NCBI GenBank assembly: GCA_947034885.2
Contig: OX344751.2
Location: forward strand, 15,376,001-15,440,000
Length of the DNA: 64,000 nucleotides
Source: Thuidium tamariscinum
Taxonomy: Eukaryota; Streptophyta; Bryopsida; Hypnales; Thuidiaceae
Direction of reading: 5' to 3'
In this document: piece after piece, positions 1-64,000 of the stretch
How positions within the stretch are numbered: position 1 is the first letter of the stretch
Layout of the letters: every line of letters begins with the position of its first letter
The notes under the pieces: model-generated
Database searches by the model: none
What the model was told of the DNA's origin: nothing
Seen by the model: only the letters and a program-made list of their open reading frames with translations
Position numbers and translations under genes: made by a program

Positions 1-2909
1 CTTGGAACTACACTTTAATAGCATTTGAGATTCAATCAACAAGTGGTAACTTGATATTCAAAGATAAGGAAATAGGATTTATCAATAGCTATTTGAACTA
101 ATATTTTAGCCTTTATTTTGTGTTGACCTACAGAATTTTATAGCATATACAAATAGAGTTACAATATAGCAATTGAGAACAATAATTATAAAAATACTTT
201 AACTACAAATGATTGCAAAATTACTTACTAAGTTACTATCCCTTAGGACTTTGAACAATGGTTTTTTAGTCATTGCATTGTATGTCATTTTTCTATGAAA
301 TTTGAAATGAAGGTACACATGGTAGCTAAAGAAATTGAATAATGTTTTTCCTCTTTTTGAAAATGGGCAATGGTTTGATATGTGTATCACTTCTAAGACT
401 TTCCGAACTTTTCAATAATGTCCTTCCAGAAATGAAAACAATATTAGAAGATTACAAAAATTACATGGTGTTATAGAAGGCATGTTAGTACACCATAATC
501 ATGTAATATATAGGTCTAATTCAACAATGGAATTTTTTCCTAATTTAACATATTCAACATCTGATCACATTATAGTAGTGAAAGGACTATGTATCTAAGG
601 TTTTCTATTAAAATAGCTAGGCATGCACCTTATTAAATTTGTATTTAAGTATATCATATGATTTTAGTGGAAGATATTATAAAAACATAGCCCTTTTAAG
701 TTGTGTAAAACTTTGTGATTTTTGAAAGTTCTCATAAATAAGGAAATATAGTAAGACATCAAATTAAGAGTTCAAATTAAACATGGATATAACTCAAACA
801 TTGTTTTAGTTGATTATCATATTTATAAACAATTTTTCTATGAATTAGTTTTCTAGATTTTTCCTTTTGCTTCAAATCTGAAACTTGGACAGTTCTGGAT
901 TTGACCACAAAGGAATAAAAAAGAATATCAAAATTCTTCAATTTTTCTTATTCTATAGTATTTTGGAAGGAATATTACAACTTTCACATGAATTTTCCAT
1001 CAAATTCATGGAAATACAAAATGTGTAATTTCTAACACACATTAAATAAGTCAAAAAGTGACATAATTTTAGTGAGACACTATTTTTTAGAACCCATATC
1101 AAACCATTGCCCAAATCAATTTATTATTTTTAATTAAAATTCCAATTGGATGTTTATTTTAGCATTTGAGGGATTTAGTACTACTTTTGACCCAATAATA
1201 CAAATTTGAAGGTCAAAATTTGGTAGGAAGAGTTCTATTTAAGTTGCTCAAGCCTACAAAAAGATGATCTAAATATATTATAAATTTTCCAACTTCTACA
1301 TATGCTCAAAGTGCACTATATTTTGTGCAAGTGTAGAGAATATAATTTTTTTCCTCAAAGATGCAAATAGTTGAGAAGGAACACCATCAAGTGAGAAAAA
1401 GGCCTATTTTATGGGATTTTATAGGATTTTTTTGAAACTATTTTTTAAATATCAAACATCAAAGTATCCATTTCTTGGTATTTTCCATCACTTTTTTTGG
1501 TGCAACATTTATAGGCTTGAATTTTTAAAAACATACTACTATAAATGCTTTACAAATTATTGATATTTTATTTCATTTAAAATATTCATTTTCAAAGTCA
1601 TTGTATCCATTGAAATAGGTTGTTTCAAGACAAAGAGGATTAGGTATTTCTTGCAAACAATCCTTACTATATAATACGAATAGATGACCCATTTTTGTAG
1701 AGGTGACAATCAAGCATTAGAAATGGAGAATTTAATTGTATCTCTCAAATTTTTTTAACATTGTTATTATGTTCTCCTTTTCAAATCCTTGATTCAATAG
1801 TATTGTATATTATTCAACAATTGAAGTTATATGCCGAATAATTTTTAAAAAAATCTTGTTAAAGAAATGGCATCTATTGAAATTCCCTTAGTTCTCTTAT
1901 CCCTCTACTCATACACCTATGCCAATCTTTTGTAAGAAAAAAAAAAGAATGATCAACAAACAAATTTTTCTTAAATTTTATCTTAATTTTGGCACTTTCT
2001 CAATAAGAATAATAGATTGAAAAATTGACAAAACCACAAAAATTAATTTTTTTCATAAAAAAAGTTGATTTGAAAATATTTGGATGAAAATTACTAATAA
2101 TAAATAAATATGTGGATGAATATGTACATATGGATGAACCTATCTATATTTTACTTGCATGCATGCATTGCAAGGTCAAAACATTGGTAGCCAATCTAAA
2201 CCATTTTCCTTTGGGATATTGCAATAATACTTCTTTGAATCCTTAGGCAAAAATTTAGTTTAATAATCCCTAAAGGACCAGGTGTGTCATTCAAAGAATA
2301 ATTGAAAACTTAGATAACATCATACAAAATCAATTTTCATTGGATATTCATGGAATTTTAGCACAAGCTTTGAACATGTACATCCTTAGTGGAAATATAT
2401 TTTTTTACAAGTGGGTCTGGGATTAGGTGCTCAAGTCCAAGTTATGTTGCCCAAAAATATTGGGCAATTCAAGTAAATTAATCATTTGGGAACATCTTTT
2501 TATAAAACCTTCATCAATTTTTGAAATTTAGCATGTATGTAACTAATAAAATATGGCATAAAACTACCCACCAAAAAACAATTTTAATTCTCAAATTGCA
2601 TTTTTAGAAGAATGAAATTTTGTTATCTACAATGAGGTGGTTCCAAAAAAGAATATTTTATTCTAACTTCCACCCCTAATATATTACAATATGTAAAGTT
2701 AAAGGTCTTAAAATTTTTCTCATTTATTTCAAATTTTTCATCATTTGGATATTGGATTTTAAGCAAAAACAATTGCTTCATTATATAAGAAATCATCAAA
2801 AAATGAATTGGAAAATTGAAAGTAAACTTAACTATTTTGCATTGCAAGGTAATTTAGTTAGACTCTATATTTGCTTTTGAAAATTTTGCATGAGTGTTTG
2901 AAATAAGAT
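1..2909. other. AT-rich intergenic DNA, no gene seen
   Basis: No exon-like sequence or recognisable domain on either strand. The short open frames are AT-rich chance frames. The part from about 840 to 1665 resembles a diverged copy of repeat family R and is listed separately. Confidence 0.6.
840..1665. repeat. Diverged copy of repeat family R
   Basis: The interior (for example the stretch around 1145-1250 with TTTGAGGGATTTAGTACTAC and a following TTTGACCCAATAATACAAAT) lines up with the interior of the better copies at 5573-6322 and 15299-16085. The right end carries the family terminus TATTTCTTGCAAACAATCC near 1645-1665. The left terminus is too diverged to place exactly. Confidence 0.45.
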
Positions 2910-2913
2910 TTAA

Positions 2914-3831
2914 CCCCTGAAGGACCAAGGTGCATTTTTTGGCAACATAGAAATTTTGGACAACTCACAACAAATGGAGTTTTTATTTGTTTTCTTTGAA
3001 ATTTTCACACAACTTTTTTCCAAGGAGTATCTTTAATGCCCAAAAGTTTTCATAACTCTTGACTACATAGTTAAAACTTAAAAAGTTCTGGTATGATATG
3101 TAGTTTTCCTTGCTCAGTGGACAAATTGGGTAGCAAAAAAACCTTCTTTAAAAATTAATTTTTCAAGAAATAAAAATTTGAAATTGATTTATTAGATTTA
3201 TATCTAAGTGGAAACATTAGAATCATTCTAACTATTTTGATAAACAAGTCAAAAGTTATGAGGAGTTTTAGTTTGGGATAGTTTGTGGGTAGTCATAGAA
3301 ACTCTAGTCTACAAGAAAGCTTGAAATCTTTATTTAATTCAATTTTTAATAATTAAAAAAAATAAAAACATTAGGTGTAGGTTATTTATTACAAAATTAC
3401 AACCATTATGATTGAAAATTTTCAATTATATAAAAAATTTATTAATAATATAAAATTTTAGAATATATTTTTCTATTTTTTCTACTTATTATTTTTCAAG
3501 TATGTAGCCAACTTGCTTTGAAGAGCAAATTTAAAGAATAGGTACTATTCTAATTTTTTTTTAAAAACAAATGTGACCATCTAAAGGGCAACTCCCCAAT
3601 TTTCATAAAGTTTAAAAAAAAGATATTTGCCAATTCAAGCACTCATATTTTGCAATTTATTTAGTAGAAATTTTTGAAATTTTTTCTACATCTTCTTGAA
3701 CCATTTGACTAAAAGATCCTATGTTTATATGTTTCCAAAAATGTTTTTTCTTGTTTAAAAGTTGGTACTTGCACTAGAAATGGTGGAATTGGAGAGTTTT
3801 GGGGGAAAATTTAGTCAAAAATTCTCCAAGA
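2914..3831. repeat. TTAA-flanked element, right end missing
   Basis: Starts with TTAA (2910-2913) followed by CCCCTGAAGGACCAAGG, matching the terminal repeat of the TTAA family. The interior (lack of a reading frame; motifs such as CAAATGGAGTTTTTATTTG and CCAAGGAGTATCTTTAATGC) aligns along its length with the complete copy at 51461-52405. The expected right terminus is absent, and another copy of the family begins immediately at 3832, so the two copies abut or one was inserted into the end of the other. Confidence 0.6.
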
Positions 3832-3835
3832 TTAA

Positions 3836-5310
3836 CCCCTAAAAGACCAAGCTACGTTTTTTGGTAATACAAAAATTTTAGGTAGCTCAGTATAGATGGA
3901 GTTATTAATTTTTTTCTTTGAAATTTCACACAATGTGTATAGTGCCCTACAAGAAAGGTTGACACCCCCCATTTGGACCCTTCCGTTTTTTTGGTATAAT
4001 TTAAAATGTAGCTTATATTTCTTGTTTTCTTCAATCAACATTTGTACGTACCTAACACAATTTCCCTCAAGCATATCAAATTTTTGGTTTTCAAAAACCA
4101 AAATTCTATTTTTAATGAATTTGTTCAATTATTTTTTGTGGTTTTACATGAAAATTCACAAAAACCCATTGGGGATGAATTTTTTGAATTTGATTGTAGG
4201 GATCCTCTATATGCACATCTTTCCTTCAATGAGCATCTTAAAAGAAATTGACAAGTTCTTTTCCTAGAAGTTTGAATGGATATATGAATAGTGCCCAAAT
4301 TTTTGAAAATTAATATCTTCTTATTGTTATTATATTTTCCTACTCCCCTTTATTTAATAACTAATTGTGCATATTTGAGTATGATGGTACAATTACTTTA
4401 CCAAAATCTAATAACAATAAAGAAATATTGATCTTCAAAAATCTAGGCACTATTCACACACCCATTCAAACCGTTAGAAAAGGGAATTGTCAATTTTTTT
4501 TTAAGATACTCATTGAAGGAATGATGTGCATATAGAGGTTTCCTAGACATCTATACAATCAAATTCAAAAATTCATCCCCAATGGTTTTTTGTGAATTTT
4601 CATGTAAAACCACAAAAAAAAATTGAAAAAATTCACTAAAAATAGAATTTTGGTTTTTTAAAACCAAAAATTTGATATGCTTGAGGAGAATTGTATTAGG
4701 TACAAATGTTGATTGAAGAAAACAAGAAATGTAAGCTACATTTTAAATTATACCAAAAAAACAGAAGGATCCAAATGGGGGGTGTCAACTTTTTTGTAGG
4801 GCATTGTACACCCAAGGAGTAGCTTTGAGGTCCAACAATTTTCATAACTTTTGACTACATGATTAAAAAGATATTGCCTGATATGTAATTTTCATTCCAT
4901 AGGGGCAACTTGGGCAGCTCAAAAAACTTTTTAAGAGGTCACTTCTTAAAAAAAATAAAAGATTGAAATGGATTCTTTAGATTTATATATATGTAGGAAG
5001 CTTTGAATCATTCCATTTGGATGAATGAATTGAAAGTTATGAACAATTGTAGTTTGGAGGTAGATTGAAATTGATTCTTTAGATTTAGATTTTTAATTTT
5101 TTCTTAAATTGTTTTATTTAAAAAAAATTAAAGCTATCTAAGTCACTTATTGTGGAATGAAAAGTACATATCATGCAATATCTTTTTAATCATGTAGTCA
5201 AAAGTTATGAAAATTCTTAGATCCTAAAGCTAATCTTTGGATACACGTGTGAAAATTTTGAAGGAGAAAACAAACGAACTTGATCTGTAGTAAACTACCC
5301 AAAACTAAGA
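3836..5310. repeat. TTAA-family foldback element, interrupted
   Basis: Begins TTAA (3832-3835) then CCCCTAAAAGACCAAG. After about 100 bp it is interrupted by an unrelated foldback (3940-4804). It then resumes with the family interior (CCCAAGGAGTAGCTTTGAGG at 4810) and runs into an inverted partial copy of itself (ending near 5310 with AAACTACCCAAAACT). The layout resembles the palindromic member at 42388-43128. The right terminal repeat is degraded. Confidence 0.55.
3940..4804. mobile_element. Nested foldback element, 865 bp
   Basis: Two arms of about 360 bp (3940-4310 and 4440-4804) are inverted complements with modest divergence, separated by a spacer of roughly 130 bp. Ends read (T)AGTGCCCTACAA and its complement TTGTAGGGCAT. 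The 4-bp TGTA occurs on both sides (3936-3939 and 4805-4808), a plausible target duplication. Uninterrupted relatives of the host repeat read directly across this position (for example near 42480-42492), so it is an insertion into a TTAA-family element. No coding capacity. The superfamily is not determined. Confidence 0.6.
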
Positions 5311-5572
5311 TTCAAATTCATCAAGAACAAAATTCTTACACCAAGAGGGCTTGAAGTCTATTGACTCCTTTCTTTCACAAGAATGAAAAAAGATGTTTTC
5401 GTCACTTCAAAGACAATAATCCTTCAATCCAAGTGGTTAGATGGTCTACAAATTTTTCAATACATTGTTAGAGTAGTGTACTACAAACATTGATGTATAA
5501 TTGAAGTTTAAAAAAAAGGTATTATTTCTAATTTTTGGAAATGCAAAAAATGGGAATTTTTGAAATTTTCTT

Positions 5573-6322
5573 GGGTGATTGCAAGAAACACTTGTCCTAT
5601 TTTTTTCCCCTTGACCTCCAATAGGTAGTTTTTTGCTCATAAATTTTGCATCTTTTTTTTTCTTGGCTTGAAATTTGGAACTAAGGTGCATAAAAAGATT
5701 TAGATGTTGAGTAATTTTTTCAGAATTCTTAAAATTAGTTTACTATTTTTAACCTGCCCCCAATTGAGTGTCTACTTTGGGCATTTTGGAGGTTTTTAGT
5801 CCTATTTTTGATCCAAAAATCCAAATCTGAAGCCACAAATTGGACAAGATGGAGGTCTATTAATATTACAAGGGGTGTTGATGAGTTTTTATGAAAATAG
5901 TACTACATGTCTATTGCACATATGGGATCAAAGTGACCTTCCTAGGTACAAAAGTTGTGAAGAGGGGAAAAAATTCCTAAAGGAATTTTTTGTTGCAATG
6001 TGAACACAATTTTGTTTAGAGAAATGGATTTTTTTCAAATAATTTTTTAAAATTTTTTTTAATTACTAAGAATGAAAAGGTCTATAGACCCCTTTTCTAC
6101 TATTTTCTGCTCCTAGTGGCCTAAGCAGTAGTTTGTAGCACTCTGTAGTACTACATAGTACTAGATCGACGGCCCAAATTTACACAGGCCTGAAATCAAC
6201 AACTGACATTGACAAATACAATGCAGACATGGAGTATTGGCAGGGTCACGCATGATTGCTAGTCCTACACCAAAAAACTACATTTTTGAAACAAAAACAT
6301 GAAGTGTTTCTTGCAACGACCC
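5573..6322. repeat. Repeat family R, copy 1 (750 bp)
   Basis: Bounded by GGGTGATTGCAAGAAACACT at the left and TGTTTCTTGCAACGACCC at the right, which are imperfect inverted repeats. Non-coding. The interior is shared with copies at 15299-16085, 25937-26666 (reversed), 44970-45679 and 46499-47568. A clear target duplication was not found. Confidence 0.65.
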
Positions 6323-6469
6323 TCTTTTAAAAAGCACCTCAAATTCTTTGGAATAAGCTCTAAAGGAGCAAATTTTTTTTTCTTTCAAAAATTGCTTTAA
6401 ACTTAGAGTTTTCTACACTTCTGGATATTAGAACACAAGACCTCTACTAAAGATGGAATAAGATAAGAG

Positions 6470-6760
6470 GCTCAGTAACCACTCATTTAAAGGCTAGTCT
6501 GTCTTCATCATATATTTTTTTAGATGGTAATATTTTTCACTCATTTTTTAATGAAAGAAAAATAAACGAGGAATCTAACACAAGTTGTTTCATAATTTTT
6601 GAAGTATTTATGAAATACTTATGAATTTTCAAACAAAATATGGCATAGGTCCCTATTTGTGATTTATAGGCCTTGGAAACCTGCACATGCTTAGTTTTAA
6701 GAAAAATCTGGTTTTGTTCAAAAACTAGCATTGCAACATGTAAAAAGTAATAAAATTAGT
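6470..6760. repeat. Fragment of the element at 24519-25190, reversed
   Basis: The stretch containing CACATGCTTAGTTTTAAG, AAACAAAATATGGCATAGG and ACACAAGTTGTTTCATAA is the reverse complement, with divergence, of about 24930-25160. No terminal repeats of that element are visible here, so this is a decayed or partial copy. Confidence 0.5.
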
Positions 6761-7639
6761 AGACACTTCTCCACTAAGTTAAGAAAGAACCTGTTGTGTC
6801 TCTTAAACCATCCATTGAAGAAGTATAAGCCAAATCATATCATGCTATGATGTAATAAAGAGGCCATTTTCCCACAATCAGGCATCCATTTTACAACTCC
6901 TACTAGATAGTTGAAAATGTCTGCACTGTTCTAAAGCATCTCCTATAGTATGGATATTTCATAAATGACTTTTATGATTTGGGTTTGGCAATATCAAGGA
7001 CATCCTAGCTTTTCGTTGTTCACATATAGGGATGCTACCGGTATATGTTGCAAGAATTGCAACAATCTATGTGCTGTGTTTCTTGTGTGCAACTTAAAAT
7101 TAACAAATTGATCCTTACAATTTCTATAGCAACCATTTTTTTCCATTTGTTATGAAGTGCCAAAGTGGTGTAATTAAATGTTGTGGTGGTGTTCCTAATT
7201 TCAACATTCATTCACATATTGGATAATTAATATCACATTAGTATACATCACATATCCATAATTTTCTTTTCATCCACAATTTAGGGATTTCATTCAAGAT
7301 TTTTCATTTAATTTTAAATAATAATAATAATAATAATAAATTTGAATTTTTTGACAATTTCATCTAAGATTTTACTACTTATGTACCAAAGGCTTGGTAC
7401 TCAGCTTGTTATTTTTGGTGCAAATTCACAACAAATGGCCGGAAAAAAACAACACAGTGATGGCAACACGACCTAGCTTTTGTGCTCATCATTGCTTATA
7501 TAGACCCCACCCTTTGTGACATCATAAAACCCTAGTGGTCAATACCCCTACCATTGAAAGGCTTCGTTCACTGTGCATTGTAACTTTTTGTACAATTACT
7601 CTTTCCTTGTATTGCTAAAGTCCTCTTACATTAAGCATT
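6761..7639. other. Intergenic, no gene seen; (AAT)n tract
   Basis: Contains a short AAT trinucleotide run (about 7317-7340) in AT-rich DNA. No exon or element ends recognised. Confidence 0.5.
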
Positions 7640-7870
7640 GAAGGACGGATTGGTGGTTGTAGAAATCATACATTTTGATACCATATGACATCATCTACTT
7701 TGAATAAGCCAAATATACTCATTAGAAGCCAAACTACAATAGAATGTCTCTCCTTTCCACCCCTAACACCACGGATGAATAGTTGCACTTTTGTCTTACA
7801 AGGGAAGATTCTTTGTCATCCATTGGATACTAATTGTTTGCAACATCTTTCTAGGGTGAAGCATTGAGTT
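7640..7870. repeat. Repeat family T, copy 1
   Basis: Shares an ordered set of motifs with copies at about 8815, 16325, 59700 and 62020: GAAATCAT..TTTTGATACC, GAAGCCAAACTA, then GATGAATAGTTGCACTT, then TTCTTTGTCATCCATTGGAT. The conserved core is about 200 bp and non-coding. The 60-codon open frame across it is not conserved in the other copies. The class of element is unknown. Confidence 0.55.
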
Positions 7871-8814
7871 GTCAATCATGTTTACAAATATCCCCCCTTT
7901 ACATGGTAAAAATGCCTCACAGTACATTGCTTGGCACTATTTACATATAGGGCAATACTTGAGGAGGAAGACATTGCATAATGGAAAGGGTTGATGAGGA
8001 GGCTCTTTCATCATGCAATGCCCAATGACAAAAAGCTTTGCTTGGCATAAATCATGGGAAGAAAATTTGGATGAAATCAATAAAATGAACATATTGATTC
8101 GGATGAAAAATGCATAATGCCTAGTTATGCGGACAAACCATATAATGGCGGGCATTACGCCCTAATTGTGGCACATAAAGCTCTCCCAAAAATGAACATG
8201 GCATTTTCTTCCCTTGGTTTAAGATGCCTAGCACTATGAGATTAATTTTCCACATTGTCACATGATTTTTCCAGGGTTGTGCAATACTTAACACAACATG
8301 CCCCCTCCCCTCAGGCCACTTATGAAGTTAGAGCTCTAGCCCTCATACTAAGACTCTGACCTCACCTTAGGCTTGGGTTTTCACATTTTGGAGAGGCCTT
8401 CAAGTGGAAGCCTCCCACTATACAATCCAATTCATGCACACACTAAATGCACTTGGAAATTTGCAAACAAAAGTGCAAACAAAAGTAAATCCATTGTAGA
8501 CTACTGATATTGAAGTGGACAGAATGGATCATTCCAATTCTAATCTAGTTCGTGGATTCTTGATTGCCAATGATTCTCACCCTTCAAGGAAAAAATCCAA
8601 TAATTCAACTGTAGACATTAGACAAAGCATTGAGACATGTTTGACAAGTCACAAGAGCTAAATTCAATGTAGGATCTTTAGTGAAACTACTCTAGTTAGA
8701 CATTGCCATCGCTCTTGTGTACATAATGGCACCTTCTACAATACAAAAAGTTATAGAAAACCACTATTATCCATTCCAAAATCTTCATGTTTGCAAGATT
8801 TTAACCATTAAATG

Positions 8815-9005
8815 ACAAGTTGGTGACCCTAAAAATCAAGAATTTTGATACTGTGGGAATCATTGGTTCAAAAAAATCCAAAAGCTCTCATTGGAAGTCA
8901 AAGCACTGCAGAAGATCTTCTCTTTATACCCTTACTAATTTTGAGGATGAATAGTTGCAATACTATCCTACAATCTCTCATTCATCAACCAAAAATAGCC
9001 TCTAT
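8815..9005. repeat. Repeat family T, copy 2
   Basis: Contains GTGACCCTAAAAATCAAG, GATACTGTGGGAATCATTGG, TTGGAAGTCAAAGCA and GAGGATGAATAGTTGCA in the same order as in the copy at 59700-59910. Flanking DNA on both sides shows no coding signal. Confidence 0.5.
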
Positions 9006-10149
9006 GTTGTTTATGGATTAATTATAATCAGAATTCTCACAAGGTTTCTCGTAAAAGAGCCGTTTTTCTATTTAAGTTGCTCTTATTTCCTTGCCATATA
9101 GCGGATGCCAACTACGTGGATACAAAAGAGCAATTATGATTGTGTGAACACTTCAATTCTAAATTCTTAATGTTGGTGGTTTGGCATTCCCCTTGTTTGA
9201 CCCTCCAAGTCATTCTTAGTGTGCAAATAAAAAAATGTCCCCTATTTTGTACTTGACTAATTTGACTTGTACATCCATCCTAGCTACAAATTTCGGACCT
9301 TTGATTGCTGATACAAATTCAAAATTTGCAAATATTATTATGTGTAGCAAATAAAAAAATTTAGTATTTGGAGAGGGGGGGAGTGAGTAAGGGGTTCAAT
9401 TCACCCTTTAAGGTGAAGTGAGAACAAGAGAAAAGTTGTAGTAAAGTTCTTCAACTTGGACTAGAATTCAACCTACAATACTATATTTCAATGATATGAC
9501 AGACATTCTAGGAATCTGACTACTAAAGCCATCAAAAGTTTGTCACTGCCAATCTATTGGATTTATACGGTGACGCTAGCAACACAATTTTCAACTTATG
9601 GATTAACTGAATGATTGTCAATAAACTTCCTCTTTTTGTCAACAAATTCTTTAGGGCCTTCTTATATGTTTGGGTGGACAAAGAAACTTCATAAGAAGTG
9701 CTACATGGAAAAATAGTCTTTGCACTTTCATATGGACTTGGTAGATGAGAAGAATACAAGTAGGAAAGTATTCGTCTTGGATTCTCAAGCTTGCCAAGTC
9801 TCCACTAATGAGATTGTCCATTGGAATTGGTTAAACTTTTCTTCTTCCATTCTTGCTTGCCTATTCTGGCAAGGCAATTGGTGAAGCTTCTTTTGTCTTA
9901 TTGTTGAACAAGCATTGTACTTGCCGACTAGGCCAACATGTAAGTGCACTCTTATGATCCTCTAGCTTTTAGTTTCCTCTCTACAAGCCAAGAAGGGGCA
10001 CAAACAACTATTGTATACTAGTGTGCCATATGCCACTAGCACAATCCAAATCAAACATTGAAAAAAATGCAAGTCCGCCACAACCAACTACAATGCAACT
10101 AGATATTCTATACAATTGCCATGCAAGTACAATCTTCTATATTTGCACC
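9006..10149. other. Intergenic, nothing recognised
   Basis: No conserved protein segment, RNA gene or element terminus seen on either strand. Several short frames exist but have no start/splice context or recognisable residues. Confidence 0.5.
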
Positions 10150-11149
10150 AAATTTGATGTCTATATTGTTGTAGTTACAAAGTAGTTGTAGAGTAGTTAT
10201 AAAATGAAGTTTAGGATTACAAGGTTGAAAAATAAAAATAAAGTGAGGTATTCTACATCCAATATTCATCACAGTTGTCAATTTGTATTTGTACGACTAT
10301 TGTGCGATTATTGTGTAACTATGCAACTACTGTGTGACTACTATGTGACTGTGCAACTACTGTGCAACAATGCAATTAATTGTCAATTGCTATGCAACTA
10401 GCATTTAACTAGTGAATAATTACAATGCAACTAGTTAGTAATTACAATGCAACTAGTTTTCAACTATGATGCAACTAGAATTCAACTAGTAAGCAATTAC
10501 ATTACAACTAAGAAACAACTAGTATACAACTAATATACAACCAGAGGATTAAGTCTTATATCAATTATCTCATATCAATTGTTAGGAGTACCATTAGATT
10601 AAACATATAAGTTATAGCATTCTTATGTGATGAATTTTGATAATGCAAATCTAATATTTATACATTTTGTACATTTTTTCAACTTATAGATTTCTATAAT
10701 CTATAAAAATCTACAAATTGTAAAAATCCACAACTTGTAGAAATCTACAAAATTATAAATTTTTTTAAAGTAGTAAAATCTATTAATATCAATATTTTAA
10801 TTGTTACTCTAAAAAAGAAGATAGATTGAAAATTCTAAAATCTATAAATCATTGAGATTAAAATTTTAAAATCTACAAATAAACTAATTGCAAGTAAGTT
10901 GCAAACCAGTTGTGCTAAGCAAGTTCTACATTAGCAATCACGTTAGAAGAGTTCATCGACAAAGTTCTATAAAGGTTGCTTGATGAGAAACAACCTTGCC
11001 ACCTTTTGCAACTAGCTTGCAATTAATGCAACTTATTCACTACAATTGTAGTCTCCAAAATCCAAATTATTACCTAGTTGCAAACATCCGATGCAACTAC
11101 AAAATTAGTTGCAAACTGTAATTGCAAAACCCCTTGTTTTCTTCTAGTG
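10150..11149. mobile_element. Possible CACTA-type element remnant with GCAACTA repeats
   Basis: From about 10150 to 10540 and again 10880-11130 the DNA is dominated by degenerate copies of TGCAACTA / TAGTTGCA. The right boundary is a CACTA-like terminus (complement reads CACTAGAAGAAAACAAGGGG, ending at 11149), close to the ends of the CACTA MITEs at 21751 and 47873. Subterminal short repeats of this kind are typical of CACTA (En/Spm) elements. The left terminus was not found, and no transposase is present. Confidence 0.45.
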
Positions 11150-11484
11150 AAAGTAAAAGTTATTAATTTTCTAATTTTATTAATCCATAATAAAAATAAT
11201 TTTCTAATTTTTTAGTTCACAAAAAATTTAAAATTCAATAATTCCCCCATTGTAGGTTGGAATGTCATGAAACAAAGCCCATTCACCCCTCTTGGCCAAG
11301 GGCTTTCTAATGGTAACAAGGTAACTAGGGGACACATGGTCTAATAGATCTCTATGTAACAAACAAAACAAATGACCAATCTATCTTAAGGAATAGGTAG
11401 AGCTCACATGGGGATAGGGTATTTTTTGCCCTCCAACCACTCTTGTTGCTCATATATAATCCTCTATAGTTTATAAAATTTCAA

Positions 11485-12741
11485 CCCCTAAAGTCCCAAA
11501 GCCATTTTCTTTTGTCAAAAATGACTCAAAACTATCATTTTTGTTGCATTCATCCAAAAAAGAAAATAAACATTTTTTCAAAATCCAACCATAAGATCCC
11601 ATACTAAACTTCTCTAAGATCATGTGGTAGAAATTTCATGAGGTTTGACCATACGAATTGCAAGATATTAGCATTCAAAGTTGGGAAAAAAAATTTAATG
11701 TTGGCTTGCATTATTAGATGACTTCAATTGCCATTTGTGGAAATTTTTTGTATCACAAACTTTGGATTAAAAATTTCTTGTGTTAAAAAATAAAGTCAAT
11801 AGTCTAAGAAAATAATTCAAAAAAAACTTACTTGATTTTCATTCTCTAAAAATTGTTAGGTAGAAGTGGTTCCAAGATTGATTGAAAAACAAAATTGTTA
11901 ATAGCTCTAAGACGGTATCGAAACACAATGTTAGATGCTTTTTCACTCCTCTAGAAGACTATTTGAAGACCATTCCCTATAATCAATTCTTATAAAATAA
12001 ATCAGCCAATACTCGTTTGAATTTTTGAATTTAAAAAATTAAAAAATTCTAGAAAGTATAAAAGATTTAGAAACTATTTTCTTAAAATTCAATTTTAAAT
12101 AATAATAATAATAATTGATTAAAAATAATAATAATATTATTTGACATGGCAATCTCTTGACCACAACAAATTACTTTTATAGCAATGTTTCTAATATTCT
12201 CATAGTTCCTACAATCCCGGAATTCATAATCTTCTACAAGCCCTAAAAAACATCTAATACAATGTCAATAGTGATATTGTTTGAACAAGCATACTTAATA
12301 CTATCAATTAATCTTTTTTGAAAAATTGTAAAAAATGCATTAAAAAATGTAGTCTAAAAATTATTTTTCCAAGATGCTCTAATTGCCCAAAATATAAAAT
12401 TGTTCATAACTTTCACATATCAAATCCAAGTGGATTAATGGAATGAATAAAAGCTCCCTATTTGTATGAAGTTTCAGTCTACCAAAAAAAAATTTCTTTA
12501 ATTAAATTTTTTTTTACGGGAGGGGGTTTGCCGGGTTTCTTCCTACTGCACCTAAAAAAGGGCTTATGGTGCCACAACTTTTGTTCTTAGGCATTTATTG
12601 AATTTAAAATTACATTTCTACAAGTATAATATATTTTCTTATCTTTATAAAAGGGTTCAAAAAATATTGATAAATATTGAAATTCTAGGAGCTTACATGA
12701 AATCTATTTTGTCCCTCAAGGGTACGTTGGGATTTTAGGGA
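11485..12741. repeat. Possible decayed TTAA-family element
   Basis: The left end reads CAACCCCTAAAGTCCCAAAG and the right end, complemented, TTAATCCCTAAAATCCCAAC, so the termini resemble the TTAA family (CCCCTAAA plus a short CCCA block). The left flank is TCAA rather than TTAA, presumably mutated. The interior is non-coding, with an (AAT)n tract near 12104-12120. A weaker case than the complete copies. Confidence 0.35.
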
Positions 12742-15298
12742 TTAAATTATTATTTTTTTGTTTCAGCTTTACAATTTACTACAATAAACTTTTTTGGCAA
12801 GTGCCTAACCTTCACTTGGATGGATTTGGCAAAATAATTTGAATAAAACTCTAAATTTCCTATATTCTTGTCACAAAGGTTTTTTCTAGGTTTGTTTTCT
12901 ATAATAGATTATCATTAGCCATAAACAAATATAGCACAAGGAAAAAGCTATATTAGCCGTGACTAAACTAATGAAGAACATAGTCATTAGAGAACATTTG
13001 AGGGCAAGGGAGGGCCATTTCAAGGTTGTTCCCTTGCTTGTTCCTTGTGTTGTCCTGAAACAGTAAATTAGCCCACAATGACTGAATTTTTGAATTTTTG
13101 GAAAAAAACTTTTAATTATTTTTTTCAAAAATTTCAAGGAACTGAAAACTAAATTAAAAAATTATTTTTTTTAAAGGAAAAAAAACATTAAAAATATAAT
13201 TTTAAAATAATTTAAATTTTTAAAAATATTATTTTCCAGCATGACAATGTCTAAACTACATCAAACTGTTGATGTGGCACATTCCCACAATTCAAGAACT
13301 CAAAAGAACTTGTGATCTCCCATTGCCCTCAAATATCCTCTAATAGATGAGGAAATGAAAGTATGTTGGAGTTGGAGACAATGCAAGAAATGAATGGTTA
13401 AATAATTTGGGCAGTTTTGATTTGAGCATAAAACTTGGTTTTGAAGGGGTAGAATCATTTCTTTTTTAATACATGTAGCATGGCCACAAATCTAAAGAAA
13501 AAAAATTTCCACACCCTTATTGTAACCAAAAACAATAAGGCAACTCAAGGAGAGACCAACATTTGAAATGAGATTTTTAAAATGATGAAGATGATCAAAA
13601 TTGAATCCTTCTATTCATATTGAACCCCCTCCCCTCCTCCAAAAAAATTGGCATCTTTCAATGATGTAGTTGGCTAATCTAAAATAACAGTAAATTCTAA
13701 TTTGGTATACCAAAGAATCTTTAATCTCTACTTCTATCATTTAGCTTTGATGCACCATATTAGTAATTAGAAAGTCCTCTTGTAGCTTACGGTGAATAAC
13801 CATGAAAGGGTGAAGCCTACTATCATGTACTCTACCTCAATAATGTTGATTATGTAGTTTGTTTTGATTCATTACTAAATAATTAAATATGAGCAACAAT
13901 GGATTTTTTATTTTCATTTTTTTAAAGGTGAAATCATATGCCTTCTACAAGTCAATGTAAGGTTTTTAAATGATTTTGCAAAAATTTGGAGTTCCTAAAT
14001 TTTTTTCAAAATGATGAAGTAAAGAAATTTTCTATCAAATAGAAAATTTGCTTAAATATATGGAATTTTCACCAAACTTAGAGGGTATATTATAGATTAT
14101 TATAGTGAAAACAAAATTTCTCCATATTTAAAATAGAAACCAAATGTAATAACTTGGACTTAGATTCATATTATATAATTTATGTGGCTAAAATTCAAAT
14201 CATGAACAAAGAAGTTGTATTTTGAAATACTCCAAGACATAGTAATTAGTGGATTAGCAAGGAAGGGGGGATTATGTAGAATAGTCAATAATTCTACTAT
14301 CAATTTTTATTTCCTTCTATTGTAGATGCTTTGGTATAACCAATTCTCCCCTTTTAAAATAATTAGGTGAAATTTTATCTTAGTTCCATCTAAGTAGCAA
14401 TTCTAAAGTTATTGAGAGGACACAAATCAACTTCGATGTCAAGCTTAAGTTTGCAACATTTTGCATGTAATGTTGGCAATTCAACAATAACACATTAGAT
14501 ATGGCTCTTGTTATGAATAGGCTTGATAGTATTTTTTACAAGGAATTCACGAGTTTGTGTATACTTTGTTCTTAGTGCACAAACAAAAGTTGACTTGAAT
14601 GAGACAATTCTAAATTAATGATGTGTACTAGACTTAAATAACTTCATTTAGATGAAAAATGCATTGGTGTTAAACAACTTCATTAAGATGATAAATGTGC
14701 AAGAATTAGAGAACGCCATAAGAAAGATAAATGCATTGGAGTTTAAAGTGACATTTCAAATTGCAACTACATCAATTCTTAATTCTCAAAGTATTGCTTC
14801 AAAAATACTTTGGAATGGAATGTGTACAAAAAAATAGTGCAAATTTTTCTTGCAATTGCTCTTTGAAGAAATTTGGTCAATTGTTTTGGCTTGATTTCTA
14901 TGGTTTCAACATGTAGTATTATTCATGCATGTTAATTCTCATTCTATTTCCATAAATATAATTTGTAAGTAACTATTAGGTTGGATGTGTTTCCTATAAA
15001 GTTCACATATTCTATATTCATACAAATCTTCCAAAAATGAAATTTTTATGTTACATTTCAAAAAATGCTATAAAATTGTAGGAACACATACACCTAATGT
15101 GGAATAAATATATAGAATCAATGATACTATTGGAAGTTACTAAATAGGGACCCATTTTTATAGTTCCAATGGCTTTTTAAGTAGTTTCCATCATCAAGAT
15201 GGAATTTGCATTTGAAGATCTTATCATCTAAGCATGAAACACTAAAAACTATATTGTCAATACTAAAAAATATATTATCAATAATTGAATAGTATATA
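12742..15298. other. Intergenic, nothing recognised
   Basis: AT-rich DNA without recognisable exons, RNA genes or element ends. Open frames at 12886-13137 and 14652-14837 have no recognisable residues and AT-driven composition. Confidence 0.5.
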
Positions 15299-16085
15299 GG
15301 GGTGATTGCAAGAAACACTTGTCCTTTTTTTGTCCCCTTGACCTTTACTAGGCAATTTTTTGCTCATAATTTTTTTAATATTTTTTTTGTTTGACTTGAA
15401 ATTTGGAATGAAGGTGTGTACAAAAGTTTTAATTTTGTTGCGTTATTTTTTCAATTTAAAAAAAAATATTTTACTATTTTAAAATTGCCCTTAATTGGGT
15501 GTCTACCTTGGCCATTTGGGGGGATTTTAGTCCTATTTTTTATCCAAAAATGCAAATTTTGATTTGAAAATTGGCAGGATTTTAGTCCTATTTTTTTATC
15601 CAAAAATGCAAATTTTGATTTGAAAATTGGCATGCAAGGACCTCTACTAAAGTTACATAAGTCCATAAGATATTTTTTGAAAATATTATACTATCCAACT
15701 TCCACATGTGCTCAAAGTATACTACCTTTGCGCAAGTGTAGAGAATACAATTTATTTTTTCCAAAGATGAAAATTGTTGGAGAGGAGCATCTTTAAGTTA
15801 GGAAAAATAGAATTTTGAATTTTATATTTTTGAATTTTTTTACTATTTTTTAAAAATCAAAGAAAAAAGTGTCTATTTTCATTGTATTTTCCATTGTCCT
15901 TTTTTGTGCATGATTTTTAGAGGTAAATTTTCTTAGGTCTAAATTTTAAGAGATATAATATTTTCATTGCTCTTCTAATTATTCATATTTTATTTAATTT
16001 AAAAAAATATATTCCAAAAAGTCACAAGACTTGTGGAAATAGGTCATTTTGAAGCAAAATTGGTAGGTGTTTCTTGCAACAACCC
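15299..16085. repeat. Repeat family R, copy 2 (787 bp)
   Basis: Left end GGGGTGATTGCAAGAAACAC, right end GTGTTTCTTGCAACAACCC. Same orientation as the copy at 5573. It holds an internal 55-bp tandem duplication (15522-15576 and 15577-15632, starting GGATTTTAGTCCTATTTTTT). Non-coding. Confidence 0.65.
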
Positions 16086-16324
16086 GTAGATAAATTAAAT
16101 ATAATAGAAGGATCCCAACTACGCGCCTAGCCTATTATAAACTATAAAAGCTTGTATATCCCAATCTCCTAAATCTGAAAAGTAAGAACTTTTATTTATG
16201 TAAAATTATAGTTTAATAATACTCTCTAAAATCCCAAATGACTAAATCTAAAGTTTCTTGTATTTAACTTCATTTGATTTATAATATGTAATACTTTAAG
16301 ATTCCAATTCCTTGTGATTACCTC

Positions 16325-16830
16325 TTGAAGGACATGATTATGACCATGGACATCATCCCTTTTGGCATAGTGTGAATAGTAGGTTTAAAAAATTCTAAAA
16401 GCACTCATTATAAGTCAAACTAAGGTAGGTACACCCAAAAGCGCCAGTTTCTCTACTGTGCCTAGTTCCTGTTATTATGTTGTTCAAATTTTTTTACAGT
16501 CTTGTTGGTGAGTGAAAGCATGTTCCAATGCACCAAAGAACAGTGGATTTGGATACCGTATGCAAAAGTTATTAACAGTCAAAGTGTGTTTCTGAAAGCG
16601 CCATCTACAGTCTGGGTACATGACTGATTTTGAAAATCTATGCACGTTGTACAGAGCGCTTTAAGGTCAGGAGCCATTTTGGGTGTACCTACCTTACTAT
16701 ACAAGACATTTCCTTTCCACACAAGAGTTGGAGGGTGAATAGTTGCACTTCTGTCCAACATAGAGGGATTCACTATCATTTGTTGACCAAAAAATGTCTT
16801 CAGCATTGTTTGTGGGTTAAAGAGATTCTT
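16325..16830. repeat. Repeat family T, copy 3, split by a MITE
   Basis: Left part (to 16420) carries ATCATCCCTTTTGGCATAG and CATTATAAGTCAAAC. The right part (from 16697) carries TATACAAGACATTTCCTTTC, GGTGAATAGTTGCACTTCTG and CACTATCATTTGTTGACC. Joined across the MITE, this matches the uninterrupted copy near 62090 (CCAAACTATTGTACAAGACC), giving an empty-site comparison for the inserted MITE. Confidence 0.6.
16421..16696. mobile_element. TA-flanked MITE, copy 1 (276 bp incl. TA)
   Basis: Perfect terminal inverted repeats: AGGTAGGTACACCCAAAA at the left and its complement at the right, with TA on both outer sides. The interior holds GAAAGCGCCATCTACAG and GGATACCGTATGCAAAAG, shared with copies at 37552 and 53437. 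The copy at 37552 is in the opposite orientation. The TA duplication suggests Tc1/mariner-type mobilisation, but the ends are not the classical Stowaway consensus. No coding capacity. Confidence 0.8.
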
Positions 16831-17280
16831 CTTTTAGTTTGAAAGGAGATGCTCTAGCAATGCAAATAAACTCACACGGTTTCCCACAAAATGATTTTCT
16901 GACTGATAAAAGGTACTGACTGATTCAATTCTTCCAAGGCACTTGCATTGCATCGCCCATGGGTTCTCAGCTTTCGGTTCTAAGTCATGAATTTGTGTGG
17001 GAAGATCATGGCGTGCAAGCATTACTAGTAGAATGCTTCTGTAGCTTTACTAGAAAGGAGAATATAGCACGTATCAATAATTAGAGATCCACAAAGCTGT
17101 AGACCTCTAGTTCATTCGAATTCAGTGTCTCGCTATACAAATACTTCTAATCTTGAAAATGCCAGTGCATAGAGGATCAGGCAAAATTCAATATTGGAGA
17201 ACTGTAATTTCTCTACCTCGATCAAATCCAGACTGAAATCTGGGGACATAATCCAAAAATGTGATTTGTGGGAATCAACG

Positions 17281-19998
17281 CTACAAAATTTCTGAAAGAA
17301 TTCTCTGACATTTTTCACTTAAAATTTTGATTGCCTCTGTGAAAAGAACCTCAGGTCGTAAAGCTCCAGTGGACTCAATGGAAACTGCACGCACAGTACA
17401 CACAAATGACACGTTATGAGACTGCTCACTGTCATAATGAAGCACTGCCAAATCGCTGTCAAGTTTTCAAGTAAACGACAAGGATTTCAGATTAAATTCT
17501 TCGAAGAATATGGTTCTACCAAAAATCATAGCGCATAATTGCTCATAAGCCTAGGAACACATATTCCACACAGAAAGTGTTCACCAGAACTTCAGGCTAG
17601 TAAACAAAAAACTTGAACATGGGTTAGACAAACTGTATGGGAAGGGTACCTTAAAGTCAAAACTGACAAGTGTAAAGAGAAAAAGAAGACTAGAGTAGAA
17701 ACCGATGCACATAGTCCTCGAATTCAGCGATTGAAAACACAAGTCCAGCCATTGTTAATCCAATTTTCAATTCTCAGGAAACAACTCACATATGAAATGG
17801 TCTTTCACTCGAGTCAACTGCACCCGCCTATCCCAACCATCTCCCCTTACACATTCTCGACACAGCGTACAGTTCCTTGGCCTTACCACCCTCGCCTTCT
17901 TAACTGCAAAAACGAAGGACAAGTCCCCAAATGCCACCTTAGCACTTGAAATAAACACCAACATGAATGAGAGCAGATCAAAGCGTCACGAAGAAAAAGA
18001 TGGTAACAATCAATTGCAGTACCTGAGCCTACATCTTCAATATCAAAAACACCAACAGGACATTTTTTAACGAGTTCCTCAGCAAGATTTCCTCGTACGT
18101 CTTCCATCAGATTTACCTGTATGGTCAAAATACTAAGAAAATCAGGAAAAAAATTATAATAATAATAGGAAGACCACAGAGCAAACACTACAACATGTAG
18201 AATGACGAGGAGCAGGACGTAGAAGTGATCAATGAGAAAACTAGAGTGAGGGAGTGATTGAACGAAGGCAGTAAAAGTCCGACGGACTACCTCTGGAAGC
18301 ATCCTGTACCGGGCAGTTGCAACAGGTGACCACTTTGCATGAGTCTTACCAATACCTTTCATTGCATGCGCTTCAAGCTCTATAGCCTGTATACCAAAAC
18401 GAACCATCCAGTAAACACCAAGAGAACACTTCTACTGAATCCAGCTCGAAAGGAACGCTCTACACAATCCTGCTAAAATTGCATACAGCACCACTCACAC
18501 GAAAAGTCCTGGCTATAATTCAGTGAAGAGAATTGCTAAATGATAAATAGAAAAAAACACCACATAGAATATCACCAATCACATCTGCTCACCCTACACC
18601 GCTGGCACCACCGTAAGCTCCTACTATGATCCTAAAGAGTAGTATTACGATGTAATAAAGTATTAGTAGTATGGAAAACCGGTTCATACCTGACCTGGCC
18701 TAAGTTTCGCCACGATAATATCAGGGTACTGACAAGAGATGCCTTCCGAAGTTATTCCAGTCAAATTTGCTTGACTTGACCCAAAAGACGTAAATTTTGT
18801 CTTCGTGTTGAAAGGCATTTCACTACCTTCAGGGAGCCATTTCATCTGATCCGACTTCACTGCAAGATAATGAAACGCAGATATACTTCAAAAATCCCGA
18901 ACAACATCAAAATCCTCGTAAGCACATCTAATAACTTGTTGGAATGCATGAAAAATGCACAATTAAATAAGAATTCGGAAGCACTACGGCGATACTGCTG
19001 AGACTGTCATCTACCTTGTACTGATCGAGGTAGTAGGAAGGACTAACGTCAGAATACGAACGGTTTTAAGAAAATGCAGACTCTACAAAGGGTTGACTTA
19101 TGCATTTCAAAATTTCACAGAATCTGTTCAGAGGTCTAACCTGAGCCATTAATAATTCGCTCCTGTTTTCGAGTGCATACCACATCGAGCTTGAAAACTA
19201 TTGTGTTTTTCTCATTGGCATTTTCCTCCTCTAAAAATATTCAAGTAAAAACATATCAGTACATCATGTCATCAACTTCCAAAAAAGACCTTCAAAAGAC
19301 AACATGCTCAAATGGACATAATGAGAGTCACGACAATTACCACTCTTATAATAAAAAAGCCGTGGGTCCGCTTTGATGGGTAGCAACCCAAGCCGGTGGG
19401 CAAGGACTTCATCCTGGATAACAGATGTATTATTTGCAATATAGACCTTCTCTATCGCCATCGTAGGGACCTGCAAATTCACAAGCAGAAGTCTTACTCA
19501 ACTTATCTCTCCACATCCACCACCATTATTAGTCTGTCGATTAACCGACCCCGATGTCACAAAGTACCGAATCTAAATCAGAAATTGACTCATTTCAACC
19601 CTGACTGCAAATAGATACTGACATGTAATCCTGATTCATAAATCCTCCTCCAACACCTCAGAAATGCTTACCAAGGCAATTCAAACTCACGCTTTAACTC
19701 ATCTAGTAGAACTGCAAAACTTCAAACCAGAAAATGGTAATACCTCAGCGATAAGTATTCTTCGAAACGCATTAGCAATTGCGGCATCGATCCCAACTAA
19801 ATCAAACTCAATATCCTCTTCGTTCAGGGAAACAATATCCACACGAAGGTTCTTGGAAAAATCTTCCAGCCGTAAACTGTTGTCTATTCCATATGCCATG
19901 TATGCCCCAGAGTACTGCACCGATTCTGTCTGTTCGAGGATAAACCTTAAATAAGTATCGTCGATTGTCAAGGGGAACATAAACAGACTACTTGTCAT
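17281..19998 (-). CDS. RPAC1: DNA-directed RNA polymerases I and III subunit RPAC1 (AC40)
   Basis: Alpha-like subunit shared by nuclear Pol I and Pol III; it pairs with AC19 to seed enzyme assembly. Exons on the minus strand: 19998-19744, 19470-19341, 19230-19141, 18859-18690, 18386-18291, 18116-18023, 17903-17790, 17384-17281, with GT-AG borders and consistent phases. Visible hallmarks: [20 protein letters not shown] (about residues 76-95), [57 protein letters not shown], the cysteine cluster CTLCREC (290-296), and the C-terminal [19 protein letters not shown]. Total about 350 aa, a little shorter than usual plant RPAC1. The 5' end is uncertain: ATG at 19998 is in frame, but its first 23 residues look unlike the family. 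Acceptor-like AGs at 19930 and 19926, just before ESVQYSGAY, suggest an unseen upstream exon instead. The rest of the frame is intact. Confidence 0.9.
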
Positions 19999-20510
19999 AA
20001 CTCAGATGGAATGCGGAGAGTTTCAAAATGATGTTGCAACTGTCCACGGCAACCACAATATCTCTAGTGCAGTGGACAACTTCTTAATGGCCTTCACTCG
20101 CAAATGTTACTCGCAAATCCTGACCGTGGGTAGATAGAAGAATCTCATAATTTGCCATCAGGACAACGTGGGATGTTGTGAGAATCATACAAGTAAGTCT
20201 CCCAAAACAACCTACCCACATTCCCACAAGAGAGATTTGCCTTTGAATGGAATACATAAACCTGACTATTCATTGCCTTTGAAAGTCACAATCATTTCAA
20301 AGAATTGCATATTGTTTAAACTGTCTCTCAACAGCTGTACCGTTCGGCGTTACAGGTACACAGAATCTACCGTTTCTTCCAATTTGTAAATGCGTTTTAG
20401 ATTGCCTTACACTTGACGTTTTCTCCCGATTCTGTCCCTAAAGACTGTTCTAAAGTTGTAAACGCGCATAGAAAGATCGAAAAACGTTAAAAGCCGTCAA
20501 TTTTTGCTTA

Positions 20511-20548
20511 AAACCCTACACCCTAAACCCTAAAACCCTAAAACCCTT
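20511..20548. promoter_or_regulatory. Telo-box cluster upstream of RPAC1
   Basis: Four near-tandem copies of AAACCCTA/AAAACCCTA. On the minus strand this is TTTTAGGGTTTTAGGG-like. Telo-boxes (AAACCCTAA) are known in promoters of plant genes for ribosome biogenesis and translation, so their presence about 0.5 kb upstream of a Pol I/III subunit gene fits. Placement as a core promoter element is inference. Confidence 0.6.
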
Positions 20549-20577
20549 TTATTCAGTGATTCTGTAACCTTCTGTCC

Positions 20578-21150
20578 TTGTCGCATCTCAATTGCAATGC
20601 CAATTCACTCGGAGGACACAGATCCTTTGCACTCGAGGTTATCGAAGAAGTCTACAATTCGCCTGAGGAAAACAAAAACTCACATAAGACGGGGCATCGG
20701 GAGCGCACACGACGCGTGTGCGCTGAAGTTCTAAGTGAGGCGGCAGCTGCGGATCTTCGGTTTCAGAAGAGGAGCCCGCCATCTCTTCAGCTCCTACCGC
20801 TCAAATGTCGACCTCCAAAATGTGTCAATCCCAGGATCGACGTTGATGAGACAGCACGAATGCAGGAATTCACAAATAACGGATGCGTGACGGTCAGGAT
20901 TGTGGAATGGTATCCTGAGCTGAGCTGGGAATCGAGAGAGGCGGAGCTAATTGCGTCTAGGGTTAGGTTTCAGCACACTTGAGAGCCCGCGCACATGCCA
21001 GTTTTACTTGGCGAGTGCCGGAGACGGCATGGAGCCTGGCGGTTTAGAGCATCGCCACCAGTACTCTCTAAAGGTCTCGGTAACAGCACAAGGTGCTTGC
21101 CGTGCATATTTAGCATCAATTGGGGCCACACCAACACCACTTTATGGTAC
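20578..21150. other. GC-richer island upstream of RPAC1, possible exon
   Basis: Composition changes sharply to GC-richer DNA with CpGs (GACGCGTGTGCGC near 20712, GACGGCATGG near 21023). The plus strand is open from about 20578 to 20982, but the frame has no ATG until deep inside it, and the encoded sequence is unrecognised. It may be a divergent gene's first exon, or simply promoter and 5' transcribed DNA. Confidence 0.4.
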
Positions 21151-21185
21151 AATTTTTGTTGTTCCTCCTATCACATTTATTTTAA

Positions 21186-22306
21186 CCCCAAATGACATTT
21201 GATTTCTGGGGTTCAAAAACATCTTTCCTTTTGAAGTGTTGTAGATCTAAATGTCACTAAGTTATAGAGATCTTAACCATACAATCTTTTAGAAAACATG
21301 TTGTAGATGATGTGTATCAAATTTGGAGTCATTTGACTGTATAGATTGCAAGTTTACAGTGTTTTAGTGTTGAAAATGAATGCTGAAATTTTCCAAAAAA
21401 CACATTTGAAGGTGAAATTTGGTTTCTAAACCTACTCAAAGGAAAAAACTTTACACAATGAAGTGATTTCAAAATAGTATGAAAACAAAACTATGGGAAA
21501 AAAATTTCACTCAATTGACTCATTGTGTCTACAAAACCGTTTTAAAATGTCAAAAAACAGCAAGAAAAGTTGGAAAAAAACACATTTAAGCCTAAATGTC
21601 CTACTAAAATGATCTTTAGTCATTCATTTCTTCTTGGATTGACATGAAATTTTAGTCACACATACTAGACTAGTATGCGCAACTTTTCCTGGAATTTTTT
21701 TTGAAGATTGAATCTTTATGAAAAAGATATAAGCCCTCGAAATTCACTATCACTACAAGAAAACAAGGGGCCACAATGACTTATCCACAATGACTTTAAC
21801 TTAACAATGACTGCAAAATGACTATTTTGTAATCATTGCAGACAAGAAATGACTTCTAGAGTCATCGTAGGCAAGTCATTTATACCTTCATTTTTTTGTA
21901 GTGTATAGTTTCAAAATGCCAAGATGTTGAACTTTGAATCGCTCCAAAACATTCAAAACAACTTGGATTGATATGAAAGTTTTATCACAATAAGTAGACT
22001 TCAAGAGGAATAAAACCATCAAATTTTACTAAAACAAACATTAGATGAAGTAGATACAAGCCCCCAAAGTTGCAGCCCTAAAATGCAGTTTGGCACAATC
22101 AAATTGAGCTATAAAGTTTGATTGGCCACCAAAACTTCATTATAACTTGAATTGATTTGAAAATTTTATCACACAAACTAGAAGAGATTGTGCAACTTTT
22201 ACAATAAGTTTCATTGAATTTGGACCTTGGATGCAAAAGTTACAGCACTTTGAATTGGACTTGAAACTCTGTGAGGACACTTTCTGTCCTCTTTGTCATT
22301 TTGGGG
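21186..22306. mobile_element. TTAA-flanked element, complete (1121 bp)
   Basis: TTAA at 21182-21185 and 22307-22310. The ends are inverted repeats: CCCCAAATGACATTT at the left, and the complement of the right end reads CCCCAAAATGACAAAG. It contains a CACTA MITE insertion (21751-21903) and three diverged internal repeats of a segment like GATTGATATGAAAGTTTTAT. The ~550 bp on the left recurs reversed at 23918-24495. No transposase frame. Confidence 0.6.
21751..21903. mobile_element. CACTA-type MITE (153 bp)
   Basis: Ends CACTACAAGAAAACAAGG and TTTTTTTGTAGTG, with a 3-bp target duplication TAT at 21748-21750 and 21904-21906. The inverted relative of the host repeat (about 23950) lacks it, reading straight through AAAATTCACTACACTCC. 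That gives an empty site. The internal TCCACAATGACTT is repeated. Non-coding. Confidence 0.7.
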
Positions 22307-22310
22307 TTAA

Positions 22311-23917
22311 GGAAAGTCTTTATAGAGAGCAGTATTACACTCATGCTAAGTTGGTCAATATAGATTGTGGCCACAATGAATGTTGATGTCAATGCAAAGG
22401 GAAGTTTTGGGGGAGAGAAATAAGAAAATAACTCATTTTAGGTTGTAGAGAAGTAACTATATTTTTCTTTTTAGTAGGTGAGCTTTTTAATTCATTACAT
22501 TAATGAAGCAACTACATATGAAAGATATATTTTATTTCATTTTCGAAGATATAGTGGTCATATGTTTAATGCAAATTTTAAAAATTCATAGATTATGATA
22601 TTTTTTAATCACTAAGAATTTTTAAAGGAAAACACTGATTGTTCACAATGCACGTCATATTCTTAGAAGGGTGACATTTTGGAACCAATCTTTCACAATG
22701 CACCCCTTATAAGATAGAGAAAATCCTAACCAAAAATTAATGAATGAATATATATACAAGAGTGTAAGATTAAATAAGAATTCATATAAATAATAAACTT
22801 GAAATTTCTCAACAACTATGATATTTTTGGAGTTTGAATCCAACTATATGTATGAAATTCTAATTCCAAAATGATATGGAAATTGAAGTTGTACTACAAT
22901 ATTCATTACTATCATATACCTACAAAGTGAAATTTTCACATTTTTTGAAATAATTTTCTATTTGATGCATGATTTTTTTTCACTTTTCTTCAAAAATTCT
23001 CATGAAAATCAATTCTCTCTGAAAAAATCTAAAAACTTTTGTGAAGTACAAAAGACATGTAATTTCATATTTGAAAAAGAAATATAAAATCTTTCATACA
23101 AATCTAGTTCAAAAATGTCAACAAACTAAGTAATAGGTAATGAGATTTTGAAATAGTAGTCATAGCAGGTTTGTCCCTTAAAGGCTAGGCACTAGAGATT
23201 GTTAGAAGATGTCATAGATATATACGCATATAGGTGACAAACCCGACATTGTTGTTCTTGCAAGTTGCATTTGCGCACTGTGCAATGAAGAATCATGCAA
23301 GATTTATCAATAAAATTAAAATATGAATTATCTTCTAGTGAAAATTAATGTAGCCATTGTTCATAGCCCAAGTTTTTCGACACTAACCATCCTAACATTT
23401 GAGGGTTAAGCCAATGATTCATAGAATAACCAATCGGATGATTTCCATGGTCACTAGCCCTTTTAAAGGATTACTCCATCTAATCCATTTAAGATTGTAT
23501 ATTGCCTCTATGGCTTCCTAAGCTTTAAGATATAATTTTTTGAAGATAACTCCTTGCATTGACTTTAGTTATATTGTCATGGCTAAGATTGGTTGAAGTT
23601 TATATTCTATAGTAATATCTGAGGGACATCCAATTGCAATCATCTCAAACGTGAATTTCTTATAGTAATCGTTTGGTCAATGTTGTGCTAAGAGGAGAAC
23701 ACTTTAGAAATACACAGGGGATCTAGTTGCAATTAGAATTAGTATCCTAGAGATTCAAATCAAATATTTTAGTCATTGGATCTTCAAGTCTCATAATCTT
23801 CAGTTCTTCAATACTTTAAACCACTTCCCATTGGCCTATCTTGTAGTGGCTTTAAAGGATCAAGATTTTGAATAAATGATAAAAAAACTACATCCACCAG
23901 ATGGATAAAACAGAATG
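22311..23917. other. Intergenic, nothing recognised
   Basis: AT-rich, no exon-like stretch or element ends identified between the complete TTAA element and its inverted partial relative. Confidence 0.5.
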
Positions 23918-24495
23918 TTTGGAAGCAATTTGAAGTTCAAAATCTTGCCATTTTTGGAGTGTAGTGAATTTTGGCAACTTATAACTTCTTTTAACATGGT
24001 CCATTTAGAACAATTTTTGTTGGAAAAGTTGAACATATTAGTCTAATTTTTGTGGTTCAAATTTCATATCAATCCAAGAACTAATGAGTGACTAGGAAGC
24101 ATTTTAGTAAAGAGAGGTTCAGTTGAAGATGTGATTTCTTGCTAATTTTTTCATTGTTTTTTGACATTTCAAAACAATTTTGCAAACACAATGAGTCAAT
24201 TTAATGATATTTTTTTCACCAAAGCGTTTTTCTTTTCTTTCTAAATCATTTTGTAGCTTAAAGTTTTTTCATTTGAGTAGGTTTAGAAATCAAATTTCAC
24301 CTCTAAATGTGTTTTTAAGAAAATTTTAGCATCTTTTTTGAACACTAAAACAATATAATCTTTCAATCTATATGGTCAAATGAGTCCAAATTTGATCTAC
24401 AACATCTTTAACATGCACATTACAAGATTGTATAGTTTAGATCTTCATACGTTACTCATATTTAGACTTATAACACTTGGAAAGTAGGGTTGTTT
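23918..24495. repeat. Inverted partial copy of the element at 21186-22306
   Basis: Reverse complement of roughly 21205-21950 without the CACTA MITE: shared landmarks are GAGTAGGTTTAGAAATCAAATT, CAAATGAGTCCAAATTTGAT and CATATCAATCCAAGAACTAA. The TTAA terminus on its right side is not preserved. With the left copy it forms an inverted pair about 2.2 kb apart. Confidence 0.65.
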
Positions 24496-24518
24496 CCTGA
24501 CATGGTTGGGGCTTGGCT

Positions 24519-25190
24519 GCATAACATTGTTAACCATGGGATTCCTACCCTGTTAGAGGAGGGATAATCCCCCCCGGGATGCCTGGCTCAATGTTAAGTT
24601 ATATGGTAGGAGGCTCATAAACCGTGTAGGCTTTTGCACTTGCCCAATAGGAGGGTCTGAAATGGATAGCTCATTGTGAGAAAATGAATTGTGAATTATA
24701 TCGAAGCATGCTAAGATTTGATTTTTCCTATTGGAATGGATGGTTTCAGAGTTACATGGGTTCAATCCTAACTAAGTGGGCAAGTGTTTACTGATTTTAT
24801 TCAAAATAAAAAATGGTTGTTGAACTACCTTCTTTCAAGTGTTAACAAAATATGAAATAATTATTAATTGAAGAATTCATTTTAGTTATTGAAAGGGACA
24901 CATTTGGAAACCATTTCTAGAGCTTTTCACATGTTGCATTACTAGTTTTTGAATCAAGCCAGATTTTTTTTGAACATGCACATGTATGGATTTTCAAGGC
25001 CTACTGATCACAAATAGGGTCCTATGGCAGACTGTGTTTGAAAATTCATAACTAATTCAATAATGCTTCAAAAAATATGAAACGACTTGTGTTACATTCT
25101 TCATCTATTTCTCCTTGAGTGAAAAATAAACTAAAAATGTTTCCATCTAAAGACATACATGGAAAAGACAGATGGTTAACAATGTTATGC
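24519..25190. mobile_element. Element with perfect 19-bp inverted ends (672 bp)
   Basis: GCATAACATTGTTAACCAT at 24519-24537 is exactly inverted at 25172-25190. Between them is non-coding DNA, part of which (24930-25160) recurs reversed at 6470-6760. No matching target duplication was found outside the ends, so the superfamily is unknown. A GGGGTTAA sequence follows immediately on the right (25196-25203). Confidence 0.5.
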
Positions 25191-25203
25191 GGTGAGGGGT
25201 TAA

Positions 25204-25936
25204 ACCATATCGTTAGTAAACCTTCCAATCTGATATGACTGTAACGGAAGTGAGCTCCTTCAGGGCTTTGACTCTTGAGTCTTGTTCATATTAGCAACCT
25301 GGTTACTTTGAACTACATATCAGGGTTTGTTTGTTTGTTTCATTTTGGAGAATAGCACAATGGCAATATAAAATGTTATAGGGATGCTCCAAATTGCAAC
25401 ATTTATCCATTTTTTGAATGTATAGTATGGTTTTCATCCAAAATTAGGCGAATTCATCTAATATTTTTGTTCATTTCAAAGTTGTCTGGTGATTTCATCT
25501 AAGTTTTTTGACATTTTTTGGGGTGTTTTTTAGCCAGATTATTTTATCTAGTTCTAACTGGCACCAAAAAGCCAAAAAAAGCCCTGCTACACATGTATAT
25601 GCTATTTTTCCAATCCAATTTGTTTTAGAATTCAACTATTTATATGCTTGGAGATTGAATGATTTGGCTACTAGGAAGGGGTAGTTTGAAGTTATGGCTA
25701 CATGATTAATCCCTAAATGTCTAAGGTCTTTTTCAAGCTTCTAGGAATTTGTTCTTAAGTGAACAAAAGGTAAACTTTGTGATGAGCTTTATCAAATTTT
25801 TCAAAAATGTAACCATACAAATTCAAACTAGACATGTTAAAGATCATTTAGGAAAAGAAAATATGAAAATGTCACTTACGAATTGAAAGATTATAATGTT
25901 TGATCATGAGAGTGTTAAAATTGCAAAGTGATGTAA
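25204..25936. other. Intergenic, nothing recognised
   Basis: No exon or element boundary identified. Confidence 0.5.
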
Positions 25937-26666
25937 GGTCATTGCAAGAAATACTTATTGGTTTTGTTTCAAAATGGCCTATTTTTATGAGTCTTGTGAC
26001 TTTTGGAATAATTTTTAAAAAATAAAATAAAATATGGATAATTTGAAGAGCAATGAGAATATTAAGTCTCTTAAAATTCAGACCTAATAAAATTTACCTC
26101 TAAAAATTATGCACAAAAAAAGGACAATGAAAAATACAATGAAAATAGACACTTTTTTCTTTGATTTTTTAAAAATAATAAAAAAATTCAAAAGAATAAA
26201 ATAAAAAAATATCTTTTTTTTAATTTAAATTTTCTCCTCTTCAACAATTTTCATCTTTGGGAAAAATATATTGTATTCTCTACACTTGTATAAAGGCAAT
26301 GCACTTTGAGCACATGTGGAAGTTGGGCAATATAATATTTTCAAAAAATATCTTTTTTACTTGTGTAACTTTAGTAGAGGTCCTTGCATGCCAATTTCAA
26401 AATCAAAATTTTCATTTTCAGGTCAAAAATAGGACTATCCCCCCCCCCCAAATGGCTAAGGTAGACATCCAATCAGGGGCAATTTTAAAATAGTAAAATA
26501 ATTTTGAAAAATTGAAAAAATTACACAATATGTAACACTTTTGTGTGCACCTTTATTGCAGATTTCAAGTCAAACGAACAAAAGATGAAAAAGTTATATA
26601 TAAGCAAAAAACTACTTGATAAAATTCAAAGGGACAATAAAAGATCAAGTGTTTCTTGCAATCACC
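25937..26666. repeat. Repeat family R, copy 3, reversed (730 bp)
   Basis: Ends GGTCATTGCAAGAAATACTT and GTGTTTCTTGCAATCACC. The interior is the reverse complement of the copy at 15299-16085 (for example AAATGGCCTATTTTTATGAG and GGACAATGAAAAATACAATG). Non-coding; a C9 homopolymer occurs near 26440. Confidence 0.65.
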
Positions 26667-27565
26667 TTGTAAAGTCTTTCAATCCTCTTTTCACAAGTCA
26701 GATCTAAAAAATTGGTGACTAAAAAAATATGAGGTAAAAGTACCTAACATGCATAACTCCAATTAGTTTATGGCTTCTCAAAATCTACTCCGCAATTTTT
26801 TTAAATGAATTTCTAATGTGATTTTTTCTCTAAGATCTAGTGTATTTCAAGCTCATTTTCAAGAGTCCTAAACACTAAAGAAAGTCAAGGTTGCAATGGA
26901 CATCTATGCACAAAATCTTGAATTGAAAAATCAAATATTGTCAATCATTTTCAAGATTAGCTTTCTAATGCTCAAAGTAAACTTCAAAAAGAATTCTCCA
27001 AGAATACAAACTATTAAAAATAGCAACTTTGTTAGGTTTTCTTTAACTTCAAAGTTTTCCAAACATCAAATTTTGCTACCTTGGGCATTAAATCTGATTG
27101 GAAAATTGTCTCTAGGTGACATCGATCAATGAGTATATTGGCTGTAGACACCTTGCATACGCATTTTGACACGATGTCTGTTTATTTCAATGTATGAGTC
27201 AGTGCAAAAAAACAAAAAGTCAAAAGGGAGGTATACTTACATGCTAGAAATTATGCACACCCCAAGGGTAATGCCCTCTTGTTCTTCCTGTACGTGCAGG
27301 TGAGGCCAGTTACTTCTTGAGGTTACTTCTTGAAGTTTTTTGGAAGATCGTTCAAAATTATACACACAATTGCATTACATATTTTTTCCTTTGCTAGCCT
27401 TTCCTTATGAGCACCACAAATGAGTGGTTTCATGTGGTTAAAAAAGGTCTAGAAGTTGTTAGAGTGTCAATTAATATGATGGTACTATGGTAGTTATGTG
27501 TATTAGTGAAGTTTGTTTGTATCCATTGAAAAGCTTGATATATTGGTCCGCAATGACCTTAAACT
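26667..27565. other. Intergenic, nothing recognised
   Basis: No recognisable exon, RNA gene or element end. Confidence 0.5.
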
Positions 27566-27800
27566 ACCATGGGTGATAGGACAAGTGGTAGGGACTTCCG
27601 TTGGGATCCTTGAGGTCCCTGGTTCAACTCCCATGCTGACATTGCTTGCATGGGGGCTCTTCGTGCCGGTGCACGAGGAGAAGGTGGGTGTTCCTCCACT
27701 TGTTCTTGACGGGGATACCCAAGGCGTGTAATTCCTTGTTTATTTGGTTGGGTTGCCTTGGTTTTTGTGTTGTGTCGGTCCGATTGCCACCCTCGAAGGT
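27566..27800 (+). mobile_element. tRNA-derived SINE-like insertion
   Basis: GC-rich island in AT-rich DNA with an A-box-like TAGGACAAGTGGTAGGG (27577-27593) and a B-box GGTTCAACTCC (27621-27631) at Pol III-promoter spacing. It is followed by about 170 bp of unrelated sequence ending in a T/TTG-rich stretch (TTGGTTTTTGTGTTG). The head does not fold as a complete modern tRNA and lacks an obvious acceptor stem, so a SINE is likelier than a tRNA gene. Overlapping open frames look like chance frames in the GC-rich body. Confidence 0.5.
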
Positions 27801-29005
27801 CATATGTTTCAAAACAGAAGAAAACCTCGATATATATATTGGTTCGTGTACTAGACTCACAGTCTCACACCAAACTTGAACTGATAAGTTCCATGCTTAA
27901 TTTACACGGACTGTGGGTATTGAGCAATATGGTTGAGTATCAAGTTACGGAAAGTTGTGCTGGTCTGCTGGAGACCTGGCTTAACTGATGAACTTTTTGA
28001 TATAGCTACAGGATGTTCGTAATAAGATTGGAGATAACATGGTTTAGTGCCTGGTCTTGTGGTGTTTCAGAAAAACGCTTCTTTCTTTATTAAAATTTAA
28101 GAATTTTAGCAACGGATCTGTTGATGATCAAATTTAGCTTTGAACACTTTAAAATAATTCAAGTTTTTTTTTTGTGTGAATGTACTAACAAGGCAACAAC
28201 TACATTTGAAGAGAAACTTAAGTAGGATAAAACATTAATTAACCAAAAGTATATGATTGATTCTGTTTGATTATTTTTTTAGTCCGTTCAAATCAAGTAC
28301 TCTAAACAAATAGCTTTAAAGTGTAACCAAGTGTAAGACGATGTAAGGATTTCTCTTGCCTAGTGCTCAATCAGATGGGTGCACCTGTACATGGTGGGTG
28401 TTCTGTGTTCTCTCTCTGTAGCTTCAGGGGATAATTCGAAGGAGTTAGCCTGAGCCAGCAGTTGGAATTTTCCACGGTGCAGTGCTCACGCCAACTGATG
28501 AAGACCTTGGTTTGTATGGGGAATGATAATAATAAATGACCTGTAGTTTACCTTATATCTGTTCATGTTTAGTGTCTAGGCCTAGTTGCCAGTAGGAGCT
28601 CTTATTTTGTGTTGAGTGTGGACAGTCACTCTGCTACCGTCATGCTCGGAAGTCATAACATAAATTTTCTACATTCGAAGTTGAATAATTCATCTGCCAA
28701 ATATTCTATCCGGTGACTCATCCTTAACTACGACATTCGCATTTCTGACATCCGTACACATGTAAGGTACAGTATGCTATTACCAGTTTAGGCGTCAATA
28801 GGTAGAACTTTATTACATAGTCTCGGGTCTGACAATTGCCAGTTACTTCTGATGACCCAGTAATGCCAGCCTCATAAAAGTCGGTGCACTTTGGAGATGC
28901 CTTTACCCTCATTCAACAAAATGGTATGAAGTCAACAATCTTCTTGTATAGATCCAAAAATTTACAGTATCACAAGGTCTACATCCTAAATGATGGTTAT
29001 CTGAA
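27801..29005. other. 3' flank of the Bin3 gene
   Basis: Downstream of the Bin3 stop on the minus strand. The first few hundred bases below 29005 have mixed composition compatible with a 3' UTR. No second gene recognised; frames at 28724-28912 are unrecognised. Confidence 0.4.
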
Positions 29006-32000
29006 TCACTTGGTGAACAAGTACAGAGGTCGACTAAAGCCTTTTGTGCTGTTCGGAACCTCCGGAGAGATCTCTTCGCATGACTTGAACCCAATCTGCA
29101 ATTAAACCATGGATGTATAAGTCAATGAGACTTAACAAATTTATATACATTCTTATCAGCATCAACAATGCGTAATTTGGATACCATGTGCAGAAGTTAT
29201 GAATATTCAAAGTTTTATTGGTAGATGATCTAAAACCTCACGCTGGAAAAGATATGTAGGTGGTATAACCATTTATTATCTAAAGGTTTGTGGTGGTTAT
29301 GGTTGTCCCTAACTTAAACGAAGAACTAGCAGATTCATCAACTAATTAAAAAGTGTGAGCATTCCCGTGTAGAAACTTCCACTGAAGCTGCTGCAGAGAC
29401 TACCATCTCACCTGTTCTAGGAGAATTCCCTGGAAGTGATCTGGTCGAAGAATCATGGTCCTGAAGTTCTTACGACATACCTAGATTGCAAATAAAACGC
29501 TTTCGAGTTAATACAATTCTGACCATGACTGTAATTCAAATCTCTTAAGTAAATACCAGAAAGTCCACTTTGGAAGCAAATAGTGGATTGTAGTAATTTC
29601 TGAAACACATTTCTATTGCGCAAAAATAGTCGATATGAAGCATCCTAAATGGTTTATTGCAACTCCTATAAATGAAAGTGACCACTCTTGACCATCTGGG
29701 CACCTAGAAGTTGAGAAGGTACATCCAACATGCGGTGAAGTACATTTTCGGTAAACTCTGATGTTACAACATACATACTGCCACGGACATATAAGCAGAC
29801 AAACATTTCAAGAATAGTACCTCCGATACTCTGCACTTCCGTTCATACGATGACCATGGTTGAGGCTCCAAGATGAACGCTCCCCCCTATTATTTCACAA
29901 CCATCTGACAAAGTGAGCAGTGAAATATCATTTAGAGCTGGGATTATGTCAAAGACAGTCTTGGAAAATTCTAGTGCATGCATCGAACCAGTCCCAAGAA
30001 AAACACAGCTAAGTGGAAGCTGAAATTAGAGTAATGCCATATGTTACACAATGTTTGGGCATTTCCAATCAAACTTTAGAAAAGACACTTCCATTATCGG
30101 AGGGGATTAGAAGTAGAAAAAGTTCAGCCAAAGATATAGCTGGCCCGAAGAGTTCACACAGTATGGAGGAGATGAGTAGTGGATCGCACGTGCAGAATAT
30201 TCTCTTATGAACAAGACTCGGAAACATTGATGGCTGCGACCACATTCTTTTCACACAACCTTTCTAAGATGACATTAAGAAGGGTAAGAAAGATGTAGGA
30301 TGATTTCTCACCGGGCGAAGGGCTCGATACGTCTTAATAAAAAAATCGAGAAGGCCTTCATCACCCCAGTTCAAGTGTATCCACTTCACTACACTCAAAC
30401 TGCAAACAATTCATGTCATGTACTCGATTATAGTACCCATTAAATTTCAAGACAATGCAACAAACCAGATCCAGGGATGCAGAGACAACGAAAGTTACAA
30501 GGCCTCTTATCACATTGCAATACTGAATATTTATCTTCCTTTCGCAACCTTCACCATCTGAAATATACGCTTATAAAAGTATGGAAGCCTCAAGGCTGAC
30601 AAATGCTTCAATTAGCAAGTTGACTCCCGCATGCTGTACAGGACTACTAGCTCCTACTCATCACATTCAGTGACTGCATTCATCCAAGAGGAAGTCTCTT
30701 CGAAAGCAATGGGTATAGTCAGTGTCACAAACGAGTTCGATTCCCAATAGTACTATTTGCAACAGATGAGCCCTAGATATGCTGCGGAGGAGAACTTTAC
30801 CAGAGCACAGTGTCGACAACGTTCCTGCGCAAATTGCAGTGGAGAACATTTGCATTCTTGAAAATCACTCTCTCGAGAACATCTCTCCCCTGTAGTCCAC
30901 CCTCAGTCTCATCGGTGGTTGTGGCCCCTACACTGCTATCTGTAAGGGAAGGCTTATCATCATCATCATCATAATAATCATAGTCCACTTCGTCCTCATA
31001 AACGTAGTCGCCCCATTCATATAAACTGTTCACAGTCTTGCCTCCAGTCAGCCCAGCTTCGAGCTCCAAGTTTTTCCAAGCTTTATGAATCAACCCTGTT
31101 CAAAGCAAATGTGGGAATTGCGTAAGATTTTCTCAACTCTCAGTTCCAGATTTTGACAGAACCAAGTAAAGCATTAAATAAAGTGGTCTTTTTATGATGA
31201 AAATTATCCACAGAGCAGAAATCCAAGTAAGGACCGAGGTGGTGAATCCTCTCTCATGAGAAACCTTTTGGCGTGGGCAGGCCATGACAAATCATAAGTG
31301 GGAGTGTATTCTACTCACAAGGAAATCTTGAGAATCTGGTGAACATGACGAATGTAAAGCAGCTAAACAGTGAAAGTCTACCCACGGTTACATTTAGCTA
31401 ACGAACAAAACTTTAAAAATTCACGCATAGTTCCAACAATAATAAAAAAAGCATGAACTCTACTGTTGAAATCCTCTTGAAAAGGGAACAAGACCCAAAT
31501 TAAAATGATTCAATTCTAGAAACAGAAACCACTCAAAATAACTGAAATACTACAGAAATTTTGCCAGATCTGTTTATCATCAGAACCCTAAACCCTTAGC
31601 CCTGAAACCAAGCACAAAGATACATGATCCGAAGGCAATGAGTCTCACCTGGATCGATGTCGATGCCACACATGCTTCGTACACGATATTTTTGAACTGT
31701 TGCAAATGCATCCATCAACTTCTTGTGAGTCTCTCATTGGGATATAACTCAGTCACAGCAGCTGCTGAGAGAACCAAGAAGTGTACTCGTATGTCCTCTA
31801 TCAAACCCTTAAGGACCAAGAATCCAAAGTTGAAAATGACCAATTCAATTGAAAAATAAAATCCAGACAGAGCCAAATTTTGAACAACAGAATAAGTGAA
31901 TAACATTGCATGTGTCGATGAAAAAACAAAAGGAAAGAGCATCCCCATATGACGTGCTCACAAAAACATACTGGGAACTCTTGGTTCTTTAAGGTATAAT

Positions 32001-32653
32001 CACTGAAAAGTGCTTTCAAAAACAATGATCCACAGTATCTAGAAACAGTGGAACACGCTTTCAAAAACAAGGCCATGGAATACCTAGAGAGATGGTGACG
32101 TGGCCTTCGTTGCAACCGACATCGATGACATCCTTGTTCTCAAACCAGGTCTTCTGCATTAAACTCATACGCGGATCTGATTCGAGAGTGTTACCGACCT
32201 GCACAGTAAGGAATGAGTAACTCGCTGTACAAAAGGTAGAGGATACTAAAACCGGATCCCATCTCCCATTGAGTGGCCCCCTCATACCAAACAGCAACTC
32301 ATCTTTTCCAATACAATTGGTAGGCCTTCACGCAATTAGAGTTTCCAGAGACGAACAAGATCTCTCATAGACAGCCACAACAATCATGCAAATTAGGGTT
32401 TAGGGTTTTAAAGTGCACATCTACTTATCCAGTCGTCAACAAAGACAGATGGATCACACCATACATTTCAACTTACGAATTTAACGGAGTGAGAGGCTCC
32501 TACCCGGTACCCATAGTAGCGGTTGTAATTGCCGTATTGAAAGATCACTTTCCGTTTCTTCCCATACGAAGAATTCTCCTTCTGTGGTTGGGCTTGCTTC
32601 TTAGACGGCATACTATCAACGGGGTCGTCCTCTGCCCCAAGCACTTCCTCCAT
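29006..32653 (-). CDS. Bin3/MePCE-type RNA 5'-methylphosphate capping methyltransferase
   Basis: SAM-dependent methyltransferase of the Bin3 domain family, whose animal members methylate the gamma-phosphate of 7SK or U6-type Pol III RNAs. Exons, minus strand: 32653-32504, 32198-32084, 31696-31649, 31095-30801, 30399-30312, 29886-29821, 29480-29412, 29095-29006. All are GT-AG and phases fit, giving 306 aa. Hallmarks: YGNYNRYYGYR (residues 40-50), SAM motif I VIDVGCNEGH (74-83), GIDIDP (99-104), the family signature KWIHLNWGDEG (208-218), EPQPWSSY (239-246), and the C-terminal GFSRPLYLFTK. Residues 134-151 are a Tyr/Asp/Glu-rich insert. The start chosen is the first in-frame ATG after a possible splice acceptor at 32681. 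An in-frame ATG at 32692 (14 codons longer overall) is less likely because it overlaps that acceptor. The target RNA in this plant is unknown. Confidence 0.92.
29167..29235. repeat. Partial TA-MITE relic inside a Bin3 intron
   Basis: TTTGGATACCATGTGCAGAAG followed by TTATGAATATTCAAAG and GGTAGATG matches the interior of the MITE (TTTGGATACCGTATGCAAAAG, TTATTAACAGTCAAAG) in intron 7. No terminal repeats remain. Confidence 0.45.
31584..31605. promoter_or_regulatory. Telo-box-like motif in Bin3 intron 3
   Basis: AGAACCCTAAACCCTTAGCC contains the AAACCCTAA-type core with one break. Intronic position; function unproven. Confidence 0.3.
32393..32411. promoter_or_regulatory. Telo-box in Bin3 intron 1
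   Basis: TTAGGGTTTAGGGTTTTA is a two-unit telomere-type motif inside the first coding intron. Plant intronic telo-boxes can act as regulatory sites; here this is inference. Confidence 0.45.
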
Positions 32654-32846
32654 GGCAAATAGGACAGAGGGCTTCCGACCCTGCATACACATGAACCGTA
32701 TCAGGATCTCTGAGTACGCGGCAGTGGAAGAATTTACATAAACTTAATAAGATGTACTTTGGTACATCAATAATGAATGAAAGATTGAACTTAAGAGCTA
32801 AACATAATTCAATTACTGAGGGAGGAAAGAGTGAGTGAGTGAGTAC

Positions 32847-33107
32847 CTGTGATGGCAAGCACTACCCCTCCAAGCGAGAGCCACCCCTCGTGCTTGTTGC
32901 GCTTGAAGAAAGTGTAAATGTAGTACGGGTTAAAGGCCTTGAAGATGGTGGGGTCATACTTGGCGATGTTGTAAATCCCAATTAGGGCGATGCAGATAAA
33001 CCACAGAGAAATGAAGGGCGCAAAGCTGTAGCCCACTTTTTCAGTTCCGAATCTCTGCACGCAGAACAGCACCACCAGGATTGCAACTGACACTCCCACC
33101 ACCACAT
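32847..33107 (-). pseudogene. Isolated exon of a HAK/KUP/KT potassium transporter
   Basis: A 261-bp open exon (phase 1 at both ends) encodes 87 residues from VVVGVSVAILVVLF to SLGGVVLAITG. It includes the family hallmark segments QRFGTEKVGYSFAP, YDPTIFKAFNP and EGWLSLGG, with three hydrophobic stretches. Both splice sites are intact (CAG before 33107, GTACTC after 32847). No other transporter exon was found upstream to 34.4 kb or downstream, where family members (normally about 750-850 aa) need several more. Across a 166-bp intron, the next acceptor (32681) gives G-SEAL in frame, like the family's ITGTEAM/ITGSEAL, then departs into Bin3 sequence. So this is a stranded fragment of a once larger gene, or a captured exon. 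The frame has no stop or indel, hence either young or retained. The exon could still be part of a transcript. Confidence 0.85.
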
Positions 33108-33601
33108 CTGCACATTCACAACTTGTTGAATTAATTGTATCCGAGATCATCATACACTCAGTCAAGACTTAAAAACACATCCCGGTCAATGTCTAAAGCC
33201 TCGTGCGACACTTGTTTTAACACTAACTAGCCGGATGAAGCTTTCACTGCCTCATACTCAAGGTTAGTTGCAGTGGAGCTTGCAGGCAGCTCTCGCACTG
33301 TCATCGAGTTAAATCCTAAGCGTCACCGCTTTGCTACCTTGTGTTTTCACTTTCGCGTGGATATGAAAATTTCATGATACATTTTGTCAGTTGCAAGAGC
33401 ACCCTCCCGCAGTAATTGCAGTTCTACAAACTCAGATCTTCGATCAAACCAAACATTAAAAATATGGCTAATTTGCGTAGTCTGATTTAGCACATCTCCT
33501 ACGACCTGAATCTTGAGAAGCCAGCAACAACTCTGAAGCAGGTGCTGAACTTGAAAAAAACCAAGAGTTTGAAGAGTTACGACTGTTTCCTCTTATCACT
33601 T

Positions 33602-33620
33602 AAACCCTAAAAACCCTAAT
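33602..33620. promoter_or_regulatory. Telo-box pair upstream of the transporter exon
   Basis: AAACCCTAAAAACCCTAA, two telo-box units about 0.5 kb upstream of the isolated exon and 1 kb upstream of Bin3. May belong to the promoter of the minus-strand transcription unit. Confidence 0.45.
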
Positions 33621-33639
33621 TTGCGAATTAAGACAGGGA

Positions 33640-34400
33640 CTTCAAATTCCTAGAACCCCGCGGGGATTTCAAACCCAAAGAACTGTCGACATCACCAGAA
33701 CCTCTCACTCCTGGAACCAACACTCAGAAGACGATAGCGATGGCAGCCACACACGCGACCCCCAAGACGACCCACTGGACCAGGACGAACATCCAAACGA
33801 CCAAGATGAAGACGCAGAGCAGGTTGCAACCGAAGGCTTACCACAAGGCACGTCCGGGATCTCACACGACAGTGCAAGACGAAAACCTGAAACCCGAAAA
33901 CCCACAGCACAAATTGCTGACAAATTAATCAAGCAAACTTGAAATGTGGAATTCAGTCAAAGACAAAACTTACTTAAAATCCTAGAACGAAACACAATAG
34001 CAAACCCAACCGCAAACCCAACCGCAAACCCAATCGCAAAACAAGAAAGCAAACCAGCAGAATTGCAGTACTTACATTGAAAACTAAGAATATCAGACAG
34101 AAGATTAATTTCTGTGAACTGTCCGTGCTCAAGATGCTCTCTGTGAACTCTCAGTGACGTCTCAGCGAACTCTCCGTTGCTCCTGGCGCGGTGAGCTCTC
34201 ACACCACGCTCAGATCGCAAGCGGAGAGGAGCGTGCAGCAAAACAAAAATTCAAAACTTCAGGCCGGGACCACCCAAAGCCACGCCGAGCCTCCTATTGG
34301 GGTCGGGATACAGGTTCGGGATACAGGATCGATTTCAGGATCGGTACCGAGGTTCGGTAATAGGTTCGGGAAATAGGCTCGGGAACCTGGTTGGTAGTAT
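33640..34400. promoter_or_regulatory. GC-rich island, possible 5' exon of the minus-strand unit
   Basis: CpG-bearing DNA between AT-rich flanks. On the minus strand, a strong donor context (TCAAT followed by GTAAGTACTG) ends a candidate exon at 34076. The island also holds three and a half 12-bp units of CAAACCCAACCG (about 34011-34051) and degenerate GGTTCGGGATACA-like units (34301-34390). Short open frames on both strands (for example an ATG frame on the plus strand at 33740-33928) are unrecognised and probably chance frames in GC-rich DNA. Confidence 0.4.
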
Positions 34401-35326
34401 GGTTTGGTGTCAAACCTGCAGAACAAAATTCTAGGGACCCCTAAACTTTGAAGTAATACAAGATGTGTGGGTCCTAGAGAATCATTTATAAAATCATATG
34501 TTGAAAAAGAATAAAACATATTATTAAAAAATTAATTAATTAATAGTTTTAATCTTTAAAACATTGAAAATAATTATATAGGTGTAACAATGTAGATTAT
34601 TTTTAGACTATTCCTAATGAATGCTGAATGTTTAAATCTTCTAAGGTGAGGTGGAAAAATTGAGGATCGCCTTCAAAAAATAAATTTGTGTATTTAATTA
34701 ATAGTATAGGTCAATAATTACATAGATTAATAACTAGGATTTGACCATTGTATTAGCACATGCACTTAACCCTTCAATGACCGGACTATCTCCTTGCTCA
34801 CAAATTGGTTCATTACCCAATCCCCTTTCTCATTTGGCACCATATGGCAATTCTCAATTAGACAAACCTAACATTTTCTTTTCATTACATTTCCACATCC
34901 TATTTTTGATACATTCCCACATGCCAATTTTGATACTATGAATGGACTAATTACTAATACAAGCTCACTAGAGGTGGATGGCTAGCTAGTTTGAAGTGAA
35001 TTGATCCTTTTTTTCTTAAGAACACACACACTATTCTAACTAATTGGACAAAGGAAAACTATAAGAAATAAGAAGTTAAATGTAAGCAAAAAGAGTATTT
35101 TTCCAAATACTTCTACTTTAATTTTCAAGACTTCATGACCTATGCTGATTTTTATCGAAATTTTTTGGAATAAAAACTAATAAGACTCAACTATAAATTG
35201 TACAACAAAATGTACTAAACCTTAAACATAAAAGGCACCCATATGATGAAAATAAGTTTGGTGAAGAATATGTTTGCGAAACTCAAAAAGAAAATCTCAA
35301 AAGAATAATATTTTCCCATCAAAGTT
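34401..35326. other. Intergenic, nothing recognised
   Basis: AT-rich; apart from a TTAACCCTTCAA sequence at 34766-34777 that could be an element end, nothing identified. Confidence 0.45.
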
Positions 35327-35575
35327 AAAACTTAATAGGTCAAAGCTTTTCTATATCAAAGTGTTCCTATGTTTAAACTATGAAACTTTCAAATAACTAA
35401 GAAAATACTAGAATTAAAACTTAATAGGTCAAAGCTTTGCTATATGGAGGCATCCTTATACTTAAACTTTGAAACTTTCAAATAACCAAGGAAATACTAG
35501 AATTAAAACTTAAAGAGTAAAAGCTTTGCCATAAAGGAGTGACCTTAGGCTTAAACTTTGTCTATATACACAATA
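35327..35575. repeat. Tandem repeat, about 89-bp unit, 2.8 copies
   Basis: Units start AAAACTTAATAGGTCAAAGC at 35327 and 35416, and a diverged AAAACTTAAAGAGTAAAAGC at 35505. Each carries GAAACTTTCAAATAAC and AAATACTAGAATT. Non-coding minisatellite-like array. Confidence 0.75.
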
Positions 35576-36289
35576 TGGTATTTTAGAGATTGAAGCTTAA
35601 TTTTTAAAGGAGGTACATATGACAGTATTTAATTGAACATTAATGATTGACGTCCCAAACTCCATTATACAACAAATTTTGGGTTAAGATTGGTTTAATA
35701 AATCTTTGGAAAAGTCAAGCTTTACCACCTTAAGCCTATTAATACCAAATTTTGTTTCAATTAGTACAAATTGTTAGTGTGATGTAGATTTTGCCCGAGA
35801 TTTTGCCTACTTGACAAAAATCCCAAGACCACTAACTAGGGGGTTATTTCCATGGAAAGGTCAATAAGTCTATCGTTTGTATGACTAAGGTTACGATAAT
35901 TGTATATTAAATACTTATTTACGTTGTTTTTTATTTTGTTTTAAATAAAATAAACCTAAGGAAAATCTCTAATTTCAAATGGTCACAGTCCATAAACCCA
36001 ATGCTATAATATAGACCATATGTATGGCATCATAGTCCTGCTTAGTATGTGGTTCATTTCAAATCATTATCGTCAATTTGTCTTGGGTGGTCAATTTGTC
36101 TTATGTATGCTCTAACCACTTAATGCAATATATATAATTATATATTTATTTATAATTTAATTCCTCTTTTTGTTCTCTCATATGGCAACTTTATCACTCT
36201 TAATTTTAATTGCAATTTTATAAGTTAATTTCAAATTAAAAAAATTCAAATTCTTTCCTTGGCTTGTTTATTTCTTCATGTTGTCAATT

Positions 36290-38110
36290 TGATCTTGTTT
36301 AACATGTCAAATAGTCACAGTCATTCCATTTGATTTAATCATGTCAGTTAGCCATGGACTTACTTCACTTTGACTAATAGACTTATGCTATCTTCTTAGC
36401 CCAATTGATTTAGCTTCAACAACCAAAAGCAAATTGTACCTACCAAATATGTTGGTAGTTTGGGAAACAATTGCAATTTACAATTCTAACTACAACTTGA
36501 CTCTATGTAACAATCAACTTGATTAAATTTTCTATATTAGTAATTTAAACACAATCCACATGTTTACAATCCACTAGACTTAAAGCAATTCATACACATA
36601 GTATTCAATCTACTAAACTTTTGCAAAACTCATTAATAAAAATTACTCCTAACATGACATCTAGTTGACAAACAACATTTATTAACAACTTTCATGAATT
36701 AGCTCATCTCAATATTACTTCACATTCAATTTGACATAAATACAATTGCAACAAACAAGTTGTATATTTAATATTCAAGCTACGATTTATCAATCTAGCA
36801 TATGGGAATTCAAATGTAATTCCCTACCAGACTTAGTCAATTAGACCTAGCGATACAAGTCTGTAATGTTCTACAAACCTATACATGGTTGTAAATCAAA
36901 TTGACTGGACTTCCACACCATGCTGGTTAGACAATTTGACATAGCATAGAAACACACAACTAGAAACTTAATTCAAATAGCTTACATCTAGACGATTAGA
37001 CTTACACAATTTTCCAAGCACAATAGTTGAAAAGCAGGCATGGTTTAGTCAATTAGACATAACCTCAACACAAAGGCAGTCAATTAGACTCAACTGAATT
37101 TATTCACACTATTAATTAACACGTGAATAATTTCAAATATTTAGTAATATCTCATAATAATACACATCTATTAGACCAAGAATCTTAACAAGATAAATCA
37201 ACAACAATTCACACAACTATCAGGTTTCCATCTGCCAAGTTGACATTGATATAGCACAATTGTGCAACTTACTCATTTTATTTAAACATCCTATGTAAAT
37301 CAATTAGATTGTAATTCCACACTTACAATGTCTAAGTGATTACAAAATTAGTACAATCATCCGGCAAGAACAAATAATCATCTGGCAAGAACAAAGAGCA
37401 ACTTGCTGAGTCCAATGGTCCGGATTCCAATGCAGTTACCTCCAGCTTCAACAATTGGACAGTTATTCGTATTTTTCCCATTCTAATTTATTCCTCACTA
37501 AAGGTAACACTTTTAACTAATAGCAACTATCTACTCTTCAGTCGATTTGACTAAGGTAGGTACACCCAAAAGCGCCCTATTCCTAAAAGCGCCATCTACA
37601 GTGCACATACATTTCGGAAATCAATCATGTTCACAGACTATAGATGGCGCTTTCAGAAACAGACTTTGAGTGTTAATAACTTTTGCATACGGTATCCAAA
37701 TCCTGCGTTCTTTGGTGTGTTGGAACATGCTTTCACTTGCCCACAAGACTACATAAAAATTTGAACTAATTAATAGTAGGAACTAGCTCAATATGAATAA
37801 GTGGCGCTTTTGGGTGTACCTACCTTACAACTCTACACTCACAAACTAAATATTCTCACCCTCCATCACATTGACCACTGGACACTGGGAAGAATGATAA
37901 ATGTAATCAAAACTGCGATTTGACAATGGCAATTGGACAAAGCTTCAAACACCCAATGAAGTATAACACGCAGACCATCAATTTGACAATCAGATAAGAA
38001 AACAAAAAGAGCTCACAGCCACCTGCTGTCTCAGCTCAAGACAATTAGACTCATACAATTTACACAATGGAAAGTTATGAATATATTGACAATTAGAAAA
38101 TGAGTACACT
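36290..38110. repeat. Cluster of degenerate CAATTAGACT / CAATTTGAC motifs
   Basis: A short motif recurs at irregular spacing in both orientations: GTCAATTAGACCTAG (36837), GACAATTTGACATAG (about 36940), GACGATTAGACTTACAC (about 36993), GTCAATTAGACATAACC, GTCAATTAGACTCAACT and GACAATTAGACTCATAC (38040). Interrupted by the TA-MITE at 37552-37827. No coding. Confidence 0.5.
37552..37827. mobile_element. TA-flanked MITE, copy 2 (276 bp incl. TA)
   Basis: Same length and ends as the copy at 16421 (AGGTAGGTACACCCAAAAGC at the left, with its complement at the right, TA on both sides) but with the interior in the opposite orientation: GATGGCGCTTTCAGAAAC then CATACGGTATCCAAATCC. Non-coding. Confidence 0.82.
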
Positions 38111-38409
38111 TTGAGTCATATTAATTGTATGAACTAACATAGGATTGTGTTGAAAGTAAGACTTCATACCTCATTTAGGCATAGAAGAATGCATTTAAAA
38201 AAAAAAATTGAACTAATATTAGTTAGAAAATCAACTCAAGTTTTGCATACAAAAATTCTTTTGACATTTCAAGTTTTTAATCAAAAGTTATGAAATTTCT
38301 AAGAGGTGTTTGAAATTGTTCTTATTATATTTTTTTAAACTTCCTCTTTAAAATCTATCTATAACTTTTGATTGAAAACTTAAAATGTCAAACAAATTTT
38401 TGAACTTAA

Positions 38410-39212
38410 CCCCTAATTACCCAGTCAACCATATATAGTCGATCTGAAATTTCATGCCCATTTCTAAATAGGCAATTAAATTCCTCTGACCATTTAAAAA
38501 AAAAATTTGGGCAGTTTTAAAAGTTAACTATTGAAAGTTTTCATTTTTCACTGAAAAAAGTACATATTTGATTATTGAGAGGTCTTCAAAGGCATACATG
38601 TACCATAAGTGAAATGTAAAGCTTGCCAATTTTACTTCATTTCCTAGCTTTATACAATTTCACTTAATTTGAGATCTAAAAAATTGTACATTTCCATTTG
38701 CTTTGAAAATGGTCCCAATGGAAAGAGGAAAGTGTTTTCATGATATTCACCATTGAAAATTTAAACATACAACTATTGCTTTGGAGTTATTTGCAATTTC
38801 TACTTATAAAAATAATTGCATTTCAACAATTGCAAGGTGGATTGTATAATGAACTTAATAGCTTTTCATGTGAAATTAAGTTTTTTAGAAGTGCATTTTA
38901 GTGTGCTAACACTCTTTATAGTTGTTCATGTCACCTCAAATTCCAAAATAAATTTATATGCAAATTTGAGAAACATGTTGGGAAAAGGCAGCATACTAAA
39001 TATAGAAAATATGCTCTTCTCTCATTATAATTTCACAACTCCAATGCAATTTTGTGCTCAAAATTTGTATACTTACTAATAAGCAAGCTCTTTAAACATC
39101 TATGCGGTTAGATTTTGGAAAAAAAATCAATTTGCTTCACTAGGGATGACTACAAATCCATATACTTTTTTCATAGTCAAAACATACTTGAAAAGGCTTG
39201 GGCATTTAGGGG
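38410..39212. mobile_element. TTAA-flanked element, complete (803 bp)
   Basis: TTAA at 38406-38409 and 39213-39216. Left end CCCCTAATTACCCAGTC; complement of the right end CCCCTAAATGCCCAAGCC. The interior is AT-rich. It overlaps the long open frame at 38816-39079, which is unrecognised and not conserved in the sister copies. Confidence 0.55.
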
Positions 39213-39216
39213 TTAA

Positions 39217-41240
39217 AACTTGAATTCATATTCTAACTAATTTTAGTTCAAAGTTTTTTGAGAAAAGGCATTCTACTATGCTCAAATGAGGTCTGAAATC
39301 TTAGTTTTATTACAAAATTACAAATTTTTAACTTCACTATGAGCTCTCACAACTTCACAACTTCACATATTCCATATGGATTGGTCAATCTCCTACCTCC
39401 ATATGTGTAAATAAAGAGCTTTTTTTCCCCATTCATTTCATAAAATACAAATGGTTCATGGAGTCAAATAATTTAGTAAATAAATTAACTCCATGATCTT
39501 AATTTGTATTGGTCAACATTCTTGAAAGTTGATAAAAAGAAATTGAAATTGAAATCATTTAAAAATATTTGATCTAAATACTTATCATTCATCGGATAAA
39601 ATTTCATCCATTTTTTTTTCAAGTCATTATTTCAAGTATTTTATTAAATCCTTGGAAAATATTTTTTGAATTAAGTGACATGGAAATTAAAAAATCCACA
39701 ATAGCAAAGGTTTGAGAGGAAGACTTGCTAACGTGTATCTTTGTCCGAATTGACCGAATTGATAGAATTCTATCAATTAAGTATCCGAATTAGGGTCTCC
39801 TAATCTACTACACAATTGACAGAATCATCTTAGATTTTTTGTCAAATAGGACACAGTTTTCTCTTGTAGTGAAAACTTTGGAGAGAACAGATTGTGTCGT
39901 CTTAGTCCTTGAAGGGTTAATCCCTTCTTTAGATAGCCTTTTTATACAAAATATGAAAAAATAAAATTGTCATACGAAAATGTGATAGGTAAAATTTGTA
40001 TAGGAAAATTGAAAGCACATATTTGAAAGACACTTGAAAGCAAATTCTAATAGAAGAAAAGAAAGAAAATTAATAAAATTTATTCATGCAACAATGCAAC
40101 AACCAAAGAAGCTAAAACAATATGCTTTTCCTAAATAAGGTAGAGGTACCTATAATCAATCATTTAAGCAATTCTTAGGCAAATTGTAAGCCATATGAGG
40201 CAAGTAAACTTTTTACCAAGAGGGAAGATAGGAAATAATTATAGAGACCGCAAATTTTTCAAAATTTTATTCCCTAAATCGAAATTATTGTGGTTTTTGG
40301 AAGCCAAAAAGTTGTCGAAAATAACAACCACTATTTAGACTTTTTTAAAATTCCAATGATAGACTAAGTGCTATTCTGCTTATTGCTTCCTACTTTCTTG
40401 CTCATTAATTTGGGATGTGTCATAATCTTGTTGGGTCCAACTTTGAAATGAAAGAAAAAATACATTCTAAGTATCTATTGGAGATATGTTCAAGCCTTGG
40501 TAATAAATAGCTGTGCACTCTACAGGTTAGATATGGATCCTTAGTCAAGAATGGACGTCTCTACCTTAAATGCATTACCTAGTCCATTTGCTCTTGCTAC
40601 TACAATTGGTATGCTAAGCTCATTTTCTAGTATGTCATGCCTTCTAAATCCATTTTTATTATTTATGCAGTAGAACTGCCAATTCATAAAAGAATGCATT
40701 GGTTTTGATTTTTTATTCAAAGACAAATTCATTTTTGTTCTTAATAACCATTCAATTGAGCTAAAATATCTCCTTCTTTCAATTTTGCCATTGGTACCAT
40801 AACATGGTTCCAAAAAAATCATGCAAGATAACTTCTAAAGCATTTTGTAAAAAAGAACCACATGTTTTTGTACCTACCACTTAAAAAAGCTATCTTCAAA
40901 TTTTTAATACATATAACCAAGACATACAACTTATAGGAAAAAAAGTGTTGTAAGGGAGGAGGTTCATGAAGTGCCCATCTACTAGGAAAGGAATCTCTGT
41001 AAGATAGAGGGTTGAAATGATTTCTTTTAAAGGAATTTTTAAAAGAAAGTGAAGTGAAAAACAATTTTGCATGATGGAGGTGAAATTACTTACAATTTTC
41101 CAAATAGTGAGCAAGATAGTTTGCAAAACCTCTTGATAGATTAGGTTTGTGATGAATTCACTTCAACCCCTTAATAGAGTGAGTTGAAAATTTGATTACA
41201 AGCATGGTGGGAATGATACTCCATCAATCTTTAATGTGTG
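39217..41240. other. Intergenic, nothing firmly recognised
   Basis: A GAAGGGTTAA sequence at 39911-39920 might be an element terminus (see findings). Minus-strand frames at 40541-40822 and 40819-41126 have no recognisable protein signature, and I do not call them genes. Confidence 0.45.
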
Positions 41241-41342
41241 CACTACATTCTTTAAATGGAAGAAGACAATAGTAAAAAGTGTACATTTATCCACTACATT
41301 CTTTAAATGGAAGAAGACAATAGTAAAAAGCGTACATTTATA
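41241..41342. repeat. Tandem duplication, 51-bp unit, 2 copies
   Basis: The unit starting CACTACATTCTTTAAATGG occurs at 41241 and 41292 with almost no differences, implying a recent duplication. Confidence 0.85.
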
Positions 41343-42383
41343 CTAAAAAAAACATTAATTCATTCCTAGTACAAACTAACATGTTTCCTAAGCTAATTGT
41401 CATAATCATTAGAGGAAATCTAGCCCTTTAAGAGACCGTTTTTGGCCAGTTCCCCTTACTATTCTTGTAGCAATGAGGAAACGGTTGATTGCTGTCAGCC
41501 GACATTGATACCCAAAAAAAAAATTAAGCCAATGAAATTGAAAAAAAAGTCAAATTTTAGTTTATTTTTTTGAAAAAATAAAATAAAAATTCTAGCGTGG
41601 TCGTCGCCCGACCACATCACTATAGCGCTGATCTATAGTTCCTATAGTTCTAGACTACATAGGAACTCGCAGTCTTCTATGAGCTGAAATCTTCTCTAAT
41701 GTGTAGAATCTTTCTATTTTATGACATTCAAATTATTCAAAATTGCACGTCTTCATCCTAATCACTAACCACTCTCAAAAAGAGTTTTGTACACCTTATT
41801 AAGTTCACTTAATAGTACAATAAACTTCAATTAAGGTTGATTTGGCAAATTTTCTAGTCATTTTTTTCACCTCTCAACTACTCAAAAATCATGCATAGAA
41901 GACCATACTTTTTTTTCTCTCCTCAATCAATTCCATTTTTACATCCTTTTGTACTATTCATGGCACTTTTGTAAGAGTGGTTCTTATAGCTTGAACAATT
42001 TTTAAACCTCCTCCTATAATCACCTATTTCACTCTTAAAAGTGAAAGTTTTAGATTTTTTATTTGACATAGATATGATTCCTCAACTAATGAACAAAATA
42101 GATTAAATTCTAAGTTATTGTACAATCACCCTTGGATCAGGCACTAATGAGTATATAAAACTATCTATGTAGATGAAAATGAAAGGCTTCCTATTCCAAA
42201 GACAACTTCCTATCTACTTCATCAAGAGCATGCCTACCATGCCATTGTACTAATAGCCTATTGCTATTGTGTAAATTGGGAAGATTTTCAATTGGAATAT
42301 AAAGGGTTAAAAAATTAGGATCTTACTATTTATGATTTCTAAAATACTAATCCTTTTATTAATTCATAAATATTAGATATAAT
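41343..42383. other. Intergenic, nothing recognised
   Basis: Contains a small GC-rich hairpin (GGTCGTCGCCCGACC near 41600). No gene. Confidence 0.5.
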
Positions 42384-42387
42384 TTAA

Positions 42388-43128
42388 CCCCTAAAGGACC
42401 AAGTTGTGTTTCTTGGAAACATAGCAATTTTGGGTAGCTCACCACAAATGGAGTTTTTATTTTTTTCATTGAAATTTTCACACAACTTACACCCAAGGAG
42501 TAGCTTTAAGGCTCATCAATTTTCATAACATTTGATTACATCTAGTTAAAAAGTTATTGCATGATACGTGGTTTCCTTTGATCTCTAGGCAGCCTGGGCA
42601 GCTTCAAAAAATTCTTTGAAAATGATTTTTTGGAAAAATGAAAAATTGAAATTGGTTCTTTAGAAATTTGTCTACGTGGGAAGCTTTGAATCATTCCATT
42701 TGGATTTATAAAGTGAAAGTTACGAGGAATTTTAGCTTGTGGGTAGGTATGGTTTTTGAAGAGTCCATACCTACCCACAAGCTAAAATTCCTCATAACTT
42801 TTACCTTATAAATCCAAATGGAATGATTCAAATCTATTTACGTAGAAAAATTTCTAAAGAACCAATTTCAATTTTTCATGTTTCGAAAAAATCATTTTCA
42901 AAAAAGTTTGTGGAGCTGCCCAGGTTGCCCAGAGATCAAAGGAAATCACGTATCATGCAATAACTGTTTCACTATGTAGTCAAATGTTATGAAAATTGAT
43001 GAGCCTTAAAGCTATTCCTTGGGCATAAGTTGTGTGAAAATTTCAATGAAAAAAAATAAAAACTCCATATGTGGTGAGCATCCTAAAATTGCTATGTTGC
43101 CAAAAAAGACAGCTTGGTCCTTTAGGGG
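42388..43128. mobile_element. TTAA-flanked palindromic element (741 bp)
   Basis: TTAA at 42384-42387 and 43129-43132. Left end CCCCTAAAGGACCAAG; the right end is its exact inverse complement. The two halves (42388-42757 and about 42763-43128) are near-complete inverted copies meeting at a short loop (around TTTTTGAAGAGTC, 42751-42763), so the whole element could form one hairpin of about 370 bp. Landmarks in each arm: CCAAGGAGTAGCTTTAAGG and GGGCAGCTTC. A 74-codon minus frame in the left arm is not conserved in other copies. Confidence 0.8.
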
Positions 43129-43132
43129 TTAA

Positions 43133-44969
43133 GCAAATAGAAGATCCATTAGGAGTTACATTTTAAAGTAAAAAATATTAAGGTTAATATTTATAAATAA
43201 TGAAATTTTATATAAAAATATTGTTATGTAGATAGTAATGATAAAATGTTAAAATTTTGAATTGAAAGATCTAAAATATTTTTGACCAGTAGTATAAGGT
43301 GAAATGGAAATTGTTATTTTTTCAACATTTCAAGGTATTATGACAAATCAAGAAGCTAGGAAAAAAACAAACTATTGGAGAAATTTTATATAATAAAAGT
43401 TTTAAGGAAATTAGTTTGACACAATAATGAGAAAAAGTTCAACTTCTATTCTTTTTCAAAAGTTGTCTTCTTCAAAACCAATATTGCTATCTTTCTTTTT
43501 TACTTTACAATTAAAAATTTAATATTTTTCTTTAAAATTTACAAACTTTATAAAAAATTTCTAAATATCCACATTTTATTAGCCATTTCATTGGTCTACA
43601 AAATAAATTCTTTAAAAAAGGTACCTATAGGTACTAACAATATATGGACCAATGGAGACATAACCTCTAGCCCAAAGGATTGGAACATGTAACTAGAAAG
43701 CACAAGATTGGGGGTTCAAATTCCTCCTTCATTACAATCCTTTTTAGACAACTTTTTTAGTCCATAGATTAAAGGTATTATATTGAAAATATTTATACCA
43801 AGGTTTTAAAGCATACTAGGAGTTTTGGACCTTGTTATTATCCATGATTCAAAAAAAAATCTCTCACTAATTCATAAATATTGAGCAAATAAAAGATCCA
43901 TTATGAATGAGGCTTTCACTCTAATAAAGCAATAAAAATCCAAACAAATTGTAGCTTTTCCTATTCTAAAATACTCTTTAAATATATCTTAAATCAATTA
44001 TTCATACATTAAACTACTTTTGGAGAGATTTTTATTTCAAATAACAAAAAGTTTGTTATTTTTACACTTACTTCATAAAATTCTAATATTTCTAAGTTTT
44101 TCAAAGCTTCTCAATCATACCTTTCATTACAAGGAATTATTTGATAATATTTCATTATAAATGTTCAAGTAAACCAAATAAGCATTCAAATATTCATGTT
44201 GTATTCATTTAGCATGTGAAATTCCTTTAAAAGATGGAAATATTATAATTTTCAACTTATTTAGTGTATAATTTTTAAAGATTATTTTTCTTTTATGAAT
44301 GTATTTTTTTGTATTTATTTTTTGAAAATATGATTAAATGTCTTTTATTAGGATATCATCAAATATGAAAAGAATATTCAATATTCAATTCCAAATGTAA
44401 TTAGGATTTATATTTGTCTTTGGAATACTAAAGATGTCGATTGAAGATTGAAAACTTTATAACATAGGTTTTGAAAACCTAAAAAAATGGTCAATAGAAT
44501 AGGTCTCTATATTTAATAAAACAAATATCCAATGAAACAAACAAATTCATATGAAGTATAAAGAAAAGTCACAATGTTCATGGAAATGAATTGGTCACAT
44601 GCAGGCATGCAAAAATAGAATAATCTATTTTTTTGGAAGCAATCATCTTTGAATGATAAACTTTACTTTTTCAACATAATTTTTTGTCATGTGTAATAGT
44701 TATTTTACTATTTTAAGCAAAAGCATTCAAATTCAAAGGAAATTATTGAAAAAATTATAATAAAATCTATCTAATGTCTATTTTTATATGAGCATCTTAG
44801 TATATATTCTTAAAATAATTCACTGATTTTTTTATTTTATTAGATAGGATAATAATTGTTCAAAAACTTTTCATTCATTCTACTTTGATTAATCCCAAAA
44901 TCCTTTTAAGTTCCAAATATCAATCAAATTAAACATTCAATATCTCAAAACAACCAATATGGCAATATA
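43133..44969. other. Intergenic, nothing else recognised
   Basis: AT-rich. Apart from the tRNA-like stretch listed separately, no gene or element ends. Confidence 0.5.
43655..43742 (+). repeat. tRNA-like sequence, probably a SINE head or relic
   Basis: TAGCCCAAAGGATTGGAAC resembles a D-arm/A-box, and GGGGGTTCAAATTCCTCC resembles a T-arm with B-box. Anticodon and acceptor stems do not pair convincingly by eye, so a functional tRNA is unlikely. Confidence 0.35.
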
Positions 44970-45679
44970 CGATTGTTATAAGAAATTCTTGTTGTTTTAG
45001 GCTCAAAACCACCTATTTTAGTGAGTATTGTGACTTTTTGAATAATTTAGAAAAAAATATTAAATAAATAAATAAATTTGTAAAGCATTGAAACTAGTTT
45101 GTTTCCAAAAATTCAACACTAGAATAATTTATCTCTAAAATTTATGTGTAAAAAAGTACAATATAAAATATTGAGAAAATGGACACTTTGATGTTTGGTT
45201 TTTAGAAAATATTTTTAAAATTTAAATTAAAAAAAGGAATTTTTCCAAACTTGATATTTTTATATTTGTGAAAAAAAGTATTCTCTATTTTGTCCAAAAT
45301 TAGTGCACTTTAAAGAATATAAGCACACATAGAAGGTAAATTTTTTATTATTTTTTAAGAATCTCTTTGTAGTCCTATTTAACTTTAGTAGTAGTCTTCA
45401 TATCCCAATTTTGAGCTTCAAATTTTTGTTTTGGGATTAAAAATTGAAATAAAACCTCCCAAAATGGCCAATGAAGACATCTAATTGGAGGCTATTTAAA
45501 ATTAATAAATAAATTTATAAAAAACTCAAAAATTAGTCAAAGTGTTTAACTATTGGGTGTATCAATGATTTAAATTTAATTTAAAATTGACATATGATGC
45601 AAAAGTCATTAGCAAAAATTCATTGACTATCCAAGGCTAAAAAGACAAAAAATAAGACAATGTTTCTTGCAATCACCCC
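44970..45679. repeat. Repeat family R, copy 4, reversed (about 710 bp)
   Basis: Left end degraded (GATTGTTATAAGAAATTC); right end TGTTTCTTGCAATCACCCC. The interior matches copy 3 (AAATGGCCAATGAAGACATC, TGGACACTTTGATGTTTGG). Confidence 0.6.
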
Positions 45680-46498
45680 ATGACAAAACTATGCTTGCAT
45701 TCATTATCAACAGGCTACCAATATAGACCTATCCCTTCACTACCCAAAAGGTTTAAGCACAATATGCCAACATCAAAGGATACAAAATAAAAATGATCAA
45801 TCAAAAGTTGGCAATCAAAAAGTACATTGCTTTCTATATGATGATTATAATCTCTATGTACATTCATTCCATTTGGAAGGTATACCAACCGAATTCCATC
45901 TACAACCCATTTCTATCACCCTACATATTTGGCCCTATTTCCATCCATTCCACCATTTGAAAAACTATCCAAATTTGTGTAGAAGTTTGACATAATCAAT
46001 GCATTCAAGTCAATTAGGGTGATATGTCAATTGGTGATTGGTGAATATTTGGATGCTAATAGGTATATAAGAATATGGTTATGGGTTGTTACTGGAGTGT
46101 TCATGACTCTAGTCTATGGCACTTTGGTAATTTAGGCTTATACACTTCAAAAAAATTCGAAAATTACAATTTTGATCAAAAAATTATAATTCCACTTGAT
46201 TTTGATTCATGAAACATGTGCACATCTTTGAAAAATATGTAGCTTTTTTAGTATTGGCCCTAACATAGTTAGCTTGTAAATTAGGGTGGGAATAAGCTAG
46301 TCTACTGTACCTCAAATTGGTTTGCATCCCACATTACTCATACAAAGTCCCCACTTGATTCCTAAAATCCTACATCACCAAAAAAATGATGATAATACCA
46401 ACAAGCTCTTCAATCTTAAAGCATTCAAAAGTACATAAAAAAAAACCCTCAACATTGACTACAATTATTCTAATGAACTCTACTCTAATTCATAAATT
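45680..46498. other. Intergenic, nothing recognised
   Basis: No exon, RNA gene or element end identified. Confidence 0.5.
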
Positions 46499-47568
46499 GG
46501 GTGAATGCAAGAAGCACCTCTTGATTTTGTTGTGTTTTCTAGTATTTGTGATTTTTTTCTAGGATACCTTAAAATTAAAAAAATAATTTAAAAACTAGGG
46601 CCAATGTATATGTCTTCAAGATGAAGGTAGTTATTGAAAGAAATTTGTAGGAAAATTCTTTAGATACAAGAACTACTAAACTAGAAACAATGCCAAATCT
46701 TAAGAAAATAGGTATTTTGATGTTTTAACTCCTAAGGGACCAAGCTGTGTTGTTTTGGCAATATAGTGATTTTGGGTAGGTCATCACAAATGGAGTTTTT
46801 GTTTTTTTCATGGAAATTTTCACATAACTTGCGCCCAAGGAATAGCTTTAAAGCCCAACAACTTTCATAACATTTGACTATGTAGATAAAAAGTTATTAC
46901 ATGATATGTAATTACCTTTTATCTCTGGGTAGTCTAGGTAGCTCAAAAAACTTCTTCAAAAATGAATTTTTGGAAAAATGAAAAATTGAAATTGGTTCTT
47001 TAAAATTTTGTATATGCGGGAAGCTTTGAATTATTCTATTTGAATTTATGACGTGAAAGTTATGAGGAATTTTAGTTTGTTGGTAGGTATAGTTTTTGAA
47101 TAAATAAAGATTAAAAAAAATTGGAATAAAGAAAGAAAAGAAAAGAAAAGAAAAATTGTCTACTAATAGCAAGTCTATGGAGATGGTCATTCACAAAAAA
47201 TTACCAAAATAATTTTTTACATGTTTCAATTAGCAAGTACAAAGAGGCTCAATTTGTAGACTTCTATACAACACATCATTAATTATTTTTAGAAGTTCCT
47301 TAAGCTTTAACTAAAGTTTCACTATAAGACCATCTCTTCAATGTTTCATCTCGAAATTGATTTTTTTTAAAAATTTTTTAATTCAAAATATTCCAAATGT
47401 GGCAAAATAGTTTATTTTATATAAAAGATTTTAAATTTTTTTCAAAACTTTATAATAGCCTTGAATACTTTGCATATAAATTTCAAGTCATTTGAAGCTA
47501 AAATACAAAAAATACATCAATGTGGAAAATGTGATGCAAAATAGCACAAGTATTTCTTGCAATCACTC
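46499..47568. repeat. Repeat family R, copy 5, with nested TTAA element
   Basis: Ends GGGTGAATGCAAGAAGCACC and GTATTTCTTGCAATCACTC. Longer than the others because a TTAA-family half element (46729 to about 47100) is inserted. The remaining copy matches the half copy at 52507-52771. Confidence 0.6.
46729..47100. mobile_element. TTAA-family half element, nested in family R
   Basis: TTAA at 46725-46728 then CTCCTAAGGGACCAAGCTG, followed by the same sequence as the left arm of the palindrome at 42388 (CCAAGGAATAGCTTTAAAGC, TATGAGGAATTTTAGTTTG). It stops at about the palindrome centre, so the right arm is missing. The un-inserted relative at 52700-52715 reads CATGTTTTAATTAG, showing that the target contained TTAA. 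Confidence 0.65.
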
Positions 47569-47872
47569 AATTACAAACAAATAAATTTGTCTCTTTCTAA
47601 GTTTTTGATTTATATGGACTACATATAGGTTTCATTCAAAATCATTTCTTTAATTCTTTTGGTCTAATAATTATCTTCAAAATTAATTTTTCTCTACTAC
47701 TTGAACTAAATATATATATGATTGTATATGTATTACTATCTATGGTGTTTACAAACTATGTCTTTTCTCCCCTCCTTTGCAAAGTATGAAAAGATTTTGG
47801 TGGCCGTTGATGTTACCATCCATAGTGCATTCAAGCCCTCTTACCAATGAGAAGATTTTGGTGGGAGGATAC

Positions 47873-48101
47873 CACCAGAAGAAAATCCTGTTAGAATCCC
47901 TAAAAACACGTCATGTAATTCATGTTGAGTTCCTGTTACAAAATGTAGTCAAAATGCGGTCAAAACGCAAAAAAACGCAAAAAAAGCATTTTTCTGCGTT
48001 TTTTTGTGTTTTGACTGCATTTTAACTACATTTTGCAACAGGAACTCAACATGAACTACATGACATGTTTTCAGGGATTCTAACAGGGTTTTCTTCTAGT
48101 G
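47873..48101. mobile_element. CACTA-type foldback MITE (229 bp)
   Basis: Ends CACCAGAAGAAAATCC and GGTTTTCTTCTAGTG with a 3-bp duplication TAC at 47870-47872 and 48102-48104. The two arms of about 100 bp are near-perfect inverted repeats (CTGTTAGAATCCCT, CATGTTGAGTTCCTGTT) around an A/T-rich loop. The sister duplicate at about 49870 lacks it. Any open frame across it is an artefact of the arms. Confidence 0.8.
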
Positions 48102-49276
48102 TACTAATCAAAGGTTTTATAAATATACGATTTAATGTTCAAAGGATGCACATTCTTTCCTTAACAATACTTGACTATTCAAATCTTTTTTAACATCTTT
48201 CTTCCCTATTAGTACATGATCATTGCTCTTGCTTCAATTATTGTTGTTGTTGCTACTTTATGTAGAGTACATTTGAGTGATGAATACGTGTATTACTATT
48301 ACTAGTGTATGCTAAACCACACATAATGGTCCTTCATATTCAATGATGCAACAAAGTTGTACATGAAATTTGAAAACTACAATACTCTGATTGGACCTAT
48401 TTCATGCAAATTCATGATGCTTCATCCTTACAAATGCTGGAAACATCAAAGATCATAAATTCATAACCAACAAGAATAAGCAATATATTTGTATGACTGC
48501 TCCCATGTTGCTCCCACTAATAAACACTACCATGCTGTTCTTGCTACTTAATGTGGAGTACATTTGAGTGATGAATATGTTATTCTTTGTAATCATTAAA
48601 GAGAGTTCAAATGTCATCGCAATGATCCTCTGAACAAGCAATATTTGCAAGTACTATATGAAGTTTTTAATTTTTGAAAGCTATTTTAATGCAACATGCT
48701 AAGACCTATGATTTTTTATTTTTTCTTATTGTGCAATAAGCCAACAACACTAAGCTCTTTATGGAAGGAGACAAAGCAAACCAAAATACAAAAAGTAGGC
48801 CAACAATGAAACATAGGACCTTAAGTGTTTCACTAAGTTGTTAGCTATTATATTCTTTTGGAAGAGCCAACTACCTATTGTTTTGTACTTGCTTGAAATT
48901 CAGTAATTTTGATATCATTTTCGAAATTAGAAAACCAACTTGATGCATGTAGAAAAAGATTTTGCACTACAATGTCATGTTAAGCAATTTGCATCACTGT
49001 GTGTAGTATTTGGAGGTAAATTAGAAGATTTAGGGTTTGGCAATTTGTATCTTGATTTGTAAGCATGTTGATTCTTTCAATTGAATTGTAGTAGAATGAA
49101 GTTCTTGTGAATTTTGAATAAGGAATTTAGTATTAAAGTATGTTTGAAATTTTGAATGTTGACAATTTATGATAGTTGTATTATTATTATTATTTGATTG
49201 TCTTCGTTATTCTTATTGATAATGCTTTTTTATTCACTTGTTTTTGTATTTATAATGCTTTCTTTGTCATTTGTAG

Positions 49277-49364
49277 ACAATATAGGAGCGTAAAGGGACA
49301 ACTAAGAAGAATGAGACATGAGATTGAAGACGAAGTTGTTGAAGAAATTAGGGTTTCAGATTGA
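49277..49364 (+). other. Exon-like frame in left duplicate
   Basis: After a TTTGTAG acceptor-like site, the frame reads QYRSVKGQLRRMRHEIEDEV and on to a TGA at 49362-49364. The paired copy at 50757-50844 retains the frame and stop with six codon changes, three of them synonymous. No homologue recognised. Could be the last exon of an unknown gene or a transposon remnant. Confidence 0.3.
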
Positions 49365-49749
49365 ATTTAAAAGTTTCATATTCAATAGAAAATGAGGAAT
49401 TGTATCCCTTTTGAAATATGTATACAATTTTTACAACCAATGGAAAATTGACACATGTACCCTTTCTATAAATCATGTATGGTTTTCATTGTTTTTGACA
49501 TCGTTCCTCATTGTCTATGGTGACTATATGTGTACAGTTTATAGGTTGTCTACAGAAGATAGCTCCGTCAGTTTCATGTTGTAGGTAGAGTAGTACAGTA
49601 GTAGAGCGAGGTTCACTGTAGCAGGACGGGGGTAGCCGTTTTTGAAAACTTTGATAGCCTACCAGAAAGTGACACGTGTATAATATTAAGTAATTAATAT
49701 ATTTATTTGGAAAATCCCTTGTGAGTGACTATACAATCTAAGTACAACC

Positions 49750-51000
49750 TACTACTATCTATGGTGTTTACAAACCGTGTCTTCCCCCCCCTTGCAAAGT
49801 ACGAAAAGGTTTTGGTGGCCGTTGATGGTTACCATCCATGGTGCATTGGAGCCCTCTTACCGATGAAAATATACTAATCAAAGGTTTTACAAATATATGA
49901 TTTAATGTTCAAAGGATGCACAGTCTTTCTTTAAGATTACTTGACCATTCAAATCTTTTTTAACATCTTCTTCCCTATTAGTACATGATCATTGCTCTTA
50001 CTTCAATTATTGTTGTTCTTGCTACTTAATGTAGAGTACATTTGAGTGATAAATATGTTCTTCTTTGTAATCATTAAAGAGAGTTCAAATGTCATGGCAA
50101 TGATCCTCTGAACAAGCAATATTTGCAAGTACTATTTGAAGTTTTTAATTTTTGAACGTTATTTTTAATGGAACATGCTAAGACCTATGAATTCTTATTT
50201 TTTCTTATTGTGCAATAAGCCAACAACAGTAAGCTCTTTATAGAAGGAGACAAAGCAAACCAAAATTTAAAAAGCATGCCAAAGATGAAACATAGGACCT
50301 TCAGTGTTTTACGAAGTTGTTAACTATTATATTCTTTTGGAATAGCCAACTACCTATTGTTTTGTATTTGCTTGAAATTCAATAATTTTGATATCATTTT
50401 CGAATGTACAAAACCAATTTGATGCATGTAGAAAAAAAATTTGCACTACAATGTCATGTTAAGCAATTTGCATCACTATGTGTAGAATTTGGAGGTGAAT
50501 TAGAAGATTTAGGGTTTGGCAAGTTCTATCTCAATTTGTAAGCATGTTGATTCTTTTCAATTGAATTGTGGTAGAATGAAGTTCTTGTGAATTTTGAATA
50601 AGGAATTTAGTATTAGAATATGTTTGAAATTTTGAATGTTGACATTTTATGATAGTTGTATTATTATTATTATTTGATTGTCTTTATTATTCTTGTTGTT
50701 AATGCTTTTTTATTCACTTGTTTTTGTATGTATGATGCTTTCTTTGTCATTTGTAGACAATATAGGAGTGTGAAGGCACAACTAAGGAGAATGAGACATG
50801 AGATTGAAGACAAAGTTGTTGAAGAAATTAGGGTTTTAGATTGACTGTAAAAGTTTTACGTTCAATAGAAAAATGGGTACTGTATCCCTTTTAAAATATG
50901 TATAAAATTTTTACAACCAATGGAAAATTGACACATGTATCTTTTTTATAAATCATGTATGGTTTTAATTTTTTTTGACATGGTCCCTTACTATCCACTC
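49750..51000. repeat. Tandem duplication, right unit
   Basis: About 1.25 kb, the un-inserted counterpart of 47732-49515. A 235-bp segment unique to the junction (49516-49749) separates the two units. Confidence 0.75.
50757..50844 (+). other. Exon-like frame in right duplicate
   Basis: Counterpart of the frame at 49277-49364, with the same TTTGTAG site and a TGA stop. Reads QYRSVKAQLRRMRHEIEDKV. Product unrecognised. Confidence 0.3.
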
Positions 51001-51456
51001 AAATACAACCTACAATCTACTATTGTAAGAATGCAACAAAATTGGAAGGTATTGCATGCAATTATCCTTTACATTCTAGAATAATTATTTTTTAAAACAA
51101 ATATGTATGAACAATCATTGCATCTTTTGAAAAAAATAAGCATACTACATGCATTTTTAAATTCAATACTTAGGCAACTTTCAATAAAAAAAACCTTGCA
51201 TAAGGTTTAATTTACTTACTAAAGCAATCTTGTTATTGGAATTTGTGTGCTTCAACTCTTCAAGTCCATCTTGAAACTATTACTAATGAATTTTTTGATT
51301 TTTTTCATTAATTAGGTATCTATATTTATTAATAATTAATGATTTTTAAAAATAGATTTGAATTTTTTATTTTTGAATAATTAAAAAAAATTCTATTCAA
51401 TTATGGCAAACTTCATTAAAAAGGCAGTGTTCCATTAGTTTGAGACTTTTAACAAT
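51001..51456. other. Intergenic, nothing recognised
   Basis: AT-rich spacer between the duplication and the TTAA element. Confidence 0.5.
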
Positions 51457-51460
51457 TTAA

Positions 51461-52405
51461 CCCCTAAATCCCTGAACAACGTTTTTTGAGATTATAAATT
51501 TTATGGGCAGCTCACTATGGATGGCATTTTTATTTTGTTTCTTTGAAATTTTGATAAAATGTGTGTCCAAGGAGTAGCTTTAAGGCCCAACAATTTTCAT
51601 AACTTTTGACTTTGTGGATAAAAAGTTATGGCATGATATGTCACTTTGTTTACTCGGTGGGCAGCCTGGGCAGCTGAAAAACTTTTTCAAAAAAACTTTT
51701 TTTTGAAAAGTGAAATTTCAAATTGATTCTTTAGGTTTATACAGACATGGGAAGCTTTGAATCAATCCATTCTGATCAATGAATCAAAAGTTATGAAGAT
51801 TTTGTATTTGGAGTAGTTTACGGCCAGTTACAGAATCTCTACAGTACAAAAAAAGTTTGAAATTCTTCATTTAATTCAATTTTTCATATTTTTGGAAAAA
51901 AAACAAAAACAGAAGGTGTAGATTGTTTATTATAACATTTTAACCACTGGGATTGAAAATTTTCAATTCCATGAATAAAATGTTCACAATTTAGTATTTT
52001 GGCTCATTTTTTACTTCTTTCTACTTACTTATTTTTTCCTATATGTTGTATAGTTCCAAATGGTTTGAAATTTTTTGAGAATGTAGCCAACTTGCATTGA
52101 AGTATGAATTCAAAGGGTAACCACAATTTTGAATTTGTTTTCACACAAATGTGACCTTGTGAAGTGCAGCGGCTCGGATTTTTGCAGGGATAAAAAAACA
52201 ATTTTTGTCGATTCAAATGCTTATATCTTGCAATCTACACGGTGGAAATTTCTGAAATTTTTTCCACATGTTTACAAACCACCTTAGTACAAGATCCTAT
52301 GGTTACATGAGTCAAATTTACAAAAAACAAAAACTGAGCTCTTGTATTAGAAATGGCAGTTTTGGAGCATTTTTTTGGTGAAAATGTTGTTCAGGGCTTT
52401 AGGGG
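51461..52405. mobile_element. TTAA-flanked element, complete non-palindromic (945 bp)
   Basis: TTAA at 51457-51460 and 52406-52409. Terminal inverted repeats of about 21 bp with one mismatch: left CCCCTAAATCCCTGAACAAC; the right complement reads CCCCTAAAGCCCTGAACAAC. The interior aligns with 2914-3831. No reading frame of transposase size (longest frame about 63 codons), so it needs a partner for movement. Confidence 0.8.
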
Positions 52406-52506
52406 TTAAACCATGCAATTTAAAATCTAAATCTATTATAGATTTTGGAAATCTATATAAGTCTTGGATGTCTGAAAATCTATATCTAATTATCTATTGT
52501 AGATGG

Positions 52507-52771
52507 AGTGATTATAAAAAACACTTGTACTATTTGTTGCATTTTCATGATTTTTTGGGGGATACTTTAAAATTTAATTTTAAAAATATGACTTATAGAC
52601 ACACCTTTTAGATGAAGATACCTAGGGAAGGAATTGTATAGAAAAATTTTCTATGTAGGAGAATTTGAAAAGTGCCAAACCTCAAGAAAATACATATTTT
52701 CATGTTTTAATTAGAAAAAAATAGTAAAAATAAGTATTTACAAAAAAAAGGGGGCAATTGCAATAATTCTA
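52507..52771. repeat. Repeat family R, copy 6, half
   Basis: Starts GAGTGATTATAAAAAACACTTG and follows the left half of copy 5 (TTTGTTGCATTTTCATGATTTTTT, AGATGAAGATACCTAGGG). It carries the empty TTAA site (52707-52710) used by the nested element in copy 5. Confidence 0.5.
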
Positions 52772-53436
52772 CGAAAATGGTCATTTGCCAAAAAAACAAA
52801 CCCAACATTGGTTACAAGAGACACTGTTCACTTTTCGTAGTGTTTTACTGGGGACTGCATTTTTGCCACATAGTACTGCCAATACTACAAGTACTATCAG
52901 CAAACTGCCAATGTATTGTGCTTTTGACACGTGTATTGGAGTCAAGAGTCAATGTGGCCATTGAATGACATTATCTTACATATTTTATCATTAAAAAAGT
53001 TTGACAAGTGGGCAAATATGGGATTAAAGTCAGATCTGGGAGTACTATGTCCACGTAGCAATACTTAGGAGCAGAAGACTGCAGTTTTTTTCAAAAAATA
53101 TGGTGATCAAATTTTAATTCATAAAAAATCAAAAGTGATTTATTTATTTATTTTTAATTATGTCCATTTTTTCAAAGCTCCTTATCATCACTTTCATCCA
53201 AAAAAATTAGAGTCACAATATTTTAAGAATTTGTAAATGTGCGTGCCATTGAGCTATATTATATAGCATATACATCATCCAAAAATAACTAAAAATTATA
53301 TTCCAAACTACATTCATAAGTTTATTGGGTAGAGGAACACACCATCAAAATGCCAATTCAAAATCATTCATTTTGATAACTATGAACGTAGTGAATCCTT
53401 ATTCACCTAATGTGTGACGAGTGGACAAAATTAATT
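52772..53436. other. Intergenic, nothing recognised
   Basis: No gene; the short open frame at 52777-52968 is unrecognised. Confidence 0.5.
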
Positions 53437-53625
53437 TGTAGATGGCGCTTTTAGAAACGAACTTTGACCTTAAATAACTTTTGCATATTATATCCACATG
53501 TTGCTTTTTTTGGTGTGTTAAAATATGCTTTCACTTACCAACAAGATTGTATGAAAATCTAAACAGCCTAATAACAATAACTAGCATAGAATGAATAAGT
53601 GGAGCTTTTAGGTGTACCCACCTTA
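53437..53625. mobile_element. TA-MITE, copy 3, left end lost
   Basis: Matches copy 2 from GTAGATGGCGCTTTTAGAAAC to the right terminus GGTGTACCCACCTTA, with more divergence than copies 1 and 2. It lies at the edge of the GC-rich 5' region of the LRR gene. Confidence 0.65.
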
Positions 53626-53639
53626 TTCATCACCACCAC

Positions 53640-54420
53640 CACCGCAACTGTTTGCCCATTAAACCAACGACATTCATCCCAATTCCAGAACCTACCGACG
53701 ACCGCGTCACCGCGGGAGCCACGGACGCGCGTCCGCGGCCGTCGTGACTTAGGTGGACGGGAAGCCACTCTGAAGCCACGAGCCAAGCTGGTGAGCGTAT
53801 GGCTGGTGCGGCCTGTGGTGGAGGAGAAGGCCAACAGCGGCGGTGCGTGCATGGCGTTCCTGCTTTGTGTGGTCCCTCGCAACCCTAGCCCTCCCACGAT
53901 CGCCCCCACTGCGAATCAGGCTGGAACTGTTGTGCTGGCTGCAACTTGTGCTCCCCTCCCGTGTCGACACAGTCGACAGTCGACACCTTCTTCTCCGCGT
54001 GCTTATCGCTTCCCCATTTCCTCCTCATAAACTCGAGCCTCTCGTTGGCGCTTTGTCGAAGTCACAGCAAGATCGTTTGCGGCGAGGACTTGGCAGATGT
54101 CGGAGGTATTCATTAATTCACTCTCGGCTTGATCGTTGTTTGCGTTTGCGGTGGTGAGGCGTGCCTGCGGCGGGATGATGTAGGCGGCCTGGGGTTTGTG
54201 GATGTTGTGTGGATCGCGTGGAAGTGCTGGTTTGGTTGAGTCTCGGTATGTTGCTTTGAGGACTGATCGCGGTGGACGTGGACGTCGAGATCTCTGGTTG
54301 GGGTGAGCTTCGGGCGCTGCGGCGCGTGTTCTGAGTTTCGTTTTTGACGTTGTCGCTGCGTTTTTTTCGTGGTTCGTTCGGGCAAAGTGTGTTTAGATTT
54401 CCTTTTTTTTCTTCGTGACA
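53640..54420. promoter_or_regulatory. GC-rich 5' region of the LRR gene
   Basis: CpG-rich DNA (GCGTCACCGCGGGAGCC near 53703, GGACGCGCGTCCGCGGCC near 53722), then T/G-rich DNA typical of a plant 5' UTR. Several overlapping open frames run on both strands (for example a non-ATG plus frame 53599-54030), as expected of GC-rich DNA. None has recognisable domains. A transcription start and one or more 5' UTR introns in 53.8-55.5 kb are plausible but not demonstrated. Confidence 0.45.
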
Positions 54421-55570
54421 TGATGATGTGATTTTGTTGGGAAGGTGTCGGCTATGACTTCGTCCTCTCGTTGGCTTCGGGTTATGTGATATTTCGAGTA
54501 TTGTCGTTACCAATCAGAACGTAATATTGGATTTGCTTAGAGCCCTTGGCGATCTCTTTTAAATGATGATGGAAATGTCGTCCTACCAGGATTTCTTTAC
54601 TTGGATTCCTGCGCTTTGCTGGGATGTGATCGTTCAGCTTAATGAATTGCGAGATTTACTTTTGAGGAATACTTGAGGAACACTCTTTTACCAAGATTGC
54701 AAGTTTTCTTAAAAGTAGTTCGTCTTTAATTGAAGTTACGACTAGCGATATTTTATGCTCTATATGATTTCCCGGTTTTCGTTCACTGGCTTCCCCTTCA
54801 TCTGGTTTGCAGTATTTGAGAGGCTATTTTCGCTGTATTCGAATGTTGAATATGCTATTATCTGCGTATATGTCAAGATGGGAGGTGGTGTCCCTGAATA
54901 CCGTGTACTGATTACGATTTTGTGTGATTTCGCAGGGTACGCTGTTGAAGGGGTTTAGAGGACATTTATTAAATAATTTGTGATACTGAGGGTTCACTCT
55001 GGCATACTCCATTATATACCCGTCTCGCACCGGTGGGCAGGTGTGGGGCCTTGGCGTTTGCCCAGCCCTTGCTGGACATCAGAAAGCTATAAACTCGCAG
55101 GTCTGGAGGGCTTGTCGCATGGTGCAGGGATTGGCATTGGATTACGGCTAATGTGGCTTCAGGCGCGACCTTTTGATTAATATCGATGTAGACAGTTCGA
55201 CTGGGGTCAGGATTTGACCTCCTCCCCGTCTTTCAACTGGACAGTTTGGATCTTGTTCCCGGCAGTTATATTGTAGTTTTGTTCAACTATTACTCTTTCT
55301 GGGAGGATTAAAAAATTAAAAAAATAGAAAACAGAAAACAATTATAACGTGTGCAAGATAGCCCGCAGCTATACCCTTCCAGGGCTGTTTACTTGGATTT
55401 CGCTGGGTAGCTACCTGCTGTGCACATGTGCACTTGTATCTTGATGGAATTTGGAGAGAGGGGCTTCTGGTCTAGGGTTTTTTTCGGTGGGGAAACGGTC
55501 GTCGTGGAGGGATTGAGGAAGCTGGTTATCTGCTCCGCGTTTCACTGTGAGCTTTGCGGCTAGAGGAATC

Positions 55571-58500
55571 ATGGGCAAGATAACCTGTCTGACATCAATG
55601 TTTACTCGCAAGGGAAAACTGAAGGTATTTTATTTTTTATGCTACGCAGTTTTGATATAATTTTTAATCTGAGGGTTTTGCACTGACTTCTTAATCCTTC
55701 ATGAATATAAGGTTTGGGAATAGGCTCGTGAATAGTGACATCAATTGTAATGACTTGCTTTCTTGGAACAGGTCATCACTCCAGCAGAGTGTTTAGAGGG
55801 TGACAGTGTTTGGGAGTCATCGCGGAAGATATTTTTATCAAAAGACAACGACATTCTTTCTGAAAGCTCTCAGAAAGGCTCCATGGCAAAGGACGAAAAT
55901 TCCTTCGCAGTTTTGGATTTGACAACTGACAATGAGAAATCTATGATGTCAACTGGAAGCATCTCAAAGAAGCTACTTTCTGCTCCTTCGATTGCAGAAT
56001 GGGCTAAGTATGAAAATATATCCAACTGGACAGAGCAAAGTGGTGCAGAAGCTTGTGCAGAAGCTCCTAAACAATGCCACTCTGAATTGTTTGAATTTGA
56101 CTCAAGGGCTGTGAATGTACTAAAGAATGACGAGGTGAATCGGCTTGGAAAGGCTGTCAGCGCTCGGATCGAGGTTGCAGAAGTCGCCTACGAGGGTGAT
56201 GAAGATGAAGAGTTTGAAAGTAAGTGCGAAATCCTTTCTCTTGACCTATTTTGACATGGCCGTAATGGAGGTCATTTTTAGATGCCGTTGTATTGTGTAA
56301 CAAATCAGTTGTTTTCATTGGGTTTTTCCATCTTCTACTTTTGGCTATTGGGTATTATTTGTTGGATATTCAATAGTATCTAGAGCATCTGATGTTCTTA
56401 TTATTGACATCAATGTGTCCAAATGCAGAGACTGCAGACTCTTGTGTTATTCAGATTGGGCATCAGTCCGAAGGGTCGGGTAGTGGTGAGCACTCTCCAG
56501 ATGAACAACGCTCAGGATTTAGCGCGGACAATGAAACTGCAACATATTTCGAATTCCACTCCAACATGGCTCACGGGTCTGATATTGCTGCAAGTCATTC
56601 CTTTGAGGAGGATGCCATTGGAGACTACGTCAGTGACCCAGGTGTTTATCACGACGATAACTCATGTTTGGGCCCTTCCGATGAGGACGTGGAGGATGGC
56701 CAGTCCCACATGCAACCTCAGCATGTCGATCATAGCCTCAAAAAGGCTCGTAGCGAAGGTGGTCTTTATGACCTGGGCCTTGTTTCTCAACAACATCCGG
56801 GTCAAAATACTGACCAGGACCTAGTACCAGTTTCCCAAGGAAGTCCATCTTATCTGAATGTTAGCGGGCGTGATTTTTCTATTCACTTACCGAAGAGTGG
56901 AGTGGAGAGTGAAGTCGATCTTAAGAATGCTAAAGAGGTTTATTTAAATTTGACGTTTCCTGACAAAGATCCCTCAGCGCTGAAGCAGAAACCGTGGTGG
57001 AAGATGTTTCTCATCTCACACCGTAATATCTATCCCGAAGGCAGCGGTTTGATAACCAGCTCTTCTCTTAGCAGGTCTGATAAATTACTGATTTCTGGCG
57101 CTACTGGCTATTCATCTGACGTCGATTACTACAGTGGTTTCCCGAAGTTGGAAGTTGATGCGTCCTACTCTAAGAGTGATGCTCATCATCCTGAGAGTGT
57201 TCGTAGTGGATCATGTCCTAGAATTGGCGAGGTAGCTGAGGAGGATGGAAGTGAAGTCCCTCATATAGTTGCTGTCACTAATGAAGTTACACAAGCCGAG
57301 GGGTCTCATTTCGAATCTCTGAACTTAGATCCGCCATCGGCCCATGACGACAGCGAGAAGGACCCCAAAGTGTCCTCGTTAGATCGACCTGATTTGAGTA
57401 GGGTCGAAGAGTGGATTAGCAGTATTGATCCATTTTCTCTCATAGCAGATGATGAAATTGAAACTATAGCTTACTCGGATACAGAACCTTCAGCACCAGC
57501 AGCTTCATTTTTTCGAGCAAGAGCTTCCCGACCTGATCTGATTCAAGGAGATGGGAGTGCTCTCCCGGACCGTAGAAACCACCCGGGTGATCAATTTCCA
57601 GATGCGGACAGTGAGATGGCGAGCTTCATTGCCCGGTCAGTGAATCCACTGTCAACAGTGGCCCATTTCTCTGGTGTGGGCTTAAGGCTTGTTCCACCTC
57701 TTGGAGTGCACAACAACTTGAAGACCCTCAACCTCTCAGCAAATGCCATTGGTGAGTACTCATCTATACATCGTGTTATTTTTATTTATTGTTGTTGCTT
57801 TTATATTTTATAATAAAATTATACCGGAGTATTATTTTATTATTATTATTGTTGTTGTTGTTGTCGTCGTCGTCGTCGTTGTTATTATTAATTTTGATGT
57901 TATCAATATTGTTTTACCAATTGACTTTGGGCTTACTTCTGCGTATTTTTCTGGGCGATTTTATGACCGGTTTCAACTTCCAAGTGAATCTTGTACTTTG
58001 AATATACAGTGTAATGTCTGGATTCAAAATAGAGTGAGTTATCCCAAGCAGCGTATGCTAATTCTATTGTTTGCATGATGCAGTGCGCATTGTGCCTGGG
58101 TGTCTTCCAAAAAGCTTACATATACTGGATTTGTCTCGGAACAAGATTGTTGTTATCGAGGGGTTCCGTGAACTTTCCCGTTTGCGTGTGCTGAACTTGT
58201 CGCATAATCGGATTCTGAGAATTGGACATGGTGAGTGTTACAGAACATTTATTTTTTACGGGATAGAGTGCAAATTTGGTGGTTTACACAAATGTGGATA
58301 GTCTTCAGATAACTGCGTTTCTCTGCCATTCCAGAGTATGGTCATATCCTAAATGCCGATGATTTCCACAGGTTTGGCGAATTGTACTTCTTTAAGAGAA
58401 CTGCACTTGGCTGGGAACAAGTTAAGTGAGGTGGAAGGGCTGCATCGACTACTGAAACTTAGCTTCATCGATTTGAGTTTCAACAAGCTTGCATCCGGTA

Positions 58501-58985
58501 AATCTATTGGACAGCTAGCCGCCAATTACAATTCTCTCCAAGCAATCAACCTTTTGGGAAATCCATTGCACAGCAACCTGGGCGAGGAGCCACTGCGAAA
58601 GTTGATAATTGGAATCGCTCCACATGTCGTATACCTCAACAAGCAGGCGATGAAGGCTGTTTCTGCAAGAGACGCATCAGTGGACAGTGTTGCTAGAGCT
58701 GCCTTGGGCACTACCAGCCACCACACTCATCAACGAGGCAAGACATCTTCACAGAGCAAGCCCCTTCGGCGAAACGGAAAACCTGCTGCATCCACTGCTT
58801 CCAGCCCACGTCATCGAGATAAGCGTGTTGGGGAGAAGTCTGGAACTGCTCATGGTTCTCGACCCAGTGCACTGAAGAATAAAGCTCCGTCCGAGTTACC
58901 TCTTCGTCATCGACACTCCCAGAGCCGACATGTCCATGGCTCTGGGCTCATCAAAGAATACTCTCGTGGAGTTCCAGCACCATGA
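55571..58985 (+). CDS. Leucine-rich-repeat protein (plant outer arm dynein light chain 1-like)
   Basis: Exons 55571-55624, 55772-56219, 56429-57751, 58084-58230 and 58372-58985 join in phase with GT-AG borders to 861 aa. The N-terminus MGKITCLTSMFTRKGK is short and basic, followed by a long acidic, Ser-rich, low-complexity region (about residues 50-480). A conserved-looking EEWISSIDPFSLIADDE lies near residue 494. Six SDS22-like leucine-rich repeats follow from about 597 to 720 (LKTLNLSANAI, LHILDLSRNKI, LRVLNLSHNRI, LRELHLAGNKL, LSFIDLSFNKL, LQAINLLGNPL), then an LRR cap-like segment (PHVVYLNKQAM) and a basic Ser/His-rich tail. The family is plant-wide and its biochemical role is unclear. 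The dynein name reflects LRR similarity only. I see no membrane segment or kinase, so it is a soluble scaffold type rather than a receptor. The start is supported by the phase-0 first exon. Confidence 0.85.
57834..57895 (+). repeat. Trinucleotide microsatellite in LRR gene intron 3
   Basis: A run of TTA, then TTG, then TCG, then TTA units in the 332-bp intron 57752-58083. Confidence 0.85.
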
Positions 58986-59699
58986 CCTGTACATGTCTGG
59001 AATATACCATAACTGATTTCAAGGTAAGTTCTATAGATATCTATGTCTAGTCTTTTTCATTTGAGAAGAGTAGGATGTAGTAGTACGCAGAAGTAGAATA
59101 ATGGTCGTTGAATAGTTTGTGTTTCGGAGTGTTTTGAATCGTCAATAATATCTACGTACCTGAGTGTTATCAGGGCACTTTTTCTTTTGAAGAATTCGAC
59201 TGATAGTTGTACTCCAGTATTTTGGATCGTCAGTAATATTTACTCACTTAATTTTGATCAGGGCATAGAATTTGATAGATTGATATAAGTTGAGATCACA
59301 TATTGGGGTTGTATTGCGGTTGTGCTATTTTACATTTTTTTTGTGGGCATGTATTGAATAGCGTGCCATTCTTGAATTTGCGGATTACCAGAGTCATTTT
59401 CTTTGTAGATATATTAATTGTAGATATTGTTTCCATTTCAAGTTTCTTGCATTCAATTTTGTTAGCACAAATTTCCAATTTGAAAAACCACGTGTACTAA
59501 AATGTCCAGCATCCTGCTTCATTTATCTCCAGCTCAGTTTTGCACTTTCAACCAAGTCTATGTGTTTGTGATGCCCTCACCGACTTCCCACAGGAGGCAG
59601 ATCAATAGTCACCAATTTCTTACAAATAGATTGGACAAGAAAGCATTTTAGATCAATTGCAAACTCTAAACCAATTGGAAATGATATTCCCTAACCCTC
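58986..59699. other. 3' flank of the LRR gene
   Basis: Immediately after the TGA; mixed then AT-rich composition. A repeated phrase (TTTTGAATCGTCAATAATATCTAC and TTTGGATCGTCAGTAATATTTAC, near 59131 and 59220) marks a small diverged duplication. No gene. Confidence 0.45.
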
Positions 59700-59910
59700 A
59701 AAAGATGGATCGGTGACCCTGGAAATCATCCTTTTTTATACTGTGGGAATTGATTTAATAAAATTCATGTTGAGCATGAATTGGAAGTCAAACTATTGTA
59801 GATTTTCTGTTCCCACACAAAATCGAGGGTGAATATATGCACTTCTATCCCACACTTAAAGATTCTTTGTCATCTATTAGACATTAAACATTTGTATTGA
59901 CATTGAAGGC
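59700..59910. repeat. Repeat family T, copy 4
   Basis: Contains GGTGACCCTGGAAATCATCC, GATTTAATAAAATTCATG, GAAGTCAAACTATTGTAG, GGGTGAATATATGCACTTC and GATTCTTTGTCATCTATTAG in family order. Confidence 0.6.
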
Positions 59911-62019
59911 CTAAAGGTGCAATCACACTTTTTAGGAGGCAATCTTCACGTAGGTGATAGCAAAGTTTTCAAGAAGGGGTGAAACTATTGTGCTTTGGGT
60001 ATATGTCATTCCTAGGTGGTGGATGCCTTGTTGGCAAGAAAAAAGAATAGTTTTTATGAAATGAAGAGTTAGTAATAGTTTTCCAAAATTGTATAGGATA
60101 TTAAGTAGTTCCTTTGCAACAATGAATCGTCTTATTTCCTAGACAAGTGAACTCTGACAAGAGTTTTGGTTAATGCTCCTTTAAACCAACCATCAATGTC
60201 ATCTTGCGAGCATTATTAGTGGTTGATTAGAATGATTGGAAGCTATGTACAATGAATTGTAACCACTAACTCTTTGATACAATAAAACTTCTGCATTTGT
60301 TAAATAAAATCCAAAAGTAGAATATCGCATAGACAAATAGATGGATAGATCATTTGTAATTATAGTAGCCCAAGAACTATAACCATGATCATGGTTTGTC
60401 AATGTTGAATGAAAAGGACCTTTTGTTGTTTATTTATGTTGTGTTAATTTTTTTACAAGTGCTCCTACACAAGGACTAGTGTGAATGCACTTTTAAGTCA
60501 TTATATCCTATGCCAATGCAAGGTGTAATGAATTTGGCTTGATTCTCTAGTTGAGTTAGGAGATGGAGTTTTGATGAATATGATTGATTAGTTGACGGTA
60601 ATGTGCTAGAAGTTCAAACTACATTAAGAATTTGAGATAAATTGAATTTCAAACTTTATCGAGTTGAAAACATCAAATTCAATAATACACTTGTTATTGC
60701 CCCTAGTTAGGTACATTAAATAGTTAAATTAGGTCAACCCTCACTAATTTCTCAACACTCCATACTATATTAATATTTATTATTATTGTACAAGAATACA
60801 CTACTTTTGAATTTGTCATTGGTGTAGTTAGAATTGATGAACCTCCATGTGTACAAATGGAATTATTTGTGAAAATACTTATTGACTTTGATGGCTTATA
60901 GAATGAATTTCTTGGGATAAGGCACACTAATTGTAAAAGCAATCTAATTTCACTATTTTTTGTAGATGAAATGTCCTTTTACAACAAAGAATTTTAATTA
61001 TGTCAATTCTAGAAATTAATTTTGGTTACAATCCCTTCTCGCATTGTTGTTATTGTTGTTAGTATGAGACTTTGGAATTAAGAATGTCAAATTGGGCAAT
61101 GCCATATAGCCACAATGAAAAACGTCCATGAAAAACATTGTTATGGGTGACAAAAACATTATCAAAACTAAAAACTAATTCACAAGTGGTCATTATTTTG
61201 TCACATAGCTTGGATGCCTTTGAAACAATTGATTCAACAAAAAGTTTGATCTACCCTTCAACAAATTTCTCAACTTAATTTAGGCTAAGCATGACGGTAG
61301 GGACACATTAATGATAGACTAATAGATTCTAAAGTTTGTTTGCCCTAATTCTCTTATACTACTCTTAAACGGATGATGATTCCAATGTCTATTATATAGT
61401 GGCACTTTAATTCCACCTAGAGTGTAGTGGAATTTGAAGACAAGCATAGTTGTATATCAATCAATTGGTATTCTTTACATCAATAAAACATGAGAGACAA
61501 AGTAGCCTTAACCTCTAAAAGACAAACTTTTTTAGCAATTTTTTGTAAAGATATTACTTCATTTTGGCAATAGCTACTATATTACAAAGAAAAATGAGTG
61601 AAAGAGTAAATGAAATTACCAAGTTCTTGTATAAGATATAGATTCACCAATATTTGGATGGGAATGGCTAATTGTAGATGATTTTGTGGATGAACACACA
61701 TACTTGGATGAATTTCTCCATTTCTCCATTACATGCATGCATTTAAAAGTGTAGTTCTCTCTTAGGTAGGTTGTGAGACCAATTGTGACCTAATTCCATC
61801 AAAAATGTATTCATTGTATTGAATGCATCTTAGAATGCATTCATTGTAAAATTCCAATAGAGGATTGTCTAAGGCATATGATTGTTGGAATGTCAGCTTA
61901 GAATAGATAAATAATCTTAGATTGACATTCTACAATGTCATGCCCTTTCAAATTTTGATAAAATTGGAAGATGGTCCATTTTACAATAACCTCCTTGAAC
62001 TTTAGAACGTTGGGTTAGA
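59911..62019. other. Intergenic, nothing recognised
   Basis: AT-rich; TTAACCTCTAAAAGACAAAC at 61508 resembles a TTAA-family end, but no partner was found. No gene. Confidence 0.5.
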
Positions 62020-62205
62020 ACTTTAATTGTGGAAATCATCTTTTATGATACCATATGCATCACTTACTTCAATAAACCCATAATGACTCATTGGAGGCCA
62101 AACTATTGTACAAGACCTTCTTTTTCTACACAAAATTCTAAAGATGAATATCCACACTTCTATCTTACATAGAAGGGTGTTGTGTCATCCATCACCCCCT
62201 TAGTG
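62020..62205. repeat. Repeat family T, copy 5
   Basis: Contains GGAAATCATCTTTTATGATACC, CATTGGAGGCCAAACTATTG, GATGAATATCCACACTTC and TGTGTCATCCATCACC. It supplies the empty site for the MITE at 16421. Confidence 0.6.
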
Positions 62206-63232
62206 TCCTCAGTGACATTACAAGATTAAATTAAGAATTAAAACACAACAAAAGAAATTAGATGCTTTGAAGTTGAAGAATATTGTTTAGTTATACTAAA
62301 GCAGTCTCCTCTGAAATGTGTATCTTGCTTTAGCCCTTGACTAGATGTTTTTTTTCATTTTTTATGAAGTAAACCAAATAACAGTCACCATGAAGATGGG
62401 CTTTGGCCTAATGGGCTTGTTATTTTGAATGGATAGTTTTGAAAGTCAGTTATGTCACAAATGGTGAGTTAAAAGTACTTTAATAATGACTAGTTTGATT
62501 GGATCTAGTTCTCTGATGAGATGGTTAATCTAAGGATTTGCCTTAAATTCATTTATACATGTAAGTAAATATGCTTGTTGGACTAATTAGTATCAAATGT
62601 TGATGCATATGAAGGCTACCATTATTGGTCATATCTTGAAGGTTTACACATGAGTTGATGAATATTTTTCTTTGCTTTATGTTTGATAAAACTTTGATGA
62701 AAATGTCTTACTGCTAATACATATACTGGCAATTAACTTACCATGGTGTTACACAACAGCTTACAAGTTGTTGAATGTTTTGGTGCTTTATAAGTTACTT
62801 TCACTATTTGTCGTTCTTTTTCTCTTCAACTTTGGAAGCTACTACACCTAATATTTACAGCATGCTTCTCTAAGCTATTTTATTGTGATGATGGCTTCTA
62901 CCCAAACCAACTCTACACAAGTTTTTTTTGAATGATTGAGGATTTTATGTGCTTGTTGTTGTCTCTTTTTCTCCTTGTAAAAGCTATAAGAAGCATCGAT
63001 GGATTGTAAACACCTACTATATCTACACTAACAATACTTTTTGGTCTTGTTTTTGGCATAGGCACAAGTGAAGACGTCAACCTCTTGGAAAACCTATTGG
63101 ATTCAAAATTTGAACATTTTGTCCTCCTAATACTTATAGTTTTTTTAGCTCAAATGTTATAGAAAAGCTTACTATTTACAGTCATAGTACTTCACAGATA
63201 TTCTTGTTATTGTTGAAGTTAGTGTAACCTAT
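62206..63232. other. Intergenic, nothing recognised
   Basis: No exon, RNA gene or element end identified. Confidence 0.5.
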
Positions 63233-63272
63233 CTTTTGGGTGGGTAGTGAGGCCTCACTACCCACCCAAAAG
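63233..63272. repeat. Perfect 40-bp palindrome
   Basis: CTTTTGGGTGGGTAGTGAGG is followed directly by its exact reverse complement, with no loop, centred on GGCC at 63252. GC-rich compared with its surroundings. Confidence 0.95.
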
Positions 63273-63955
63273 AATTTTAACTTAAGAAAAAACATTATTA
63301 ACTCTACCCACCGACCTCCACCTAAACAAACAAACAAAATTTTAATTTTAAAATTTGCATCCCCCCCCCTTGTAATTCTCATAAACCAATGTGATTGACA
63401 ATCAAAATGGGATTTTATCCATATCTTTATTTTATATACATATTCAATATTGTATCCACATCCATATCCAATATTTCAATACTATATCCATACTCAATAT
63501 TCATTTTTTCATTCATATCTATAATTTGTATCTGTATTTGTATTTGTGTTTGGACGGCTCAAATTAAATCTCATAAGATCAATGGCTTGTGATTTTTTGA
63601 GAAATCAATGGTGATTTCAAAGGTCACCATTTAAAAAAAAACTATCAACGACCCGTAAATTTTTAGAAAGGGGGGGGCAAATGTAAACCAAGGTGGTTGC
63701 ATCTTTTGATAGAATAGTCAAAACAATGTCTATTATTCGTGGCTTTTTTGTCTATTCTGGCTTACCCTTCATTGGATGTATTTTTATTACCAGATGGAGA
63801 ATTTGAGATATGCTTGTTTTAAAAATAAGTATACCTTGTGACTCAAACTTGAAGTGTTGAATGTTCTAAAAAAAAGTTTGATATTGCTTGGCTGATAACT
63901 CACTAGTTATTTATAACTATAACCCTTAAATATCGAGGCAGACATTTTGTGTTTG
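63273..63955. other. Intergenic, nothing recognised
   Basis: Contains homopolymer runs (C9 near 63362, G8 near 63671) and a degenerate ATATCCATA-like stretch (63415-63545). No gene. Confidence 0.5.
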
Positions 63956-63957
63956 AT

Positions 63958-64000
63958 GAACGACAAAGAATCTTTGCTTGTAGGACAAAAGTGCAACTAT
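63958..64000. repeat. Repeat family T, copy 6, reversed, cut by window end
   Basis: ACAAAGAATC followed by GTAGGACAAAAGTGCAACTAT is the reverse complement of the family core (ATAGTTGCACTTTTGTC...GATTCTTTGTC) seen at 7780-7820. Confidence 0.6.

Follow-up and report, generated by a model that had tools for sequence, protein, structure and literature searches.

A HAK/KUP transporter gene fragment directly before a duplicated Bin3 gene in Thuidium tamariscinum, probably placed there by templated break repair

An 803-nt insert carrying a fragment of a HAK/KUP potassium-transporter gene lies directly before the start codon of a Bin3 methyltransferase gene in the 64,000-nucleotide stretch of Thuidium tamariscinum DNA analyzed here (the window; C3:15376001-15440000 of the 363-Mb, 19-contig assembly that was searched). 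Since the genome holds both the donor HAK gene and an insert-free Bin3 gene on contig C5, it was the HAK fragment that entered a Bin3 copy. The donor, the empty site, the ends and orientation of the insert, and the intact Bin3 frame were all established, and break repair is the mechanism that we infer. We consider it very probable that templated repair of a break put the fragment, copied from this donor or from a near-identical relative since lost, into a duplicated Bin3 copy. The features concerned are as follows.

29006-32653 (-), intact Bin3 methyltransferase gene, eight coding exons, 306 amino acids, PF06859 (Pfam match and open frame)
32652-32660 (-), 9-bp flanking duplication, right repeat, ATTTGCCAT, 8 of 9 identical, overlapping the Bin3 ATG (junction comparison)
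32661-32669 (-), filler of 9 nt, CTCTGTCCT (junction comparison)
32670-33467 (-), HAK fragment, 737 of 804 aligned positions identical to C3:35857116-35857896
32670-32680 (-), opening 11 nt of the exon that follows in the donor, GGTCGGAAGCC (donor alignment)
32681-32846 (-), complete imported intron, 166 nt, GTACTC...TGTATGCAG (donor alignment)
32847-33107 (-), complete imported HAK/KUP exon, 261 nt, PF02705, 256 of 261 identical to the donor
33108-33467 (-), imported 3' part of the donor's upstream intron, 360 nt, ending ...TGTGCAG (donor alignment)
33464-33472 (-), 9-bp flanking duplication, left repeat, ATTAGCCAT, matching the C5 empty site (junction comparison)
33477-33881 (-), Bin3 upstream/leader segment common to the C5 Bin3 copy, 393 of 405 identical
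33836-33841 (-), window-only GTAAGC, possible new splice donor (GGAAGC in C5, GGAGGC in C2)

The transporter fragment and its donor gene

The 261-nt exon (33107-32847, minus strand) has a HAK frame open throughout and belongs to the Pfam K_trans family (PF02705; profile positions 133-216 of 454; E 3.7e-29). With the residues GSEAL joined on, it also matched solved HAK5 structures (E 6.7e-32). The original prediction of an intact exon with good splice sites was borne out, as the AG and GT boundaries are identical in the donor HAK gene. It had also proposed aligning the exon to the organism's own HAK/KUP genes. The exon matched 14 places in the genome: the window itself, one at 97% identity (C3:35857282-35857539), and 12 others at 45 to 54%. 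The 97% relative is the donor, on the same contig as the window and 20 Mb away. In all, window positions 33467-32670 aligned with C3:35857116-35857896 (positions 8896-8116 of the genomic stretch L011), and the copied segment comprises 360 nt of intron, the exon, the next intron (166 nt) with both of its splice sites, and the 11 nt that open the exon after it. At the donor, HAK exons stand in order on both sides, the N-terminal ones in stretch L012 and the exon with the later ones in L011; these were read separately rather than joined into one protein, and neither the two protein ends nor a short segment, some 14 residues long, preceding the exon was located.

The exon had been predicted to stand alone, and the search named for overturning that prediction, for other transporter exons nearby, found none in the window. 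Tblastn of the 64 kb with HAK5 residues 69-156 and 200-648 of 798 plus bacterial Kup gave no other HAK exon that stood out; HAK5 residues 1-68, 157-199, and 649-798 were covered by bacterial Kup only. The 40 best matches between the window DNA and 29 kb around the donor gene, hits outside the donor exons excepted, contained no further HAK exon either. A full PF02705 exon set was not found in the window, and the HAK sequence there is a fragment and not a gene. An extension of the HAK5 alignment to 33168 had suggested a degenerate preceding exon upstream of 33108. This candidate was rejected because the matching stretch precedes the acceptor in the donor too and in-frame stops lie just upstream. 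Searches with the exon found no relative among viral contigs, and among plasmids they found bacterial Kup proteins that were useful only as queries, all 485 records being below 60% identity. A literature search confined to the 261-bp HAK/KUP exon found no paper.

The transporter frame had further been said to continue from 32680 as ITG-SEAL. The acceptor before 32680 is present, and Gly-Ser-Glu-Ala follows in phase with the HAK exon. Across both strands of the window there is a single instance of Gly-[Ser/Thr]-Glu-Ala-[Leu/Met] placed in phase behind an AG, against an expected 6e-5 per 194 bp in simulated sequence, for a pattern chosen after the case had been seen. The leucine, however, does not belong to the transporter: since the donor reads GSEAM, the window's SEAL is SEA followed by the filler codon CTC. 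Past the shared 11 nt (32680-32670), the only transporter sequence here, the donor continues with ATGTTTGC (SEAMFAD) and the window with CTCTGTCCT. The Bin3 start was confirmed at 32653, in a different frame from the transporter, as had been stated.

The Bin3 copies, the empty site, and the junctions

The window protein carries the Bin3 C-terminal domain (PF06859, residues 199-306, E 5.4e-40), which places it among Bin3/MePCE-like proteins. A 2001-bp DNA query around the insertion site matched contig C5 in two pieces: C5:26846488-26846912 aligned with window 33881-33464 (95%) and C5:26846904-26846967 with window 32660-32600 (92%). The C5 Bin3 leader lacks the insert and runs straight into the ATG, and it therefore represents the empty site. 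C5 is colinear with window positions 33881-33477 and 32660-28340, a shared duplication of about 4.7 kb apart from the insert, with identities of 97.0% (33477-33881), 97.8% (31577-32660), and 93.3% (28340-31576). The Bin3 frame is intact in C5 (307 amino acids). The two coding sequences differ at 19 of 921 aligned sites plus one extra codon; 11 codons differ with a residue change and 8 without (dN 0.015, dS 0.042). A third, distant Bin3-like locus lies on C7 (46 to 50%).

Within the Bin3 upstream region lies a fragment of another sequence (window 33747-33881; C5:26846258-26846621; C2:9626701-9627109). Its C2 version is open for 112 codons on the opposite strand, with no Pfam match, and its C5 version is frame-shifted. 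The C5-C2 alignment spans 409 columns at 72% identity, and the window-C2 alignment covers just 134 bp and stops at 33880, where window-C5 similarity stops too. Because the C2-related segment is longer in C5 than in the window, a duplication breakpoint is on the window side. On the simplest reading, C5 would be the older place of Bin3 and the window copy the truncated one, the duplication then probably running from C5 to the window.

Several other features of the window were recorded. The Bin3 leader is preceded by a GC-rich stretch, and immediately upstream of that lies a repeat of about 140 bp (34441-34600). Copies of the repeat made up 36 of the 41 matches listed for the 2-kb DNA query, with lower-bound identities of 71 to 91%. 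A 276-bp element at 37552-37827 has perfect 25-bp terminal inverted repeats (TAAGGTAGGTACACCCAAAAGCGCC) and, through shared matches to C3 and C5 stretches, relatives at 16421-16696 and 53437-53626, which together resemble a MITE family. Reading frames at 19699-20001 (-) and 55754-58985 (+) are presumably those of an RNA polymerase I/III subunit (RPAC1-like) and a leucine-rich-repeat protein, respectively.

According to the original prediction, Bin3 had moved into a resident transporter gene and taken the place of its 3' part, so that only the promoter and one exon of the transporter were left. The exon, the next intron, and the start of the next exon do follow one another in order on the Bin3 strand, upstream of that gene, as such a replacement would leave them. 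However, the insert-free Bin3 gene with the same leader, which speaks directly against a replacement, was found on C5, and the donor gene, with HAK exons in order, is elsewhere on C3. The tblastn search of the window detected no N-terminal HAK exon, the sequence upstream of the fragment adjoins Bin3 on C5 too, and at either end the HAK homology stops inside the 803-nt insert. The replacement is therefore highly improbable, and it was the fallback offered with it, capture of the exon, that agreed with the donor gene and the empty site. The proposal of transcription from the former transporter promoter also fails, because upstream of the exon just 360 nt of internal intron were imported.

The junctions were compared base by base. 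The empty site on C5 reads AAATCAGACTACTAAATGTGCTAAATTAGCCATGGAGG; the window reads AAATCAGACTACGCAAATTAGCCAT, transporter sequence, and then GGGTCGGAAGCC CTCTGTCCT ATTTGCCATGGAGG. After ACTAC, C5 has TAAATGTGCT and the window has GC. The 9-bp target sequence (ATTAGCCAT/ATTTGCCAT) takes in the first two bases of the Bin3 ATG. Donor and target share 4 nt at the left join (CCAT) and 7 nt at the right (AGCCATG), the latter interrupted by the filler in the present sequence; among 400,000 random position pairs, microhomologies of at least 4 and at least 7 nt had frequencies of 0.018 and 0.0006. The filler sequence did not recur in the window, L011, L012, or L022. The left CCAT could be assigned to either side, which would shorten the duplication, and the right junction requires the filler plus one mismatch in the 9-bp repeat. 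Features of a templated insertion at a double-strand break are present here: an ectopic template (C3:35857116-35857896), an empty site (from C5:26846488), and microhomology with filler at the joins.

The 9-bp flanking duplication also bears on whether a transposon, a Pack-MULE or similar, carried the fragment in. Such a duplication suits MULEs, a Pack-MULE is defined by terminal inverted repeats together with a 9-bp duplication, and capture of gene fragments by plant transposons is known. The two repeats here are identical at 8 of 9 positions. Against this, when the two terminal 25-nt segments of the insert are compared as inverted repeats, only 6 of 25 positions agree, so that no terminal inverted repeat is present at the insert ends and a Pack-MULE was rejected. 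The HAK homology, moreover, overlaps the left 9-mer and stops no more than 9 nt short of the right one. The fragment occurred in 2 of the 41 matches listed for the 2-kb DNA query (best 40 of 61 candidates scored), namely the window and the donor. We regard transposon carriage as quite unlikely.

Under templated break repair, duplication of the Bin3 gene, with C5 as the probable source and C3 as the target, would have come first. A staggered double-strand break may then have arisen at the start codon of the C3 copy. Its repair would have copied about 800 nt from the unlinked HAK gene or its near-identical lost relative, entering and leaving the template through short microhomologies to the broken ends. 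The repair would also have added the 9-nt filler and left the 9-bp duplication and an intact Bin3 frame.

One set of numbers fits this order of events poorly. Insert and donor differ at 22 of 352 and 18 of 152 intron sites and at 5 of 261 exon sites, 3 of these 5 changing a residue (exon versus introns, P 0.0005). The intron total, 40/504 (7.9%), exceeds that between the Bin3 copies, 88/2667 (3.3%; Fisher P 1e-5), which is unexpected because the insertion should postdate the Bin3 duplication. This order might reflect a sister of the donor that has since been lost, subsequent gene conversion between the two Bin3 copies, or error-prone copying; a lost functional sister would account for the diverged introns and the conserved exon alike. 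Divergence between the Bin3 copies is itself uneven: 10/692 in introns 1-2 (1.4%; 31697-32503) versus 78/1975 in introns 3-7 (3.9%; 29096-31648; P 0.001), a hint of possible gene conversion between them. Both the divergence order and this unevenness favor an older insert, with the C5 copy having either lost it or been restored through gene conversion with an insert-free relative as the source. For a loss to leave the leader clean, however, a second exact event is needed, and C5 retains the longer upstream context, so we consider this history quite unlikely. To an assembly artefact fusing two genes we give almost no weight: a misjoin would not produce a fragment that is 8% off its only near-identical relative in introns and has its own filler and flanking repeat.

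Predicted effects on the Bin3 leader

Assuming a transcript start at 33881, there are 19 ATGs upstream of the Bin3 start in the window versus 5 in C5. Removal of the imported intron alone would leave 14, and models spliced from 33841 would leave 2 or 0. Splice sites between 33881 and the start were scored with a matrix built solely on the seven introns of Bin3. Of 103 GT sites, the imported donor at 32846 scored best, and the imported acceptors at 32680 and 33107 ranked 2nd and 3rd of 76 AG sites. A second matrix is circular for the imported sites because the HAK gene's own sites were included.

A G-to-T change found only in the window created GTG/GTAAGC at 33841, where neither C5 nor C2 has a GT. 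This candidate donor ranked 3rd of the 103 GT sites by the Bin3-intron matrix; in a wider stretch (from 34420) it is unremarkable because several other donors score equally or better.

The imported intron (32846-32681) would presumably be spliced in a Bin3 leader transcript. With a complete intron and an extra acceptor in the insert and a window-only donor upstream, a new spliced leader is plausible. A tentative further proposal, drawn from predicted sites, is that break repair may have imported functional splice sites in one step and so given the leader a new intron, or perhaps two together with a noncoding 5' exon; splicing from 33841 would shed the insert with most or all of the upstream ATGs, and translation of the second Bin3 copy could continue, now with a different 5' control.

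Comparison with known repair and capture events

In the account of PMC10923293 drawn on here, templated insertions and filler at plant double-strand breaks, attributed to polymerase-theta end joining, are copied from break-flanking sequence or T-DNA. The HAK insert resembles these in its microhomology at the joins, its filler, and its copying from another template. It differs from the insertions in that account in that about 800 nt, with a whole exon and intron, came from a gene at a distance of 20 Mb. The case suggests how a repair event, with no transposon in evidence, may set a whole exon and its splice sites before another gene.

The HAK insert is also like Pack-MULE, CACTA, and Helitron captures in that a gene fragment with intron and exon stands at a new locus, and unlike them in showing no transposon ends, as judged from terminal inverted repeats, and no further copies among the matches listed. 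Published accounts deal with introns gained together with short direct repeats, with filler and templated insertions in Arabidopsis, and with patch repair in rice. As in the Daphnia introns they describe, short direct repeats flank the inserted DNA, in keeping with a staggered break and gap filling. Unlike those introns, the HAK insert is a preexisting intron-exon-intron cassette of a host gene, and its splicing at the new site is a prediction. If the imported intron is spliced, this would be a direct case of intron gain from a known source. The step by which this captured cassette originated can be tested because the donor, the empty site, and the junctions survive in one genome.
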